From Flavobacterium sp. (GTDB taxonomy: Bacteria; Bacteroidota; Bacteroidia; Flavobacteriales; Flavobacteriaceae), in assembly GCF_017985075.1 (NCBI RefSeq), contig NZ_JAGNYF010000001.1, positions 1 to 64,000 of the forward strand: a DNA stretch of 64,000 nucleotides, written 5' to 3'. Of this stretch, positions 1-64,000 are shown in pieces. Position 1 is the stretch's first letter, and the number at the start of each line of letters is the position of its first letter. The notes below the pieces were generated by a model, which worked only from the letters and a program-made list of their open reading frames with translations, ran no database searches and had not been told where the DNA came from. A program made the translations under genes and the position numbers.

Positions 1-743
1 CAGAAATATTTGCAGCTGCAATTCAGGATTATAATAGAGGAATTATTATTGGAAGTAAACAATCATACGGAAAAGGAACAGTTCAGAATGTATTTGAATT
101 AAACGAATTTGTTCGTGGTAATCAATATGGTGATTTAGGAGCTTTAAAAACTACTACTCAAAAATTTTATAGAGTTAGTGGTGGTTCTACACAATTAGAA
201 GGTGTGAAAAGTGATATTGTAATGCCAGATCGTTTTAGCTATATGCAAACAGGTGAAAAAGATGAAAAAAGTGCATTACCTTGGGATAAAATCGAACCTG
301 CAAATTACACGCCTTTACAGGTAAGTTTTGATAAAGTAATTGCTAACAGTAAAAAAAGAATTGCAACGAATGATAACTTTAATTTAATTTCTGAAAATGC
401 AAAATGGATTAATGATAGAAAAGAAGACAATTCTATAAGTTTAAATTATGCTGCGTATAAAAAAGAAATTGCCGATATTGAATCGCAAACTAAAAAATTT
501 AAGAGTCTTGATAAATTTAAAAACAACCTAAATTTTAATTCGTTACCCTACGAATTAGAATTGATGGCGAGTGACGAATTACTGAAAGAAAAGCGTGAAA
601 GATGGCATGCTGAATTAGTTAAAGATATTTACATGACTGAGACCTTAAATGTACTTACTGATTTAACCGTTTTAGATACTAACAAACCTGTTGTTAAAAC
701 TAAAAAGGAGAAAAAAGTAAAAGAAAAATTAGCTTCAAAATAG
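1..743 (+). CDS. Carboxy-terminal processing (tail-specific) protease, 3' part
   Basis: This is the C-terminal 246 residues of an S41 family protease; the gene starts before the window and the open frame begins at base 3. The first residues (EIFAAAIQDY) and the motif SYGKGTVQ match the Prc/Tsp active-site region. The Lys of this motif is the family's general base, and the nucleophilic Ser is expected only a few residues upstream of the window. The rest is a charged, mostly helical C-terminal domain typical of Prc-like periplasmic proteases, ending in a Lys-rich tail. The family cleaves envelope proteins from their C-termini. A hairpin terminator follows the stop codon. Confidence 0.9.
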   Translation, partial: EIFAAAIQDYNRGIIIGSKQSYGKGTVQNVFELNEFVRGNQYGDLGALKTTTQKFYRVSGGSTQLEGVKSDIVMPDRFSYMQTGEKDEKSALPWDKIEPANYTPLQVSFDKVIANSKKRIATNDNFNLISENAKWINDRKEDNSISLNYAAYKKEIADIESQTKKFKSLDKFKNNLNFNSLPYELELMASDELLKEKRERWHAELVKDIYMTETLNVLTDLTVLDTNKPVVKTKKEKKVKEKLASK

Positions 744-762
744 TTTAAAGATTTATAATAAG

Positions 763-789
763 AAGCTATTCAATTTGAATGGCTTTTTT
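763..789 (+). terminator. Rho-independent terminator after the S41 protease
   Basis: A 10-bp stem (AAGCTATTCA with TGAATGGCTT, one G-T pair) and a 3-nt loop are followed by a T run. It separates the protease from the convergent rodA gene. Confidence 0.7.
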
Positions 790-808
790 ATTATGTTATA
801 AACGAATG

Positions 809-2065
809 TTACCACTCATTAACTTTATTCGCATCTAATTTTATAAAAATAAATAGCATAATGGTAAACGCCCATAAACTGGAACCACCATATGAGAAAA
901 AGGGTAGTGGTACTCCAATAGTTGGGAACAATCGTATAAGCATAGCGATATTTACAAAAAAGTGGGTAAATAAATACGTGGCAACACAATAGCCATACAC
1001 TCTACTAAATCTTGTTTTTTGTCGTTCTGCAAGGAATAATATTCGTAAAAATAAACTTACAAATAATCCAATAACTAATACATTGCCAACAAAACCCCAT
1101 TCTTCGCCTACAGTTGTAAAAATATAGTCGGTATGTTGCTCGGGTACAAATCCACCTTTTGTTTGTGTGCCTTCTAAATAGCCTTTACCAAAAAATCCAC
1201 CTGAACCAATGGCAATCATAGATTGATTTAAATTGTATCCTTCGGCTTTCATATTTACATCTTTTCCTAAAAGCACATTAATACGATCTTTTTGGTGGGG
1301 TTCTAAAACTTTATCATATACATAACTAACCGAAAAGGAAAAAAGTGAAATTGCAATAAAAATTAATCCGTAAACAATAGGATTTCGAGAAATTAGTCGA
1401 TTAAAAATAAAATGAATCACCATAAATATTCCAATAAATGAAATTAAATATATGGGTTTAATGATAAGTGCTAAAAGGAAAGTAGCGATTGAAATGGCTC
1501 CAGTCCATAAATACCAACCTGGTAATCCTTCTCTAAATAAGACAAAAATTAAGGATAAAAAAATCATTGCACTTCCTGTATCTGGTTGTAATAAGATGAG
1601 TATTACGGGAAGCCCAATAATTGCAAACGCTATATATTGAAAGTTCTTTTTAGCTAAATTTACTTGTGCATCACTCAAATATTTAGATAAAAGCAAGGCT
1701 ACGGCGGTTTTTACAAATTCTGAAGGTTGAAATCCAAATCCTCCGAATTGGTACCAGTTAGTTTGTCCTTTTTTGCTTACTCCAAATACGAATAGACCTA
1801 AAAGTAGTGCAATTCCAATTCCATAAAATACAGGAGAAAATCGTTCAAATACTTTAGAATCTATAAATAATATGGAAAATATTATTGGAATTGTAATTAA
1901 CATGAAAATTAATTGTCGACCATAATGCTGGCTAAAATCGAATGTATATTCTTGATTAGCAGGAACGGTAACAGAATATATAGTCATCCATCCAAAAACT
2001 ACTAGGATGAAGTATAACAAAATGGTTATCCAATCGATGGAATTACTTATATCTTGGTTTTTCAT
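809..2065 (-). CDS. rodA: Rod shape-determining protein RodA (SEDS glycosyltransferase)
   Basis: RodA is the SEDS-family peptidoglycan polymerase that works with PBP2 in the elongation complex of the inner membrane. The 418-residue product is almost wholly hydrophobic with about ten membrane segments. It carries the SEDS signatures FGFQPSEFVK, the large periplasmic loop region around EGYNLNQSMIAIGSGG, and the C-terminal LPFFSYGGSSL. It is the last gene of the five-gene mreB-mreC-mreD-mrdA-rodA run, 52 bp after mrdA, and has no visible promoter of its own. The length is normal for the family, and the ATG is in good context. Confidence 0.95.
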   Translation of the reverse strand: MKNQDISNSIDWITILLYFILVVFGWMTIYSVTVPANQEYTFDFSQHYGRQLIFMLITIPIIFSILFIDSKVFERFSPVFYGIGIALLLGLFVFGVSKKGQTNWYQFGGFGFQPSEFVKTAVALLLSKYLSDAQVNLAKKNFQYIAFAIIGLPVILILLQPDTGSAMIFLSLIFVLFREGLPGWYLWTGAISIATFLLALIIKPIYLISFIGIFMVIHFIFNRLISRNPIVYGLIFIAISLFSFSVSYVYDKVLEPHQKDRINVLLGKDVNMKAEGYNLNQSMIAIGSGGFFGKGYLEGTQTKGGFVPEQHTDYIFTTVGEEWGFVGNVLVIGLFVSLFLRILFLAERQKTRFSRVYGYCVATYLFTHFFVNIAMLIRLFPTIGVPLPFFSYGGSSLWAFTIMLFIFIKLDANKVNEW

Positions 2066-2117
2066 TTGTGTTTATTTTCCGCTTGTATTGGAATTTTTTA
2101 GATATAATATTAAATGA

Positions 2118-4061
2118 TTACTTTTTGTTCTCCGCCACTTTTTTCTTTTCTACTTCTTTCTTAGATTTTAATTTCATTCTAAGTGAATCTGCTTTATCTA
2201 TCTTTGGTTTGTGAATGGAATCTTTACTTTGATATAATTTTCGATATTGATAATTTAAATTTCCTTCTAACATTCGTTTTTCTAAATCTTTTCGAGTAAT
2301 TTTCTTATTTAAATACTTTTCAATCATCAAAGTAGCTATAGGTCCAGCCCAAGTGTTTCCAAAATGCCCATTTTCTACAATCACTGCAATGGCAATTTTC
2401 GGGCGAATTCTTGGCGCAAAAGCTACAAACTCTGAGTGGTCTTCAAGCTGAACGCGTTTTCCATTTATTTTGGCAAAATTTTCAGCAGTACCTGTTTTTC
2501 CACAGATTTCTAAACCGTCAACTCCTAAACCAAACGCAGTTCCTTTATTGTATACATCAAATAAACCATTTACTACAGGGTCAAAATGTCTTCTATCAAT
2601 AGTTGTAATATGTTTTGTGGTATATTTTGAATCAATTTTTTTTCCTTTGATGTTTTTTATAATATGAGGGGTGTAATAATAGCCTCTATTTGCAATAGTT
2701 GCCATCATATTTGCCAATTGAATAGGCGTCATAGAAACTTCCCCTTGACCAATTGAATTTGAAATAATAGTTGTAGAACGCCATCCACCATTTGGATAAA
2801 AATGTTCATAGAATTTTGAAGTTGGAATATGTCCTTTTCTACCAGGAGGTAAATCATAACCCATAAAGTTTCCTAAACCAAAACTTTTTAAGTGATTAGC
2901 CCAAGCATCAACTCCGTCTTTAGGTCTTTTGTACTTTTCAATGGTACGTTTATATACATTTGCGAAATAGGTGTTACAAGATTTGTAAATACCAAAATTT
3001 AATTGCACTACACCACCTGGACAGTGACATCGCATAAATGCACCACGCCCATAAGAAAACCCATGGCTACACGTAAATGACGTTTGGGTGTCAATTACAC
3101 CTTCTTGTAATCCTACTAAACCTGTAAGAATTTTAAAAGGAGATCCTGGAGGGAATTCACCCAATAATCCTCTGTCAAATAATGGTTTAGCAATGGAATC
3201 ATTGTATAATTTTGTGTAGTTTTTTGAACGTTGTCTACCAACTAATAAAGCTGGATCGTATGAGGGGGCAGTAACTAAAGCTAAAATTTCACCCGTACTT
3301 GGTTCAATTGCTACAATTCCACCGCGCTTATTTATCATTAATTCTTCGCCATATTTTTGTAGTTCTCCATCTATAGATAAAGTTACATCGCTACCTTGTT
3401 TGGCAATGGTATCAAATTTACCTTCTTTGTATGAGCCAATTTCTCTATTGTGTTTGTCTTTTAGTATATATTTCACCCCTTTTACCCCACGTAACATTTC
3501 TTCGTATGCTTCTTCAACACCTTGTCTACCAATTAAATCGCCACTTTTATAATAGGGATTATCTTTTATAATTGCATCGTTAACTTGCGTGATAAATCCA
3601 AAAATATTGGCGCCATGTTTTGTTTGATATTCTCTTAAAGATCGTTTTTGAATATAAAAGCCCGTGTATTTTCTTATTTTTTCTTGAAACCCAGCGAATT
3701 CCATTTTATTTAATTGCGGTAGAAAAAGCGAAGGCAATCTTGGACTATAAATTTTAGCTTTTCCTATTTTTTCTAAAAATTCTTCTTTTGTAATTTGAAG
3801 GATTCTACAAAATTCAAGTGTGTCAATTTCTTTTACTTCATTTGGAACAACCATAATGTCATATGATGGCTGATTGGCTACTAATAGCTTTCCGTTTCTG
3901 TCATAAATATAACCTCTTTCAGGAAAATCGAATTTTATTTTAATGGCATTATTTTCCGATTTTATTTTTAAAGTATCATCAATAATCTGTAAATAAAAAA
4001 GACGAACCAATAACAGGATAGCGGATATAATGATAAGGGTTGGTAATAAAGTCTTTCTCAT
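2118..4061 (-). CDS. mrdA: Penicillin-binding protein 2 (elongation transpeptidase)
   Basis: This class B PBP cross-links lateral-wall peptidoglycan together with RodA. The 647-residue product starts with a single membrane anchor (about residues 5-22), followed by a PBP dimerisation domain with the sequence PERGYIYDRNGK. The transpeptidase domain follows, with SPFK as the catalytic SxxK box (context PPGSPFK), SCN as the SxN box and GKTGTAE as the KTG box. The C-terminus is a Lys-rich cytosol-like tail of about 50 residues, which is seen in other flavobacterial copies. The start overlaps the mreD stop by 4 bp, which implies translational coupling. Confidence 0.95.
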   Translation of the reverse strand: MRKTLLPTLIIISAILLLVRLFYLQIIDDTLKIKSENNAIKIKFDFPERGYIYDRNGKLLVANQPSYDIMVVPNEVKEIDTLEFCRILQITKEEFLEKIGKAKIYSPRLPSLFLPQLNKMEFAGFQEKIRKYTGFYIQKRSLREYQTKHGANIFGFITQVNDAIIKDNPYYKSGDLIGRQGVEEAYEEMLRGVKGVKYILKDKHNREIGSYKEGKFDTIAKQGSDVTLSIDGELQKYGEELMINKRGGIVAIEPSTGEILALVTAPSYDPALLVGRQRSKNYTKLYNDSIAKPLFDRGLLGEFPPGSPFKILTGLVGLQEGVIDTQTSFTCSHGFSYGRGAFMRCHCPGGVVQLNFGIYKSCNTYFANVYKRTIEKYKRPKDGVDAWANHLKSFGLGNFMGYDLPPGRKGHIPTSKFYEHFYPNGGWRSTTIISNSIGQGEVSMTPIQLANMMATIANRGYYYTPHIIKNIKGKKIDSKYTTKHITTIDRRHFDPVVNGLFDVYNKGTAFGLGVDGLEICGKTGTAENFAKINGKRVQLEDHSEFVAFAPRIRPKIAIAVIVENGHFGNTWAGPIATLMIEKYLNKKITRKDLEKRMLEGNLNYQYRKLYQSKDSIHKPKIDKADSLRMKLKSKKEVEKKKVAENKK

Positions 4062-4564
4062 CGTTTATTAGGTTTAATCAAGTAAATACTAATAATACAA
4101 ATTGCAAATGTGAAAATAGTGCTCAGAATAGTCCGTGTGATAATTTCAAAAAACAAATCGAATCGGTATAATTCTAAACTAAAAAGTATCAAATGATGAA
4201 AAACGATTGCAGACATAATAAAGGTAAATCGGTCTACAGATAATTTATCGGCTATTCTGATGGTTTGGTATTCGTAACTTAAACCGAATGCAAACTTTAA
4301 GAAGAAAGGTCTAAAGTATGCTAAAAGTAACGAGGCAGTTGCATGTACTCCGCCACTGTCACAAAATAAATCCATAAGTAGACCCAAACAAAAACTTGCG
4401 GCAATAAAACCAGATTTGTTGGAGTTAATTGGGTATAAAACAATAAAAAGCACATACAAATAAGGATTAATCCAACCGCCTAATTTTACTTGTTCAAGCA
4501 CAACAATTTGTATTGTTAGTAAAACAATAAAACGTATGAAATTTAAAATGAAGTTATTATTCAT
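4058..4564 (-). CDS. mreD: Rod shape-determining protein MreD
   Basis: A 168-residue integral membrane protein with about five hydrophobic segments and no soluble domain. MreD proteins are poorly conserved in sequence. The assignment rests on size, topology and position between mreC (1-bp overlap) and mrdA (4-bp overlap). The family acts as a membrane partner of MreC in the elongasome. The stretch GLLMDLFCDSGGVHATASLL resembles the short conserved 'G.l.D......G...l' pattern of MreD proteins. Confidence 0.88.
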   Translation of the reverse strand: MNNNFILNFIRFIVLLTIQIVVLEQVKLGGWINPYLYVLFIVLYPINSNKSGFIAASFCLGLLMDLFCDSGGVHATASLLLAYFRPFFLKFAFGLSYEYQTIRIADKLSVDRFTFIMSAIVFHHLILFSLELYRFDLFFEIITRTILSTIFTFAICIISIYLIKPNKR

Positions 4565-5400
4565 TATTGCTTTGTTGGATCTTTTTCTGTTTCTGCTTCC
4601 AGTGTTTCTTTTTCTTTTTTCTTTTTATTTTCAATAACATATACATAACCAAGTGATGTCATATCGTTGAAAAGTCTTACATTGATAACAAATTTGTTAC
4701 TGGTTTTTTCGGCAAATATTTGTTCAATTTTTCCAATTGGAATGTTTTCAGGAAATATCGCAGATTGTGCACCAGTTACAATAGTATCGCCTTTTTTTAA
4801 TGTGGCTAATTTTGGTACATCAATAAGTTGCACATAGCCTACATTTTTACCGTCCCAAGTTATTGAACCAAAATGATCAGAATTTTTTATCTTTCCGTTT
4901 AATGGGTTTTTGGTATGAAGAATACTGATAACTGTTGCGAAGTTTTTAGATGTTTTTTCAATTATTCCAACTACGCCTTTATCGCTAATTACAGCCATGT
5001 CGGTTTTCAGACCTTCAAATGAACCTTTACTTAACGTTAAAAAGTTTTCTTGTTTGGTGTAAGAATTTTTTATCACTTTAGCTTGTCTCACAACAAAATC
5101 CGATAAAATATTTGGTACTACAATTTTACTTTCTAAAATTGTGTCTTTTTTGTTGAATAAAATTTCTTTTAATCGTGCATTTTCTCTTGCTAAATCTTCA
5201 TTTTTTTGTTGCAATCCAAAATATTCTTTCACATTATTTATTTTGCCATAAGTATAACCTGAAAATGCGTTAGAAGAATTAATATACTGACTTCTATGAT
5301 AAGAATGTGATTTAATTGTAAGCGTTAATGAAATACCCAAAAGCAGCAAAAACAGCAATTTATAGCTGTTTTTTATAAGAAAAATTATAATTTGCTGCAT
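4564..5400 (-). CDS. mreC: Rod shape-determining protein MreC
   Basis: MreC links cytoplasmic MreB to PBP2/RodA. The 278-residue protein has one N-terminal membrane segment (about residues 12-27), a coiled-coil stretch near residues 60-80 (LQQKNEDLARENARLKEIL), and a beta-rich periplasmic domain containing GVVGIIEKTS, a typical MreC motif. The extreme C-terminus is a highly charged Lys/Glu tail. The gene lies 11 bp after mreB and shares one base with mreD, so the operon is tightly packed. Confidence 0.93.
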   Translation of the reverse strand: MQQIIIFLIKNSYKLLFLLLLGISLTLTIKSHSYHRSQYINSSNAFSGYTYGKINNVKEYFGLQQKNEDLARENARLKEILFNKKDTILESKIVVPNILSDFVVRQAKVIKNSYTKQENFLTLSKGSFEGLKTDMAVISDKGVVGIIEKTSKNFATVISILHTKNPLNGKIKNSDHFGSITWDGKNVGYVQLIDVPKLATLKKGDTIVTGAQSAIFPENIPIGKIEQIFAEKTSNKFVINVRLFNDMTSLGYVYVIENKKKKEKETLEAETEKDPTKQ

Positions 5401-5411
5401 GTATTACGTGC

Positions 5412-6440
5412 TTATTTAATTAAAATATTTTTGTACTTCGCTAAGTTTTTAAGTGTCATTCCAGTTCCTCTTACAACCGCTCTTAAAGGGTCTTCAGCGA
5501 TATAAACAGGTAAATCTGTTTTCAATGAAATTCGTTTATCTAAACCTCTTAACATAGAACCTCCACCAGCTAAATAAATACCTGTATTGTAAATATCTGC
5601 GGCTAATTCTGGTGGTGTTTGAGATAACGTTTCCATAATAGCATCTTCAATTCTTTGAATAGATTTATCTAATGCTTTAGCAATTTCTCTGTAAGAAACA
5701 TCAACTTGTTTTGGTTTTCCAGTTAATAAATCACGTCCTTGAACCGACATATCTTCTGGTGGACTTTCTAAGTCTTCGATTGCGGCACCAATTTGTATTT
5801 TAATTTTTTCCGCTGTAGTTTCTCCCACAAATAAATTGTGTTGCGTTCTCATGTAGTAAATAATGTCGTTGGTAAACACGTCACCAGCAATTTTTACAGA
5901 TTTATCACAAACAATTCCTGCTAATGCTATTACTGCAATTTCTGTAGTTCCACCACCTATATCGACAATCATATTTCCTTTCGGTTGCATAATATCAATT
6001 CCAATACCAATTGCAGCTGCCATCGGTTCGTGAATTAAATATACTTCTTTTCCGTTAACACGTTCTGCAGATTCTTTTACAGCTCGCATTTCCACTTCTG
6101 TAATTCCTGAAGGAATACAAATTACTAAACGAAGTGCTGGCGTAAAAAGTTTTTTCTTTAATGCAGGAATGCTTTTAATTAACATTTGAAGCATTTTTTC
6201 AGACGCATCAAAATCGGCAATTACTCCATCTTTTAGTGGACGAATTGTTTTTATATTTTCGTGGGTTTTTCCTTGCATCATGTTGGCTTCTTTACCAACA
6301 GCAATTATTTTTCCAGTTATTCTATCTCTCGCAACAATTGAAGGACAGTCTATAACAACTTTATCGTTGTGAATTATTAGTGTATTTGCGGTACCAAGGT
6401 CAATTGCAATGTCCTCGGTCATAAAGTCAAAAAATCCCAT
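5412..6440 (-). CDS. mreB: Rod shape-determining protein MreB (bacterial actin)
   Basis: MreB forms actin-like filaments on the inner face of the membrane and guides cell-wall elongation. The 342-residue length is normal. The actin-fold nucleotide motifs are visible: DIAIDLGTANT (phosphate 1), DIGGGTTEIAV (phosphate 2) and GGGSMLRGLD (adenosine). The N-terminal MGFFDFM is a plausible amphipathic membrane anchor. It is the first gene of the operon, preceded by a TAnnTTTG-type promoter and a terminator that isolates it from purH. Confidence 0.97.
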   Translation of the reverse strand: MGFFDFMTEDIAIDLGTANTLIIHNDKVVIDCPSIVARDRITGKIIAVGKEANMMQGKTHENIKTIRPLKDGVIADFDASEKMLQMLIKSIPALKKKLFTPALRLVICIPSGITEVEMRAVKESAERVNGKEVYLIHEPMAAAIGIGIDIMQPKGNMIVDIGGGTTEIAVIALAGIVCDKSVKIAGDVFTNDIIYYMRTQHNLFVGETTAEKIKIQIGAAIEDLESPPEDMSVQGRDLLTGKPKQVDVSYREIAKALDKSIQRIEDAIMETLSQTPPELAADIYNTGIYLAGGGSMLRGLDKRISLKTDLPVYIAEDPLRAVVRGTGMTLKNLAKYKNILIK

Positions 6441-6485
6441 ATTTATTTGAAGGGTTTAGTATTTTGTGTAAATCTATTCAACTAA

Positions 6486-6493
6486 CAAAAGTA
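6486..6493 (-). promoter_or_regulatory. Putative -7 promoter element of the mreB operon
   Basis: TACTTTTG on the minus strand matches the Bacteroidota -7 consensus TAnnTTTG and lies 46 bp upstream of the mreB ATG. No clear -33 element is visible. Confidence 0.6.
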
Positions 6494-6521
6494 TAAAAAT
6501 AAATTGGAATTATTTAAAATA

Positions 6522-6556
6522 AAAACGCATTAAAAAAATATTTTTTAATGCGTTTT
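6522..6556 (-). terminator. Terminator of purH
   Basis: A long A/T-rich stem (AAAACGCATTAAAAAA pairing with its complement) is followed on the minus strand by TTTTTATTTT. It lies 27 bp past the purH stop. Confidence 0.75.
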
Positions 6557-6582
6557 AAAATAGCGGTATTTTTTAGCGTTTT

Positions 6583-8109
6583 TTAGTGTTTAAAATGACG
6601 TATTCCAGTCATCACCATCGCCACATTATTAGCGTTACAATAGTCAATACTTAATTCATCTTTTATAGATCCTCCTGGTTGAATAATTGCAGTAATTCCT
6701 GCTTTATTTGCAATTTCTACACAATCAGGAAATGGGAAAAAAGCATCACTTGCCATAACGGCACCAGTTAAATCGAAGTCAAACGTTTTGGCTTTTTCAA
6801 TAGCTTGATTTAAGGCGTCAACTCTTGAGGTTTGTCCAGTACCAGAAGCACAAAGTTGGCGATTTTTTGCAAAAACAATTGTGTTTGATTTGGTATGCTT
6901 ACAAATTTTTGAAGCGAATAATAAATCTTCAATTTCTTCTGCTGTAGGAGCTGTTTTTGTAGCTGTTTTTAATATTTCAGCTGAATCGGTAATATTGTCT
7001 TTATCTTGAACCAAAACACCATTTAAGCACGTACGAATGTTTTTGGCAGGTAAAGCCACATCGTTAATGACTAAAATGATTCGGTTCTTTTTTTCTTCTA
7101 AAATATCAATAGCTTCTTGGTCGTATGATGGTGCGATAACTACTTCGCAAAATAGTTTATTTATTTCTTCAGCTGTTGCTACATCAATATTTCCATTCGC
7201 AATAAGTACGCCACCAAATGCTGAAGTAGGATCACCTGCTAAGGCATCTAAATAGGCTTCTTTCATTGTAGCTCTTGTAGCTAAACCACACGCATTATTA
7301 TGTTTTAAAATAGCAAAAGTTGGATCATTATGTTTAAACTCATTGATTAAATTTACAGAAGCATCAACATCTAATAAATTATTATAAGACAATTCTTTTC
7401 CGTGTAGTTTGGTAAACATTTTATCAAAATCTCCAAAGAAAAATCCTTTTTGATGTGGGTTTTCACCATAACGTAAAATTTGCCCTTTTTCTTCGCTAAT
7501 TTTTAAATACGTATCTTCAGTATTGAAATAATTAAAAATGGCAGTATCGTAATTTGATGAAGTATGAAACGCTTTAGTAGCTAATAATTTTCTTTGTTCA
7601 ATAGAAGTAGCACCTTGATTTTCAGAGTAAAAATTTAAGAAAGTAGTATATTCATCTACAGATGCCACAATCACAGTATCTTTAAAGTTTTTCGCTGCAG
7701 CGCGAATTAATGAAATCCCACCAATATCAATTTTTTCGATACTATCAGCTTCGCTTGCTCCTGAAGCTACTGTTTTTTCAAACGGATATAAATCTACAAT
7801 TACCAAATCAATTTGAGGAATATCAAATTCTGTCATTTGGGCTACATCACCTTCGTGATCTTGACGGTTTAAAATTCCACCAAAAATCTTTGGATGTAAG
7901 GTTTTTACTCTACCGCCTAAAATAGAAGGATAAGAAGTTACATCTTCTACAGCTACAACAGGAACTTGTAAATTTTTAATAAAATCTTCGGTACCACCTG
8001 TAGAATAAATTGTTACATTATTTTGATGAAGTGCTTTAATGATTGGTTCTAAACCAGTTTTGTCAAATACAGAAATTAATGCCGATTTGATTTGTTTTGT
8101 GTGAGTCAT
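6583..8109 (-). CDS. purH: Bifunctional AICAR transformylase / IMP cyclohydrolase
   Basis: PurH catalyses the last two steps of de novo purine synthesis, AICAR to FAICAR to IMP, in the cytoplasm. The N-terminal MGS-like cyclohydrolase domain (about residues 1-150) contains ALISVFDKTG and STGGT. The C-terminal formyltransferase domain contains RYGENPHQKG and the catalytic KHNNACG region. The 508-residue length fits the family. The frame continues upstream to 8145, but the conserved N-terminus begins at the ATG at 8109. A TAnnTTTG promoter element lies between the two, so the upstream start is unlikely. Confidence 0.95.
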   Translation of the reverse strand: MTHTKQIKSALISVFDKTGLEPIIKALHQNNVTIYSTGGTEDFIKNLQVPVVAVEDVTSYPSILGGRVKTLHPKIFGGILNRQDHEGDVAQMTEFDIPQIDLVIVDLYPFEKTVASGASEADSIEKIDIGGISLIRAAAKNFKDTVIVASVDEYTTFLNFYSENQGATSIEQRKLLATKAFHTSSNYDTAIFNYFNTEDTYLKISEEKGQILRYGENPHQKGFFFGDFDKMFTKLHGKELSYNNLLDVDASVNLINEFKHNDPTFAILKHNNACGLATRATMKEAYLDALAGDPTSAFGGVLIANGNIDVATAEEINKLFCEVVIAPSYDQEAIDILEEKKNRIILVINDVALPAKNIRTCLNGVLVQDKDNITDSAEILKTATKTAPTAEEIEDLLFASKICKHTKSNTIVFAKNRQLCASGTGQTSRVDALNQAIEKAKTFDFDLTGAVMASDAFFPFPDCVEIANKAGITAIIQPGGSIKDELSIDYCNANNVAMVMTGIRHFKH

Positions 8110-8133
8110 TATGTTGTTGTTTGTTTTGAACTG

Positions 8134-8141
8134 CAAAAGTA
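8134..8141 (-). promoter_or_regulatory. Putative -7 promoter element of purH
   Basis: TACTTTTG on the minus strand, 25 bp before the chosen ATG. It implies transcription starts near 8127, which rules out the longer upstream reading frame. Confidence 0.6.
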
Positions 8142-8264
8142 ACAATTTGATTAAGAAAATCCAATAGTTATAAACTGTAAATGAGAAACATTTCTAAATA
8201 ATTTTCCTCTAAAAATTGTAACAAATATTCCTTTTCGACTACAAATATTTAAGATATACATTTT

Positions 8265-9515
8265 ATGATACTATATATTCGTTTACTTAAAGAAAGTTTT
8301 GCTTTTGCTTTTAATGCTCTGATAAGTAATAAATTACGAACGTTTCTTTCTTTACTTGGAGTTACTGTTGGTATTTTTTCTATTATTGCGGTTTTAGCAG
8401 CAGTGGATTCATTGAAGAAAAATATTGTTGACAGTTTAGACGGAATGGATAAAAACACCATTTATTTATTCAAATATTCTTTTGGACCAACAGAAGTTGA
8501 AAAATGGAAGCGGGACCAATTTCCACATGTAAAATATGACGAATTTCAATATTTACAAAAAAGCATGGCGGATATTGATAAAATTTCATTTAATTTTTTT
8601 ACGAATAATCAAAGTATAAAATATGACGACAATACGGTAAATTCTATTCGAGTGAAACCATCTACAAATGATTTTTTTGAAATTGAACCGTTTAAAGTAG
8701 ATAAAGGTAGGTTGTTTAATGAAGCTGAATCCAATTCTGGAACTTCCGTAATTGTAATTGGAAGTGAAGTAGCAGAAGGTTTATTTAAAGGTAGTGAACC
8801 TATTGGAAAGCAAATCCGGTTATACGGGCAACGATATACTGTTATCGGCGTATTAAAAAAAATGGGTCAAAACGCCTTTGAGGATTCTAATGATGTGGCG
8901 GTTTTTTTACCTGTAAATAATATAAGAAAATTGTATGGTGACAACAGTGCAAATTTTACACCAGCCATTTTAATAAAACCAAAATCTGGTGTCGATATTG
9001 AAGAATTTAAAGCGGAATTAACCAATAAGATGCGAAGTATTAGAGGTATAAGAGCTGGAGAGATCAATAGTTTTTTTGTTAATATTTTGTCTGGTTTTAC
9101 CAATTTTATTGATGATATTATTGGAAATATGAATCTTGCAGGATGGGGAATAAGTATTTTTTCTCTTTTAGTTGGAGGTTTTGGAATTGCAAATATTATG
9201 TTTGTTTCGGTAAAAGAGCGCACCAATTTAATTGGAATTCAGAAAGCTTTAGGTGCAAAAAACCGATTTATCTTGTTTCAATTTTTATTTGAAGCGGTAA
9301 TTCTGGCTATGTTTGGTGGATTAATTGGAATCGTTTTGGTTTGGTTAATTGCCATAGTTTTAACTAACGTTTTAGATTTTGAGTTTGTATTGAGTTCTTT
9401 TAATATTTTATTAGGCTCAAGTTTGTCAATAATTATCGGATTAATTTCAGGGATTTTACCCGCTATTTCAGCTTCAAGATTAGATCCTGTAGAGGCCATT
9501 CGAACAGGAATGTAA
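8265..9515 (+). CDS. ABC transporter permease, MacB/FtsX type
   Basis: A 416-residue permease with the MacB topology. A first membrane helix (about residues 20-45, LRTFLSLLGVTVGIFSIIAVLAA) is followed by a roughly 230-residue periplasmic MacB_PCD-type domain. The FtsX domain with three C-terminal helices contains GGFGIANIMFVSVKERTNLI and ends in LPAISASRLDPVEAIR, the family's usual C-terminus. Such permeases work with an ATPase and often a membrane-fusion protein, but no ATPase gene adjoins it here, so its partner must be encoded elsewhere. The substrate cannot be inferred. Confidence 0.9.
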   Translation: MILYIRLLKESFAFAFNALISNKLRTFLSLLGVTVGIFSIIAVLAAVDSLKKNIVDSLDGMDKNTIYLFKYSFGPTEVEKWKRDQFPHVKYDEFQYLQKSMADIDKISFNFFTNNQSIKYDDNTVNSIRVKPSTNDFFEIEPFKVDKGRLFNEAESNSGTSVIVIGSEVAEGLFKGSEPIGKQIRLYGQRYTVIGVLKKMGQNAFEDSNDVAVFLPVNNIRKLYGDNSANFTPAILIKPKSGVDIEEFKAELTNKMRSIRGIRAGEINSFFVNILSGFTNFIDDIIGNMNLAGWGISIFSLLVGGFGIANIMFVSVKERTNLIGIQKALGAKNRFILFQFLFEAVILAMFGGLIGIVLVWLIAIVLTNVLDFEFVLSSFNILLGSSLSIIIGLISGILPAISASRLDPVEAIRTGM

Positions 9516-9530
9516 TTCTTTTATTCAATA

Positions 9531-9569
9531 AAAAAACCCGATTTGTTTTTGATGCAAATCGGGTTTTTT
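9531..9569. terminator. Bidirectional terminator
   Basis: The stem AAAAAACCCGATTTG pairs with CAAATCGGGTTTTTT around a 9-nt loop. A-run and T-run flanks let it serve both the permease gene and the convergent receptor gene. Confidence 0.85.
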
Positions 9570-9588
9570 GGTTTTATACTTGTATTAA

Positions 9589-12300
9589 TTATAACACGTA
9601 TTTTAAGCTAAACACCACAAAACGAGGTTGAACATAAAAACTTGAAAAGTTTGTAGAACCACCTAAGGCATTAAAACTATTGTCGTTTAATGCAGTTGTA
9701 TTTAATAAGTTGGTTGCACTAACTTTATATTCAAATTTACTATCCTTCTTTTGATAAGATAATGATGCGGTTAAGAAATCATATTCAGTATCAAAAGTTT
9801 TCGCTTTATCTCTATTGTGATAAAAATTGTATTCAGACGTAAAAGAAAAGGCATCTAAAAAGAAATATTCTAATGTAACCGATGGATTATCTACATAATT
9901 TATCTGGTTTTGAAAATCGTTAACTGTATAATCGTATGCCAATTCTATATTAGGGATTTTTTTAAAATTTGTTGAAAACCCAATTTTATAATTTTGTGTA
10001 AATGATTTGGTGTTCTGAATAAATTCAGAATTATCTGGATTTACACGGATATTGTTATTTGTACTTCTACTTATGCTTGCGCCTCCATTTGCTTTAAAAT
10101 AACGGGCAAAAGATCGTCCATAATTAAAATTTCCAGAAAGTGATTCATTAGGAAAATTAGAATTGATATTTACCGAACTTGAAACCTGATTAATACCTGT
10201 TAATAATGCACGATTGGTAATGATTTCGGTTTGTTTTGTATAGGTTATATTAGCAAAAATATTTTCCATATTAAACATACTGAATTTAAAGAAACGTAAA
10301 GAGTGTACTTGTGAAATTGAATTTTCTAAGAATCTATTTCCGCTATATAAACTGTTATAATTTGAAAACACATACCCTTGTGCTAATTTAACTACATCTG
10401 TAAAATTGTTAGATAATGTAAAATTATATGTCAAAGTTTGTGATTTTTTCATTTGCCATAAAGCGTAAAAATCAGGTAAAACTCTATTGAAACTCATATT
10501 ATTTACGCTGTTCAATTGGGTGTCACTGGTGTTAAATTGATGTATCGTAACTCCTGGATTGAAAGTAAATTTTCCCACTAACATTTTATAATGTAAGCCA
10601 ACAAAAGCATCGTTAAAGGCATAATTTACTTTATTGGTGTTTTGGCTGTCAGATAAATTATTTTGTGTGCCATTATCTAATGTTTGAAACATATTTGAGT
10701 TAAAGTTTTGATACGAATACGTGTTTCCAATGGTAACGTTAATGTTACTTTTTGGTGTTACCATATAGTAGTAATCAAATTTTGCATCCGTTTTATTTGT
10801 TTTAATAAATCGGTTTTGATTGATGTTGTTTCTTGATTGAGTACTATTGTATCCTGATAAAATAAATGGTTGTATTTGTAAATTGGCATTATAAAACGGA
10901 TCTTCTTGCTGAAATAAATTTTGCATTTCAAAAGCAAATACATTTTTGTCGTTTAGTGTATAATAGTAGTTTAAGTTTTGATTTAATGAAATGGGTTGTT
11001 GGTTTTTTTCGGTTAAAATATTCCCTTGTAAACTTGATACTACATTTTGTCTTTCCAATTGATCAGATGTTTTTAGTAACGCATCATAATCCAAGTGCAT
11101 TTTAGTAGAAGGCACGTAACTACTACTTAATTTAAACAATCCTAAATTAGTTCTTTGTCTGGAATTATCTTGACGTGTTTCTGTAATATTTACGGTAGAC
11201 CCATTCGGCAATTTATCGACACGATTGTATACATTGTCGGTTTGTAAATCGGTTTTGTTGTACGAATAAATACCAAATCCACTAATTGTCCATACTTTCG
11301 ATGGATTGTAAGAGAAGTTCGCTGCGCCAAATTTCGCATCAATATTTTTAGCACGATTGTTTCTCATTCCTACAATTCCCAAATCATTTGAAGAAACATT
11401 GAAACTGGAACCTCCTTTTCGCATCATATTTTTAAATCCACCAGTAAATTTAAAATAGTCTTGCGTGGTAAGCGGTAACTCACCAATATTATTTAAATTT
11501 CCAATCAAATTGACACTGTATTTTGGATTATAATAAAACAGTTTTGGGTTAACAATTCCTCTGTTTTTTGAGTCGATAATTCCTTCACCAGCTAAAACAT
11601 CACCAAACCAAAAGTTAGTTTTTCCTTGTTTTAGTTTAATATTAATAGCAATATTGTCTTCATTGTTTTCTAATCCTTTTAAATTAGAAACTTCATTATA
11701 ATTTCTTAAAACTTGTACTTTGTCAATAGCATCTGCAGGTATATTTTTAACACCTAATTTCGTATCTCCATCAAAAAAATCTTTTCCATTCACCATTAAT
11801 TTTTGTGCTGTTTTACCTTCAACGGAAATTTCACCGTCTTTATTAACAGATACGCCTGGTAGTTTTTTAAGCACATCTTCTAACTTTTTTTCGGTTCCAT
11901 TAGTAAACGAATCAGAATTATAAATAATAGTATCACCGCTAATTCTTACAGGCATTTCTCGAACAATTTCAACCGTTTCAATGGTGTTTGAACTTGATAA
12001 TACAATATTAAAATTTTGATTTTCTTTTGTTGTCGTAATTTTTTGTTCAAAAGGCGCATACCCAATATAACCGGCTTTGATAATATATTCTGTATTGGCT
12101 TTTAAGTTTAATGAAAATTCCCCTTTTTCACTGGTAATATTATACGCATCCATCGCTTTTGTAACTTGGTTAATGGCCATTACATTGGCGGTCTCTATAA
12201 CCAAATTGTCGCTATCTTTTAGTATTCCTGAAACCTTTACCGATTGCGCATAACTTATTCCAGTAAGAAACAAGCTTAGTACTAAAATTATTTTTTTCAT
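9589..12300 (-). CDS. TonB-plug outer-membrane receptor with carboxypeptidase-like regulatory domain
   Basis: A 903-residue outer-membrane protein. Order of parts: signal peptide (about 1-18, ending SYA-Q), a CarboxypepD_reg-like beta domain (about 20-105), a plug domain with the typical LEDVLKKLPGVSVNKDGEIS and VNGKDFFDGD stretches (about 120-230), then a long beta-barrel ending in the aromatic-rich FVVFSLKYVL. This layout matches the flavobacterial 'outer membrane beta-barrel protein' group often found beside GLPGLI genes. It lies 13 bp after a GLPGLI gene on the same strand. The ligand is unknown; no SusD partner is present, so it is not a glycan SusCD pair. Confidence 0.85.
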   Translation of the reverse strand: MKKIILVLSLFLTGISYAQSVKVSGILKDSDNLVIETANVMAINQVTKAMDAYNITSEKGEFSLNLKANTEYIIKAGYIGYAPFEQKITTTKENQNFNIVLSSSNTIETVEIVREMPVRISGDTIIYNSDSFTNGTEKKLEDVLKKLPGVSVNKDGEISVEGKTAQKLMVNGKDFFDGDTKLGVKNIPADAIDKVQVLRNYNEVSNLKGLENNEDNIAINIKLKQGKTNFWFGDVLAGEGIIDSKNRGIVNPKLFYYNPKYSVNLIGNLNNIGELPLTTQDYFKFTGGFKNMMRKGGSSFNVSSNDLGIVGMRNNRAKNIDAKFGAANFSYNPSKVWTISGFGIYSYNKTDLQTDNVYNRVDKLPNGSTVNITETRQDNSRQRTNLGLFKLSSSYVPSTKMHLDYDALLKTSDQLERQNVVSSLQGNILTEKNQQPISLNQNLNYYYTLNDKNVFAFEMQNLFQQEDPFYNANLQIQPFILSGYNSTQSRNNINQNRFIKTNKTDAKFDYYYMVTPKSNINVTIGNTYSYQNFNSNMFQTLDNGTQNNLSDSQNTNKVNYAFNDAFVGLHYKMLVGKFTFNPGVTIHQFNTSDTQLNSVNNMSFNRVLPDFYALWQMKKSQTLTYNFTLSNNFTDVVKLAQGYVFSNYNSLYSGNRFLENSISQVHSLRFFKFSMFNMENIFANITYTKQTEIITNRALLTGINQVSSSVNINSNFPNESLSGNFNYGRSFARYFKANGGASISRSTNNNIRVNPDNSEFIQNTKSFTQNYKIGFSTNFKKIPNIELAYDYTVNDFQNQINYVDNPSVTLEYFFLDAFSFTSEYNFYHNRDKAKTFDTEYDFLTASLSYQKKDSKFEYKVSATNLLNTTALNDNSFNALGGSTNFSSFYVQPRFVVFSLKYVL

Positions 12301-12313
12301 TTAGGTGTGTTTG

Positions 12314-13180
12314 TTAGTTTTTTATTTCACGAATCATAAATTCACCGTCATTATCTTCCATTTGTTTCTGCATTTTTTTTTCGTATTTTTCGTATTCTTT
12401 TTTGGAAATGACTTTACCAGAATTCGGAATTTTTATTTTAACTTTTTCGTTGTTTTTTAAGCTTACTTTGGTGCAAAAGTAAATATAGTTTTCATTTTCC
12501 AATTGTAATATTAATCCCGGCAGGCCCCAAACGCCATTAGGTCCAAAGCTAACAGGTATTTCACTAGCGTACCATGCTGTAATGGTTTGTGGTTCTGGTT
12601 TTTTCATTTGAAATAAAGTAGTTTTCCCGTTCTTTATTTTTTCCTGTTGACGTTCATATGCCTCTAAATCATTTTTAGAGACAGGTTCAATGTAAGTTGC
12701 TTTTACGCAATTATAATCACCAATTATTTTTGTTTCGTTGGTTATTTGCCAATCAATTTTTGGTAACGAATCTTTTATCACAAATTCATCACCAAAAATA
12801 TCTTCTTCTGTATATGAAATTTTTTCTTTTGTATTCATATATTTATCTCCATCACCAGACATACTTATAGAAACCGATACCCCACCTTGTCCTGGTTTTG
12901 GCTTTTCCAATTCTACAATTTCCTCAAAAAGCGCTTCGTTTTTATTGAATGTTAAAAGATAGTTTTTTTGAAATGCTTTTTTCATAGCTTCTTCAAACGC
13001 TTCTTTATCTATTCCTGCTAAAGCATCTTTCGCCGATTCTTTTTCAGATTCTTTTGAAATAGAAACAGCTTCTTTTTTAGATTTATTTTGAATGGTTTGA
13101 TATTCTACTTTTCCATAAAAATCTTGCCCAAAAAGGGTTGCAGAGAAAAGTAGTAAACAGAATTTAGATATATTTTTCAT
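12314..13180 (-). CDS. GLPGLI family protein (copy 2)
   Basis: A secreted protein of 288 residues with a signal peptide (cleavage near FGQ-D) and the diagnostic sequence WGLPGLILQLEN near residue 215. The N-terminal part carries long Ser/Lys/Glu-rich stretches. GLPGLI proteins are a Bacteroidota-specific envelope family of unknown function, frequently encoded beside outer-membrane receptors, as here. It shares its overall plan with the copies at 13258-14094 and 16566-17483: a leading FxGxxxY, a DSLxxxxWxI block, a Cys in DYNC, GLPGLI and a Lys-rich end. The paralogs are diverged rather than recent duplicates. Confidence 0.88.
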   Translation of the reverse strand: MKNISKFCLLLFSATLFGQDFYGKVEYQTIQNKSKKEAVSISKESEKESAKDALAGIDKEAFEEAMKKAFQKNYLLTFNKNEALFEEIVELEKPKPGQGGVSVSISMSGDGDKYMNTKEKISYTEEDIFGDEFVIKDSLPKIDWQITNETKIIGDYNCVKATYIEPVSKNDLEAYERQQEKIKNGKTTLFQMKKPEPQTITAWYASEIPVSFGPNGVWGLPGLILQLENENYIYFCTKVSLKNNEKVKIKIPNSGKVISKKEYEKYEKKMQKQMEDNDGEFMIREIKN

Positions 13181-13257
13181 AATTTGAATTTTTTATATTA
13201 TAAATAATTATTAGACTATTTTTTTTTTATTTGTTACAAATTTTAAAAATTTTATTT

Positions 13258-14094
13258 TTAGAATTTAGATTTAAGTTCTATAAATCCATTTTCATTTGTC
13301 ATACTTTTTATTTTTTCTTCTTTTAATTCCTCAAATTCTTTCTGAGTTACTTTTTTGCCTGTTTTAGGTTTAATTATTTCCGTTTTTTCTTTTGGGTTTA
13401 AAATAATTTTAGAACATAAAATGGTTGTGTTTCCATTATGTAATTCTAGAATTAATCCTGGAAGTCCCCAAAATTTATCTGGTCCATTGGAAATTGGAAT
13501 ATCTAAAGTATACCAGGCTTCAATAATTTTTTCCTTAGGCTCAATTAATGTAATAAAATTTGTTTGTCCACTTTCTATTCTTTTTTTAGATTCTTCGTAT
13601 TTCTTCCAATCTTTTTCTGTTACTGGAACTATAATTTGTGCTTTATAGCAATTGTAACTTCCTATTTGCTTTTGTTCATCTTTAATGATCCAATTCATTT
13701 TTTCAAGTGAATCGCAAACTAAAAATTCTTTCCCAAATATATCTCCTTCGTTTATAAAATTATTTGTTTTTAAATTTTTGTAATACTTTGATCCATTACC
13801 TGAAAAATTAGATCGAACTTGAAATTCTCCACCATTTGGTTGTGGCGAATCTAATTTTTTTTCCGTTTGATAAATTGATTCTTGCTCGTTAAATGTTAGG
13901 GTATAGTTTTTTTCTATTCCTTTTTTTAAACTTTCTAATATTTTTTCTTGCATTCCAGGATCTAAAGTTGAACTTGAGATTTGAGTATCACTCATATTTC
14001 TAATTGAAGTATAATAAGCTATTCCTTGGAAATTTTGTGAGAAGCTATGTGTACAGATTAGTGTAAATAGCGTAATTAAAACATTTTTTTTCAT
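13258..14094 (-). CDS. GLPGLI family protein (copy 1)
   Basis: 278 residues with a signal peptide (about 1-19, ending SFS-Q) and the WGLPGLILELHN motif. It keeps the same Cys in SYNC and DSLEKMNW blocks as its paralogs. It is the first gene of the minus-strand cluster and is divergent from the histidine kinase gene. The shared upstream region holds three 10-bp direct repeats, which suggests it is a target of that two-component system. The function of the family is not known. Confidence 0.88.
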   Translation of the reverse strand: MKKNVLITLFTLICTHSFSQNFQGIAYYTSIRNMSDTQISSSTLDPGMQEKILESLKKGIEKNYTLTFNEQESIYQTEKKLDSPQPNGGEFQVRSNFSGNGSKYYKNLKTNNFINEGDIFGKEFLVCDSLEKMNWIIKDEQKQIGSYNCYKAQIIVPVTEKDWKKYEESKKRIESGQTNFITLIEPKEKIIEAWYTLDIPISNGPDKFWGLPGLILELHNGNTTILCSKIILNPKEKTEIIKPKTGKKVTQKEFEELKEEKIKSMTNENGFIELKSKF

Positions 14095-14147
14095 TTTTTC
14101 ATTTTTTAGTTATTATGCAAAGAAAAGTTGTTTTGTTTTAACCAAGC

Positions 14148-14177
14148 GTTAATGATTGTTAACGATTGTTAACGTTC
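14148..14177. promoter_or_regulatory. Three tandem 10-bp direct repeats, candidate response-regulator operator
   Basis: GTTAATGATT, GTTAACGATT and GTTAACGTTC follow one another with a strict 10-bp period, one helical turn. They sit between divergent transcripts and abut the position expected for the -33 element of the kinase promoter. Tandem direct repeats with 10-11 bp spacing are typical binding sites of OmpR-family regulators, and such a regulator is encoded just downstream. Confidence 0.55.
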
Positions 14178-14199
14178 ATATTTATTATAAAATTGTATA

Positions 14200-14207
14200 T
14201 ATCTTTG
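14200..14207 (+). promoter_or_regulatory. -7 promoter element of the kinase/regulator operon; probably leaderless
   Basis: TATCTTTG matches TAnnTTTG but ends only 4 bp before the ATG at 14212. Transcription should therefore start at or next to the start codon. The expected -33 position is ATAT, a poor match, consistent with a need for activation from the adjacent repeats. Confidence 0.5.
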
Positions 14208-14211
14208 AAGA

Positions 14212-15891
14212 ATGAAGTTAAATACTAAGAAAATAGTCGCTTTTATTACCGGGATAATTTTATTTACAATTTGTTTGCAAGTCTATTGGAATTATAAGAA
14301 TTATCAATCTAACGAAGTTAGACTTAAAAATGAGATTCAAATTGCTTTCGATAAATCTTTAGAGCTTTATTTTGATGAAGCTTCAAAAGATAAATTCATA
14401 ACAGTCTTTAGTTCTGATTCTACAATTCAAATTGAAGATTTTATGAATAAAATTAAAACCGACTCAATATTTGGTAAAAAACTTAAAAGAGAAAAGAAAA
14501 CGCCTAAGGCTAATAACCATTTTACTCATTTATCATTTAATTATAATGACATAAAGAATAAGAAGACTAGAATAGCCTCTGTTGTTTCTCCAAAAATAGA
14601 TACCCTTTTTTTGTCAAAAAAAACAAGTCCAAAATACAATTTAGATTCATTTAGTATCAATACTCCTAGTATAAAATTAAGTGCTGTACAAATTGAACGT
14701 GATTCTTCAAAAAACTATAGTTTTACTAAAAATGCTAAAGCCATAAAACAATCTGATTCTCTTATTGTTTCAGATAAATTTATAATAGCTAAAAAAGACA
14801 AAAAGGACAATATTACTGTTTTGAAAGGGAAAAAAGCTATGGATTCCATTCATAAAAACAAAAAGTATCGCAATAAAATTAGTATGACATTTGTTAATGA
14901 CACCATTAAATATAAAACTTTAGACTCTATTTTTCAATCCGATTTAAAAAGAAAAAGTATTGTTTTAACTTATGAATTTAGTCATTTTAAAAACGACGCT
15001 CTTTTTTTTACTTACTTAAAAAGTAAAAATAAATTACCATTTCAAATCAAACCGAATTCCACTTACTTCAAACCTAAAGAGACAGTTTATCTTAATTATA
15101 ATTACTCAAAAAGCATTATTATTAATCGTATGGGTGTAGAATTGATTTTGTCTTTATTGTTTTCTTTAGCGGTAGTAAGTTGTTTGTTTTTTCTTCTTAT
15201 TATCATTAAAAAGCAAAAAAAGATTGACGAAATTAAAAATGATTTTATCAATAATATCACACACGAATTTAAAACGCCAATTACAACTATTGGTTCTGCC
15301 TTAGAAGGAATGAGTAATTTTAATCCAGATAATGACCTAGTTAAAAACAAAAAATATATTGATATATCATTTATACAGTTGCAAAAACTAGAAAAAATGG
15401 TTGAAAAAATATTGGAAACGGCTATATTAAATGTCAAAGAAATTAAATTAAATAAGGAACAAATAAATATGGTTTCTTTTATTAAGTCAATTACAGAAAA
15501 ACATTTAATGACTTCAAATAAATCGATTTCATTTCATTTTCAAGATAATGTTATGTTATACAATGCAGATCCATTTTACTTAGAAAATGCCATATCAAAT
15601 TTAATAGATAATGCCATAAAATATGGTGGTGATATTATAGATATTAGTTGTTTTAATTCAGAAAAATTATTGATTATTGAAATTAAAGATAATGGTAATT
15701 CCATTACAAAGGCAGATGAAAATCAAATTTTTGAAAAATTTTATAGAATTCCAAAAGGAAATTTACACGATGTTAAAGGATACGGTATTGGATTATATTA
15801 TACAAAAACGATCCTCGAAATGCATAAAGGTAAAATTGATTTAATTCGAACAAATGAGACTAATTTTAGGATAGCGCTGCCAAATGAATAA
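14212..15891 (+). CDS. Sensor histidine kinase
   Basis: A 559-residue membrane kinase. The first membrane helix (about residues 9-27) is followed by a large, Lys/Ser-rich periplasmic region of about 270 residues with no family I recognise. The second helix is at about residues 308-332. A HisKA domain follows with the phospho-acceptor His351 (NNITHEFKTPI), then a HATPase domain with N box LIDNAIKYG, G1 DNGNS and G2 KGYGIGLYYTK. DNGNSIT departs from the usual DNGxGI. The kinase overlaps its response regulator by 8 bp. Its genes are enclosed by GLPGLI genes, so an envelope or peptide stress signal is a reasonable guess. Confidence 0.93.
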   Translation: MKLNTKKIVAFITGIILFTICLQVYWNYKNYQSNEVRLKNEIQIAFDKSLELYFDEASKDKFITVFSSDSTIQIEDFMNKIKTDSIFGKKLKREKKTPKANNHFTHLSFNYNDIKNKKTRIASVVSPKIDTLFLSKKTSPKYNLDSFSINTPSIKLSAVQIERDSSKNYSFTKNAKAIKQSDSLIVSDKFIIAKKDKKDNITVLKGKKAMDSIHKNKKYRNKISMTFVNDTIKYKTLDSIFQSDLKRKSIVLTYEFSHFKNDALFFTYLKSKNKLPFQIKPNSTYFKPKETVYLNYNYSKSIIINRMGVELILSLLFSLAVVSCLFFLLIIIKKQKKIDEIKNDFINNITHEFKTPITTIGSALEGMSNFNPDNDLVKNKKYIDISFIQLQKLEKMVEKILETAILNVKEIKLNKEQINMVSFIKSITEKHLMTSNKSISFHFQDNVMLYNADPFYLENAISNLIDNAIKYGGDIIDISCFNSEKLLIIEIKDNGNSITKADENQIFEKFYRIPKGNLHDVKGYGIGLYYTKTILEMHKGKIDLIRTNETNFRIALPNE

Positions 15892-16561
15892 AAAAATTAA
15901 AATATTGCTTGCCGAAGATGAAGCATCTTTGGGTATTATAATTAAAGAAAGTTTAGAAAGCAGAAATTTTGAGGTAATTTTATGTGAAGATGGTGAGCTT
16001 GCTCTGAAGCACTTTAAAAAATCAAATTTTGATGCGCTTGTTTTAGATGTAATGATGCCCAAAAGAGATGGTTTTACTTTAGCACAAGAAATTAGACAAA
16101 CAAACAAAAACGTTCCAATATTATTTTTAACAGCTAAATCGCAAACAGAAGATGTAGTAAAAGGTTTTAAAATTGGCTGTAATGATTATATAAAAAAACC
16201 GTTTAGCATCGAAGAGTTAATTGTACGAATAATTGCACTAACCAATAAAATTCAGAATACTAATTCTACAAAATTTCCTATCGGACTTTATACATTTGAA
16301 ACAGAATCACAGCAGTTAATATTTAACGATAAAATATATAAACTTACCAACAGAGAATCTGTATTATTAGAGTTTTTTGTAAATAATAAAGGGCAAGTAC
16401 TTGAAAGAGCTTTAATCCTTAACGCTGTTTGGGGAAATGATGACTTTTTTAGTGGTAGAAGTATGGATGTCTTTATAACTAAATTGAGAAAAAAGTTAAG
16501 CCTCGATACTACAATTGAAATTATTAATTGTAGAGGACGAGGCTATAAATTGATATTTTAA
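15884..16561 (+). CDS. Response regulator, OmpR/winged-helix family
   Basis: 225 residues in two domains. The receiver has the acidic pair near residue 12 (AEDEA), phospho-acceptor Asp55 (VLDVMMP), a Thr in FLTAKS and a Lys in YIKKPFS. A Trans_reg_C winged helix (about 130-225) includes LTNRESVLLEFF, the HTH region VWGNDDFFSGRSMDVFITKLRKKL and a GRGYKL wing. It is translationally coupled to the kinase. The likely operator is the triple 10-bp repeat at 14148-14177. It converges with a third GLPGLI gene only 5 bp away. Confidence 0.95.
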   Translation: MNKKIKILLAEDEASLGIIIKESLESRNFEVILCEDGELALKHFKKSNFDALVLDVMMPKRDGFTLAQEIRQTNKNVPILFLTAKSQTEDVVKGFKIGCNDYIKKPFSIEELIVRIIALTNKIQNTNSTKFPIGLYTFETESQQLIFNDKIYKLTNRESVLLEFFVNNKGQVLERALILNAVWGNDDFFSGRSMDVFITKLRKKLSLDTTIEIINCRGRGYKLIF

Positions 16562-16565
16562 TATC

Positions 16566-17483
16566 TTATCTAGAAAATCTCATTTGCATACCACCTCTTG
16601 ATCCAGGTCCGCCGCCCATTTCACTCATTTCTTTCATTTTTTTAATCATAATATCGTCATATTCTTTTTGAGTGACTTTATCACCACCAGTTGGCGCTTT
16701 AATTTCGATTTTTTCTTTTACATTCAGTACTAATTTCGAACACATAATTACGGTTTTTCCGTCGTTTACTTCCATAATTAAACCTGGTAAACCCCAATAT
16801 TCATCAGGACCTTGATTTACAGGAATTTCTGGACAATACCAAGCAGTTACAGTAACTTCTTTTGGCATATCTATTTCAGCAAAAAAGTTGGTTTTCTTTT
16901 CTTCTTTTTTCTCAGAAGTGGCTTTTTCGTCAACTTTTCCTTCCTCTGTTTCTTTTTTAGGTTCTTCTTTTTTTCTTCTAAAATTTCTAAAATCCGTTTT
17001 ACTCGCTTCTTTAACTGCTGTCGCTTTAAAACAAGTATAATCGCCTATTTTTTTTGATTCGTCACTTAGTACCCATTTTAAATTTGGTAACGAGTCTTTA
17101 ATTAAAAATTCTTTTCCAAATACTTCTTTATCAACTGTGTATTGTTTTTCTTTAACGTTTTTAAAATACGTTCCGCCACCGCCCATAAAAGACGCCATCA
17201 TTCTACCGCCACCTCCTTGACCAGGCGCATCAAGTTTTTCTTCTTCTTTGTAAATTGACGAAGATTTATCGAAATTTAGAACGAATGTTTTTTCAAACAT
17301 TTTTTTCATTCTTTCCATAATTTGAGTTTTCATTTCTGGAGTCATGTCTTTGTTTCCGTCAAAATTTTTAGCAAATTCCGCTGTAGACGTTTTAGATTCG
17401 TAAACGGCCATTCCTTGGAAATCTTTCTGTGCAGTGGCCATAAAACTAGATAAACCTAGTACGGCTAAAAATATTTTTTTCAT
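16566..17483 (-). CDS. GLPGLI family protein (copy 3)
   Basis: 305 residues with a signal peptide (about 1-18, ending ATA-Q) and the motif WGLPGLIMEVND. It differs from its two paralogs by an acidic/basic low-complexity insert of about 30 residues (RRKKEEPKKETEEGKVDEKA) in the middle and a Gly/Met-rich C-terminus (MGGGPGSRGGMQM). It lies beyond the two-component genes on the opposite strand. Its upstream region lacks the 10-bp repeats, so it may not share the same control. Confidence 0.88.
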   Translation of the reverse strand: MKKIFLAVLGLSSFMATAQKDFQGMAVYESKTSTAEFAKNFDGNKDMTPEMKTQIMERMKKMFEKTFVLNFDKSSSIYKEEEKLDAPGQGGGGRMMASFMGGGGTYFKNVKEKQYTVDKEVFGKEFLIKDSLPNLKWVLSDESKKIGDYTCFKATAVKEASKTDFRNFRRKKEEPKKETEEGKVDEKATSEKKEEKKTNFFAEIDMPKEVTVTAWYCPEIPVNQGPDEYWGLPGLIMEVNDGKTVIMCSKLVLNVKEKIEIKAPTGGDKVTQKEYDDIMIKKMKEMSEMGGGPGSRGGMQMRFSR

Positions 17484-17546
17484 GTTTTAGTTAATTTTAA
17501 TCAATATTAGACACTAAAAATAACTAATAGTTACACTATAATTTGT

Positions 17547-17554
17547 TATTTTTG
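17547..17554 (+). promoter_or_regulatory. Putative -7 element before the 17571 gene
   Basis: TATTTTTG, a TAnnTTTG match, ends 16 bp before the ATG at 17571. Confidence 0.45.
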
Positions 17555-17570
17555 TGTTAATATTCATTAT

Positions 17571-18332
17571 ATGCGAATTTTACTATTTTTTTTATTAACT
17601 ACATTTTATACTTCAGCTCAAAATATTGAGTCTGTTAAGATAACATCTAAACCTTTTCGTTTCGAAGTGTTTTGGGGAAATGACCTGTCAGAAAAACTTT
17701 ATTTTTCAAATAGGAATACGTTATATAAAGTTAGTAAATCTGATACATTAAACTACGCAAATAATAACTTTGGTAAAATTTCAAGTGTAGAAACGTTTAA
17801 TATGTTGCAAACGCTTGTTTTTTATAAAGAAAATAATGCTTTTGTATTGTTAGACGCTCAACTTAACGAAATTAAAACTACTATTTTTTCGGAAATTAAT
17901 TGCGAATTTTTAAAGCCTGCTTCTCAAAACGAATTGTGGTTTTATGATAGTTTAAGTCAGCAAATAGGATTGTACAATTTAAATTCTAAAAAAATAAAAT
18001 TTCTTTCAAATCCTATAAAAAATATCTCGTATTCGCAATCAGATTATAATTATTTGTATTGGATTGACACTGAAAGAAATTGCTTTTCGATATCAAAATT
18101 TGGTAAAATAGCCACATTAGGAAAAGTAAATCCGTGTCTGAAAACAGTATTTTTAAATCAAAACGAATTGTTTTATCTGTTTGACAATAAAATATATTAT
18201 TATACTTTTGAAAATCAATTATCACAACAGGTAAATATAAATGAAAAATTGATTGAAAATTTTTGTTATACAGATGGATTTTTTTCTATTTTTACAAACT
18301 ATCAATTAAGTACCTATCAAATAAAAAAATAA
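17571..18332 (+). CDS. Secreted protein of unknown function
   Basis: A 253-residue protein with a signal peptide (about 1-16, ending TSA-Q). The mature part consists of repeating short beta-like units rich in Tyr, Phe and Asn (LYFSNRNTLYKVSKSDT, LWFYDSLSQQIGLYNLNSKK, LYWIDTERNCFSISKFGK). This suggests a degenerate beta-propeller, but I recognise no named family. It ends 3 bp before the deoxynucleoside kinase gene, so the two are cotranscribed. Such a gene before the kinase looks conserved in flavobacteria, but I cannot confirm this here. Confidence 0.75.
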   Translation: MRILLFFLLTTFYTSAQNIESVKITSKPFRFEVFWGNDLSEKLYFSNRNTLYKVSKSDTLNYANNNFGKISSVETFNMLQTLVFYKENNAFVLLDAQLNEIKTTIFSEINCEFLKPASQNELWFYDSLSQQIGLYNLNSKKIKFLSNPIKNISYSQSDYNYLYWIDTERNCFSISKFGKIATLGKVNPCLKTVFLNQNELFYLFDNKIYYYTFENQLSQQVNINEKLIENFCYTDGFFSIFTNYQLSTYQIKK

Positions 18333-18335
18333 CAT

Positions 18336-18950
18336 ATGCATATAGCTATTGCAGGAAATATTGGGGCTGGAAAAACTACATTAACAAAGCTATTATCCAA
18401 ACATTTTAAATGGGAAGCACATTTTGAAGATGTAGATGACAATCCGTATTTGGATGATTTTTATCATTCAATGGAGCGTTGGAGTTTTAATCTGCAAATT
18501 TATTTTTTAAATAGTCGTTTCAGACAAATTTTAGAGATAAGAAAATCAGGTAAAAAAACCATACAAGATAGAACCATTTATGAAGATGCTTTTATTTTCG
18601 CACCAAATTTACATGCAATGGGTTTAATGTCTAATAGAGATTATACCAATTATAAATTACTTTTTGATTTGATGGAAGGTTTGGTTGGAGCGCCAGATTT
18701 ACTTATTTATTTAAGAAGTTCAATACCAAATTTAGTAGGGCAAATTCATAAACGCGGAAGGGATTATGAAAATTCAATTTCAATCGATTATTTAAGTAGA
18801 TTGAATGAGCGTTACGAAGCTTGGGTTACTACATACACAAAAGGGAAATTATTAATTATTGATGTGGATGATATAGATTTTGTAAACAATCCAGAAGATT
18901 TAGGAAATATTATAAATAGAATAGATGCCGAAATAAACGGTTTATTTTAA
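18336..18950 (+). CDS. Deoxynucleoside kinase
   Basis: A 204-residue kinase of the dCK/dGK/TK2 superfamily, which phosphorylates deoxynucleosides to monophosphates for DNA precursor salvage. Motifs: P-loop GNIGAGKTT (about residues 7-15), the substrate-side stretch ERWSFNLQIYFL, the DRT variant of the DRS motif (QDRTIYEDAFIFA) and the arginine-rich lid (KRGRDYENSI). The length is normal. The exact specificity cannot be read from sequence. Confidence 0.92.
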   Translation: MHIAIAGNIGAGKTTLTKLLSKHFKWEAHFEDVDDNPYLDDFYHSMERWSFNLQIYFLNSRFRQILEIRKSGKKTIQDRTIYEDAFIFAPNLHAMGLMSNRDYTNYKLLFDLMEGLVGAPDLLIYLRSSIPNLVGQIHKRGRDYENSISIDYLSRLNERYEAWVTTYTKGKLLIIDVDDIDFVNNPEDLGNIINRIDAEINGLF

Positions 18951-18965
18951 AAATTTAAAAGATAA

Positions 18966-18997
18966 AAAAATGCCTCAACTATTGTTGAGGCATTTTT
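18966..18997. terminator. Bidirectional terminator
   Basis: AAAAATGCCTCAAC pairs with GTTGAGGCATTTTT around a 4-nt loop, between the convergent deoxynucleoside kinase and pyrophosphatase genes. Confidence 0.88.
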
Positions 18998-19017
18998 GTT
19001 TTATGGTATAAAGTAAA

Positions 19018-21597
19018 CTATTTCAATCCTTCTACTTTTGCTTTTACTTCTTCTAATGAACCTTCAAAAGTTTGAACATTTACACTCTTGTTTATAGAAG
19101 TTGTAACTGTAGCTTTTGCTTTTCCATTATTATTTGTAATTTCTACTTTAACGTTTTTATCAGCGTCTTTAGAACAGCAAGATTTTTCTCCTTCTTTTCC
19201 AATGAATTTTCCATTAGCATCATAATGAGACATACACATTTCTTTTTCTTCTGCTGTACAACCTAAAGAATCACACATTTTCGCACATTCATCTTTTGAC
19301 ATGGTTGCGCATTTTGTCATGTCGCATTTACCCATATTTACATCTCCAGTTCCGTGCATTTCAATGATAGTGCATTTCATTTCTTTTTTAGTTCCTTCAG
19401 AATGACCTCCTAAAATAGGCGCGATAACCAATCCAATTAAACACGTTAATTTAATTAAGATGTTCATTGAAGGACCAGAAGTATCTTTAAATGGATCTCC
19501 AACAGTATCTCCAGTTACAGCTGCTTTGTGCGCATCCGAACCTTTGTATGTCATTTCTCCATTGATTTCAACTCCAGCTTCAAAAGATTTTTTAGCATTA
19601 TCCCAAGCACCACCAGCGTTATTTTGGAATACTGCCCAAAGTACACCTGAAACGGTAACTCCTGCCATATAACCACCTAACATTTCAGCAATTAATTGAT
19701 TATCATCTGGGTAAACTAATTTTCCTAAAAGTACAATTGCAATTGGGAAACCTATTGTTAAAATACCTGGTAACATCATTTCGCGTAAAGCCGCTTTTGT
19801 TGAAATTTCCACACATTTACCATATTCTGGTTTACCTGTTCCTTCCATAATTCCTGGAATTTCTTTGAACTGACGACGTACTTCGTACACCATATCCATT
19901 GCAGCTTTTCCAACAGAATTCATTGCTAATGCAGAGAATACAACAGGAATCATTCCACCAATAAATAACATCGCTAATACTGGCGCTTTGAAAATATTAA
20001 TACCATCAATCTCTGTAAATTCAACATAAGCTGCAAATAATGCTAATGATGTTAAAGCGGCTGAAGCGATTGCGAATCCTTTTCCTGTTGCAGCAGTTGT
20101 ATTACCTACTGAATCTAAAATATCGGTACGAGTACGAACTTCTTTTGGTAATTCACTCATTTCTGCAATACCACCAGCGTTATCGGCGATTGGTCCGAAA
20201 GCATCAATTGCTAATTGCATAGCTGTTGTAGCCATCATAGCAGAAGCCGCTAACGCCACGCCATAAAAGCCTGCAAAAGCATACGAAGACCAAATTGCTG
20301 CAGCAAATAAAATTACAGTCGGGAAAGTTGAAATCATACCTGTAGCTAAACCAGCAATTACATTTGTTCCAGCTCCAGTTGACGATTTTTGTACAATTGC
20401 CAAAACGGGCTTTGTACCTAATCCTGTATAATATTCTGTAACTGATGAAATGGCTCCGCCAACTACTAATCCAATTAAAGTTGCGTAAAAAACTCTTATT
20501 GATTCTATTGGTAAAATACCTTCACCAAAGAATTTCATTTCTAATGTTTTTGGCAACATAATATCAACAAGAAAATAACATGCAATAGCTGTTAATATAA
20601 TAGAAACCCAATTTCCGATGTTCAATGCTTTTTGAACTTGAGCTTCTTTAGCATTATCACTTGAAATTTTAACTAACATCGTTCCGATGATAGAAAATAA
20701 AATTCCAAAACCAGCAATTGCCATTGGCAATAGAATTGGACCTATTCCACCAAAACTTGGTAAACCATTATAAGCTTCAATAATATTTCCTCCCATATCT
20801 CTAATCAAATAGTTACCTAATACCATAGCAGCTAAAACCGTTGCTACATAAGAACCAAATAAATCGGCACCCATCCCTGCAACGTCTCCTACATTATCAC
20901 CTACGTTATCAGCAATTGTAGCTGGATTACGTGGATCATCTTCTGGAATACCTGCTTCTACTTTTCCAACTAAATCAGCACCTACGTCTGCAGCTTTGGT
21001 ATAAATACCACCACCCACACGTGCAAATAATGCAATAGATTCAGCTCCTAAAGAGAAACCTGCTAATGTTTCTAAAACTACGGTCATATCTTCCGTATTT
21101 GTCCAAACACCACCTGGCATAAAATATCTAAATAATACTATAAAAAAACCTGTTAATCCTAATACGGCTAAACCTGCTACACCTAATCCCATTACCGTTC
21201 CTCCACTAAATGAAACTTTTAATGCTTGTGGTAAACTTGTACGAGCAGCTTGAGTTGTTCTTACGTTAGTTTTTGTAGCAATTTTCATACCCATATTTCC
21301 TGCTAATGCTGAGAAAAAGGCACCAAAAATAAATGCTACAACAATAAATAAATGTGTTTTAACTCCAGGAATGAAAGTTATTCCAGCTAAAACAATACTT
21401 GCAAGAATTACAAATACGGTTAATAATCTGTATTCTGCTTTTAAGAAAGCCAATGCTCCTTCATAAATGTAATCTGAAATTTCTTTCATTTTACCGTCTC
21501 CGGCATCTTGTTTTAATACCCATGCGCGTTTCATTGCCATAAAAAGCAATCCAATAATTGCCATAACAATTGGCAAGTAAATCATAAAATTATTCAT
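19018..21597 (-). CDS. hppA: Membrane-bound ion-translocating pyrophosphatase with a Cys-rich C-terminal extension
   Basis: This enzyme hydrolyses cytoplasmic pyrophosphate and pumps H+ or Na+ outward. About 16 membrane helices occupy residues 1-735. The catalytic loops are clear: DVGADLVGKVEAGIPEDDPR followed by ADNVGDNVGD, and the second site KKSFEAG and GDTVGDPFKDTSGPS. GNTTAATGKG, with Ala where K+-independent enzymes have Lys, suggests the K+-dependent class; H+ versus Na+ is not decided. Beyond the normal end at about residue 735 lie some 120 extra residues with nine Cys, many Met and acidic residues, then an alpha/beta-looking tail. This should face the periplasm. The gene adjoins soluble ppa. 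Confidence 0.93.
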   Translation of the reverse strand: MNNFMIYLPIVMAIIGLLFMAMKRAWVLKQDAGDGKMKEISDYIYEGALAFLKAEYRLLTVFVILASIVLAGITFIPGVKTHLFIVVAFIFGAFFSALAGNMGMKIATKTNVRTTQAARTSLPQALKVSFSGGTVMGLGVAGLAVLGLTGFFIVLFRYFMPGGVWTNTEDMTVVLETLAGFSLGAESIALFARVGGGIYTKAADVGADLVGKVEAGIPEDDPRNPATIADNVGDNVGDVAGMGADLFGSYVATVLAAMVLGNYLIRDMGGNIIEAYNGLPSFGGIGPILLPMAIAGFGILFSIIGTMLVKISSDNAKEAQVQKALNIGNWVSIILTAIACYFLVDIMLPKTLEMKFFGEGILPIESIRVFYATLIGLVVGGAISSVTEYYTGLGTKPVLAIVQKSSTGAGTNVIAGLATGMISTFPTVILFAAAIWSSYAFAGFYGVALAASAMMATTAMQLAIDAFGPIADNAGGIAEMSELPKEVRTRTDILDSVGNTTAATGKGFAIASAALTSLALFAAYVEFTEIDGINIFKAPVLAMLFIGGMIPVVFSALAMNSVGKAAMDMVYEVRRQFKEIPGIMEGTGKPEYGKCVEISTKAALREMMLPGILTIGFPIAIVLLGKLVYPDDNQLIAEMLGGYMAGVTVSGVLWAVFQNNAGGAWDNAKKSFEAGVEINGEMTYKGSDAHKAAVTGDTVGDPFKDTSGPSMNILIKLTCLIGLVIAPILGGHSEGTKKEMKCTIIEMHGTGDVNMGKCDMTKCATMSKDECAKMCDSLGCTAEEKEMCMSHYDANGKFIGKEGEKSCCSKDADKNVKVEITNNNGKAKATVTTSINKSVNVQTFEGSLEEVKAKVEGLK

Positions 21598-21640
21598 AGT
21601 TTTTTGTAAATAGTTAATGGTTAATTTTAATTCGTTTTAA

Positions 21641-21648
21641 CAAAAATA
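21641..21648 (-). promoter_or_regulatory. Putative -7 element of hppA
   Basis: TATTTTTG on the minus strand, 43 bp before the hppA ATG and just downstream of the ppa terminator. Confidence 0.5.
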
Positions 21649-21651
21649 AAC

Positions 21652-21688
21652 AAAAAAGGCAATTATCGTTAGAATAATTGCCTTTTTT
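21652..21688 (-). terminator. Terminator of ppa
   Basis: A 15-bp perfect stem, AAAAAAGGCAATTAT with its complement, 7-nt loop and T run on the minus strand. It separates ppa from hppA, so the two are probably independent transcripts. Confidence 0.85.
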
Positions 21689-21709
21689 AATAAAAATAAT
21701 GAAATTTTT

Positions 21710-22240
21710 TTATTTTATGCTGAATAAACCTTCTGGTTTGTTTTCAATTGCTTCAAAACGTTCAGTGCATTCTTTTATGATGGCACGAGCTTCATTTACA
21801 TCTCCCCAGCCTTCTACATCAACTATTTTATTTTCCAAATCTTTATATACTTGAAAAAAGTGTTCAATTTCTTTTACCAAGTGTGGATTTACATCACTTA
21901 AATCGTTTAAAGAATTCCAAATTGGATCTGAAACTGGAACACAAATTACTTTTTCATCTGGACCTTTGTCATCTGCCATATGGAAAACACCAATTGGTTT
22001 TACTTCAATAACACACCCTGGAAATGTTGGTTTGGTTACTAAAACTAATACATCGAGTGGGTCGCCATCTAATGCTAATGTTTCAGGGATAAATCCGTAA
22101 TCTGCTGGATACATCATTGAAGAAAATAACATTCTGTCAAAACGCATTCTTTTTAAATCAAAATCATATTCATATTTGTTTCGGCTTCCTCTAGGAATTT
22201 CTACCAAAACGTCAAATGTAGTTATTTTATCTGCTGTCAT
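21710..22240 (-). CDS. ppa: Soluble inorganic pyrophosphatase, family I
   Basis: A 176-residue cytoplasmic enzyme hydrolysing PPi to 2 Pi. Family I residues are visible: EIPRGSRNKYEYD with the active-site Glu, Arg and Lys, YPADYGFIPETLALDGDPLDVLVL with the metal-binding Asp triad, and the later KGPDEKVICVP. Together with hppA next door the cell carries both a soluble and an energy-conserving route for pyrophosphate. It has its own promoter and terminator. Confidence 0.96.
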   Translation of the reverse strand: MTADKITTFDVLVEIPRGSRNKYEYDFDLKRMRFDRMLFSSMMYPADYGFIPETLALDGDPLDVLVLVTKPTFPGCVIEVKPIGVFHMADDKGPDEKVICVPVSDPIWNSLNDLSDVNPHLVKEIEHFFQVYKDLENKIVDVEGWGDVNEARAIIKECTERFEAIENKPEGLFSIK

Positions 22241-22263
22241 TTTTTGTATTTATTTTTCGACGT

Positions 22264-22271
22264 CAAAGGTA
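22264..22271 (-). promoter_or_regulatory. Putative -7 element of ppa
   Basis: TACCTTTG on the minus strand, 24 bp upstream of the ppa ATG, matches TAnnTTTG. Confidence 0.55.
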
Positions 22272-22417
22272 GAAAAAAGATAGAAGTTAGGGTTGAGTGC
22301 GTATTCGATTTTTTAAATTATAGATTTTGACGGTAAAAAAATACATTAACTATAAAAATAACTATAAAAATTTATGAAAAATTAATTTTTATTAAAAAAT
22401 AATCGAAGTTTTGTCTT

Positions 22418-24898
22418 TTAAAAATAAAAACCAAAACCTACTCGGATTGTGAATTTTCGAGCTTCAGGAATATCAAAATAACTTCCACGCCATGAGGCAT
22501 CCACTCGCATCACTTTAAATATATTCCCAATTCCTGCAGAATATTCGTAATACCCATCTACTGGTGCTTGATAAATTTGCCCAGAGGCATTAAGCGCTTT
22601 GTTTTCGTTTGAAACTGAACCGTAAACGGCTTTTACGCCAATGATTTCTCTCCAGTTTAGTTTTCTAAGCAAAGGCACTCTTGAAAATAATTTTCCATTG
22701 AAATTGTGTTCCAAATGAAGTGAGGTATATTGGTCGGCAACAAAATCGTAATAGTTTAATAAATTATAGGTATTATCGATAATAAAAAACGATTGATTAC
22801 CAGGTATTATTCCCATTAAAGATAAAGGAACTTTTCCGAAAGTTTTTCCTACTTCTAAAGTCGTAAATAATCGTCCAAACCCACCAATTAATAATGGTTG
22901 ACGATAAAAAAGTTGTAATTTTGAATAGTTGAAATCGCTATTTAAAACCCCTTTTAATCCTTGAGAATAACTTACAAAAATTCTTGGATAATTTAAATCT
23001 ACTTCCATTCGATCCACGCCATAGCCAATCATTTTTCTATTTGGCGTATAGTTGATTAAGAAATTGACTTCAGATTGAGTTATTTTGTTTGATGTTTGAC
23101 TAAAAGTGTCATCTATAAAATAGTCCAATTTAAATTCTGGTGAAGCAGAAGATAGCGTTCTGTAAGAGAAACTACTTTCGAAAACCAAATTTTTAACGGG
23201 CTCTATTTCGAAACCTAAATTGGTTAAATTTACATTGGTTAATTTATTGTTTGTACCACTTGAGAAAAAAGAAGAAGAAGCAAAACTTCTACCCAATATA
23301 TCATTTGAAGTAGTTAAGCTTACGCCAATTTGCTCAACATCTCTTCGGTTTCCAAAAGAGGCAATAAAGCGATTTTTCTTATCCAACATTACTCGAGCAT
23401 TGATTCCGTATTTTATTTTTTGGTCTTTAAAACCATAAGCAGTGTATCCTTGAATGCGCCACGGGTCGTTAGGACCAAAGTACGTTCTTCCTCCTAATCT
23501 AATACGTTGCCCTTCTACATCATTGTATCCGAAAGTAGAGAAAATAGGTCCGATGTCAAATTTTCCAACTTGAATGTAACCACTTCCTAAAATAGATACT
23601 AAATTGTAAAACCTTTTAATTTTCGGAACTGTTTTTAAGGTGTCGAGCATTTCGTAAATTCCTTTTTCATTAGAATTTAGACTTTCAAATCGATTTTCTT
23701 CCCAATATTCCTCAGTTTTGGTAAACGCTTCTTTATTAAAAGTATTGACTTCTTCCCGGTAAAATTTATCGTCTTTTTCGTTATTGAATTGATGATTTTT
23801 GAACATAGTTGTTCGTTTTCCGTACATACCATTTGAACCTTCTTTTTTGGTTAGCGCAAAATCCGTCATCATATGATCTCGTTTCAATAAAAAAACCGAA
23901 TCGTTTAGTACATCAAATTCTTGCTCAATATAAATATCTCGCACCCAGTTGATATTGGCACTTTTACTCGCTTCCATATTGATACTCTTAATGGCATAAG
24001 TAGAATCGTTTACCCAAAAATCACCTTTAAAAGTCAATTCGTTTTTTCTTCGTGGATAGTATACAATATTATAACACCATTTTTTATCAATAAATGTACT
24101 GTCTGCTAAAACGTAATTATATACTTGAATTCCAGTTCTTGATAAAGGACTTACAAAATCTTTATCGAAAAATTTAAGGTAGTTGTTATAAATATCATAA
24201 TCGGCATATAAATCTTTTAAAAAGGCATTTACACCATCATTATTTGCATTTCCAAATCCAGAATATTTATTGGCTTCTAAAACGTCTTTTGTTTTGTTTT
24301 TTAAATTGTCGCCATATACTTTGCTTTTGGTTTCGTTAATGAAAATAGGCAAGAAATTTTTACCAGTAATGACTGAAGTGTCCACGTGTTGAAAAATAAA
24401 TTCTACATTTTTGAAGATTTTATTTTTCATAAATGTGCTGTCTATAGAATTGATATCAAATTCGATTTTTTCATACTTATCGTATTCGTATTGATTAAAT
24501 TGTCGTAATCCATTTTTCTTTTTTCTTTCCCAAATTTTTCTAAGAATGTCTATAGCAGGATTGTTTTTCTTTGAAGTTTTTCCGCCATACACTTTTACTT
24601 CGGCAATTTCGTTTGCGTTTTCTAAACTAATTTTTAAATCGTAATTATGTTCACCAGAAAGCGATATTTCTTTGTCTTTATATCCAACAAAGGAAATCAC
24701 TAATGTAGTATATGTTTTTTTTGATTCTAAGTAAAATTTTCCGTTTTCGTCTGCAATTACGCCTTCTGCGGAATTTTTAAAAGCCACCGTTGCATAAGAA
24801 ACAGGCTGTTTGGCGTCATCTAAAATGATACCACTAACTTTAGTTTGGGAAAAAGCAAGTGATGAAATTAGAACAATAAGTGTTAGTAGGTTTTTCAT
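22418..24898 (-). CDS. DUF5686 outer-membrane protein with carboxypeptidase-like regulatory domain
   Basis: An 826-residue envelope protein. After a signal peptide (about 1-17, ending AFS-Q) comes a CarboxypepD_reg-like beta-sandwich (about 18-100; VSGIILDDAKQPVSYATVAF). A long DUF5686-type region follows, then a C-terminal beta-barrel ending FTIRVGFGFYF. No TonB plug is evident. Function is unknown. Distant relatives are thought to be outer-membrane barrels that occur in one or a few copies per flavobacterial genome. A strong terminator separates it from pdhB upstream. Confidence 0.82.
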   Translation of the reverse strand: MKNLLTLIVLISSLAFSQTKVSGIILDDAKQPVSYATVAFKNSAEGVIADENGKFYLESKKTYTTLVISFVGYKDKEISLSGEHNYDLKISLENANEIAEVKVYGGKTSKKNNPAIDILRKIWERKKKNGLRQFNQYEYDKYEKIEFDINSIDSTFMKNKIFKNVEFIFQHVDTSVITGKNFLPIFINETKSKVYGDNLKNKTKDVLEANKYSGFGNANNDGVNAFLKDLYADYDIYNNYLKFFDKDFVSPLSRTGIQVYNYVLADSTFIDKKWCYNIVYYPRRKNELTFKGDFWVNDSTYAIKSINMEASKSANINWVRDIYIEQEFDVLNDSVFLLKRDHMMTDFALTKKEGSNGMYGKRTTMFKNHQFNNEKDDKFYREEVNTFNKEAFTKTEEYWEENRFESLNSNEKGIYEMLDTLKTVPKIKRFYNLVSILGSGYIQVGKFDIGPIFSTFGYNDVEGQRIRLGGRTYFGPNDPWRIQGYTAYGFKDQKIKYGINARVMLDKKNRFIASFGNRRDVEQIGVSLTTSNDILGRSFASSSFFSSGTNNKLTNVNLTNLGFEIEPVKNLVFESSFSYRTLSSASPEFKLDYFIDDTFSQTSNKITQSEVNFLINYTPNRKMIGYGVDRMEVDLNYPRIFVSYSQGLKGVLNSDFNYSKLQLFYRQPLLIGGFGRLFTTLEVGKTFGKVPLSLMGIIPGNQSFFIIDNTYNLLNYYDFVADQYTSLHLEHNFNGKLFSRVPLLRKLNWREIIGVKAVYGSVSNENKALNASGQIYQAPVDGYYEYSAGIGNIFKVMRVDASWRGSYFDIPEARKFTIRVGFGFYF

Positions 24899-24918
24899 TT
24901 GGGTAATAGTTATAAAAA

Positions 24919-24939
24919 AATCCCGATAAAATCGGGATT
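24919..24939 (-). terminator. Terminator of pdhB
   Basis: AATCCCGAT-AAA-ATCGGGATT hairpin followed on the minus strand by seven T residues. Confidence 0.85.
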
Positions 24940-25013
24940 CAAATATACTTTATTTTAGAGTAGTAGACAAATTGAAAAATTTATTATAATAAATATTTTC
25001 TAATTATCTGTTT

Positions 25014-25994
25014 TTATTTTTTATACATAACTTTTTTAACTGCCTTCACTACATCGTTACTATTTGGCAACCATTCTTTTAATAAAGTTGGTGCGTATGG
25101 CGCAGGTGTATCAGCAGTTGTGATACGTTGGATAGGTGCGTCTAAATAATCAAATGCACGTTCTTGAACCATATAAGTAATTTCTGAAGCAACAGAGGCA
25201 AACGGCCACGCTTCTTCTAAAACGACTAATCTGTTTGTTTTTTTAACCGAATTAATAATACAGTCGTAATCCATTGGACGAACGGTTCTTAAATCGATAA
25301 TTTCACAAGAGATTCCTTCTTTGGCTAATTCTTCAGCAGCGATATGCGCTTCTTTAATAATTTTACCAAATGAAACGATAGTCACATCAGTACCTTCGCG
25401 TTTGATATCAGCTACTCCAAGTGGAATAATGTAATCACCTTCTGGAACTTCACCTTTATCACCATACATTTGTTCAGATTCCATAAAAATTACAGGGTCG
25501 TTATCACGAATGGCAGCTTTTAACAAACCTTTTGCATCATAAACTGTACTTGGAACAACCACTTTTAATCCTGGAGTATTGGCAAACCAGTTTTCAAAAG
25601 CTTGCGAGTGTGTGGCTCCTAATTGTCCTGCAGATGCTGTTGGTCCACGAAAAACCATTGGCATTGGAAATTGTCCTGCCGACATTTGACGCATTTTAGC
25701 AGCATTATTTATTATTTGGTCAATTCCTACTAAAGAGAAGTTGAACGTCATATATTCTACGATTGGTCGGCATCCATTCATTGCGGAACCTACTGCGATA
25801 CCTGCAAAACCTAATTCTGCAATTGGTGTATCGATAACACGTTTTGGTCCAAATTCATCAAGCATACCTTTTGAAGCTTTATAGGCTCCATTATATTCTG
25901 CAACTTCTTCTCCCATTAAGTACACCGTTTCATCACGACGCATTTCTTCGCTCATTGCTTCACAAATAGCTTCTCTAAACTGTATTGTTCTCAT
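25014..25994 (-). CDS. pdhB: Pyruvate dehydrogenase E1 component, beta subunit
   Basis: The 326-residue beta chain of the thiamine-diphosphate E1 heterotetramer that decarboxylates pyruvate in the pyruvate dehydrogenase complex. Typical stretches are RDETVYLMGEEVAEYNGAYK, with the Glu that activates the cofactor, PIAELGFAGIAVGSAMNGCRPI, FRGPTASAGQLGATHSQ and the C-terminal transketolase domain with IDLRTVRPMD. The alpha subunit is not in the window, so E1 genes are unlinked. The frame extends to 26054, but the ATG at 25994 matches the family start and lies downstream of the promoter element at 26023-26030. Confidence 0.94.
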   Translation of the reverse strand: MRTIQFREAICEAMSEEMRRDETVYLMGEEVAEYNGAYKASKGMLDEFGPKRVIDTPIAELGFAGIAVGSAMNGCRPIVEYMTFNFSLVGIDQIINNAAKMRQMSAGQFPMPMVFRGPTASAGQLGATHSQAFENWFANTPGLKVVVPSTVYDAKGLLKAAIRDNDPVIFMESEQMYGDKGEVPEGDYIIPLGVADIKREGTDVTIVSFGKIIKEAHIAAEELAKEGISCEIIDLRTVRPMDYDCIINSVKKTNRLVVLEEAWPFASVASEITYMVQERAFDYLDAPIQRITTADTPAPYAPTLLKEWLPNSNDVVKAVKKVMYKK

Positions 25995-26022
25995 AAAATT
26001 AATTCTAAAACTTAGTGAATGG

Positions 26023-26030
26023 CAAAAATA
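26023..26030 (-). promoter_or_regulatory. Putative -7 element of pdhB
   Basis: TATTTTTG on the minus strand, 29 bp before the chosen pdhB start. The rest of the divergent pdhB-etfB spacer (about 250 bp) is A/T-rich with no further signal I can support. Confidence 0.5.
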
Positions 26031-26247
26031 ATAAATTTTAATGAGTACGCTCATTATTATTTAATATTTTTACTCAATCGATTTCTTTAATAATATCTTA
26101 TCAAATTCTTATTTTTACTTACTTAAATTCAACAATTCATAAAATTTATTTAATTTTTGTGAAAAAACAATATTTTATATGCGTGCATAATATTTTTTTA
26201 AAACATTTTTTGTAATTTCGTGGCATCAATATAAAATCAGTATAAAA

Positions 26248-26994
26248 ATGAAAATATTAGTTTGCATCAGTCACGTTCCTGATACTACTTCAAAAATTAA
26301 TTTTGTTAATAACGATACCGAGTTTGATACAAATGGGGTTCAATATGTTATTAATCCAAATGACGAGTTTGGTTTAACCAAAGCAATTGTGTTAAAAGAG
26401 CAAAATGGTGCCCACGTAACTGTTGTTAATGTAGGTGGTGCAGATGCCGAAGCTACTTTAAGAAAAGCATTGGCCATTGGTGCGGATGAAGCCATTCGTA
26501 TAAATACCAATCCGACAGACGGTTTATTTGTTGCAAAACAATTGGCTAACGTGGTGAAGCAAGGTGGCTACGATTTAATTATTGCAGGTACAGAATCTAT
26601 TGATTATAATGGAGGAATGGTACCTGGAATGTTAGCGGGATTATTAGGTTTTAATTTTGTAAATGCTTGTATTGGAATTGAAATTTTTGGCACTGAAGCT
26701 ACAACGATTAGAGAAATTGATGGCGGTAAAGAAACGGCTACATCAAGTTTACCTTTAATTATTGCAGGTAAAAAAGGATTGGTTGAAGAAAAAGATTTAA
26801 GAATTCCAAATATGCGTGGTATTATGACCGCCAGAACGAAAGCATTAAATATTGTTGAACCAACTTCAGACGCTAATGCCACTTCTTCAGTGAAATTTGA
26901 AAAACCAGCAGCAAAATCAGCAGTAAAATTAATCAGCGCAGATAATATAGATGAATTAATTAATTTATTACACAACGAAGCTAAAGTAATTTAA
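26248..26994 (+). CDS. etfB: Electron transfer flavoprotein, beta subunit
   Basis: 248 residues. With EtfA it forms the FAD/AMP heterodimer that collects electrons from acyl-CoA dehydrogenases and passes them to ETF:quinone oxidoreductase. It shows the EtfB start MKILVCISHVPDT, the INPNDEFGLTKAI block and GTESIDYNGGMVPGMLAGLLG. etfA follows after 37 bp, with a run of heptamer repeats in the gap, so the pair is an operon. A weak TAnnTTCG sequence at 26213-26220 may be its -7 element. Confidence 0.95.
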   Translation: MKILVCISHVPDTTSKINFVNNDTEFDTNGVQYVINPNDEFGLTKAIVLKEQNGAHVTVVNVGGADAEATLRKALAIGADEAIRINTNPTDGLFVAKQLANVVKQGGYDLIIAGTESIDYNGGMVPGMLAGLLGFNFVNACIGIEIFGTEATTIREIDGGKETATSSLPLIIAGKKGLVEEKDLRIPNMRGIMTARTKALNIVEPTSDANATSSVKFEKPAAKSAVKLISADNIDELINLLHNEAKVI

Positions 26995-26996
26995 TT

Positions 26997-27024
26997 GTAA
27001 ATCGCAAAACGTAAATCGTAAATA
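26997..27024. repeat. Heptamer-phased repeat between etfB and etfA
   Basis: Four consecutive 7-bp units: GTAAATC, GCAAAAC, GTAAATC, GTAAATA. It starts 2 bp after the etfB stop and fills most of the intergenic gap. It belongs to the heptamer family described in the findings. Confidence 0.7.
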
Positions 27025-27031
27025 AAAAGAT

Positions 27032-28000
27032 ATGTCAGTTTTAATATATACAGAATCAAACGAAGGTAAATTCAAAAAAGTAGCTTTTGAGATTGCTTCA
27101 TACGCTAAAAAAGTAGCCGATATGCTTGGAACAACAGTAACTGCTGTTTCAATTAATGCTACAGAAAATAATGCTTTATCTGCTTATGGAGTGAGTAAAG
27201 TGTTAAATGTAACAAATGATAAATTAACGTCATTTAATGCAAAAGCTTACGCAGATGTAATAAAGCAAGCTGCAGAAAAAGAGGGAGCTAAAGTGGTAAT
27301 TTTAGCATCAACTACAGATAGTTTACACATCGCTCCATTAGTTGCTGTACATTTAAATGCAGGTTTTGCATCAAATGTAATTGAAGCGCCTTTAAGTGTA
27401 ACTCCATTTCAAGTTAAAAGAAGTGCTTTTTCTAACAAAGCATTTAATTTAACAGAAATTGCTACAGATGTAAAAGTTTTAGGAATTTCTAAAAATTCAT
27501 TCGGATTGATTGAAAATGCAACTTCATTAACGGAAGAAGATTTTTCACCAGCCTTATCGGATTCAGATTTTGGCGTGAAAGTAACCAATTCAGAAAAAAC
27601 AACAGGTAAAGTAACCATTGCTGATGCTGAAATCGTAGTTTCTGCAGGTCGTGGATTAAAAGGACCAGAAAATTGGGGAATGATTGAAGAATTAGCCACT
27701 GTACTTGGTGCAGCAACCGCTTGTTCGAAACCCGTTTCAGATATTGGATGGCGTCCTCACGGGGAACACGTGGGGCAAACAGGAAAACCCGTTGCAGCTA
27801 ATTTATACATAGCTATCGGAATTTCTGGAGCTATACAGCATATTGCAGGAATCAACTCTTCTAAAGTAAAAGTGGTAATTAATACCGATGCCGAAGCGCC
27901 TTTCTTTAAAGTAGCCGATTATGGTATTGTAGGCGATGCTTTTGATGTTGTTCCTAAATTGATTGAAAAATTAAAAGCTTTTAAAGCGGCAAACGCATAA
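27032..28000 (+). CDS. etfA: Electron transfer flavoprotein, alpha subunit
   Basis: 322 residues. The FAD-binding C-terminal domain is clear: VSAGRGLKGPENWGMIEELA, ACSKPVSDIGWRPHGEHVGQTGK and the end motif ISGAIQHIAGINSSKVKVVINTD. The N-terminal half is the ETF fold that packs on EtfB. Cytoplasmic; it transfers electrons from fatty-acid and amino-acid dehydrogenases. The operon ends in the terminator at 28025-28072. Confidence 0.96.
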   Translation: MSVLIYTESNEGKFKKVAFEIASYAKKVADMLGTTVTAVSINATENNALSAYGVSKVLNVTNDKLTSFNAKAYADVIKQAAEKEGAKVVILASTTDSLHIAPLVAVHLNAGFASNVIEAPLSVTPFQVKRSAFSNKAFNLTEIATDVKVLGISKNSFGLIENATSLTEEDFSPALSDSDFGVKVTNSEKTTGKVTIADAEIVVSAGRGLKGPENWGMIEELATVLGAATACSKPVSDIGWRPHGEHVGQTGKPVAANLYIAIGISGAIQHIAGINSSKVKVVINTDAEAPFFKVADYGIVGDAFDVVPKLIEKLKAFKAANA

Positions 28001-28024
28001 ATTTTTTATATATTGTGCCTCCTA

Positions 28025-28072
28025 AAAAGGCTATCTAAATACGATAGAAATATCCAATTTAGATAGCCTTTT
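28025..28072 (+). terminator. Terminator of the etfBA operon
   Basis: 16-bp stem AAAAGGCTATCTAAAT with its complement, a 16-nt loop and a TTTTATTTTA tail, 25 bp after the etfA stop. Confidence 0.85.
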
Positions 28073-28096
28073 ATTTTATAGAAAATATTTTTATAG

Positions 28097-28104
28097 TACA
28101 TTTG
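28097..28104 (+). promoter_or_regulatory. Putative -7 element of the 28124 operon
   Basis: TACATTTG, a TAnnTTTG match, 19 bp upstream of the ATG at 28124 and just past the etfBA terminator. Confidence 0.55.
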
Positions 28105-28123
28105 AATAAAGTTTAAGTACAAA

Positions 28124-28738
28124 ATGAGTTTAGTTAAATTAACCATTAAAGGAATATCGTATAGTCAAACACAAAATGGAGCCTATGCTTTAATTTTGAA
28201 TGAAGTAGATGGCGACAGACAATTACCAATAGTTATTGGTGCTTTTGAGGCACAATCTATTGCTATTGCTTTAGAAAAAGAAATTACGCCACCGCGTCCT
28301 TTAACACACGATTTATTCAAAACCATCGCAGATAAATATGAAATTGTTATTACTCAAGTGATTATTCATAAATTAGTAGACGGTGTTTTTTATTCAAGTA
28401 TTGTTTGCGAAAAAGAGGCAAAAGAAGAAGTAATCGATGCGAGAACGTCTGATGCAATTGCGTTAGCCTTACGATTTAATGCACCTATATTTACCTACAA
28501 AAACATATTAGATAAAGCTGGAATTTTCTTAAATAAAAACAAACAAGAATTGCATTCAGACGAAGAAATAGATGACGACGATATACTTTCTGAACCTGAA
28601 GTTTATGGCGAAGAAGAACCGCAAAACATATATTCAAAATTTTCCATTCAAGAATTACATAATTTATTAGAAGAAGCCATTCAAAATGAAGATTACGAAA
28701 AAGCAGCCCTAATAAAAGCAGAAATCGATAGAAAATAA
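28124..28738 (+). CDS. Bifunctional nuclease (DUF151) family protein with UVR motif
   Basis: 204 residues. The N-terminal two thirds are a DUF151/bifunctional nuclease domain (LPIVIGAFEAQSIAIALE, RPLTHDLFKTI, ARTSDAIALALRFNAPIFTY). After an acidic linker (HSDEEIDDDDILSEPE) the last 35 residues form a UvrB/UvrC-type UVR helix hairpin (LHNLLEEAIQNEDYEKAALIKAEI). DUF151 proteins have reported nuclease activity in some organisms; the role in flavobacteria is not established. First gene of a run with the nucleoside transporter 22 bp downstream, so a nucleic-acid or nucleotide recycling context is plausible. Confidence 0.88.
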   Translation: MSLVKLTIKGISYSQTQNGAYALILNEVDGDRQLPIVIGAFEAQSIAIALEKEITPPRPLTHDLFKTIADKYEIVITQVIIHKLVDGVFYSSIVCEKEAKEEVIDARTSDAIALALRFNAPIFTYKNILDKAGIFLNKNKQELHSDEEIDDDDILSEPEVYGEEEPQNIYSKFSIQELHNLLEEAIQNEDYEKAALIKAEIDRK

Positions 28739-28760
28739 TCACCAATCAAAATACTACAAA

Positions 28761-30077
28761 ATGAACATAAAATTAAAATTAACCATTGTGAGTTTTTTAC
28801 AATTATTTGTATGGGGTGCCTGGTTAACTACTTTGGCAAGTTATGGATTCGGTTTTAAACAATGGTCTGGTGCCGAGTTTGGAATTGTGTTTTCAACTTT
28901 AGGTTTAGGTTCCATCATTATGCCACCTATATCTGGAATTATCGCAGATAAATATTTAAATTTAGAAAAATTATACGGAATTCATCATATTTTATATGGA
29001 ATAATTTTACTTTTTTTACCTGCTATTGATAGCCCTTCTACTTTCTTTTGGGTGTTGCTTGTAGGTATGATTTTTTATATGCCAACGTTATCTTTGTCAA
29101 GCTCACTATCTTTTGCAGTTTTGAAAAAATTTAACTTTAATATCATTAAAGATTATCCGCCCATCAGAGTTTGGGGAACTATCGGTTTTATAGCGGCTAT
29201 GTGGTGTACCAATTTATTTAGTAATGTAAATCCGCCTTTTTCTTTTGGGATTGGAGTAGGAAAAGCGATTGCTTCTATAACCAATATGCCAGTAGAATGT
29301 AATCAGTTTTATATGGCGTCTTTTTTCGCAATTCTATTAGGATTTTTTTCTTTCACTTTGCCAAAAATTGAACCAATAAAAGATGAAAGAACAAACAAAA
29401 CATTTTCTCAAATTTTTGGTTTAGATGCGTTTAAATTGTTTAAAGAATCTAAAATGGCTATGTTTTTTATCTTTAGTATGTTTTTAGGTGCCGCTTTACA
29501 ATTAACCAATATGTATGGCGAAACCTATATTAAAGATTTTGAAAACGTACCCAAATATGCAGAAACTTTTGTAGTAAAATCGGCAAATATTGTGTTGTCT
29601 ATTTCTCAAATTTCTGAAACCATATTTATTTTAGCCATTCCGTTTTTCTTACGACGATATGGAATCAAAAAAGTAATGCTTTTCAGTTTAATAGCTTGGG
29701 TATTGCGTTTTGGATTTTTCGCTTATGGCGATCCAATTGGAAGTTTATGGATGATTATTATGTCGAATATCGTGTACGGATTGGCATTCGATTTCTTCAA
29801 TATTTCAGGTTCACTTTTCGTTGAAACCACAACCGATTCTAAAATTCGTTCCTCTGCGCAAGGATTATTTATGATGATGACCAACGGTTTCGGAGCGATT
29901 TTAGGAAGTTTAGGAAGTGGATTTTTAATTGACACTTATTTTACAACTGCAAACGGAAAAGACTGGCATAACATTTGGCTAACATTTGCAGTTTATGCTT
30001 TAATAATTACTGTTGCATTTGCGGTATTATTTAAGCACGAACACAATCCAAAAGACGTAGAGGCTTTTAATCATTAA
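28761..30077 (+). CDS. Nucleoside:H+ symporter-like MFS transporter (NupG/XapB family)
   Basis: 438 residues with about 12 membrane helices. The NHS-family features are visible: an N-terminal LQLFVWGAWLTTLASYGF, the loop YPPIRVWGTIGFI and GFGAILGSLGSGFLID in helix 11. The family imports nucleosides with protons. It lies between a nuclease-family gene and, across the four-helix-bundle insert, thyA, so it fits a pyrimidine salvage/dTMP neighbourhood. The stop codon abuts an inverted-repeat arm that begins at the very next base. Confidence 0.88.
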   Translation: MNIKLKLTIVSFLQLFVWGAWLTTLASYGFGFKQWSGAEFGIVFSTLGLGSIIMPPISGIIADKYLNLEKLYGIHHILYGIILLFLPAIDSPSTFFWVLLVGMIFYMPTLSLSSSLSFAVLKKFNFNIIKDYPPIRVWGTIGFIAAMWCTNLFSNVNPPFSFGIGVGKAIASITNMPVECNQFYMASFFAILLGFFSFTLPKIEPIKDERTNKTFSQIFGLDAFKLFKESKMAMFFIFSMFLGAALQLTNMYGETYIKDFENVPKYAETFVVKSANIVLSISQISETIFILAIPFFLRRYGIKKVMLFSLIAWVLRFGFFAYGDPIGSLWMIIMSNIVYGLAFDFFNISGSLFVETTTDSKIRSSAQGLFMMMTNGFGAILGSLGSGFLIDTYFTTANGKDWHNIWLTFAVYALIITVAFAVLFKHEHNPKDVEAFNH

Positions 30078-30110
30078 TTGGGTAAAAGGTTAAGGGTTTT
30101 TGGTAAAAGG
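30078..30110. repeat. Left inverted-repeat arm of the four-helix-bundle element
   Basis: Begins at the base after the nupG stop. Its core GGTTAAGGGTTTTTGGT is the exact reverse complement of the right-arm core. Confidence 0.85.
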
Positions 30111-30137
30111 TTTTAAAAGATTATTTTTTATTTCAGA

Positions 30138-30545
30138 ATGAGAAATTTTAGAGAATTAGATATTTGGAAAGACAGTAGATTGCTTGTGGCTGCTACTTAT
30201 ATGATTATGAAGCAAATGCCAGACGATGAAAAGTTTGGATTGACTTCACAAATAAAACGTTCTGTAATATCTATTCCATCTAATATTGCTGAAGGATGTG
30301 CTAAAAGTTCAGATAAAGATTTATGCAGATTTTTAGAAATTAGTTTAGGTTCTTGTTTTGAATTAGAAACCCAATTCATGTTGTGTTCAGATATAAATTA
30401 TTTAGATGAAAATATAGTTTCAAAACAAATTGAATCCATTCAAATACTTGAAAAAAGAATAGCCTCTTTTTTATCTTATTTAAAAATTAACCGAATACCA
30501 AAAACCCTTAACCCAATACCCAACACCTTAAACCCATATAAATGA
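30138..30545 (+). CDS. Four-helix-bundle protein (S23 / 23S rRNA intervening-sequence protein family)
   Basis: 135 residues. It has the family start [14 protein letters not shown] and the hallmark [24 protein letters not shown], then [14 protein letters not shown]. The fold is a four-helix bundle that oligomerises. Relatives occur inside rRNA intervening sequences and, as Avd, as accessory proteins of diversity-generating retroelements, where they bind nucleic acid. The last 16 or so residues ([17 protein letters not shown]) are simply the translated heptamer repeat of the right arm and probably not part of the fold. The stop overlaps the thyA ATG by 4 bp, coupling the two. Confidence 0.9.
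30491..30537. repeat. Right inverted-repeat arm, heptamer-phased
   Basis: Heptamers ATACCAA, AAACCCT, TAACCCA, ATACCCA, ACACCTT, AAACCCA run in register (30496-30537). Positions 30491-30523 mirror the left arm. The segment AACCCAATACCCAA also occurs inside aroA near 63686-63699. Confidence 0.85.
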
Positions 30546-31366
30546 AACAATATCACGATTTAGTAAAACACGTTTTAGCGAACGGAACTCAAAAAGGCGA
30601 CCGAACAGGAACAGGAACCATTAGTGTTTTTGGTTACCAAATGCGTTTTGATTTAAGCGAAGGTTTTCCAATGGTAACCACTAAAAAGTTACATTTAAAA
30701 TCGATTATTCACGAATTGCTTTGGTTTTTAAAAGGCGAAACCAATATTGCCTATTTGCAAGAAAATGGCGTAAAAATTTGGGATGCTTGGGCAGATGAAA
30801 ATGGTAATTTAGGACCCGTATATGGGCACCAATGGAGAAATTGGAACAGCGAAGAAATCGATCAAATTACCGAATTAATCGAAACCTTAAAAACAAATCC
30901 GAATAGCCGTAGAATGTTAATTTCGGCTTGGAATCCTTCTGTTTTACCAGATACTACCGTTTCTTTTTCGGAAAATGTGGCGAATGGAAAAGCCGCTTTA
31001 CCGCCTTGTCACGCGTTTTTTCAGTTTTATGTATCCGATGGGAAATTATCGTGTCAGTTGTACCAACGTAGTGCCGATATTTTCTTAGGTGTACCGTTTA
31101 ACATTGCTTCGTATGCCTTATTTACGATGATGGTAGCACAAGTTTGTGGATTAGAGGCTGGTGAGTTTATACACACTTTTGGTGATGCACATATTTACAA
31201 CAATCATATAGAACAAGTGAATTTACAATTGAGCCGGGAACCAAGAAAATTACCAATAATGAAATTGAATCCAAATGTAACCAACATTTTCGATTTCACT
31301 TTTGACGATTTCACGTTGGAAGGCTACGACCCGCACGAGCATATTAAAGGTGCGGTTTCGGTTTAA
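30542..31366 (+). CDS. thyA: Thymidylate synthase
   Basis: 274 residues. It converts dUMP to dTMP with methylene-tetrahydrofolate. Typical motifs: [18 protein letters not shown], the catalytic Cys156 in [11 protein letters not shown], the [17 protein letters not shown] substrate loop and [12 protein letters not shown]. Dihydrofolate reductase, which regenerates its cofactor, is encoded downstream but separated by a 3.2-kb island of unrelated small genes. Translation is coupled to the preceding four-helix-bundle gene by an ATGA overlap. Confidence 0.97.
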
Positions 31367-31418
31367 AAAAAAATATCAAATACATAATAATTGAGCAAAG
31401 CTATTTGAAAATAGGAGG

Positions 31419-31453
31419 ATATGCTCAACTAAATAACAAAAAACTGAGCATAT
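31419..31453. repeat. Inverted repeat after thyA
   Basis: ATATGCTCA (31419-31427) and TGAGCATAT (31445-31453) form a 9-bp perfect stem with a 17-nt loop, followed by an A/T-rich stretch. It could be the thyA terminator or part of the left boundary of the following cassette. Confidence 0.55.
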
Positions 31454-31459
31454 ATATAA

Positions 31460-31477
31460 GTTAGTAGCAAGCTTAAA
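31460..31477. repeat. Left boundary repeat of a cassette-like segment
   Basis: GTTAGTAGCAAGCTTAAA closely resembles GTTAGCAAACAGCTTAAA at 32383-32400, in the same orientation. Between them lie three small unknown genes, an arrangement like an integron cassette with its attC end. Confidence 0.45.
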
Positions 31478-31522
31478 AGACGTACAGCTTACTATTCACG
31501 TTTAGAAAAAAACTAAACATAA

Positions 31523-31774
31523 ATGGAATATCACCCAACGGAAAAGGGACTCCAAAAATGGGGTAAAAAAGTAACAGATAGTTTATATGGATTTACTAAA
31601 GATGATTTAGAACCATTATTTGAAAAGTTTGTCCTACCTATTTACAGAATGTGTGCAAGAAAACCTGACCAAGAAAGTAAATGGAAAATAGTAAACCGAG
31701 AAACTGATGAAGAGTATTCTTTAGAAATCGCCAAAAACGAACTTATTGAACAAGGATTAGTCAACTGGGAATAA
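31523..31774 (+). CDS. Small protein of unknown function
   Basis: 83 residues, acidic overall, no signal peptide or membrane segment. It looks like a compact soluble protein with aromatic-rich helices (QKWGKKVTDSLYGFTKDDLEPLF, KFVLPIYRMCARK). I do not recognise the family. It is the only plus-strand gene in the cassette-like segment and overlaps the converging gene at 31757-31975 by 18 bp. Its island position and lack of housekeeping features suggest an accessory function. Confidence 0.6.
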   Translation: MEYHPTEKGLQKWGKKVTDSLYGFTKDDLEPLFEKFVLPIYRMCARKPDQESKWKIVNRETDEEYSLEIAKNELIEQGLVNWE

Positions 31775-31975
31775 TTCGCTTTCAGGAATAGCGAATTCAG
31801 TTTCGCCGTCAGGATAAGCTTTACATAACCAAGCAATTCTTTGAGAAGGGGTTTTATCCCAACGAGAAATTAAAATAACTGTTGTTTCTGACTTCGTTTT
31901 TGAGTTAGAATTTATAGATTTTAAAATATCACCTTCTGTATATTTTGGTGTTTTGGGTTCAGATTTTTTAGCCAT
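31757..31975 (-). CDS. Small protein of unknown function
   Basis: 72 residues. A basic, Lys/Thr-rich N-terminus (MAKKSEPKTPKYTEGDIL) is followed by a beta-rich part (TTVILISRWDKTPSQRIAWLCKAYPDGETEF). The pattern 'xYxxGDIL...V..I......' resembles small SH3-like domains, but this is only a resemblance. It follows the gene at 31978-32196 by 2 bp on the same strand, so the two form a pair. No known family is assigned. Confidence 0.6.
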   Translation of the reverse strand: MAKKSEPKTPKYTEGDILKSINSNSKTKSETTVILISRWDKTPSQRIAWLCKAYPDGETEFAIPESELFPVD

Positions 31976-31977
31976 AA

Positions 31978-32196
31978 TTATTTAAGTTTTAATTCAGAAT
32001 GATAAACAAGATATTCTTTTTTAGTTTTAATATTTCTAATCCAATAATTTTCTGTAAAAGGTTTATCTTCATACTTTCCGTCTTTATTAGGTAAAACTTC
32101 AATAATTTCATAAATATCAACTGAAGAATCTCCGAAGCGTGATGTGTATAAAACTAAATCGTTAACTGTGAACTCACAAGAGCCAAATTTTTGCAT
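31978..32196 (-). CDS. Small protein of unknown function
   Basis: 72 residues from the ATG at 32196; the frame runs back to 32244, but the added 16 residues look unconserved. Sequence features: a beta-rich FTVNDLVLYTSRFGDSSVDIYEIIEVLPNKDGKYEDKPF and a Lys-rich end. It could be another small SH3-like fold, similar in plan to its downstream partner, with which it is probably cotranscribed. No recognised function. Confidence 0.55.
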   Translation of the reverse strand: MQKFGSCEFTVNDLVLYTSRFGDSSVDIYEIIEVLPNKDGKYEDKPFTENYWIRNIKTKKEYLVYHSELKLK

Positions 32197-32266
32197 AGTA
32201 GAAAATTGAGGAACGAAAGTAAGAAAAACTTTGTAGATTAGCAAATGGAAAATAAAAAGCCAGCTA

Positions 32267-32388
32267 CTAACAGCCGTTTGGCAAAATGCAAAAATAAAGT
32301 GGAATTAAAGTTCCGCAAGAAACATAAAATTAATTATTAACCGACTCTTTCCGAAGTTTTGCACTTCGCCAAGCGTCAAAACGTTAGC
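32267..32388. repeat. attC-like imperfect palindrome closing the cassette segment
   Basis: The outer arms CTAAC (32267-32271) and GTTAG (within 32383-32388) and inner arms GTTTGGC with GCCAAGCG are arranged as the paired boxes of an integron attC site. Further in, GGCAAAATGCAAAA mirrors TTTTGCACTTCGCC at 12 of 14 positions, and a small hairpin GTGGAA/TTCCGC sits near the centre. The total of about 122 bp is within attC range. No integrase gene is in the window. Confidence 0.45.
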
Positions 32389-32532
32389 AAACAGCTTAAA
32401 CCAAAAACCCGCATAAAACAAAAGTTCTTTGAAATTCCGCACTTACTATTTAGAATGAGTATAAATTGATTTACAAGTATACAACTTATATTTGTTTTTT
32501 ATACTTTTGACCTGTCTAACTAAAAGTAGAAA

Positions 32533-32553
32533 CCCAACCGAAGTTGGGCTTTT
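32533..32553 (+). terminator. Terminator-like hairpin in the island
   Basis: CCCAAC-CGAA-GTTGGG followed by CTTTTAAA, with no convincing gene immediately upstream on this strand. It may be a relic of a lost gene. Confidence 0.45.
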
Positions 32554-32935
32554 AAAAGTTCTACAATAAGTTTGAAAAGATATATTTTATTAGTTGAGTT
32601 CCAGCCTGCAAGCATAATCTCAATAATAAAGTTTCTTTCCACGAAGGCTTTTGGTTTGTCGCCATTTTTGTTTTCGTATTAAGAGGTTAATAAATAAAAC
32701 ATTACGACTTTCGTAATGAGTTTGGTTAAAAATGTCAGTTTTCATAATAAAACATTTTAAATTAGACAAAAAAAAGTATCCAGACTTACCTATCGGAAGT
32801 AAGCTGATGAATTGCAACAAGAATTAAGGCTACTGTTTACGAGACAAGTATAGCCAATATTTCTATATAAACCACATAAGTTGCAAAAATACTAAATTTA
32901 ATTGACAAACGCAAGAAAAATCACAATTATTTTTT

Positions 32936-33070
32936 ATGGTAAGTGCAGAAATCAAACCCGATTTGCTATTTTATTTATTTGATAGTCTTGATTATCTTTT
33001 TAATTCAGAAATAATAAAAATGATTGGATTTGTTCATCATCCAACTTTTAAAGCATCAGAAAAACAATAA
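32936..33070 (+). CDS. Doubtful 44-codon ORF
   Basis: ATG at 32936 to TAA at 33070, giving a Leu/Phe-rich peptide (KPDLLFYLFDSLDYLFNSE). No family is recognised, and the surrounding DNA is non-coding in appearance. It may be a gene fragment. Confidence 0.25.
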   Translation: MVSAEIKPDLLFYLFDSLDYLFNSEIIKMIGFVHHPTFKASEKQ

Positions 33071-33178
33071 ATTATAGTTTATAATTAAGATTTATATCTA
33101 TTTGAATGAAAGTAAAATAATAGATTTATTTTGCTGCAAAAAACTACGTTGCAAATAGTAAAATAAAAGTTATTTTAG

Positions 33179-33186
33179 TAAATTTG
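33179..33186 (+). promoter_or_regulatory. Putative -7 element of the 33238 gene
   Basis: TAAATTTG, a TAnnTTTG match. It overlaps the alternative TTG start at 33184 and so supports the ATG at 33238. Confidence 0.4.
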
Positions 33187-33237
33187 TTCACAACTTTATT
33201 TTCACTGATTAAAAATCATTTTTTAAACAAAATTATA

Positions 33238-33651
33238 ATGAGTAAAACATTAAAAGTTAAAAAAGAACATTTAAGAAATTTAGTCTTATCATTTATTTTA
33301 GGTTTTGGAATTTTATATGGATTAGAACATTTTGGAAAAATAAGTTATACAGCAGATACTTCGAGTCAAAATAATTATGGAAAACTGTCTCTTGTAGAAT
33401 ATGTGCCTGCTACAACTAAAGTTCTAAGTATTTATTTTGATTCCTATTTTGGTAATAGAATACGAACAGACGGAAACGGTTTCAATTTATATGATTTAAA
33501 TTATTCGGATTCTGACTTTAATAAATATTCAAATAAAAGCTATTATTATACACAAGCAACTATTATAGATTATAAATATGGAATTTATATTTCATTAAGT
33601 TTATTTCTAATATCAGTTTTTTTTGCAAATTATAAAATTCAATTAACATGA
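33238..33651 (+). CDS. Small membrane protein of unknown function
   Basis: 137 residues from the ATG at 33238. There is one hydrophobic segment near residues 14-28 (LVLSFILGFGILYGLEHF) and another at the C-terminus (YGIYISLSLFLISVFFANY), with a Tyr/Asn/Ser-rich extracytoplasmic loop between them. I recognise no family. The stop overlaps the start of the FISUMP lipoprotein gene, so the two are probably coexpressed and both act at the envelope. Confidence 0.6.
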   Translation: MSKTLKVKKEHLRNLVLSFILGFGILYGLEHFGKISYTADTSSQNNYGKLSLVEYVPATTKVLSIYFDSYFGNRIRTDGNGFNLYDLNYSDSDFNKYSNKSYYYTQATIIDYKYGIYISLSLFLISVFFANYKIQLT

Positions 33652-34424
33652 TGAAAAAAATATCAATCTTATCTTTTTGTTTGTTTTTTATTTCTTGCTT
33701 TGTTGAACCCAAAAAAACAGAAAAAAAAACAGAAAATATTAAAACAGAAGCCTTAGTTAATTCGAGAATTAAAGTTGATAAAAAAAATGAAAATCTAAGT
33801 GAGAGTTCGAAAAGTATTAATAGTAATTCTTATAAAAAATTTAAAGATAACGAAGGAAATTCATATAAAATTGCTATTATTGGCGAACAAAAATGGCTTA
33901 TTGAAAACCTAAAAGTCAGCTATTTTAGAAATGGAGATATTATCACAGAAGTAAGAGATGATGCCGAATGGATTTATTGTGGTGAAAACAAAATACCTGC
34001 ATGGTGTTATTATAATAATGATTCAAAAAACGATAAATTATATAACTTGTGGGCAGTAATAGATGAAAGACAAATATCACCATTTGGTTGGACTATACCA
34101 ACAAAAGAAAATTATAAGGAATTGATAAATAAATATGGAGGACCAAATATTGCTGGTAAGCATCTAAAGTCTGTTAGATTTAAGGGTGGCACAAATAAAA
34201 GTGGTTTTAATGCTGAGTTAATTGGTTCAAGGGGGTTAAATGGCAAATTTGAACAAAGTTTACAGACACAAGAATTTTGGACAAAATCTTTAGGTAAAGG
34301 TTGGGGAGGCGATAGTCAAAATATATCCGCAAATATATTATCATTATATTCATCAAGAGATTGGGCAAGTTTAGGAGCTTCATTAATGTCTTTTGGTTAT
34401 CCAATTAGATGTATTAAGGAATAA
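33648..34424 (+). CDS. FISUMP-domain lipoprotein
   Basis: 258 residues. The signal peptide ends in FISC-F, a plausible lipobox with the lipidated Cys near residue 17. A Lys/Glu/Ser linker of about 45 residues follows. The C-terminal 190 residues match the Fibrobacter succinogenes major paralogous domain: YKIAIIGEQKWLIENLKV, LYNLWAV, SPFGWTIPTKENYKEL, GFNAELIGSRG, FWTKS and a final YPIRCIKE. The domain is common in secreted Bacteroidota proteins; its role is unknown. It sits in the thyA-folA island behind a small membrane protein. Confidence 0.82.
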   Translation: MMKKISILSFCLFFISCFVEPKKTEKKTENIKTEALVNSRIKVDKKNENLSESSKSINSNSYKKFKDNEGNSYKIAIIGEQKWLIENLKVSYFRNGDIITEVRDDAEWIYCGENKIPAWCYYNNDSKNDKLYNLWAVIDERQISPFGWTIPTKENYKELINKYGGPNIAGKHLKSVRFKGGTNKSGFNAELIGSRGLNGKFEQSLQTQEFWTKSLGKGWGGDSQNISANILSLYSSRDWASLGASLMSFGYPIRCIKE

Positions 34425-34529
34425 TTTTATATTTTAATGAAATAATAATTTAAAAATGAATAGTAAGTTGAGAAAATATTTTCTTATTAAAAAAAAATAT
34501 ATTAATGTTTTGAATTTATTGTCTTAAAA

Positions 34530-34559
34530 TCAAATAAATTTTGAGCTTAATTTATTTGA
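34530..34559. repeat. A/T-rich inverted repeat before folA
   Basis: TCAAATAAATT and AATTTATTTGA form an 11-bp perfect stem with an 8-nt loop. It is probably the terminator of the FISUMP gene or the right edge of the island. Confidence 0.45.
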
Positions 34560-34587
34560 ATCATTTCTTTATTTTAAATATAAACCT

Positions 34588-35085
34588 ATGCTAACACTAA
34601 TCGCCGCAACATCTACAAACAATGCTTTGGGAAAAGACAACCAATTGGTTTGGCATTTACCAGACGATTTTAAACGTTTTAAAGCGCTAACTTCCGAGCA
34701 TTATATTATTATGGGAAGAAAAACCTTTGAGAGTTTCCCCAAACCATTACCCAATAGAACGCACATTATTATTACTCGTCAAAGTGATTATATAGCAACA
34801 GAGGGATGTATTGTGGTTTCAAGTTTAGAAGAAGCTATAGAAGCTTGTCCAAAAAATGAAGACGTTTTTATTATTGGCGGTGGCGAAATTTATAAACAAT
34901 CTATTGATATGGCTGATAAAGTAGAGTTAACTCGCGTACATACGACTGTTGAAGCCGATACTTTTTTTCCAGAAATAAATCCAGAACATTGGGAACTTGT
35001 TTTTGAAGAACTACATCCAAAAGATGAAAAACACGCCTTTGATTTTACGTTTCAAACTTTTATTAAGTCAAATCGTAATTCGTAA
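34588..35085 (+). CDS. folA: Dihydrofolate reductase
   Basis: 165 residues. It reduces dihydrofolate made by ThyA back to tetrahydrofolate using NADPH. Diagnostic parts: LIAATSTNNALGKDNQLVWHLP, with the Met20-loop Trp, DDFKRFKALT with the substrate-binding Asp, MGRKTFESFPKPLPNRTHIIITR and FIIGGGEIYKQ. The extreme C-terminus (SNRNS) is encoded by heptamer repeats that run on past the stop. Linked functionally to thyA upstream. Confidence 0.96.
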   Translation: MLTLIAATSTNNALGKDNQLVWHLPDDFKRFKALTSEHYIIMGRKTFESFPKPLPNRTHIIITRQSDYIATEGCIVVSSLEEAIEACPKNEDVFIIGGGEIYKQSIDMADKVELTRVHTTVEADTFFPEINPEHWELVFEELHPKDEKHAFDFTFQTFIKSNRNS

Positions 35086-35112
35086 ATTGTAATTCATAAT
35101 TTTCAATTACTT
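35071..35112. repeat. Heptamer-phased repeat at the folA end
   Basis: Six units in register: AATCGTA, ATTCGTA, AATTGTA, ATTCATA, ATTTTCA, ATTACTT. It overlaps the last four folA codons plus the stop, and the -7 element of the next gene. Confidence 0.7.
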
Positions 35113-35115
35113 TTG
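35108..35115 (+). promoter_or_regulatory. Putative -7 element of ubiE/menG
   Basis: TACTTTTG ends 18 bp before the ATG at 35134 and overlaps the alternative TTG start at 35113, ruling the latter out. Confidence 0.55.
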
Positions 35116-35133
35116 TACTTCAAAATCAAAACA

Positions 35134-35865
35134 ATGTCTGAAAGCATAAAACCGTATCAAGATTCCGAAAAAGGTAAAAAAGAGCAAGTGGCTCAAATGT
35201 TTGATACCATTTCCGAAAATTATGATGGATTAAATAAAATAATTTCTTTAGGAACAGATGCTACCTGGAAAAAGAAGATTTTACAAATGGTAAAACTTCA
35301 ACAGCCAACGTCGATTCTTGATATTGCCACTGGTACTGGAGATTTAGCTATATTATTTGCCGAAACTACTGCTACAGAAATTATCGGTTTAGATATTTCG
35401 CAAGGTATGCTTGATATGGGTAAGAAAAAAATTTCAGATAAAAACTTAGATTCAAAAATTCAAATGGTTTTAGGTGATGGAGAAAAAATTCCCTACACGG
35501 ATAATTATTTTGATGTAATTACCGTGGCATACGGCGTAAGAAATTTCGAAAATCTTGAAAAAGGACTTTCTGAAATACTTCGTGTATTGAAACCAAATGG
35601 CACTTTTATTATTTTAGAAACGTCTGTGCCTACTACATTTCCTTTTAAACAAGGGTATTATGTGTATACCAATTTTATTATGCCAACCATTGGAAAACTG
35701 TTTTCAAAAGATAAAGCCGCTTATACCTATTTGTCCAATTCCGCACAAAATTTCCCTTTTGGCGAAGCGTTAAACAATATTTTACGAAAAATTGGGTTTA
35801 TAGAGGTAAAGCACGAACCTCAAACTATGGGTGTGGCTACAATTTATACAGCATCAAAAAAGTAA
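35134..35865 (+). CDS. ubiE: Demethylmenaquinone methyltransferase
   Basis: 243 residues. This SAM-dependent enzyme performs the last step of menaquinone synthesis, or the matching ubiquinone step in other bacteria. Menaquinone is expected here. Family motifs: VAQMFDTISENYDGLNKIIS, the SAM-binding ILDIATGTGDLAIL, DGEKIPYTDNYFDVITVAYGVRNFENLEKGL and LRVLKPNGTFIILETS. The start at 35134 was chosen because homologs begin near this point and a promoter lies just upstream. Followed 3 bp later by porT. Confidence 0.94.
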   Translation: MSESIKPYQDSEKGKKEQVAQMFDTISENYDGLNKIISLGTDATWKKKILQMVKLQQPTSILDIATGTGDLAILFAETTATEIIGLDISQGMLDMGKKKISDKNLDSKIQMVLGDGEKIPYTDNYFDVITVAYGVRNFENLEKGLSEILRVLKPNGTFIILETSVPTTFPFKQGYYVYTNFIMPTIGKLFSKDKAAYTYLSNSAQNFPFGEALNNILRKIGFIEVKHEPQTMGVATIYTASKK

Positions 35866-35868
35866 AAA

Positions 35869-36567
35869 ATGCAAGTTAGATATCTTATTTTTATTTTATT
35901 ATTCGCGCTGAAGTCTTTCGCTCAGGGCGGTACCTTTGGTAAAAATCCAATTATAAATGATGAAAATTTTGAGAAGAAAAAAATTCATTTTGGGTATTAT
36001 TTAGGGTTTAGCAGTTACAATTATCAATTTAATTATAAAACGGTTGGAAAAGATATTGAGTTGAAGCCAGCCACTGGTTTTAATGTGGGTTTAGTAGTAA
36101 ATTTACGATTAAAAGAATTTTTTGATTTACGATTTGAACCTGGTTTTTATGCCACGCAGCGCAATTTAATTTACCCAAATATTGAAGATCGTGTAGATCG
36201 ATTAAGAGAAGTAAAAGCAGCCAATTTACATTTTCCATTGCTGATAAAATACTCGGCATTACGAACAGGAAATGTGCGACCATTTTTGGTTGGAGGTGTT
36301 TCTTCAACTTTAAATTTAGGAAGTAACGAAAAAGCAACAGACGATAATTCAGCAAATAGATTCCGAGTAAAAACCTGGACTCAAAATTACGAAGTAGGTT
36401 TTGGATTGGATTTATATTTGGAATACTTTAAATTTTCTCCTTCCATTCGTGGTGTTTTTGGAACGGGAGATGAATTAATTCGTGATTTAGATCCGAATTC
36501 TCCTTGGACAGGGAATATTAAGTCGATGCAAACAAGAGCGGTATTTGTAAACTTTACGTTCCATTAA
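35869..36567 (+). CDS. porT: PorT-type outer-membrane protein of the type IX secretion system
   Basis: 232 residues with a signal peptide (about 1-18, ending SFA-Q) and an eight-strand-sized beta-barrel (FGYYLGFSSYNYQFNYK, LRFEPGFYATQRNLIY, YEVGFGLDLYLEYFKFSPS). The start HFGYYLGFS and the placement directly after ubiE match PorT proteins (SprT in Flavobacterium johnsoniae), required for type IX secretion and gliding in Bacteroidota. A PorT-like barrel without that role is the main alternative. It probably shares the ubiE transcript. Confidence 0.82.
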   Translation: MQVRYLIFILLFALKSFAQGGTFGKNPIINDENFEKKKIHFGYYLGFSSYNYQFNYKTVGKDIELKPATGFNVGLVVNLRLKEFFDLRFEPGFYATQRNLIYPNIEDRVDRLREVKAANLHFPLLIKYSALRTGNVRPFLVGGVSSTLNLGSNEKATDDNSANRFRVKTWTQNYEVGFGLDLYLEYFKFSPSIRGVFGTGDELIRDLDPNSPWTGNIKSMQTRAVFVNFTFH

Positions 36568-36571
36568 GTTA

Positions 36572-36599
36572 TAAAGTCAAAAGGCGTAAAGTCAAAAAG
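36572..36599. repeat. Short A-rich repeat between porT and the SpoU gene
   Basis: TAAAGTCAAAA occurs twice (36572-36582 and 36587-36597), offset by 15 bp, i.e. two heptamers plus one base. It is a less regular member of the heptamer family. Confidence 0.5.
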
Positions 36600-36606
36600 T
36601 TGATTT

Positions 36607-37332
36607 TTAGTTACTTCGTTTAAATTCTGACAAAAATATCGCGGTGGCAGTGGCTACGTTTAAACTTTCGGTTTGCTGTAAATTTCCAAATCTTGGTATA
36701 GAAATTTTTTGAGTAATTAAATTTTCAATTTCTGAAGATATGCCATTGGCTTCATTTCCCATTACAAGGATGCCATTAGAAGGTAATTCTTTTTTATAAA
36801 TGTTTTCGCCATCCATAAATGTTCCAAAAATTTCCTTATCAGTAGCCTTTAAATAATCGGCTAAATTGATGTATTCAACTTGTACTCTGGCTAAACTTCC
36901 CATAGTAGCTTGTACCACTTTTGGATTATACATATCTACGGTTTCTTCAGAACAAACAATTTTTGAAATACCAAACCAATCACACAATCTTATAATAGTT
37001 CCCATATTTCCTGGGTCTTTTATGTTGTCTAAAGCCAATTCTAATCCAGAAGTTGGTTTGAAAGCGGTTTCTTTTATTTCAAAAACAGCCAAACAATCAT
37101 TTGCGGTAGTTAAAGCAGTTATTTTTTTAAGTTCACTATCTGAAATAAGTGTTGCAGCAGGGTTGGTGTCAAACAAATCAGCTTTGGTTACAAATAAATG
37201 TTCCAGAATAAAATTAGCGTCAATAAGTTCTTGAATTACTTTTTTACCTTCTGCTATGAAAAGATTGTGTAACTTACGGTACTTTTTTTGCTGTAAACTA
37301 TTAATTAGTTTAATTTGGTTTTTGCTAACCAT
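36607..37332 (-). CDS. SpoU/TrmH-family RNA 2'-O-ribose methyltransferase
   Basis: 241 residues. An N-terminal substrate-binding domain (KYRKLHNLFIAEGKKVIQEL) is followed by the knotted SPOUT domain. Motif 1 is DNIKDPGNMGTIIRLCDWFG, motif 2 LVMGNEANGIS and motif 3 IPRFGNLQQTESLNVATATAIF. The family methylates rRNA or tRNA riboses; the precise target (RlmB-like or other) is not decided by the sequence. It is divergent from the TamL-like gene, with only 14 bp between their starts. Confidence 0.9.
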   Translation of the reverse strand: MVSKNQIKLINSLQQKKYRKLHNLFIAEGKKVIQELIDANFILEHLFVTKADLFDTNPAATLISDSELKKITALTTANDCLAVFEIKETAFKPTSGLELALDNIKDPGNMGTIIRLCDWFGISKIVCSEETVDMYNPKVVQATMGSLARVQVEYINLADYLKATDKEIFGTFMDGENIYKKELPSNGILVMGNEANGISSEIENLITQKISIPRFGNLQQTESLNVATATAIFLSEFKRSN

Positions 37333-37346
37333 AAAAAATTGTATTT

Positions 37347-39926
37347 TTGATAAAAATTAAGCGTTTGAAGAATCTCACTCCAAAAATAGCACTATTTTTT
37401 CTTTTTGGACTACTTTTTTACTCTTGTTCTGAAGTGAGAAAGCTCCAAAAGAAACAATTGCTTATTGAAGATAACGAAATTATAGTAAATAACAAATCTA
37501 CTAACTCAGAAGATTTGCACAATCAATTGTACCAAAAACCCAACAGTAAGTTATTGGGTTTTAAACCCCGTTTGCAATTATACAATTTGAGTAAAAAAAA
37601 TGCCGACTCTTCTTACCAAGCGTGGTTGCTAAAAAAACCAAACCGATTAGAAAGAATGACTAAATTGTATTCTAAAAAGCAAGTAAATCGTTTGGGTAAA
37701 TCGTTTTTGGTTTCTGGATATAGTGATTTTTTTAAGGAAGTAGGAGAAGCACCTTCTATTTTGGATACAGCAAGAGTTAGAAAATCGGAAATTAGATTGC
37801 AATCGTACCAATTTAACAGAGGGTTTTTTGATGTGAAAGTAGCATCTAGAATCGATTCGTTAAAAAATAAAAAAGTAAAAGTTACGTATCAAATAAATAC
37901 CGGAAAACCGTATGTAATTGATAGTATTTTTAGAAATATTGAAACACCTATTGTAGATTCATTATATCAAAATATTTCTGGAAATTCGTTAATAAAAACA
38001 GGCGAAACGTATACCGCAGAAAATATTAGCAACGAGAAAAAACGAATAGCCACAGAATTTCGAAATAGAGGCTTATATCATTTTCAAGAAAATTACATTA
38101 AAAGACCAGATGTAGATACGATTGGCAAAAAAAATAAGTTGAATATTACGTTTAATATTGGAAATAGAATTGTTAAAAATACCGATTCTACTTTCACCGA
38201 ACCATTTAAGTTATATAAAATTAGTAAAGTCAATGTTTTTACGGATAAACAAGTAAAAGAGAAAGCCATCGGAATTGATAGTATTTCGTACAAAAAATTT
38301 AATTTCTACAGTTCTGGGAAACTAAAATATAAACCTAAAGCATTAGTAAATGCCATTTTTATTGAAGAAGGAAAACTATTTAGTGATCAAGATAGGACTT
38401 TAACTACAAGAGCATTATCTAATTTAAGAGTATTTGCGTATCCTCGAATTCAATATGTAGAAGATGCAACTGGAAATGGATTAATTGCTAATATTGTTTT
38501 AACACCATTAAAAAAATATAATTTCAACATTAAAGGCGATTTTACACAATCAAACATTCAGTTGTTTGGTATTTCAGGTTTTACAGGAATTACATTTAGA
38601 AATTTATTTAAAGGCGCCGAAATTTTAGATTTTTCGTTGCGAGGCAATTTGGGTTCCTCAAAAGATGCCAGTATAAAAAATAGTACGGATGCTTTTTTTA
38701 ACATACTTGAATATGGTGCTGATGTAAAATTAAGTTTTCCAAGAATTTTCTTCCCAATTAACACAAAAAGAATTATTAGTAAAGAATCGTTACCTAGCAC
38801 ATATATTACCTTAGGTTTGTCTAAACAGACTAATATTGGTTTGGATAAAGAAAATTATTATGGTAGTTTTTATTATGATTGGGGTTTAAATAAAGATGAA
38901 ACTAAAAAGTTTAAATTGGATTTATTTAACTTACAATTTGTTAAAAATTTAAATATTGATAATTATTTTAACGTGTATAATTATTCATACAATACGTTAA
39001 ATAATTTAGCACAAACGTATAATACAAATACTACTTTTGAAGACGCTGCTGGGAATTTGACTTTTTCAGGAGCTGTAGATTTTATTAATGCGGTAAAGAA
39101 TAACACATATCCTTTAACGCTTCCGCGTGATAATCCAGATTATAAAATCATTAACACCATTGGAGAAAGAAGAAAAAGATTGATTGAAAACAATTTGATT
39201 TTATCATCAAGTTTTTCTTATAATTTAAGTACCAAAAGAAGCGTCAATGACGTACAGTTTTATAATATTAAAGCGAAAATTGAAAGTTCGGGAAATATTT
39301 TAAGTTTAATTTCTAAACAAAAAAAAGAAGAGCTTAGTAGCAACGGAAACCAAACTGTTTTTGGTGTAGAATATGCGCAATATCTTAAAACTGAATTTGA
39401 ATACATCAAACATTTACATTTATATAAGAAAAGTTCCTTAGCATTCAGATTTTTTGGAGGCATAGCTGTTCCTTATGGAAATTCAAATTCGGTGCCTTTT
39501 TCAAGAAGTTATTTTGCAGGTGGAAGTAATGATAATAGAGGATGGCAAGCGTATTCGTTAGGACCTGGATCGAGTTTAAGTGTTAATGATTTTAATGAAG
39601 CCAATTTAAAACTTTCTCTAAATTTAGAATACCGATTTAATATTTTTAATAGCTTAAATGGTGCTTTATTTACGGATGCAGGAAATATTTGGAATGTTTC
39701 AGATAACGTAGAAGATGAAAAATTAATTTTTAAAGGGACAAAATCTTTTCAAGAGGTTGCTTTAGGAACTGGTTTTGGACTTAGATATGATTTTGGTTTC
39801 TTTGTAATTCGTGGCGATTTAGGTTTCAAAGCCTACAATCCGGCTAAAGAATATTCGCAAAGATGGTTGAAAGATATGAACTTTTCTAAAACTGTTTTTA
39901 ATATAGGTATCAATTATCCTTTTTAA
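37347..39926 (+). CDS. Omp85-family outer-membrane assembly protein, TamA/TamL-like lipoprotein
   Basis: 859 residues. An N-terminal hydrophobic stretch ends LLFYSC-S, a lipobox-like site, so the protein appears to be a lipoprotein as in the Bacteroidota TamL variant. POTRA-like segments follow (about residues 130-400), then a surface-antigen barrel with SRSYFAGGSNDNRGWQAYSLGPG and the final FNIGINYPF ending in Phe. The family inserts barrel proteins or acts in envelope biogenesis. No ATG fits: TTG at 37347 keeps the frame, and TTG at 37365 (MKNLTPK) is at least as likely. The 14-bp spacer leaves its promoter within the divergent gene. Confidence 0.85.
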   Translation: MIKIKRLKNLTPKIALFFLFGLLFYSCSEVRKLQKKQLLIEDNEIIVNNKSTNSEDLHNQLYQKPNSKLLGFKPRLQLYNLSKKNADSSYQAWLLKKPNRLERMTKLYSKKQVNRLGKSFLVSGYSDFFKEVGEAPSILDTARVRKSEIRLQSYQFNRGFFDVKVASRIDSLKNKKVKVTYQINTGKPYVIDSIFRNIETPIVDSLYQNISGNSLIKTGETYTAENISNEKKRIATEFRNRGLYHFQENYIKRPDVDTIGKKNKLNITFNIGNRIVKNTDSTFTEPFKLYKISKVNVFTDKQVKEKAIGIDSISYKKFNFYSSGKLKYKPKALVNAIFIEEGKLFSDQDRTLTTRALSNLRVFAYPRIQYVEDATGNGLIANIVLTPLKKYNFNIKGDFTQSNIQLFGISGFTGITFRNLFKGAEILDFSLRGNLGSSKDASIKNSTDAFFNILEYGADVKLSFPRIFFPINTKRIISKESLPSTYITLGLSKQTNIGLDKENYYGSFYYDWGLNKDETKKFKLDLFNLQFVKNLNIDNYFNVYNYSYNTLNNLAQTYNTNTTFEDAAGNLTFSGAVDFINAVKNNTYPLTLPRDNPDYKIINTIGERRKRLIENNLILSSSFSYNLSTKRSVNDVQFYNIKAKIESSGNILSLISKQKKEELSSNGNQTVFGVEYAQYLKTEFEYIKHLHLYKKSSLAFRFFGGIAVPYGNSNSVPFSRSYFAGGSNDNRGWQAYSLGPGSSLSVNDFNEANLKLSLNLEYRFNIFNSLNGALFTDAGNIWNVSDNVEDEKLIFKGTKSFQEVALGTGFGLRYDFGFFVIRGDLGFKAYNPAKEYSQRWLKDMNFSKTVFNIGINYPF

Positions 39927-39941
39927 AATTAATAAAATTCT

Positions 39942-39949
39942 TACTTTTG
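39942..39949 (+). promoter_or_regulatory. Putative -7 element of fbaA
   Basis: TACTTTTG, a TAnnTTTG match, 43 bp before the fbaA ATG and 16 bp past the previous stop. Confidence 0.5.
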
Positions 39950-39992
39950 TAAATTCAAACAACATAAATAAATTATCAATAAATAAAAACGT

Positions 39993-41060
39993 ATGAGTCA
40001 TAATATCAAACCTGGAGTAGCTACTGGAAATCAAGTTCAAGAAATTTTTAATTACGCGAAAGAAAAAGGATTTGCTTTACCAGCTGTAAACGTTACAGGA
40101 AGTAGTACAATAAATGGAGTTTTAGAAACAGCAGCAAAATTAAATGCACCTGTAATTATTCAGTTTTCAAACGGAGGCGGTCAGTTTAATGCTGGAAAAG
40201 GAATGTCAAATGTTGGTGAAAAAGCAGCTATTTTAGGATCTATTGCCGGTGCAAAACACGTACATACTTTAGCTGAAGCTTATGGCGCAACCGTAATTTT
40301 ACATACAGATCATTGTGCAAAAAAATTATTACCTTGGATTGATGGTTTATTAGATGCTTCTGAAAAACATTTTGCAGAAACAGGAAAACCATTATATTCT
40401 TCTCATATGATTGATTTATCTGAAGAACCAATTGAAGAAAACATTGAACTTTGCAAGCAATATTTAGCAAGAATGAGTAAAATGGATATGACTTTAGAAA
40501 TTGAATTGGGAATTACTGGTGGAGAAGAAGACGGTGTAGATAATTCAGATGTGGATAGTTCTAAATTGTACACACAACCAGAAGAAGTTTCTTATGCATA
40601 CGAAGAGTTAATGAAAATTAGCCCACGTTTTACAATTGCTGCTTCTTTCGGAAATGTTCACGGCGTGTACAAACCAGGAAATGTAAAATTAACACCTAAA
40701 ATATTAAAAAATTCGCAAGAATACGTTCAAAATAAATTCAACACAGGCGCTAATCCAGTTGATTTTGTTTTCCACGGAGGTTCAGGTTCTACGATTGAAG
40801 AAATAAGAGAAGCCATTTCGTATGGTGTAATCAAAATGAATATCGATACTGATTTACAATTTGCTTTTACAGAAGGAATTAGAGATTATATGACCTCTAA
40901 AATCGATTATTTAAAAACACAAATTGGTAGCCCTGAAGGAAGCGACAGTCCAAATAAAAAACATTACGACCCAAGAAAATGGATTCGTGAAGGAGAAGTT
41001 ACTTTCAATACAAGATTAGAACAGGCTTTCGCCGATTTAAATAACGTAAATACATTATAG
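39993..41060 (+). CDS. fbaA: Class II fructose-bisphosphate aldolase
   Basis: 355 residues. It splits or forms fructose 1,6-bisphosphate in glycolysis and gluconeogenesis. The metal-dependent class II enzyme is identified by FALPAVNVTGSSTINGVLETA, the Zn-binding HTDHCAKKLLPWIDGLL, LEIELGITGGEEDGVDN, ASFGNVHGVYKPGNVKL with a second His ligand and FVFHGGSGSTIEEIREAI with a third. The length equals the E. coli FbaA type. It is separated from accD by a heptamer-repeat hairpin. Confidence 0.97.
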   Translation: MSHNIKPGVATGNQVQEIFNYAKEKGFALPAVNVTGSSTINGVLETAAKLNAPVIIQFSNGGGQFNAGKGMSNVGEKAAILGSIAGAKHVHTLAEAYGATVILHTDHCAKKLLPWIDGLLDASEKHFAETGKPLYSSHMIDLSEEPIEENIELCKQYLARMSKMDMTLEIELGITGGEEDGVDNSDVDSSKLYTQPEEVSYAYEELMKISPRFTIAASFGNVHGVYKPGNVKLTPKILKNSQEYVQNKFNTGANPVDFVFHGGSGSTIEEIREAISYGVIKMNIDTDLQFAFTEGIRDYMTSKIDYLKTQIGSPEGSDSPNKKHYDPRKWIREGEVTFNTRLEQAFADLNNVNTL

Positions 41061-41067
41061 TCATTAA

Positions 41068-41138
41068 GTCAAAAGTCGAATGTCTGAATATTTTCAGATT
41101 TGTTTGACTTTTGACTTTTGACTTTTAACTTTTGACTT
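41068..41138. repeat. Heptamer-repeat hairpin between fbaA and accD
   Basis: Five 7-bp units TTGACTT, TTGACTT, TTGACTT, TTAACTT, TTGACTT run from 41104 to 41138. GTCAAAAGTC at 41068-41077 is the reverse complement of part of them, and TCTGAA-TATT-TTCAGA forms the hairpin tip (41083-41098). It may terminate fbaA transcription. Confidence 0.75.
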
Positions 41139-41146
41139 GAAAAATT

Positions 41147-42001
41147 ATGGCTTGGTTTAAAAGAAAAGAAAAAGGAATTACAACTGCAACTGAGGATAAA
41201 AAAGATGTACCGAAAGGATTGTGGTACAAATCGCCAACAGGAAAAATTGTAGACTCAGAAGAATTAGAAAGAAACTTATGGGTAAGCCCAGAAGACGATT
41301 ATCACGTACGAATTGGTAGTGCTGAATATTTTAGAATTTTATTTGATGATAATGAATTCAAAGAATTAGATGCTAATTTAACTTCAGTAGATTCATTAAA
41401 ATTTGTGGATACTAAAAAGTACAGTGACCGTTTAAAAGAAGTTACCGAAAAAACCAAACTAAAAGATGCGGTAAGAACTGGAGTAGGAAAATCTAAAGGA
41501 AATGACATTGTTATTTGTTGTATGGATTTTGCTTTTATTGGTGGTTCGATGGGCGCTGTAGTTGGTGAAAAAATCTCAAGAGGTGTCAATTATGCTATCA
41601 AAAATAAAATACCATTTGTGATGATTTCAAAATCAGGTGGAGCACGTATGATGGAAGCAGCACAATCATTAATGCAATTAGCAAAAACATCTTCTAAATT
41701 AGCTCAACTTGCAGAAGCTCAATTACCTTATATTTCTTTATGTACTGATCCTACAACAGGAGGAACTACTGCTTCTTATGCTATGCTTGGAGATATTAAT
41801 ATTGCAGAACCAGGTGCTTTAATTGCCTTTGCGGGACCACGAGTAGTTAGAGACACAACAGGTAAAGATTTGCCAGAAGGTTTTCAAACTTCAGAATTTT
41901 TATTAGAACACGGTTTCTTAGATTTTATTTCACATAGAAAAGAATTAAAAGATAAAATCAATTTATATATTGATTTAATCTTAAATCAAGATATTAGATA
42001 A
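41147..42001 (+). CDS. accD: Acetyl-CoA carboxylase carboxyltransferase beta subunit, lacking zinc-ribbon cysteines
   Basis: 284 residues. With AccA it transfers carboxyl from biotin to acetyl-CoA, the first step of fatty-acid synthesis. The carboxyltransferase core is intact: [63 protein letters not shown] and [17 protein letters not shown]. The N-terminal region aligns with the zinc ribbon of other AccD proteins ([27 protein letters not shown]), but all four Cys are replaced (Ser/Pro/Thr/Glu/Asp). I believe this is shared by related flavobacteria rather than a local defect. Confidence 0.95.
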
Positions 42002-42005
42002 AAAC

Positions 42006-42041
42006 AAAAAACCCGATTTTCAAATGAAAATCGGGTTTTTT
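42006..42041. terminator. Bidirectional terminator between accD and metK
   Basis: AAAAACCCGATTTTC pairs with GAAAATCGGGTTTTT around a 4-nt loop, with a T run on both strands. Confidence 0.88.
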
Positions 42042-42063
42042 TATTACTTAAAAGTCAGTAAAG

Positions 42064-42099
42064 CTTTCGACTTTTAAACTTTCGACATTCGACTTAACT
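42064..42099. repeat. Heptamer-phased repeat downstream of metK
   Basis: CTTTCGA, CTTTTAA, ACTTTCGA (8 bp), CATTCGA and CTTAACT lie between the accD terminator and the metK stop. The GACTTTT core resembles the repeat after fbaA. Confidence 0.6.
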
Positions 42100-43369
42100 A
42101 TATGCCAAAGGCAGTTTTAATATCTGCTACACGGTCTAATTTTTCCCAAGTAAATAATTCAACTTCAACTGTTTTTACTACACCATCTGGTGATTTAAAC
42201 GTTTTTGTTACTACTTCATTTTTACGTCCCATATGTCCGTAAGCAGCAGTTTCACTATAAATTGGCGTTCTTAATTTTAAATTTTGCTCAATAGCATAAG
42301 GTCTTAAATCAAACAATTGTGCTACTTTATCAGAAATTTGAGAATCTAATAAACCGTTTTTAGCTGTTCCGTATGTATTTACATATATGTTACAAGGTTT
42401 TGCAACACCAATAGCATAAGAAACTTGAACTAAAACCTCGCTTGCCACACCTGCAGCAACTAAATTTTTAGCAATATGACGCGCAGCATAAGCAGCACTT
42501 CTGTCAACTTTACTTGGATCTTTACCTGAGAAAGCACCACCACCGTGAGCACCTTTTCCGCCATAAGTATCCACGATAATTTTTCTACCTGTTAATCCAG
42601 TATCTCCGTGTGGTCCTCCGATTACGAATTTTCCAGTTGGGTTAATGTGGTATTCAATTTTATCATTAAATAAATGCGCATATTGAGGATATTTAGCCAA
42701 AATTCTTGGAATTAAGATGTCAATAATATCTTTCTTAATTTTTGCAAGCATAGAAGTTTCTTCATCAAAATCATCGTGTTGTGTAGAAACTACAATCGAA
42801 TCAATTCTTACTGGAACATTGTCATCATTGTATTCTAAAGTAACTTGAGATTTTGCATCAGGACGTAAATACGTAATGGCTGAATTTTCTCTTCTTAATT
42901 CTGCTAATTCTTGTAATAATTTGTGAGCTAAATCTAATGCTAAAGGCATTAAATCTTCAGTTTCATTAGTAGCATAACCAAACATAATTCCTTGGTCACC
43001 CGCACCTTGTGCATTTGCTTTCGATTCAAAATCTGTAGCTGCAGCTCTATCAACTCCTCTGTTAATGTCATCAGATTGATCGTGAATTGCTGATAAAACC
43101 CCACAAGAGTTTGCTTCAAACATATATTCGCTTTTTGTGTAACCAATTTTTTTGATTACATCACGTGCAATAGTTTGTACATCTAAATAGGTATTAGATT
43201 TTACTTCACCAGCCAAAATAACTTGTCCAGTTGTTACTAAAGTTTCACAAGCTACTTTTGACGATGGGTCAAATGCTAAAAAGTTGTCAATTAATGCATC
43301 ACTAATTTGATCTGCAATTTTATCTGGATGTCCTTCGCTCACAGATTCCGACGTAAATAAATAAGCCAT
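42098..43369 (-). CDS. metK: S-adenosylmethionine synthetase
   Basis: 423 residues. It makes SAM from methionine and ATP. Signatures: [22 protein letters not shown] at the start, [12 protein letters not shown], the phosphate-binding [21 protein letters not shown] and [19 protein letters not shown]. Its leader carries a SAM-II-like aptamer with a strong promoter (see 43433-43526), so the enzyme is controlled by its own product. It is transcribed away from the methionine-synthase operon, which uses a different SAM riboswitch class. Confidence 0.97.
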
Positions 43370-43432
43370 AATTATAAATTAATATATAATAATTAACGAA
43401 AAAATTGCAAGGAAATACTAAAGTAGGGAAGT

Positions 43433-43489
43433 TTCTGCTTTAGCATTTTTTAACGAGGTTGCAATCAGTTCAAATTTTTCCTCTTTAAT
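43433..43489 (-). ncRNA. SAM-II-like riboswitch in the metK leader
   Basis: On the minus strand the leader has an AGAGG arm (43480-43484), a loop with AATTTGAACTGATTGCAA, the pairing CCTCG arm (43454-43458) and then TTAAAAAATGCTAAAGC. Arm order, the ATTGCAA end of the loop and the AAAAATGCTAAA tail align closely with the SAM-II pseudoknot consensus. The transcript start predicted from the promoter at 43497-43526 falls just before the aptamer. SAM-II aptamers sense SAM and usually block translation; about 60 nt separate it from the ATG. Confidence 0.72.
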
Positions 43490-43496
43490 TCTGCAG

Positions 43497-43526
43497 CAAA
43501 GTTATAAAATCAATTTGAAATACAAA
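43497..43526 (-). promoter_or_regulatory. metK promoter (-33/-7)
   Basis: On the minus strand TTTG (43523-43526) and TAACTTTG (43497-43504) are 18 bp apart, matching both halves of the Bacteroidota consensus. It is the best promoter in the window. Confidence 0.75.
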
Positions 43527-43654
43527 TCATAAAAAACGATTTAAATTAAATTTTCAACAAAATCATTTATTAAATGAAAAATAATCTATGAATATTAATT
43601 TTAAATGAAAAATTACCTTAATTTATGTCAATAAAAATTAAATTTTAGAAAATA

Positions 43655-43684
43655 TTTCTTTTTTCATTTTTTTTAGTACCTTTG
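43655..43684 (+). promoter_or_regulatory. Promoter of the metH-metF operon
   Basis: TTTC (43655-43658), 18 bp, then TACCTTTG (43677-43684). Transcription should start near 43691, about 17 nt before the SAM-I aptamer. Confidence 0.65.
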
Positions 43685-43707
43685 CCCCGTTCATAAACAT
43701 ACTGATT

Positions 43708-43810
43708 GTTATCACGAAAGGTGGAGGGATTAGACCCATTGAAACCTTAGCAACCCTACTCTTGTAGAAGGTGCTACATTCTATTCCTACTAATATAGGA
43801 AGCAGATAAC
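43708..43810 (+). ncRNA. SAM-I (S-box) riboswitch
   Basis: P1 is closed by GTTATC (43708-43713) and GATAAC (43805-43810). Between them are the S-box signatures AGGTGGAGGGATTAGACCC, TGAAACCTTAGCAACC and AGGTGCTACATTC, and a P4 hairpin TTCCTACTAATATAGGAA. The order and spacing fit the SAM-I consensus. It precedes the split metH and metF genes by about 100 nt. I see no strong classical terminator afterwards, so the expression platform is unclear. Confidence 0.93.
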
Positions 43811-43913
43811 TTGAAAATTTCACATTTTTCGCTGATTTCAATTTTAAGTTTATTTCGTGTTTTCATTTTTTTTGAAAGCAGTATAATCATTTTAAAATAT
43901 AATTCCGTTGAAA

Positions 43914-44924
43914 ATGTCAAATTCACCAGAAGTACAACAAATTAAAAGCAACATACAACTAGCCATTAAAGAAAGAATTTTAGTTCTTGACGGCGCTATG
44001 GGTACTATGTTGCAACGCAATAAATTTGAAGAAGAAGATTTTCGAGGGGAACGATTTAAAGATTTTCCACATCCATTAAAAGGAAATAACGATTTACTTT
44101 CTATTACACAACCAGAAGCGGTAAAGGCAGTGCATCGTTTGTATTTTGAGGCTGGTGCTGATATTGTAGAAACCAATACGTTTTCTGGTACTACAATTGG
44201 TATGGCCGATTATCATATGGAAGATTTGGTGTACGAATTAAATTACCAATCCGCTAAAATTGCTAGAGAAGTTGCAGATGAATTTACGGATAAGCCTCGT
44301 TTTGTTGCAGGTTCTATAGGGCCAACTAACAGAACGGCTTCTATGTCGCCAGATGTAAATGATCCTGGTTTTCGTGCCGTAACTTTTGACGACTTACGAA
44401 TTGCATACAAACAACAAGTTGAAGCTTTAATTGATGGTGGTTCGGATGTACTTTTGGTTGAAACTATTTTCGATACATTAAATGCAAAAGCGGCACTTTT
44501 CGCTATTGAAGAAGTTAAAGAAGAAAGAAATATTGATATTCCAATTATGGTTTCAGGAACTATTACAGATGCTTCTGGAAGAACTTTATCTGGACAAACG
44601 GTAGAAGCTTTTTTAATTTCTATTCAGCATATTCCTTTGTTAAGTGTTGGTTTTAATTGTGCTTTGGGAGCCGATCAGTTAAAACCCTATTTAAAACGCT
44701 TGGCACAACATACACAAGTAAATATTTCGGCACATCCAAATGCGGGTTTGCCAAATGCTTTTGGAGAATACGACCAAACACCAATGGAAATGCAGGCTTT
44801 AATTCGGGAATATTTACAAGACAATTTGATAAATATAATTGGAGGTTGCTGCGGTACAACTCCAGAACACATTAAATTAATAGCAGAAGTTGCAGCAGAA
44901 TTTAAGCCAAGAAAATCAGAATAA
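43914..44924 (+). CDS. metH: Methionine synthase, homocysteine-binding part
   Basis: 336 residues, equal to the N-terminal Hcy module of cobalamin-dependent methionine synthase. It activates homocysteine through zinc: [10 protein letters not shown] at the barrel start, [13 protein letters not shown], the Cys of [16 protein letters not shown] and the paired Cys of [16 protein letters not shown]. In this lineage MetH is split, and the remaining domains are encoded by the gene at 45104. The ATG at 43914 is preferred over the TTG at 43908. Controlled by the SAM-I riboswitch. Confidence 0.94.
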
Positions 44925-44974
44925 AACAATCATTTAGCATTTTACTATTCTAAATGAATTTTAAAAAAGCAAAA

Positions 44975-45076
44975 ATGAAAAACAGCATAATCAAAATAAA
45001 AAAGTACGTTTCTAAAAGTAAAATCTTTTGGAAAGAAGTAAAAGAAAATTATAAAAAAATAAGCAGTATTCTTTAA
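44975..45076 (+). CDS. Possible 33-residue Lys-rich peptide
   Basis: ATG at 44975 to TAA at 45076 between the two metH parts. The peptide is basic and partly aromatic (KKYVSKSKIFWKEVKENYKK). It might be a real small gene, a remnant of the linker between the once-fused MetH modules, or chance. No family is recognised. Confidence 0.3.
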   Translation: MKNSIIKIKKYVSKSKIFWKEVKENYKKISSIL

Positions 45077-45103
45077 GATTAGCCTGCTAGATTATAAAAT
45101 AAA

Positions 45104-48100
45104 ATGTCAAAAAAAAATAAAATAAATTTACAACTTTCAGGTTTAGAACCACTCTTTATTAATGAAGAATCTGTTTTTGTGAATGTTGGTGAACGAACCA
45201 ATGTAACAGGTTCTCGTAAATTTCTTCGTTTAATAAAAGAAGAAAAATACGACGAAGCGCTTTCAATAGCACGTGAGCAAGTAGAAGGTGGCGCCCAAAT
45301 TATCGACATTAATATGGATGAAGGAATGTTAGATGGCGTTTATGCTATGACAAAATTCCTAAATTTAATTGCTGCCGAACCAGATATTGCTCGTGTTCCT
45401 GTAATGATTGATAGTTCGAAATGGGAAATTATCGAAGCGGGTTTAAAAGTCGTACAAGGAAAAGCGGTCGTAAATTCAATTTCACTTAAAGAAGGCGAAG
45501 CGGTTTTTATACATCACGCCAAGTTAATTAAGCGATATGGTGCAGCAGTAATTGTTATGGCTTTTGATGAAGTCGGACAAGCAGATAACTACCAACGTAG
45601 AATTGAAATATGTAAAAGAAGTTATGATATTTTGGTCGACCAAGTCGGTTTTCCTGCTGAAGATATCATTTTCGATCCCAATATTTTTCCAGTTGCAACT
45701 GGAATGGACGAGCATAAATTAAACGCTTTAGATTTTTTCCAAGCAACAAAGTGGATTCGTGAAAATTTACCTTTTGCGAATGTTTCAGGTGGTGTTAGTA
45801 ATGTTTCATTCTCCTTTCGTGGAAATGATAAAGTCCGTGAAGCGATGCATTCCGCTTTTCTATATCACGCCATTCAGAATGGGATGACTATGGGAATCGT
45901 AAATCCAGAAATGTTAGAAATTTACGATGAAATAGACGCTGTTTTATTAGAACACGTTGAAGATGTTCTTTTAAACAGAAGAGAAGATGCTACCGAACGT
46001 TTATTAGATTTAGCCGAAAGTTTTAAAGGCGATTTCAAGGTAAATGAAAAAGCAATAGCCGAATGGCGAAATGGTTCAGTTCAAGAACGATTAACGTATT
46101 CGTTAGTAAAAGGATTTGATGAATTTATTGAAATTGATGTGGAAGAAGCCAGATTAACCGCCAATAAAGCCATTGAAGTGATTGAAATCAGTTTAATGAA
46201 TGGAATGAACGTGGTTGGTGATTTATTCGGAAGTGGAAAAATGTTTTTACCTCAAGTGGTAAAATCAGCACGAGTTATGAAAAAAGCGGTGGCGTATTTA
46301 TTACCATTTATTGAAGAAGAAAAAGATTCAACCGCTTCGTCTTCTGCTGGAAAAGTATTGATGGCAACCGTTAAAGGTGATGTTCACGATATCGGAAAAA
46401 ATATTGTATCAGTAGTTTTGGCGTGTAATAATTTTGAAATTATCGATTTAGGAGTAATGGTTCCGCCAGAAAAAATTATAGATGCTGCCATTAAAGAAAA
46501 CGTAGATATTATCGGTTTAAGCGGATTAATTACACCTTCTTTAGACGAAATGGTGTATTTGGCCAAAGAAATGGATAAGTTAAACATCAAAATTCCAGTA
46601 ATGATTGGTGGCGCTACCACTTCACGCGCGCATACAGCTGTTAAAATTGCTCCGGAATATGCTGCAACTGTAGTACACGTTAATGATGCATCAAGAGCTG
46701 TAACTGTTGCTTCGAATTTATTGAATACGGAAACAAAAATGTCGTATTCAATTGCGTTACGCGAGGAGTACGATGCATTACGTGAAGGCTATTTAAACAG
46801 AGCAAGAGAGAAAAATTTCTTAACGATTGAAGATGCTCGTAAAAATAAATTAAAGATAGATTGGAACAATTACGAAGCTATAAAACCTAATTTTATTGGT
46901 ACGAAAACAGTTGAGGTAGCATTATCCGATTTAGTCGATTTTATCGATTGGACACCGTTTTTTCAATCTTGGGAATTATATGGAAAATATCCTGCTATAT
47001 TAACTGATGAAATAGTGGGTGAACAAGCATCAGATTTGTTTAAAGATGCACAAAATATGTTGTCAAAAATTGTCTCTGAAAAATGGTTTACAGCTAAAGG
47101 AATTTTAGGAATTTTTCCCGCCAACACCATAAATGATGATGATATTGAAATCAGCCCCCCAACCCCCGAAGGGGGAGCTCCCGACTTTGTGGATAAGTAT
47201 GGATGGGAAACTGCAGGCTCTGAATTGTATAGCGTTTTAAAAGAAAAAGCAAAAGAAATGCGTAACAAACCCACTGAAGCAGAAAAAATGCTTTGGAATG
47301 TTTTGAGCAATAAAGGAATTGAGAATTATAAATTTAGAAGACAGCATATTGTTGGTGAATATATTGTAGATTTTATTTGTTTAGAAAAAAGATTAATTAT
47401 AGAAGTAGATGGTGCTGTCCACAATGATTTAGCACAAATCGAACACGACAAACAAAGAACCGAATGGTTGGAATCTAAAGGTTTCAAAGTAATAAGATTC
47501 ACAAATAATCAAGTCCTCTCAGATTTTTTCAATACAATAGAAAAAATTCGTAAAGGATTAAACACAATCTTGGTAGCTCCCCCTTCGGGGGCGGGGGGGG
47601 CTTTTCTTACACTAAGACAACAATCTCAAAAAACCGCTGGTGCACCTAACATCGCATTAGCTGATTTTATTGCGCCAAAAGATTCTGGAGTTCAAGATTA
47701 TATGGGTTGTTTTTGTGTTACTACTGGTTTTGGCGTAGATGAGAAAGCAACAGAATTTGAAAAACAATTAGATGATTATAATGCCATTTTAACCAAAGCT
47801 TTAGGTGATAGATTAGCAGAAGCTTTCGCAGAATATTTACATTTAAAAGTTCGAAAAGAAATTTGGGGATACGCTTCTGAGGAACAACTTTCCAATCAAG
47901 AATTAATTAAAGAAAATTACAAAGGAATTCGTCCAGCACCAGGTTATCCAGCGTGTCCAGACCATTTAGAAAAGCCAACTATTTGGGATATTTTAAAAGT
48001 GGAGGAAAATATTGGTGTGAAATTAACTGAAAGTATGGCAATGTGGCCGGCTTCTTCAGTTTCAGGATATTATTTTGCACATCCAGAAAGCAAGTATTTT

Positions 48101-48205
48101 GGGTTAGGAAAAATAAAATCAGACCAAGTAGCAGATTACGCAAACAGAAGAAATATATCAATAGAAACAGCAACTAAATGGTTAGCACCTAATATTGCAG
48201 ATTAA
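45104..48205 (+). CDS. metH: Methionine synthase, folate/cobalamin/activation part, with in-frame DUF559 insertion
   Basis: 1033 residues. The pterin-binding barrel (about 15-290; [19 protein letters not shown]), B12 cap (about 310-400) and B12 domain (about 410-560) carry cobalamin ligand His428 in GDVHDIGKN. The activation domain runs to the C-terminus ([37 protein letters not shown]). Residues 684-833 interrupt the activation domain between NDDDIEI and [10 protein letters not shown]. They are encoded by a 450-bp inverted-repeat element carrying a DUF559/Vsr-like nuclease domain with Asp756, Glu767 and Asp769. Without it the protein would be about 883 residues, normal for this half. Whether the enzyme stays active is unknown. 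Confidence 0.93.
47153..47179. repeat. Left terminal inverted repeat of the metH element
   Basis: AGC, six C, AA, CCCCCGAAGGGGG, AGCT. It is itself partly palindromic (CCCCC-GAA-GGGGG), so each end can form its own hairpin. It is translated as SPPTPEGGA. Confidence 0.85.
47575..47602. repeat. Right terminal inverted repeat with G8 tract
   Basis: AGCTCCCCCTTCGGGGGC followed by eight G and CT; reverse complement of the left repeat with AA replaced by CC/G variation. It is translated as APPSGAGGA. Confidence 0.85.
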
Positions 48206-48213
48206 AAATAGTT

Positions 48214-48269
48214 GTTTCAGGTTTAAAGTTTAAAGTTCAATAACCTGAAACCTGAAACTTGAAACAAAC
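48214..48269. repeat. Palindromic heptamer array between metH and metF
   Basis: Eight units in perfect register: GTTTCAG, GTTTAAA, GTTTAAA, GTTCAAT, AACCTGA, AACCTGA, AACTTGA, AACAAAC. The first half is the approximate reverse complement of the second, giving a hairpin in the 70-bp gap before metF. Confidence 0.8.
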
Positions 48270-48275
48270 AAAAAA

Positions 48276-49232
48276 ATGAAAGTAACACAACATATCCAAA
48301 ACGCCAACGGAAAACCTTTGTTTTCTTTTGAAATTTTACCACCTTTAAAAGGTCAAAATATTCAATCTATTTTTGATAGTATTGATCCGTTAATGGAATT
48401 TAATCCACCATTTATTGATGTTACGTATCATCGAGAGGAATATGAATTTAAAGAATTACCAAACGGGTTATTGCAAAAGAAAATTGTAAAAAAACGTCCA
48501 GGTACGGTAGGAATTTGTGCAGGAATTCAAAATAAATATAATGTAGATGCCATTCCGCATATTTTATGTGGTGGTTTTACGAAAGAAGATACCGAAAATT
48601 TATTAATTGATTTAGATTTTTTAGGAATCGATAACGTTGTGGCGCTTCGTGGTGATGCGGTTAAAAGTGAAATTTATTTTAAGCCAGAAAAAGAAGGTCA
48701 CGTTTTTGCTTCTGAATTGGTTTCGCAAATTAATGATTTAAATAACGGTATTTATTTAGATGCCGATTTGCAAAATTCATCTAAAACTGATTTTTGTATT
48801 GGTGTTGCAGGATATCCCGAAAAACATATGGAAGCACCAAGTTTAGATAGTGACATTCATTTCTTAAAACAAAAGATTAAAAACGGTGCGGATTATATTA
48901 TTACGCAAATGTTTTTTGATAATCAGAAATTTTTCGAATTTGTTGCGAAGTGCAGAGCGGCTGGAATTACTGTTCCGATCATACCAGGTTTGAAGCCCAT
49001 TTCAACAAAAAAACAACTAAATTTAATTCCACACCGATTTAGCATCGAATTACCAGATGATTTAATTATGTCTGTCGTGAAAGCTAAAGATAATGATGCG
49101 GTAAAACAAATTGGTATTGAATGGTGTACGCAACAAAGTAAAGAACTTGTGGCGGCAGGAATACCAGTGCTTCATTATTACTCTATGGGTAAAGCAGAAA
49201 ATATCAAAGCCATTGCCAGTCAAATATTTTAA
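48276..49232 (+). CDS. metF: Methylenetetrahydrofolate reductase
   Basis: 318 residues. This FAD enzyme produces the 5-methyl-THF used by MetH. Typical parts: FSFEILPPLKG with the active-site Glu, PPFIDVTYHR, VDAIPHILCGGFTKEDTENLLIDL, NVVALRGDAV, IGVAGYPEKHMEAPSL and DYIITQMFFDNQKFFEF. The last gene of the SAM-I-controlled methionine operon, so substrate supply and methyl transfer are controlled together. Confidence 0.96.
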   Translation: MKVTQHIQNANGKPLFSFEILPPLKGQNIQSIFDSIDPLMEFNPPFIDVTYHREEYEFKELPNGLLQKKIVKKRPGTVGICAGIQNKYNVDAIPHILCGGFTKEDTENLLIDLDFLGIDNVVALRGDAVKSEIYFKPEKEGHVFASELVSQINDLNNGIYLDADLQNSSKTDFCIGVAGYPEKHMEAPSLDSDIHFLKQKIKNGADYIITQMFFDNQKFFEFVAKCRAAGITVPIIPGLKPISTKKQLNLIPHRFSIELPDDLIMSVVKAKDNDAVKQIGIEWCTQQSKELVAAGIPVLHYYSMGKAENIKAIASQIF

Positions 49233-49287
49233 TTTCAATTTTCTTTGTAATTGAACTTCATAAACTATATTTGTCTGAATTATTTTT

Positions 49288-50376
49288 ATGAAGCAATTTT
49301 TACTTTTATTCATTTTTGGAATTTCGTTTTCACAAAATCAATCGGACGCCTATTATATAGATGTTCAAGGATTTCGTGGAAATGTTTTTAAACATACACC
49401 TGAGGTAAGTCATTTGGCAACTGGTCATCCAGACGGATTTTTGGTAAGTATAAATAAAAAATCATCAGGTAAAAAGGAATGGCAGCAAGTTTATGGTTAT
49501 CCAGATTATGGAATTTCTTTCCAAGCTATCGACCTTAAAAATAACTATTTAGGTAAAAATTATGCGATAGGGTTACATTATAATTTTTACTTTTTAAAAA
49601 GACATTTGCTGTTCCGAGTTTCCCAAGGAATTGGATTTACAACTAATCCGTACGATAAAGAAACCAACAATAAAAACAACGCTTTTGGCTCGAAATTTTT
49701 AGACAACAATTACATTTTATTACAATATCAAAAGCAAAACCTTCTTGGACCAATTGGTTTTCAAACAGGATTTATGCTTACCCATTTTTCTAATGCCCGA
49801 TTTAAAGCACCAAATAGCGGTATAAACAGTTATTCCTTTAATTTTGGATTGAATTATAATTTTGATAAAGACAAAACGATTATAAAAGATAGTTTGCCAA
49901 ATTTAAAATCATATGCAGAAAAAATTAAATACAATTTAGCCTTTCGAACAGGAATTTCAGAAGCGCCAGTAGTTGGGATTGGTCAGCGTCAGTTTTATCA
50001 CATTGGTTTATATGCAGACAAGCGTTTTAACAGAAAAAGTGCCATACAATTAGGAACAGATGTGTTTTTTTCAAGATATTTAAAAGATTATATTCAATTT
50101 TCTTCTGTAGCCTTTCCAGATAAAAAACCAGTAGACCCAAATACGGATTATAAAAGAATTGGTGTTTTTGTGGGTCACGAATTATTTATTAATAAACTAT
50201 CCATTGAAACGCAATTTGGATATTATGTGTACAAACCTTTTAAATATGATATTGATATTTATCAGCGATTGACGCTAAAATATTATATCAATAAAAATAT
50301 AATTACAGGAATTGGTTTAAAAACGCATAGAGCAAAAGCCGAGGCTGCTGAACTAACTTTAGGAATACGATTATGA
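49288..50376 (+). CDS. PagL-like lipid A 3-O-deacylase (acyloxyacyl hydrolase)
   Basis: 362 residues with a signal peptide (about 1-16, ending SFS-Q). The first 200 residues match the PagL barrel, including the catalytic His and Ser in THFSNARFKAPNSGIN. The C-terminal part adds further beta strands, so the protein is about twice the size of Pseudomonas PagL. Members remove an acyl chain from lipid A at the outer membrane; activity here is inferred. The stop overlaps the next gene by 4 bp. Confidence 0.8.
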   Translation: MKQFLLLFIFGISFSQNQSDAYYIDVQGFRGNVFKHTPEVSHLATGHPDGFLVSINKKSSGKKEWQQVYGYPDYGISFQAIDLKNNYLGKNYAIGLHYNFYFLKRHLLFRVSQGIGFTTNPYDKETNNKNNAFGSKFLDNNYILLQYQKQNLLGPIGFQTGFMLTHFSNARFKAPNSGINSYSFNFGLNYNFDKDKTIIKDSLPNLKSYAEKIKYNLAFRTGISEAPVVGIGQRQFYHIGLYADKRFNRKSAIQLGTDVFFSRYLKDYIQFSSVAFPDKKPVDPNTDYKRIGVFVGHELFINKLSIETQFGYYVYKPFKYDIDIYQRLTLKYYINKNIITGIGLKTHRAKAEAAELTLGIRL

Positions 50377-51107
50377 TAAAAAAATATTTACTTTTAGTTT
50401 TTGTATTATTTCTTTCAGGTTGTGGAATTTCTGAAGATTGTATAAAAAATGCAGGAAATCCAGTAACTAAAGAATTTGCTATTTCTGATTTTGATAAAAT
50501 TCGTGTGCATTCAGGAATTTCTTTAGTGGTAAAAGAAGGTCCAGATTTTAAAGTCATCATTCAATCGGGTTCTAATATTATTGATAATATCGAAGCAACT
50601 AAACAAGGCGATTTTTTAGTGGTAAAAGACAAATCAACGTGTAACTGGACGCGCGATTTCAAAGCCGCAACTGTTTTTGTAACAGCACCAAATATTTCCG
50701 AAATTCATAGCAAAACCGAACAAGATATTTTTTCAGACGGGACGTTGACTTTTCCAATCCTGAGATTATTTGCTTTAAATGAAGAAGAAGCCGGTACTGG
50801 CGATTTCTATTTCAATATAAATAATGCACAAACCGTAATAGAATCGAATCACGTGTCTAATTTTTATATTTCTGGAAATACTTTGGAATTATTGTGTAAT
50901 TTCTATTTTGGTACGGGTAAATTTTATGGAGAAAATTTCATTTGTCAAAACATAAAAATCTTTCAACGCGGTTCTAACGATATGATTTTAAAACCCATTC
51001 AATCCATTTCAGGAAAAATATTAAATACTGGGAATGTGATTCTGAAAAATAATCCACCAATTATAAATGTGGAACAATTGTTTTCAGGACATTTGATACT
51101 GAATTAA
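50373..51107 (+). CDS. Head-GIN (DUF2807) domain lipoprotein
   Basis: 244 residues. The signal peptide ends LSGC-G, a good lipobox. The rest fits a DUF2807 auto-transporter adhesin-like 'head GIN' domain: a parallel-beta-helix-like repeat beginning EFAISDFDKIRVHSGISLVVKEG. It is coupled to the PagL-like gene by an ATGA overlap, so both may act on the outer membrane. The function of the family is unknown. The stop converges with gldA with a 4-bp overlap. Confidence 0.83.
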   Translation: MIKKYLLLVFVLFLSGCGISEDCIKNAGNPVTKEFAISDFDKIRVHSGISLVVKEGPDFKVIIQSGSNIIDNIEATKQGDFLVVKDKSTCNWTRDFKAATVFVTAPNISEIHSKTEQDIFSDGTLTFPILRLFALNEEEAGTGDFYFNINNAQTVIESNHVSNFYISGNTLELLCNFYFGTGKFYGENFICQNIKIFQRGSNDMILKPIQSISGKILNTGNVILKNNPPIINVEQLFSGHLILN

Positions 51108-51793
51108 GCTTTCGTCTTCTCTCTAAAAACCTTTTCTAAATTGCTTCCTAAGTCAGCAATTTGTGCGTCTTCCACAATTTTTCCTTGGTGAATAATGATA
51201 ATTCTATCGCAAATGGCTTGAACTTCCTGCATAATATGGGTAGATAAAAATACCGTTTTATCTTTACCAATATTTTTAATTAATTCTCTAATTTCAACCA
51301 ATTGATTCGGATCTAAGCCGGTTGTTGGTTCATCTAAAATCAACACATCGGGATTGTGAAGTAAAGCCGTAGCCAATCCTACACGCTGACGAAATCCTTT
51401 AGAAAGTTCGCCAATTTTTTTATGACATTCTGGAGTTAAGCCCGTCAATTCAATCACTTCTTGAATACGAGATTTAGCAGTTTTATGAACTTCAGCACTA
51501 AATTCTAAATATTCACGCACATATAAATCCAAATATAACGGATTGTGTTCTGGTAAATATCCAACAGATTGTTGTACGCTTTTTTGAGCAGAAGTCACAT
51601 CAAAACCATTTACAACGGCTTCGCCTTCATCTGCTGTTAAATAAGTAGTCAGTATTTTCATTAATGTCGATTTTCCAGCACCATTTGGACCTAAAAAACC
51701 TACTATTTCGCCTTTTTTCACAGAAAAACTAACGTTATCTAACGCTTTTTGAGTTCCGTACGTTTTGGTAATATTTTCGACTTCTATTGACAT
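51104..51793 (-). CDS. gldA: GldA-like ABC transporter ATPase, shortened
   Basis: 229 residues. A full nucleotide-binding domain: Walker A GFLGPNGAGKST, signature ELSKGFRQRVGLATALL, Walker B VLILDEPTTGLD and switch His FLSTHIMQEV. The sequence is close to GldA, the ATPase of the gliding-linked GldAFG transporter. Full-length GldA is about 300 residues and ends in NLE.VFRE.TK. Here the chain goes from GKIVEDAQIADLG straight to SNLEKVFREKTKA, so roughly 70 residues between are missing. The frame reaches 51898, but the promoter element at 51808 supports the ATG at 51793. Confidence 0.82.
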   Translation of the reverse strand: MSIEVENITKTYGTQKALDNVSFSVKKGEIVGFLGPNGAGKSTLMKILTTYLTADEGEAVVNGFDVTSAQKSVQQSVGYLPEHNPLYLDLYVREYLEFSAEVHKTAKSRIQEVIELTGLTPECHKKIGELSKGFRQRVGLATALLHNPDVLILDEPTTGLDPNQLVEIRELIKNIGKDKTVFLSTHIMQEVQAICDRIIIIHQGKIVEDAQIADLGSNLEKVFREKTKA

Positions 51794-51807
51794 ATACTTC
51801 TTTTCCA

Positions 51808-51815
51808 CAAAAATA
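51808..51815 (-). promoter_or_regulatory. Putative -7 element of gldA
   Basis: TATTTTTG on the minus strand, 15 bp before the chosen gldA start; it excludes the longer reading frame. Confidence 0.5.
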
Positions 51816-51882
51816 ATAAATAAAAGCAATACTTTAATAGATAAATTTAAGTTAATATGGTTTTTATTGTTTAATTTTTTTG

Positions 51883-51890
51883 TAAATTTG
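51883..51890 (+). promoter_or_regulatory. Putative -7 element of the TetR-UbiB-SDR operon
   Basis: TAAATTTG, a TAnnTTTG match, 20 bp before the ATG at 51911. Confidence 0.5.
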
Positions 51891-51910
51891 TTCAACAAAA
51901 TATTTATACT

Positions 51911-52588
51911 ATGGCAGCACCTAAAAAAAAGAAAGTAATTACTGAAGATGTAATTGTTTCTGCATACACAGATTTTTGTTTAACAAACGCAAAAAAACCA
52001 AATTCGGTTTATGAATTTGCCAAATTAAACAATATGGATGAAACGGATTTTTATCACTATTTTACTTCATTTGAATTGTTAGAAAAACAATATTTTGTAA
52101 CCATGTTTGCTTACACTTTAGAATTATTAGAAAAAAATGAAGCGTACCAATCCTATGATAGTGCAAATAAATTATCTGCTTTTTATTTTACATTTTTCGA
52201 AATGGCTACTGCAAATAGAAGTTTTATCATTCATTTATTGAAAGAAGATAAAAACCCAATGAAAAACTTAGGGAAGTTGTCTAAACTTCGTGAAGTATAT
52301 TTGGATTATGCGTTAACTATTTTAGAAAAGCCAATTAAAATTGAACAAGAAACAGTAGTAAAAATTCAAGATAAAGTATTACAAGAAGCATCTTGGTTGC
52401 AATTTTTATCCATCTTCAATTTTTGGATGAACGACGAATCTTCCAATTTTGAAAAAACCGATGTATTTATTGAAAAATCAGTAAAAGCGAGTTTCGATTT
52501 GGCATACAATATTCCTACACAAAACATTATTGATTTTGGAAAATTTTTGTGGAAAGAACAAATGAACGGAATGTTTTCAAAATCATAA
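51911..52588 (+). CDS. TetR-family transcriptional regulator
   Basis: 225 residues, all helical in appearance. The N-terminal helix-turn-helix region (VIVSAYTDFCLTNAKKPNSVYEFAKLNNMDETDFYHYFTSFELLEKQYF) is a diverged TetR_N. The remainder is a C-terminal ligand/dimer domain of the type paired with AarF kinases in Bacteroidota. It probably controls the operon it heads, since the UbiB and SDR genes follow with 15- and 10-bp gaps. The ligand is unknown. Confidence 0.8.
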   Translation: MAAPKKKKVITEDVIVSAYTDFCLTNAKKPNSVYEFAKLNNMDETDFYHYFTSFELLEKQYFVTMFAYTLELLEKNEAYQSYDSANKLSAFYFTFFEMATANRSFIIHLLKEDKNPMKNLGKLSKLREVYLDYALTILEKPIKIEQETVVKIQDKVLQEASWLQFLSIFNFWMNDESSNFEKTDVFIEKSVKASFDLAYNIPTQNIIDFGKFLWKEQMNGMFSKS

Positions 52589-52603
52589 ACACAACAAAAA
52601 ATA

Positions 52604-53911
52604 ATGAAAAAAATAGATAGTATTCCAACTGGAAAAATGCAGCGTGTAACAAAATTAGTTACGACTGGAGTGAAAGTTGGGGGAAATTACCTTAAATATT
52701 ATGGTGAAAAAGTTGTAAATCCATCTTTAACTAAAGATAAATTACACGAAAGCAATGCCACAGATATATACGATGGGTTAAAGGAATTAAAGGGAAGTGC
52801 GCTAAAAGTTGCACAAATGCTAAGTATGGAAAAAAACTTGTTGCCACAATCTTATGTAGATAAGTTTTCGTTGTCGCAATTTTCTGTGCCGCCATTATCA
52901 GCGCCTTTGGTTCGAAAAACATTTAAAACCTATTTTAAACAATACCCTGAAGAATTATTTGATACTTTTTCACCAGATTCCATTAACGCTGCAAGTATTG
53001 GACAAGTTCATAAAGCAACTAAAAACGGAAAAGAATTGGCTGTAAAAATTCAGTATCCAGGTATTCGAGAAAGTATCGGATCCGATATTGCTTTAGTGAA
53101 ACCAATTGCGATTAGAATGTTCAATTTACAAGGAACTTCTGATGAATATTTTCAAGAAGTTGAAGACAAACTTACCGAAGAAACAGATTATAAATTGGAA
53201 ATTTCGCAATCGATGGCAGTAATTATTGATTGTGAGAAAATTGATAACTTATTATTTCCGAACTATTACCCAGAATATTCTTCGGATAAAATTATCACAA
53301 TGGATTGGATGAATGGGATTCATTTATCTGAATTTTGTTCGAGTAATGCCTCTCAAGAACAACGTGATAAAGTTGGACAAACGTTATGGAATTTCTATAT
53401 GTACCAAATTCATCAGTTGAAAAAATTTCACGCTGATCCGCATCCGGGTAATTTTTTAGTAGATAAAAACGATAACTTAATTGCGATTGACTTTGGTTGT
53501 ATGAAGGAAATTCCGAATGATTTTTATGTGCCGTATTTTGAAGTGTCTACCCCAGATTCTTTAAAAGATATGGACTATTTCACAAAAAAATTATTCGAAT
53601 TAGAAATATTAAAAACAACGGATTCTCCAAAAGAGTTATCCTTTTTTACAGATATGTTTCACGAATTATTAAGTGTGTTTACACAACCAATTCAAGCAGA
53701 AATATTTGATTTCGCACAACCTGAGTTTCAAGTTCAAATTGCTGCTTTAAGTGAAAAATTCGCAAGTGATAAAACGCTACGTAAAATGAATGGAAACCGA
53801 GGTTCAAAACATTTTATTTATGTAAACAGAACCTTTTTTGGTTTATACAGTTTAATGTTTGACATTAAAGCAAAAGTAAAAATTAACGATTTTAAAAAAT
53901 ATTTAAATTAA
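52604..53911 (+). CDS. UbiB/AarF (ABC1) atypical kinase-family protein
   Basis: 435 residues. ABC1 features: the KxGQ-like stretch LKGSALKVAQMLSME (with Ala in place of Gly), AASIGQVHKAT, ELAVKIQYPGIRESI with the ATP-site Lys, ADPHPGNFLV and IDFGCMKEIP, the DFG equivalent. ABC1 proteins support lipid and quinone metabolism in other organisms. Here the context (a regulator and an SDR) gives no specific substrate. The C-terminal hydrophobic helices found in E. coli UbiB are absent. Confidence 0.9.
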   Translation: MKKIDSIPTGKMQRVTKLVTTGVKVGGNYLKYYGEKVVNPSLTKDKLHESNATDIYDGLKELKGSALKVAQMLSMEKNLLPQSYVDKFSLSQFSVPPLSAPLVRKTFKTYFKQYPEELFDTFSPDSINAASIGQVHKATKNGKELAVKIQYPGIRESIGSDIALVKPIAIRMFNLQGTSDEYFQEVEDKLTEETDYKLEISQSMAVIIDCEKIDNLLFPNYYPEYSSDKIITMDWMNGIHLSEFCSSNASQEQRDKVGQTLWNFYMYQIHQLKKFHADPHPGNFLVDKNDNLIAIDFGCMKEIPNDFYVPYFEVSTPDSLKDMDYFTKKLFELEILKTTDSPKELSFFTDMFHELLSVFTQPIQAEIFDFAQPEFQVQIAALSEKFASDKTLRKMNGNRGSKHFIYVNRTFFGLYSLMFDIKAKVKINDFKKYLN

Positions 53912-53921
53912 AACGACTAAG

Positions 53922-54605
53922 ATGAAAAACTACATTATAATTGGAGGAAGTAAAGGTGTTGGCGAACATATTGTAAAAGAATTATCTGAAAATGGAAATT
54001 TTTGTCACGTTATTTCTCGTTCTGAGCCTACTTATGAATTTAATGGAAATTGGCATCAATTAGACGCTTTAGCAGACACGTTGCCCACTATCGATACTGT
54101 TGATGGTTTGGTATATTGCTTAGGAAGTATCAATTTGAAACCTTTTAATCGTTTAACTTTAGAAGATTTTAATTCCGATTTAAATGTGAATTTTTTTGGT
54201 GCTTTAAAAGCGTTTCAACACTATTTGCCTGCGCTTAAAAAATCAGAACAAGCCAGTGTGGTTTTCTTTAGCACGGTTGCCGTTCAATCAGGGATGCCAT
54301 ATCACGCAAGTATCGCCGCTGCAAAAGGTGCTGTTGAAGGTTTAGTAAAAAGTTTGGCTGCCGAATTTGCACCAAAAATAAGAGTTAATGCTATTGCACC
54401 ATCGCTTATTGATACTCCTTTAGCCGCTGGAATTTTACGTTCAGACCAAATTAGAGAAAATATGATTGCGAAACATCCATTAAAACGAATTTTAAATCCA
54501 ATTGACGTTTCTAAAACCGCTTGTTTTCTTTTAACAGAGAGCTCGAATGGGATTACGGGTCAAATTATCGTTCAAGATAACGGTTTGGTAAGTTTAAGTT
54601 ATTAA
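53922..54605 (+). CDS. Short-chain dehydrogenase/reductase lacking the catalytic Tyr
   Basis: 227 residues with a Rossmann fold (IIGGSKGVGEHIVKEL near residue 5, LVYCLGSINLKPF, VVFFSTVAVQSGM). In the active site the usual YxxxK reads IAAAK (Ile131, Lys135), so the proton-donating Tyr is missing. The NAD-side PSLIDTPLA loop and C-terminal GITGQIIVQDNGLVSL are normal. It may be a redox-inactive or altered SDR, or a nearby Tyr (residue 127) may substitute. It is the last gene of the TetR-UbiB-SDR run. Confidence 0.87.
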   Translation: MKNYIIIGGSKGVGEHIVKELSENGNFCHVISRSEPTYEFNGNWHQLDALADTLPTIDTVDGLVYCLGSINLKPFNRLTLEDFNSDLNVNFFGALKAFQHYLPALKKSEQASVVFFSTVAVQSGMPYHASIAAAKGAVEGLVKSLAAEFAPKIRVNAIAPSLIDTPLAAGILRSDQIRENMIAKHPLKRILNPIDVSKTACFLLTESSNGITGQIIVQDNGLVSLSY

Positions 54606-54613
54606 ATATTTTA

Positions 54614-54621
54614 TATATTTG
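54614..54621 (+). promoter_or_regulatory. Putative -7 element upstream of the DAHP synthase gene
   Basis: TATATTTG, a TAnnTTTG match. It lies before, not after, the terminator hairpin at 54687-54714, so a transcript from here must read through the hairpin to reach the gene. Confidence 0.4.
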
Positions 54622-54686
54622 TAATAGTATAAAAATCGCCACTAAATTATATAACCAATACGTTATATTAAAGTATATATATTAAT

Positions 54687-54714
54687 AAATCCCGATTTTT
54701 TCGGGATTTTTTAT
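54687..54714 (+). terminator. Terminator, or attenuator, directly before the DAHP synthase gene
   Basis: AAATCCCGA pairs with TCGGGATTT (5-nt loop), followed by a T run. It ends about 9 bp before the ATG at 54723. It is either the end of the SDR operon or a conditional terminator in the aro leader. Confidence 0.8.
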
Positions 54715-54722
54715 TCAAAAAA

Positions 54723-55805
54723 ATGGAAATCACAAAAGAACACAAACAATGGTTGGTAGATTTAAAATTAAATCATCCCTTAGTTATAGCCGGGCCCTGT
54801 AGTGCAGAAACGGAAGAGCAAGTTTTAAAAATTGCACACGAATTAAAAAACACTGATGTTTCAATTTTTCGTGCTGGAATTTGGAAACCAAGAACACGAC
54901 CTGGAGGATTTGAAGGCGTGGGTGAAATTGGTCTAAAATGGCTACAAAAAGCCAAAGCAGAAACAGGATTGTTGATGGCTATAGAAGTGGCTAATGCTAA
55001 TCACGTAAAATTAGCTTTACAATATGATATTGATGTACTTTGGATTGGTGCACGAACAACGGTAAATCCGTTTGCGGTGCAAGAAATTGCCGATGCATTA
55101 AAAAACACGGATAAAATTGTGTTGATAAAAAACCCAGTGAATCCAGATTTATCTTTATGGATTGGCGGATTGGAACGGTTATATCAAGCTGGGATTAAAA
55201 ATTTAGGAGTGATTCATAGAGGGTTTTCAACCTATGAAAAAACAAAATATAGAAACAATCCAGAATGGCAAATAGCAATTGATTTACAAAATAGATTCCC
55301 GAATTTGCCTTTAATTTGTGATCCATCGCACATTACAGGTAAACGAGATATGATTCAGGAAGTTGCACAACAAGCTTTAGATTTAAATTACGACGGATTA
55401 ATTATTGAAACTCATTTCGACCCAGATAACGCTTGGAGTGACGCTGCTCAGCAAGTAACACCTGCAACTTTGAAACAAATTTTCATCGATTTGAAAATGA
55501 GAAAAGAAACAGATGAAAATGCAGAATGGAATAAAGAAATGGCTTTACAACGCGCCTATATTGACGAATTGGACACAAAATTAATTGAAATTTTAGGAAA
55601 ACGTATGAAGTTAGCAGAGAAAATCGGACAACTTAAAAAAGAGAAAAACGTAGCTATTTTGCAAAACAAACGTTGGAATGAAATTTTAGGAAGAATGATT
55701 TTAGATGGTGAAAATAAAGGATTAAACGAAGAATTTGTATTAAAAATTTATAAAGCCATTCATCAAGAAAGTATTACGCATCAGGAAAAAATAATGAATA
55801 AATAA
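54723..55805 (+). CDS. Bifunctional DAHP synthase / chorismate mutase
   Basis: 360 residues. The N-terminal KDO8P/DAHP-synthase barrel (about 1-260) joins PEP and erythrose 4-phosphate: LVIAGPCSAETEEQ, FRAGIWKPRTRPGGFEG, IGARTTVNPF, LIKNPVNPDLSLW and LICDPSHITGKRDMI. The C-terminal 90 residues form a type II (AroQ) chorismate mutase (YIDELDTKLIEILGKRMKLAEKIGQLKKE). This fusion, common in Bacteroidota, couples the first and a late step of Phe/Tyr synthesis. aroA, another shikimate gene, lies at the window end. Confidence 0.95.
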   Translation: MEITKEHKQWLVDLKLNHPLVIAGPCSAETEEQVLKIAHELKNTDVSIFRAGIWKPRTRPGGFEGVGEIGLKWLQKAKAETGLLMAIEVANANHVKLALQYDIDVLWIGARTTVNPFAVQEIADALKNTDKIVLIKNPVNPDLSLWIGGLERLYQAGIKNLGVIHRGFSTYEKTKYRNNPEWQIAIDLQNRFPNLPLICDPSHITGKRDMIQEVAQQALDLNYDGLIIETHFDPDNAWSDAAQQVTPATLKQIFIDLKMRKETDENAEWNKEMALQRAYIDELDTKLIEILGKRMKLAEKIGQLKKEKNVAILQNKRWNEILGRMILDGENKGLNEEFVLKIYKAIHQESITHQEKIMNK

Positions 55806-55866
55806 GTTTTTGCATTCAAATAAAATAGTAGTTTTGCTAATAAATCAAAACTAAACGAAAAAATTT

Positions 55867-57516
55867 ATGAAAAAAATTTTATTTACCGCCTTAATGGTAT
55901 TTTTTGCAGGTATAAATCTGACTGTAGCTCAGTATAATATTGAAAATTTAAAAATAAGTTATGGTGAAGAAATTACCGATGAGAAAGGTAAAATCGTAAA
56001 AATTATTGGTGAAGCTAATAACAAAGTTTACGCACTTGGATTAAAAGGAAAAGAATATTTTTTAAAGATATTTACTTCGAAAGAAATGAAGTTAATTTCT
56101 AATAGACCAATTGTTTTACCAGAAGTTAAGGATAAAGATGTAGAATTTGAAGAGATGATTTTACTTAACGGTAAATTATATGTTATAGGAAGTGTATATC
56201 AAAGAAAAGAAAAAATATTTAAATTAGTTGGTATTGAATTTTCTGAAGATGGAAAATTGAGTTCAACTATGCTTCCAATGTTTGAAGCGATTGTTGAAAA
56301 AAGCTCAAGAAGAGGAGATTTTTATTTCAAAACATCAGCTGATGAAACAAAGTTATTAGCTATGCATGCGTCACTTTTTGGAAAAGAAGATGCTTTTAAA
56401 TATGATTTAAAATTATTTGATGCGAACTTAACGCAATTATTCGCAAATACTGAAAAAGTTTCTTTCGATGACAACAAAAAAGATTTTGAATTTACAATTT
56501 CTGACTTTGATGTTAACTATAAAGATGATGCCTTTTTGGTTATTAATGAAAGTTATAGAGATAGCAAAAAGAAAGAGCAAATTGAAAAATTCCAAGTATT
56601 AGCATTTAAAAAAGGAAATGGTTATAAAAAAGAAGTAATTGATATTCAATTTAAAGATAAAGAAATTATCAATTGTTCTATGATTTCTACACTTAATGAT
56701 AAAGTTCAATTAGTTGGTTTTTATTCAAGTGTTAGGTCAAATGGTAAAGCAAATAAAGAGTTAAAAGGAGTTTATAATGCTACAATTAATATCAATACAA
56801 ATGTTAATGATAATCTTAAATTTAATGAGTTTGATTATGCAACTAAAGTTAAATTATTAGGTGAAAGAAAAGCTAAAAAAGGTAAAGACGTAAAGCCATA
56901 TTATAAGATTCATACAATTATTGAAAAAAATGATGGTGGTTTAATTGTTTTGTCTGAAGAAAGATTCATTTACGTAGGACAAACACAAGGTATTGGTCCA
57001 TTAGGTTTAACTCCAATTACCTATTACACAAATGAAATGATTGTTACTTCATTAAAACCAGACGGTTCTTTAGAATGGAGTAATGTAGTAGCTAAAGACC
57101 AAAATGCAACAGCTACAGTTGCATCATTAAACATGTTTGCAATGTCAGGTGGAAGTAATTTTAATGTAGCTATTGGTATTTCATTTCAATTAGGTGTTAT
57201 GGGTAAAGGCCCAGAATATCTAAGTGCAATTCCAATTTATAGTGATGGTCAATTAAATATTCTTTTTAACGATAATAAAAAGAACAAAGGAATTACTGAT
57301 ATGGATGAAATTAAAACGTTAGGTAACTATAATAGTGCAGTTCCAACACTTTTTCAATTTGATAATACTGGAAAAATCACAAGAAAAGATCCAGAAGAAG
57401 TAATTAAAAACGAATTGGTAATTAGACCAGGTGTTTTTTACAGAAAAAACAACAAAGAGTTCATTATTTACGCATCAAGAAAATCACAAGACAGAATAGG
57501 AAGAATGACTTTGTAA
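55867..57516 (+). CDS. Large secreted protein of unknown function
   Basis: 549 residues with a signal peptide (about 1-21, ending TVA-Q). The mature part is rich in Lys, Glu and Asn, with repeated beta-strand patterns (FLKIFTSKEMKLISNRPIVLPEV, FKLVGIEFSEDGKLSSTMLP, KVQLVGFYSSVRSNGKANKE). This suggests a beta-propeller-like or beta-sandwich envelope protein. It is followed by a strong terminator and has no close partner. I recognise no named family. Confidence 0.72.
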   Translation: MKKILFTALMVFFAGINLTVAQYNIENLKISYGEEITDEKGKIVKIIGEANNKVYALGLKGKEYFLKIFTSKEMKLISNRPIVLPEVKDKDVEFEEMILLNGKLYVIGSVYQRKEKIFKLVGIEFSEDGKLSSTMLPMFEAIVEKSSRRGDFYFKTSADETKLLAMHASLFGKEDAFKYDLKLFDANLTQLFANTEKVSFDDNKKDFEFTISDFDVNYKDDAFLVINESYRDSKKKEQIEKFQVLAFKKGNGYKKEVIDIQFKDKEIINCSMISTLNDKVQLVGFYSSVRSNGKANKELKGVYNATININTNVNDNLKFNEFDYATKVKLLGERKAKKGKDVKPYYKIHTIIEKNDGGLIVLSEERFIYVGQTQGIGPLGLTPITYYTNEMIVTSLKPDGSLEWSNVVAKDQNATATVASLNMFAMSGGSNFNVAIGISFQLGVMGKGPEYLSAIPIYSDGQLNILFNDNKKNKGITDMDEIKTLGNYNSAVPTLFQFDNTGKITRKDPEEVIKNELVIRPGVFYRKNNKEFIIYASRKSQDRIGRMTL

Positions 57517-57526
57517 TTTTATGAAG

Positions 57527-57556
57527 ACCCAAGAAATTAACTTCTTGGGTTTTTTT
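57527..57556 (+). terminator. Rho-independent terminator
   Basis: ACCCAAGAA-ATTAAC-TTCTTGGGT followed by a T7 run, 10 bp after the preceding stop. Confidence 0.9.
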
Positions 57557-57578
57557 ATGGCATTTTTATAAGAAATGT

Positions 57579-57586
57579 TATATTTG
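57579..57586 (+). promoter_or_regulatory. Putative -7 element of the rsgA operon
   Basis: TATATTTG, a TAnnTTTG match, 49 bp before the ATG at 57636. Confidence 0.45.
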
Positions 57587-57635
57587 TTGTAAGTTACGAT
57601 TATCCAAAACTAATTATCGTAAATTTAACTTGAAA

Positions 57636-58613
57636 ATGACAGGAACCGTTTATAAATCTACCGGAAGTTGGTATTACGTAAAATCTGAAGAGAACCAATT
57701 TTACAATTGTCGTATCAAAGGTAAATTCCGTATGAAAGGTATTAAAAGTACCAATCCTATTGCGGTAGGCGATGTGGTAGACTTTGATTTAGACGAAACT
57801 GTAGATGAAGTAAACGGAATTATAACTAATATTCACGATAGAAAAAATTATATCGTACGTAAATCGGTAAATTTATCTAAGCAAACACATATTATTGCCT
57901 CAAATATTGATATTGGCTTCTTAATAGTAACCATCAATAATCCTACAACCACTACAAGTTTTATTGATAGATTTTTGGTTACTGCAAAGGCGTATGGCAT
58001 TGAAGCGATTATAATTTTCAATAAAATAGATACATTTGACGAGGCTACTTTAAACGAGCAATTGTATTTACAACATATTTATACCGAAATTGGGTATAGA
58101 TGTTTGCGTGTTTCGGCAACCGATAATAAAGGCGTTGCAGAATTAATGGATATTATGAAAGGAAAAGTATCCATGTTTTCAGGTCATTCTGGTGTGGGAA
58201 AATCTACTTTAGTAAACGCGATTGAACCTACATTAAAATTAAAAACTAAAGAAATATCCAATTCACACGCCCAAGGGCAACATACTACCACTTTTGCTGA
58301 AATGTTTGATTTGTCAGACAATATACGAATCATTGATACGCCTGGAATACGAGGTTTTGGAATGGTAGATATGGAAAAACAAGAAGTTTCGGATTACTTT
58401 CCTGAACTTTTTGCTTTAAAAGAAGCGTGTAAATTCAACAATTGTTTGCATAAAGAAGAGCCGCATTGTGCGGTAAAAAAAGCACTTGATGAAGATAAAA
58501 TTACTTGGAGTAGGTACCAAAGTTATTTAAAAATATTAGAAGGCGACGAAGAGCAATACCGAAATGACATTTACGGCGAAGACCGAATTGCTAGCGATGA
58601 AACGAGAAAATAA
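57636..58613 (+). CDS. rsgA: Ribosome small-subunit-dependent GTPase RsgA
   Basis: 325 residues from the ATG at 57636, taken in preference to the TTG at 57630. RsgA checks late maturation of the 30S subunit. Domains: an OB fold (about 1-70), then a circularly permuted GTPase with G4 IIFNKID, G1 GHSGVGKST and G3 DTPGIRGFG in that order, and a C-terminal zinc finger (CKFNNCLHKEEPHCAVKKAL). First gene of a plus-strand run that reaches the end of the window with small gaps. Confidence 0.96.
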   Translation: MTGTVYKSTGSWYYVKSEENQFYNCRIKGKFRMKGIKSTNPIAVGDVVDFDLDETVDEVNGIITNIHDRKNYIVRKSVNLSKQTHIIASNIDIGFLIVTINNPTTTTSFIDRFLVTAKAYGIEAIIIFNKIDTFDEATLNEQLYLQHIYTEIGYRCLRVSATDNKGVAELMDIMKGKVSMFSGHSGVGKSTLVNAIEPTLKLKTKEISNSHAQGQHTTTFAEMFDLSDNIRIIDTPGIRGFGMVDMEKQEVSDYFPELFALKEACKFNNCLHKEEPHCAVKKALDEDKITWSRYQSYLKILEGDEEQYRNDIYGEDRIASDETRK

Positions 58614-58632
58614 TTTATAATTTACCATTATT

Positions 58633-59085
58633 TTGAAAGTAGTAATTCAACGTGTTTCAGAAGCTTCGGTTACAATTGATCAAAATATTGTAGCTCAAAT
58701 AAATAAAGGCCTTTTAATTTTAGTAGGAATTGAATCAGAAGACAATTTTGAAGACATTAATTGGTTGGTTTCTAAAATTGTATATCTTCGTATTTTCGGA
58801 GACGAAATGAATGTTATGAACCTTTCAGTAAAAGATGTTAAGGGCGAAATTATTGTTGTAAGTCAATTCACGCTTCACGCGTTAACCAAAAAAGGAAATA
58901 GGCCAAGTTATATTAAAGCAGCAAAACCAGAAATTGCTATTCCGATGTATGAAAAATTCGTACAACTTTTAGAATTGGAATTAGGGAAAAAAATCCAAAC
59001 AGGACAATTTGGAGCCGATATGAAAGTAGCATTAGTTAATGACGGACCCGTAACTATTATTATTGATTCAAAAAACAAAGAATAG
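58633..59085 (+). CDS. dtd: D-aminoacyl-tRNA deacylase
   Basis: 150 residues. It hydrolyses D-amino acids, and Gly from mischarged tRNA-Ala, as a proofreading step. Signatures: MKVVIQRVSEASVTID at the N-terminus, the catalytic-site VVSQFTLHA and the C-terminal NDGPVTIIIDS. The start is TTG at 58633; the match to the invariant 'VVIQRV' N-terminus leaves no room for another start. The stop lies 1 bp before the ATG of the following DUF3857 gene. Confidence 0.95.
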   Translation: MKVVIQRVSEASVTIDQNIVAQINKGLLILVGIESEDNFEDINWLVSKIVYLRIFGDEMNVMNLSVKDVKGEIIVVSQFTLHALTKKGNRPSYIKAAKPEIAIPMYEKFVQLLELELGKKIQTGQFGADMKVALVNDGPVTIIIDSKNKE

Positions 59086-59086
59086 T

Positions 59087-60973
59087 ATGAGATTTAATTT
59101 TTTTTTCATTTTTTTAGGAATGAATTTTATATTTAGTCAAAATATAAAAATTCCTATTATTACTCCTGAACAAAAGGAAAATGCGAATACCGTTAAAATT
59201 TCCGATTTTCAAACGGTAGAATATAAAAGTTATAACAAAGTAACTATTTCCAGTAAATATGTGGTTTTAGTTTTAAATGAATTAGGTTTTAATAATATAG
59301 ATTTATCTGAAAATTATAATAAATCCAATAAAATTAAGTACCTTAATGTTACTATTTTTAATTTATTTGGTGGAAAAACAAAGCAGTTTGTAAAAGCTGA
59401 CTTTAAAGATAGAAGCTTGTTAGACGATTCCACCATCTTTTCAGATAACAGAATATTATATTTAGATTATACTCCAACAACTTATCCGTTTGTTTTAGAG
59501 TATGAATGTGTAACAGAATCGATAAATACGGCTTTTTTAAAAACTTGGTCGCCCATAACAAATTTGCATGAAACGATTTTGGAAGCTACTTTAGAAATTA
59601 TAAAAAATCCAGAATGTACAGTTAATGTAAAAACTCAAAAATTAGAGGAGTTTAAAGTTGAAAAAGCAGAAACATCATCAAAGACTACATATTCTGTGAA
59701 AAACATTATGGCTATTAAACCAGAGTTAAATGCAGATTATTCTAAAGAATTTCCAATGATTAAAATGTATTTAAATAAAGCTTCATTGGAAGGATATGAG
59801 TTAAATATGAGTTCTTGGAGTGAATTTGGTAAAATGTATTATGATTATTTCTTAAAGGAAAACAGTAGCATTTCTGAAAAGACAAAATTGAAATTGAATA
59901 ATATCATTTCTGTAAACGATTCTAAACTAGATAAAATCAAAAAAATATATAAATACGTTCAAGACAACACCAGATATGTAAGTGTTCAGGTTGGTGTTGG
60001 CGGTTGGAAACCTATGGAAGTTTCTGATGTAGAAAAATATGGTTATGGCGATTGCAAAGCACTAAGTAATTTTACACGCTCCATTCTAAAAGCCTATGAT
60101 ATTGACTCGTATTATACCGTTATTTATGGTGGTGATAAAAGAAAATTAGATGAAGAAATTATTTCCATGCAAGGCAATCACGCTATTTTATCAGTTCCTA
60201 ATGAGGAAAGTTATATATTTTTAGAATGTACGAGTCAAACCAATCCGTTTTCTTATTTGAGTGATTTTACTTCGAATAGAAATGCGTTAATTATAAAACC
60301 TACAGGTTCAGAAATAGTAAAAACATCAGAATATAAAACAGAAAAAAATACTCAAGAAACAAAATCCAAAATTACTGTTTTAGAAAATGGATCAATTTCA
60401 GGAAATGCAGAAATCATTTCTAAAAACATTCAATACAAAAATGTCTCTCATCTCGAAACTAGTAGCTTTAAAGAGCAATCAGATTATTATAAAAACCATT
60501 TCGGACACTTGAATAATTTTGAAATTTCAAATCTTAAACTGAATAATAATAAAGAAGATTTTTCATTTGTAGAAACATTCAGTTTTAAAGCGGAAAATTA
60601 TTTTGAGAAAAGTTTAAACTCCATTATACTTCCGATAAATGTGTTAAATAAATATTCGAATATTCCATCAAAATACAGAAACAAGAAGTTTTCATTTGAA
60701 ATTGAATACGGATTTACTGATGCAGATGAAATTGAAATAGCTTTACCAGTAAATTACACAATTACACAATTACCAGAAAAAATTATATTAAAAGAAAAAT
60801 TTGGCGAGTATTACGCTAGTGTAATATTTGAAAATAATAAGTTAATTTTTAAAAGAGAATTAACAATATTTGATGGTGTTTATTCCAAAGAAGATTACGA
60901 ATTATATAGAAAGTTTATCTTACAAATTAGCAAATCAGACAACCTAAAAATAATAATTGATATTAAAAAATAA
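59087..60973 (+). CDS. DUF3857/transglutaminase-domain protein (copy 1)
   Basis: 628 residues from the ATG at 59087; the longer frame begins inside dtd. A signal peptide (about 1-17, ending IFS-Q) precedes a DUF3857 beta domain and a transglutaminase-like core with YKYVQDNTRYVSVQVGVGGWKPMEV, the catalytic Cys in YGYGDCKALSNFTRSIL and a His in GNHAILSV. A DUF3858-like C-terminal domain follows. The Cys-His pair suggests an active periplasmic protease or cross-linking enzyme. Substrates are unknown. It is followed by a diverged paralog 11 bp later. Confidence 0.88.
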   Translation: MRFNFFFIFLGMNFIFSQNIKIPIITPEQKENANTVKISDFQTVEYKSYNKVTISSKYVVLVLNELGFNNIDLSENYNKSNKIKYLNVTIFNLFGGKTKQFVKADFKDRSLLDDSTIFSDNRILYLDYTPTTYPFVLEYECVTESINTAFLKTWSPITNLHETILEATLEIIKNPECTVNVKTQKLEEFKVEKAETSSKTTYSVKNIMAIKPELNADYSKEFPMIKMYLNKASLEGYELNMSSWSEFGKMYYDYFLKENSSISEKTKLKLNNIISVNDSKLDKIKKIYKYVQDNTRYVSVQVGVGGWKPMEVSDVEKYGYGDCKALSNFTRSILKAYDIDSYYTVIYGGDKRKLDEEIISMQGNHAILSVPNEESYIFLECTSQTNPFSYLSDFTSNRNALIIKPTGSEIVKTSEYKTEKNTQETKSKITVLENGSISGNAEIISKNIQYKNVSHLETSSFKEQSDYYKNHFGHLNNFEISNLKLNNNKEDFSFVETFSFKAENYFEKSLNSIILPINVLNKYSNIPSKYRNKKFSFEIEYGFTDADEIEIALPVNYTITQLPEKIILKEKFGEYYASVIFENNKLIFKRELTIFDGVYSKEDYELYRKFILQISKSDNLKIIIDIKK

Positions 60974-60984
60974 TAACATAACCC

Positions 60985-62979
60985 ATGAAAAAAATAATTT
61001 TATACTTATTGTTTCCAGTTTTACTTTTTGCCCAAGATTATGAATTGGGTAAAGTAACTATTCAAGAATTAAACCAAAAACAACATCCAACAGATACCTC
61101 TGCGGTTGCTGCTGTTTTATTTACCAAAGGTAAAAGCTATTTTGATTTTGTTGAAAACAGTCATTTTATTTTAGTCACTGAAGTTGAAGCAAAAATTAAA
61201 ATTTATAAAAAAGGTGGTTTTGAATGGGCTAATAAAGAAATAGATTATTATATTGGAGGAGATGAAGACGAAAGTGTAATTATTAATAAGGCTACTACAT
61301 ATAATTTTGTGAATGGAAAAATTGAAAAAACAAGACTAAACGGAGAAGGTGAGTTTAAAGAAAACACTAACAAATTTTGGGCTAATAAAAAATTCACTAT
61401 GCCAAATGTAAAGGAGGGCTCTGTAATTGAATATAAATATACTATAAAATCTCCTTATTATTCAAATTTACAAGACTGGAAATTTCAACATGTAATCCCT
61501 GTCGACTATTCTGAATATAAAACCTTAATACCAGAATATTACACCTATAATTATTTCAACAGAGGAAACATAATATTAAATGTAGTAAAAGAAAAAAAGA
61601 ATAGAACGATTAATTTGTTAGACAACAGACCTTTAGATAAAAGAATTGGGGGAGCAAGAAATTCTGAAAAAATAGATATTTATGAAAATTACACTTTAAT
61701 TAATGCTAAAAACATACCTGCATTTAAAGAAGAAGAATATTCTAATAATATCGAAAATTATCTTTCAAGTGTAAAATATCAGTTGGTATCGATACAATTT
61801 CCTAATCAAACAGTCAAATCTTTTACTGACTCTTGGGAAGATGTTGCAAAACATATAAACGAAAGTAATAATTTTGGTGAAGAATTAACTAAAGTTAATT
61901 ATTTTGAAAAAGATTTTGCAATTTTACTTAACCAAAAAGAGCCAAACAATGAAACCCAAATTAATACTATATATAATTTTGTCAAAAATCACTACAAATG
62001 GAACGAATCTTTGGGCGTTTATACAGAAATTGGAGTTAGCAAAGCATACAAAGACAAAGTTGGTAATGTAGCAGAAATAAATTTAACTTTAATAGCGATG
62101 CTGCGTAAAGCAGGTTTAAATGCCAACCCTATTGTTTTAACAACTCGAAGTCAACCAATAAATTTATACCCATCAACTACAGCTTTTAATTATGTAATTT
62201 GTGGTGTAGAGATTGGTGAAGAAATTATATTTTTAGACGCTACTGAAAAAATGTTAAAACCAGGTTTATTGCCCAATAGAGCCTTAAATTATATTGGAAG
62301 ACTTATTAGACAAAATAGTACTTCAATAGAGGTTGATTTATCTCCAAAATCAATTTCAAAAAAAACAGTTATGATTTTTGCTTCTATCGAAAATAAAACC
62401 ATAAAAGGAAATATTAAAGAAACTTTAACCGAAAACAAAGCGTATAATTTTAGAATAAAAAATAATTTAATTTTAGAAGATACTTATCTGGAAAATATTG
62501 AAAAAAGTATGCCAGGCTTTGAAATTTCAGATTATAAAGTGGAGAATAAAACTACCCCAGAAGAACCCTTAAAAGAAGATTATTATTTTACGGCTGAAAA
62601 CGAAATTGAAATTATTAATGATAAAATATTTTTTAAACCATTAATGTTTTTTGCTTTAGATGAGAATCCTTTTAAACAAGCAACTCGGGAATATCCAATT
62701 GATTTTAAATTCCCAACCAGTGATAATTATACAATTACTTACAATCTACCAGCTGGATATGTTGTAGAATCTCTGCCAGAAAAAATAAACATAACAACTG
62801 AAGATAATTTAGCTAGTTTTTCTTTTTTGATTGGAGATATGGGAAATAAAGTTCAAATTATTTCTAGTTTTAAAATTAATGCGTCATTAGTTTCTTCAGA
62901 TTATTACGAATCAATTAAGGCTTTTTTTAATCAAGTATATCTAAAAATGAATGAAAAAATTGTATTAAAAAAACAATAA
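60985..62979 (+). CDS. DUF3857/transglutaminase-domain protein (copy 2), core Cys not evident
   Basis: 664 residues with a signal peptide (about 1-16, ending LFA-Q). The DUF3857 part is clear (VIEYKYTIKSPYYSNLQDW, FQHVIPVDYSEYKT). The transglutaminase-like region has the helix IYNFVKNHYKWNESLGVY and GVSKAYKDKVGNVAEINLTLIAMLRKAGL. At the place of the catalytic Cys this reads GNVAEIN, so it appears to lack the nucleophile, unlike copy 1. The pair may be an active enzyme plus a non-catalytic partner. The gene order is conserved in many flavobacteria as far as I recall. Confidence 0.87.
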   Translation: MKKIILYLLFPVLLFAQDYELGKVTIQELNQKQHPTDTSAVAAVLFTKGKSYFDFVENSHFILVTEVEAKIKIYKKGGFEWANKEIDYYIGGDEDESVIINKATTYNFVNGKIEKTRLNGEGEFKENTNKFWANKKFTMPNVKEGSVIEYKYTIKSPYYSNLQDWKFQHVIPVDYSEYKTLIPEYYTYNYFNRGNIILNVVKEKKNRTINLLDNRPLDKRIGGARNSEKIDIYENYTLINAKNIPAFKEEEYSNNIENYLSSVKYQLVSIQFPNQTVKSFTDSWEDVAKHINESNNFGEELTKVNYFEKDFAILLNQKEPNNETQINTIYNFVKNHYKWNESLGVYTEIGVSKAYKDKVGNVAEINLTLIAMLRKAGLNANPIVLTTRSQPINLYPSTTAFNYVICGVEIGEEIIFLDATEKMLKPGLLPNRALNYIGRLIRQNSTSIEVDLSPKSISKKTVMIFASIENKTIKGNIKETLTENKAYNFRIKNNLILEDTYLENIEKSMPGFEISDYKVENKTTPEEPLKEDYYFTAENEIEIINDKIFFKPLMFFALDENPFKQATREYPIDFKFPTSDNYTITYNLPAGYVVESLPEKINITTEDNLASFSFLIGDMGNKVQIISSFKINASLVSSDYYESIKAFFNQVYLKMNEKIVLKKQ

Positions 62980-62988
62980 ATTGAAATT

Positions 62989-63165
62989 ATGAAAAACAAA
63001 TTAATAGAATTTTTAGCTAAATTTATACTTCATAGTACGATTTTTGGCGTCTTGCTCTTTTTTCTAAACGATTTAACTATCGAAAAAACCGTACTTACAG
63101 CATGTAGTTTCGGACTTATGTTGTCTTTGTTTAATATGTATCAAAATCACAAAAAAAAGAAGTAA
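62989..63165 (+). CDS. Small membrane protein of unknown function
   Basis: 58 residues with two hydrophobic segments (about 10-25 and 34-49) joined by a short polar turn (NDLTIEKT) and ending in Lys4. It lies 9 bp after the preceding stop and directly touches the MazG-like gene, so it is in the same operon. Coding is supported by placement and by the alternation of membrane and charged residues. No family is recognised. Confidence 0.65.
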   Translation: MKNKLIEFLAKFILHSTIFGVLLFFLNDLTIEKTVLTACSFGLMLSLFNMYQNHKKKK

Positions 63166-63492
63166 ATGGACATACAAAATGCACAACTTGACGTTGATAA
63201 TTGGATAAAAAACCACGGTGTTCGTTATTTTAACGAATTGACCAACATGGCTCAGCTTACTGAAGAAGTAGGTGAGGTAGCCCGAATTATAGCAAGAAGA
63301 TACGGAGAACAATCTGAAAAAGAATCGGATAAAAATAAAGATTTAGGCGAAGAATTAGCAGATGTAGTATTTGTCGTTTTATGTTTAGCCAATCAAACTG
63401 GAATTAATTTGCAAGAAGCTTTTGATAAAAAACTCGACTTAAAAACCAATAGAGACCACGATCGCCATCAAAATAATGAAAAACTTAAATAA
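63166..63492 (+). CDS. MazG-like nucleotide pyrophosphohydrolase
   Basis: 108 residues, all-alpha. It has the NTP-PPase metal-binding pattern LTEEVGEVARIIARR and KDLGEELADVVFVVL, i.e. EExxE and ExxD. These enzymes clear non-canonical or excess (d)NTPs. The length fits a single-domain MazG-like protein. It starts at the base after the previous stop and is followed 2 bp later by the aroA start. Confidence 0.9.
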   Translation: MDIQNAQLDVDNWIKNHGVRYFNELTNMAQLTEEVGEVARIIARRYGEQSEKESDKNKDLGEELADVVFVVLCLANQTGINLQEAFDKKLDLKTNRDHDRHQNNEKLK

Positions 63493-63494
63493 TT

Positions 63495-64000
63495 GTGAAT
63501 TTAAAACTTAGTTATAAGCTTCAAACTTCAAACTTCAAACTAAAAATTTCTGGGTCCAAATCAGAAACAAATAGGTTATTAGTTTTACAAGCATTATATC
63601 CAAATTTAGTTTTAGAAAACTCATCAACTTCCGATGATTCTGAAGTTATGATAGAAGCTTTGGCTACCCAATACCTAATACCCAAAACCCAATACCCAAA
63701 AATAGATGTTCACCACGCTGGAACAGCAATGCGATTTTTAACTGCCTACTTTGCTGCACAAGACGGATTTGAAGTCCAACTTACAGGTTCTTCAAGAATG
63801 AAAGAACGTCCAATTAAAATTTTAGTTGATGCACTAAATCAATTGGGAGCTGAAATCACATATTTTGAAAAAGAAGGATTTCCACCATTAAAAATCAAAG
63901 GGAAAAAACTTACAGAAAACAAAGTTTCACTTCAATCAAATGTTAGTAGTCAATATATTTCGGCATTATTGTTAATCGCACCAAAATTAGAAAACGGATT
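63495..64000 (+). CDS. aroA: 3-phosphoshikimate 1-carboxyvinyltransferase (EPSP synthase), 5' part
   Basis: The first 168 codons; the gene runs off the window. It joins PEP to shikimate 3-phosphate. Motifs: KISGSKSETNRLLVLQALYP, the substrate-binding HHAGTAMRFLTAYF, GSSRMKERPI and SNVSSQYISALLL. GTG at 63495 is the only sensible start after the in-frame stop at 63486. Two stretches of the protein are made of heptamer repeats: LQTSNFK near the N-terminus (63519-63546) and ATQYLIPKTQYPK (63664-63698) just before the conserved HHAGTAMRF. Neither looks like conserved EPSP synthase sequence. Confidence 0.93.
   Translation, partial: MNLKLSYKLQTSNFKLKISGSKSETNRLLVLQALYPNLVLENSSTSDDSEVMIEALATQYLIPKTQYPKIDVHHAGTAMRFLTAYFAAQDGFEVQLTGSSRMKERPIKILVDALNQLGAEITYFEKEGFPPLKIKGKKLTENKVSLQSNVSSQYISALLLIAPKLENG
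63519..63546. repeat. CTTCAAA heptamer run in the aroA start
   Basis: Three perfect CTTCAAA units (63519-63539), then CTAAAAA. The three units add exactly seven codons. Confidence 0.75.
63664..63698. repeat. ATACCCA heptamer run inside aroA
   Basis: CTACCCA, ATACCTA, ATACCCA, AAACCCA, ATACCCA in register. It shares AACCCAATACCCAA with the right arm of the four-helix-bundle element at 30078-30541. Confidence 0.8.

Follow-up and report, generated by a model that had tools for sequence, protein, structure and literature searches.

A DUF559 nuclease read in frame within the methionine synthase of a Flavobacterium sp.: a probable homing-like mobile element with palindromic ends

The gene for cobalamin-dependent methionine synthase (metH) in the window (the whole stretch of 64,000 nucleotides of Flavobacterium sp. 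DNA that was analyzed) raises the question of how a nuclease domain bounded by inverted repeats came to be translated as part of a host enzyme, and whether such a unit moves between genes. The features concerned are the following:

45104 to 48205, plus strand: metH, 1033 aa including the insert; the host gene, with pterin-binding, B12-binding and activation domains (TIGR02082 above its cutoff)
47153 to 47602, plus strand: in-frame element of 150 codons, replacing an activation-domain loop of MetH
47153 to 47179, plus strand: left terminal inverted repeat, containing the CCCCCGAAGGGGG palindrome and translated as SPPTPEGGA
47237 to 47560, plus strand: DUF559/Vsr-like PD-(D/E)XK nuclease domain (Pfam, 6e-37 with the insert alone)
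47369 to 47371, plus strand: Asp73 of the insert (D756 of MetH), an acidic residue
47402 to 47410, plus strand: Glu84-x-Asp86 of the insert (E767 and D769 of MetH), acidic residues
47575 to 47602, minus strand: right terminal inverted repeat, an inverted copy of the left one; the final 27 nt read APPSGAGGA on the plus strand

The stop-free run of 150 codons in the original prediction was recovered as described, the span from 47153 to 47602 measuring exactly 450 nt within a reading frame (45104 to 48205) that is open throughout. The insert also interrupts the MetH activation domain as claimed, with PF02965 detected as two stretches, the better of them 3′ of the insert. In the full-length protein the Pfam DUF559 match covers aa 712 to 819 (E = 1.4e-35); the insert by itself scored 126.3 bits against DUF559 (PF04480; curated cutoff, 20.6 bits) and, at E up to 0.001, matched DUF559 and MTES_1575 only. 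An AlphaFold2 model of the insert alone (mean pLDDT, 80.3) predicts a separate nuclease domain with disordered ends, and the Pfam-matched domain is flanked within the insert by only ∼28 residues before and ∼14 after it. In the solved MetH structure 1k7y (presumably that of Escherichia coli), the insert position corresponds to a gap between chain residues 363 and 379, and it is from this gap, together with single-copy genes, that an intact MetH fold around the insert is argued. The window's genome (91% complete) gave one MetH match and no MetE match. As a separate observation, metH appears to be split into two adjacent genes in the window (43908 to 44924 and 45104 to 48205), a split also suggested by same-genus frame lengths; we take the former to be the N-terminal part of metH and the latter the remainder.

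The terminal repeats had been described as near-perfect over 27/28 nt, and 25 of 28 aligned columns are identical, with one gap and two mismatches; a repeat finder returned arms of 42 nt that are 81% complementary. The end pair had a local score of 23.8, above every one of 4,899 other pairs drawn from 60-nt stretches of the window at equal spacing (mean, 7.1; maximum, 21.4, from a different inverted-repeat cassette at 30.1 kb). Terminal inverted repeats are a trait of MITEs and DNA transposons that the element possesses, and both of its ends in the window are free of stops in all six frames. With G+C contents of 74% and 82%, the ends stand far above the insert body (31.6%) and the MetH flanks (35.0%), as the description of the repeats as foreign had held, but the palindrome is scattered through some Flavobacteriaceae and is to that extent less simply foreign. 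The third-position G+C of the insert body (0.24) resembles the values for MetH on either side (0.24 upstream and 0.17 downstream of the insert), so that only the ends of the element look foreign. Ribosome bypass is not favored: pairing between the ends is predicted in the mRNA (z = −4.0), but the frame remains open across the nuclease.

Inverted repeats also flank a 23S_rRNA_IVP (PF05635) gene at 30078 to 30540 of the window. Among the other five IVP genes of the genome, own-pair repeats were strong in L249, L252 and L253 (22.8, 24.6 and 21.8), marginal in L250 (15.0) and none in L251 (7.8), with mismatched pairs that share an end scoring 7 to 13.2; the window copy reached only 8.0 here, its right repeat falling within the tail of the open reading frame. 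These cassettes are perhaps a second family of small proteins between inverted repeats.

In other genomes, further DUF559 copies bounded by ends of this type were found in frame in other genes, in favor of the original reading. A DUF559 match was present in 112 of 299 same-family genomes, in 113 of 300 same-genus genomes (E up to 1e-20) and, at phylum level, in 187 of 395 genomes. By hand count, the best 35 same-family matches had open frames 573 to 1282 aa long (the frame of the 36th measured 121 aa), and the best 96 same-genus matches lay in frames of 354 to 1416 aa, the two shortest of these being one frame cut at a locus edge and one broken frame; both searches were queried with in-frame inserts, and the ranking thereby favors such inserts. 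Of 581 confirmed places in the scan of named genomes, the best 80 were taken, which makes the list of hosts a lower bound. A profile search of 156 loci (L001 to L011, L025 and L081 to L109, being duplicates or MetH relatives, were left out) gave 161 hits, of which 110 counted as internal and in frame (>60 aa on each side within a frame of ≥300 aa); these reduce to 109 distinct cores through the duplicate pair L114/L164, two cores being pieces of one insert (L172). Such counts are conditioned on open frames and blind to out-of-frame insertions.

The internal cores sit at ∼20 sites in ∼15 protein families, with host sequence on both sides: MetH (42 cores), LeuRS (28), RecG (10), IleRS (10), MetRS (4), DegT (3, two of them pieces of one), ValRS (2), UvrD/AddA (2), UvrA (2) and one each in six further hosts. 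Four sites were counted in MetH, two each in LeuRS and IleRS and one in every other host, with the two UvrA inserts taken as one site and the amino acid kinase case possibly an N-terminal fusion. Pfam detected host domain and DUF559 together in LeuRS, RecG, IleRS, ValRS, MetRS, a UvrD-type helicase, PurL, HisD, CinA, a DegT-type aminotransferase, an Epimerase_2 protein, an epimerase/Polysacc_synt_C protein, an aldehyde dehydrogenase-MaoC protein, two UvrA proteins, an amino acid kinase and full-length MetH. The LeuRS, ValRS and second IleRS sites each lie upstream of the same kind of conserved motif (TTRPET/TTTPWT) and would represent equivalent places in related enzymes. Terminal fusions also occur, at the C terminus of HisD and at the N termini of HemD-like and guanylate kinase-like proteins (the names HemD, guanylate kinase, IspF, RNase H, TdcB, HemW and HisH are presumed assignments). 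At nine loci (L049 to L057), DUF559 stands ahead of a hemD-like gene in one open frame; this group is separate from the in-frame lineage on insert trees. In a wider tree, eight host-unassigned hits and N-terminally fused copies (many from Prevotellaceae) fell on the in-frame side, so the lineage is not confined to gene interiors.

An assembly artifact was rejected on the identical arrangement in many other genomes, and an ancestral MetH domain on the close relatives without the insert and the unrelated proteins with it. The findings that would have told against the original prediction (an insert ancestral in all Bacteroidota, no copies elsewhere, or an artifact) were thus not what the genomes revealed. 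Phage or plasmid carriage was likewise rejected, with only DUF559-type proteins of <60% identity present, in 6 phage and 43 plasmid records.

Retention of Asp756, Glu767 and Asp769 in a DUF559/Vsr-like nuclease, as originally proposed, extends well beyond the window: all three residues are invariant in 28 inserts (alignment A1). Asp occupies position 73 in 109 of the 110 internal hits (a gap in the other), and Glu at 84 and Asp at 86 are each present in 108 of 110; with Glu or Asp accepted at both 84 and 86, the acidic triad is retained in 108/110 internal and 48/51 other hits. Values of dN/dS were 0.03 to 0.12 in 15 of 16 insert pairs (hand-picked, mostly close relatives, one based on 40 codons) and undefined in the 16th, where dS was saturated; several dS exceeded 1, which makes those ratios rough. 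As read from these alignments, the nuclease is under strong purifying selection. Solved structures matching the insert were 3hrl, 3r3p and 1cw0, and the catalytic domain is related to that of EDxHD/Vsr-like homing endonucleases, acidic active-site residues included. Homing endonucleases tend to decay, and selection with catalytic residues kept goes beyond what is usual for them, as might be expected if the nuclease were useful to the cell (e.g., in antiphage defense or as a damage sensor) and had been recruited to many enzymes. Its patchy presence in ∼15 unrelated host families makes such recruitment highly improbable, as does PADLOC, which ranked a homing endonuclease model first on the inserts, with DpdF, and a restriction enzyme model for one insert, weaker.

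Empty sites, expected from the original prediction, were found in close relatives whose MetH lacks an insert at this position. At MetH site A, where the window's element lies, the full element was present in 0 of 20 readable same-genus loci, one of which (G312) has a remnant with both ends, and the site is occupied in further same-genus genomes. On an insert-free MetH tree, site B requires 10 changes and site A 4; the tree holds 52 rows (omitting L010, L011, L080 to L082, L085, L091 and rows lacking the site B motif, with MetH of L104 to L109, L114 and L146 to L197 outside the set), gathered in part by insert search and hence no fair sample of occupancy. Within one tight MetH clade (100/99), site B is empty in G310 and G321 and occupied in Flavobacterium cucumis and L119. 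At both sites insertion replaced ∼10 to 12 loop residues, the left junctions at site B differ within Flavobacterium at the level of junction DNA, and no target-site duplication was found by eye at either site against empty relatives, the loop being replaced and variable. The copies at A and B of one MetH gene in G215 are sisters (99/90), and both sites are also occupied in L118, L227 and L239; the two L118 copies share 81% DNA identity across the site and are nearly identical in the last stretch, right end included. An end-to-end remnant lies at site B of L133.

Several further observations concern these loci. Site A loops without a nuclease (L113, L119, L120, L122 and L123) carry GACAACC runs and repeats of the TCCAACTTCCAACTTC and TTTCGAGCGCAGTCGAG types, and the loop looks like a general repeat hot spot. 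The MetH frame of L243 (G800) is disrupted at the element's left end, possibly by a sequencing error or slippage-type variation. The MetH of L122, on a contig labeled Candidatus Nitrotoga, is 86% identical to that of the window and falls inside the Flavobacterium group; this contig is probably mis-binned.

LeuRS was found once per genome in 17 of 17 insert-bearing genomes (G203 gave two matches in one frame), and with one MetH and no MetE in the window's genome this makes it very probable that the fused host-nuclease proteins are functional. The LeuRS of G314 holds two copies, and in the pair L028 and L029 LeuRS after the insert is 94% alike and the insert 61%. After pairwise identities had signaled a conflict, the clade of L027, L029, L035 and L041 was taken from the insert tree, and the LeuRS tree rejects it (log-likelihood difference, 101; p-AU = 7e-5). 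This host tree covered 20 of 28 internal LeuRS inserts (L110, L176, L046, L047, L170 and L186 were omitted by name and one more for a missing motif), and the conflict between insert and host trees was examined at the LeuRS site only; the pattern could result either from transfer of one element or from replacement by another. In a bin labeled Paceibacterota, LeuRS also contains an insert (L176); across the six most extreme pairs listed, similarity is 0.55 to 0.60 for inserts and 0.33 to 0.43 for flanks, which suggests transfer between phyla.

Insert and flank identities are positively correlated at all four sites examined (MetH_B, 0.40; LeuRS, 0.46; RecG, 0.59; MetH_A, 0.97), so much of the inheritance may be vertical. 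RecG inserts form one group on insert trees (98/85; SH-aLRT of 82 in the wider tree), and most of them, like several LeuRS inserts, have weak end matches; they look like a single old lineage, as expected of vertically kept inserts. That the whole family consists of such old, tolerated inserts, now vertically inherited and without present mobility, would accommodate the RecG group and the correlations but is quite unlikely, given occupancy that is patchy within one genus, left junctions that differ at MetH site B, the conflict at LeuRS, near-perfect ends in the window element and L118, and an active site that a merely tolerated insert need not keep.

The relation between ends and nuclease was examined across the family. 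Own-element ends matched each other better than ends of different elements did, both in the 110 internal hits (mean, 14.3 versus 11.0) and in 50 other hits (14.7 versus 9.3), with 0 of 2,000 permutations reaching the difference in either set. The own partner was top-scoring in only 12/110 internal and 9/50 other hits and within the top tenth in 39/110 and 30/50; own-end matching in these sequences is an effect of averages. In the window's genome, where further DUF559 genes and further repeats had both been sought, there is only one DUF559 match, while the exact palindrome does recur at two further places, both nuclease-free. Across same-family genomes it was counted 108 times in 23 of 299, versus 5 control copies in 4 (summed by hand), G023 contributing 39 copies and zero control copies. 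Nuclease-free copies occupy three kinds of position: outside long frames, ahead of start codons, or in frame within genes.

Such copies without an adjacent nuclease, the MetH remnants that retain only the ends (G312 at site A, L133 at site B), and the element-specific inverted repeats around some IVP genes of the same genome are what would be seen if the mobile unit were the REP-like ends, copied by the host or by a trans-acting process, and the nuclease a passenger with perhaps a repair-type role. We regard this as unlikely: the triad is conserved, dN/dS is low, and the palindrome occurs outside the insert in 9 of 34 genomes with an in-frame insert versus 13 of 265 others (P = 1.9e-4, hand-read counts). 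Separately, a mini-element that has both ends but lacks the nuclease (SPNPSEGGEQPTLFQQTAPTPPSGAGGL) lies in frame in L007 of the window's genome (C72:5366), within an N6_Mtase-like frame of 525 aa that runs off the locus. A longer module shared by L006 (1501, window's genome) and L213 (G144) carries the palindrome immediately ahead of start codons (CCTATT...CCCCCTTCGGGGG...ATG) and is possibly regulatory.

The insert is best explained, with a probability of roughly two in three, as a homing-like nuclease element that has REP-like ends, lies in frame, does not splice and is mobile as a part of proteins. Mobility of the element is well supported by genome comparison: copies lie in frame at numerous unrelated sites, occupancy is patchy, some genes hold a second copy, insert and host trees conflict at one site, own ends match on average and end-only remnants exist; that the nuclease drives this mobility we infer. 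The original reading as a selfish element gains from the empty sites and the in-frame copies in other genes and was contradicted by none of the findings that could have opposed it. The element would consist of a nuclease gene that lacks a stop codon of its own and is flanked by two palindromic inverted repeats, the whole placed in a protein loop, and its translation would add a self-folding nuclease domain on disordered Pro/Gly-rich linkers while the host enzyme keeps working, as single-copy genes imply. The nuclease may cut the element-free allele, repair from the occupied allele would then copy the element in (homing), and occasional repair elsewhere, perhaps aided by the palindromic ends, could found a new site. 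Stop-free palindromic ends would ease in-frame landing in new loops, and harm would be avoided through in-frame landing in a tolerant loop rather than by splicing.

Tentatively, such elements may form a new class: autonomous homing nucleases that do not splice, have palindromic ends free of stops, spread via loops of essential enzymes and also generate solitary REP-like palindromes, in Bacteroidota and at least one LeuRS from the bin labeled Paceibacterota; they might also be an engine for repeats of the Rickettsia palindromic element (RPE) type. No description of such elements was found among the matches listed from openly licensed literature on the themes of DUF559, LeuRS endonuclease, in-frame palindromic, homing and intein. 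Mobile elements within coding genes are usually thought either to depend on splicing (inteins and introns) or to be short and passive (RPEs). Here, an apparently active nuclease is seemingly retained in mature, essential, single-copy enzymes, in the same loops in many genera. The element offers a testable engine for the in-frame entry of palindromic repeats into genes, and it could supply new protein domains. Its positions amount to a natural inventory of loops that tolerate ∼150 extra residues, among them loops of aminoacyl-tRNA synthetases, MetH and RecG.

Among known systems, the solved relatives of the insert include the EDxHD homing endonuclease I-Bth0305I and Vsr. The structure 3r3p is named a “mobile intron protein,” whereas the window element lacks an intron and its nuclease is translated within the host protein. 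According to PMC3943268, full-length I-Bth0305I is long and multidomain, and homing endonucleases of the phage type have an added DNA-binding region, which the insert lacks. Homing endonucleases show recurrent fixed sites, patchy presence and transfer between lineages, and so do members of this family (tree conflict having been examined at the LeuRS site). Inteins are alike in being in-frame inserts in conserved genes with sporadic distribution and an endonuclease (in part from PMC1635734); unlike them, the insert has no splicing domain and its ends are predicted to be disordered. An intein was rejected, no Hint domain having been found in MetH and 17 other host frames (Pfam, E up to 0.001), as was a group I or II intron, Rfam (E up to 1) returning only a snoRNA between 46600 and 48210, at 23.8 against a 50-bit cutoff.

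RPEs are palindromic repeats of ∼150 bp that lie in frame in unrelated genes, and the palindromic DNA of the present family does likewise; the text available from PMC3733652 and PMC10969869 mentions no enzyme for them, whereas the window element is ∼450 bp long, encodes a nuclease and belongs to Bacteroidota, a contrast drawn from descriptions of RPEs. REP/RAYT systems (in part from PMC3733652) similarly place palindromes around the gene for an enzyme acting on DNA and have solitary copies. Unlike them, the enzyme here is a DUF559 nuclease, and no RAYT or other transposase domain was found in the insert (Pfam, E up to 0.001). The nrdA gene is reportedly split by a homing endonuclease gene with the enzyme retaining function, to judge by a title. 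The qnu insert in mitochondrial cox2 of Campsomeris is a nuclease-encoding insert in a coding gene, and in-frame inserts enlarge COXII in ciliates and others (both from PMC5374615). As far as they are described, the qnu and nrdA cases split the host gene, whereas the metH frame in the window is continuous and one fusion protein would be expected.
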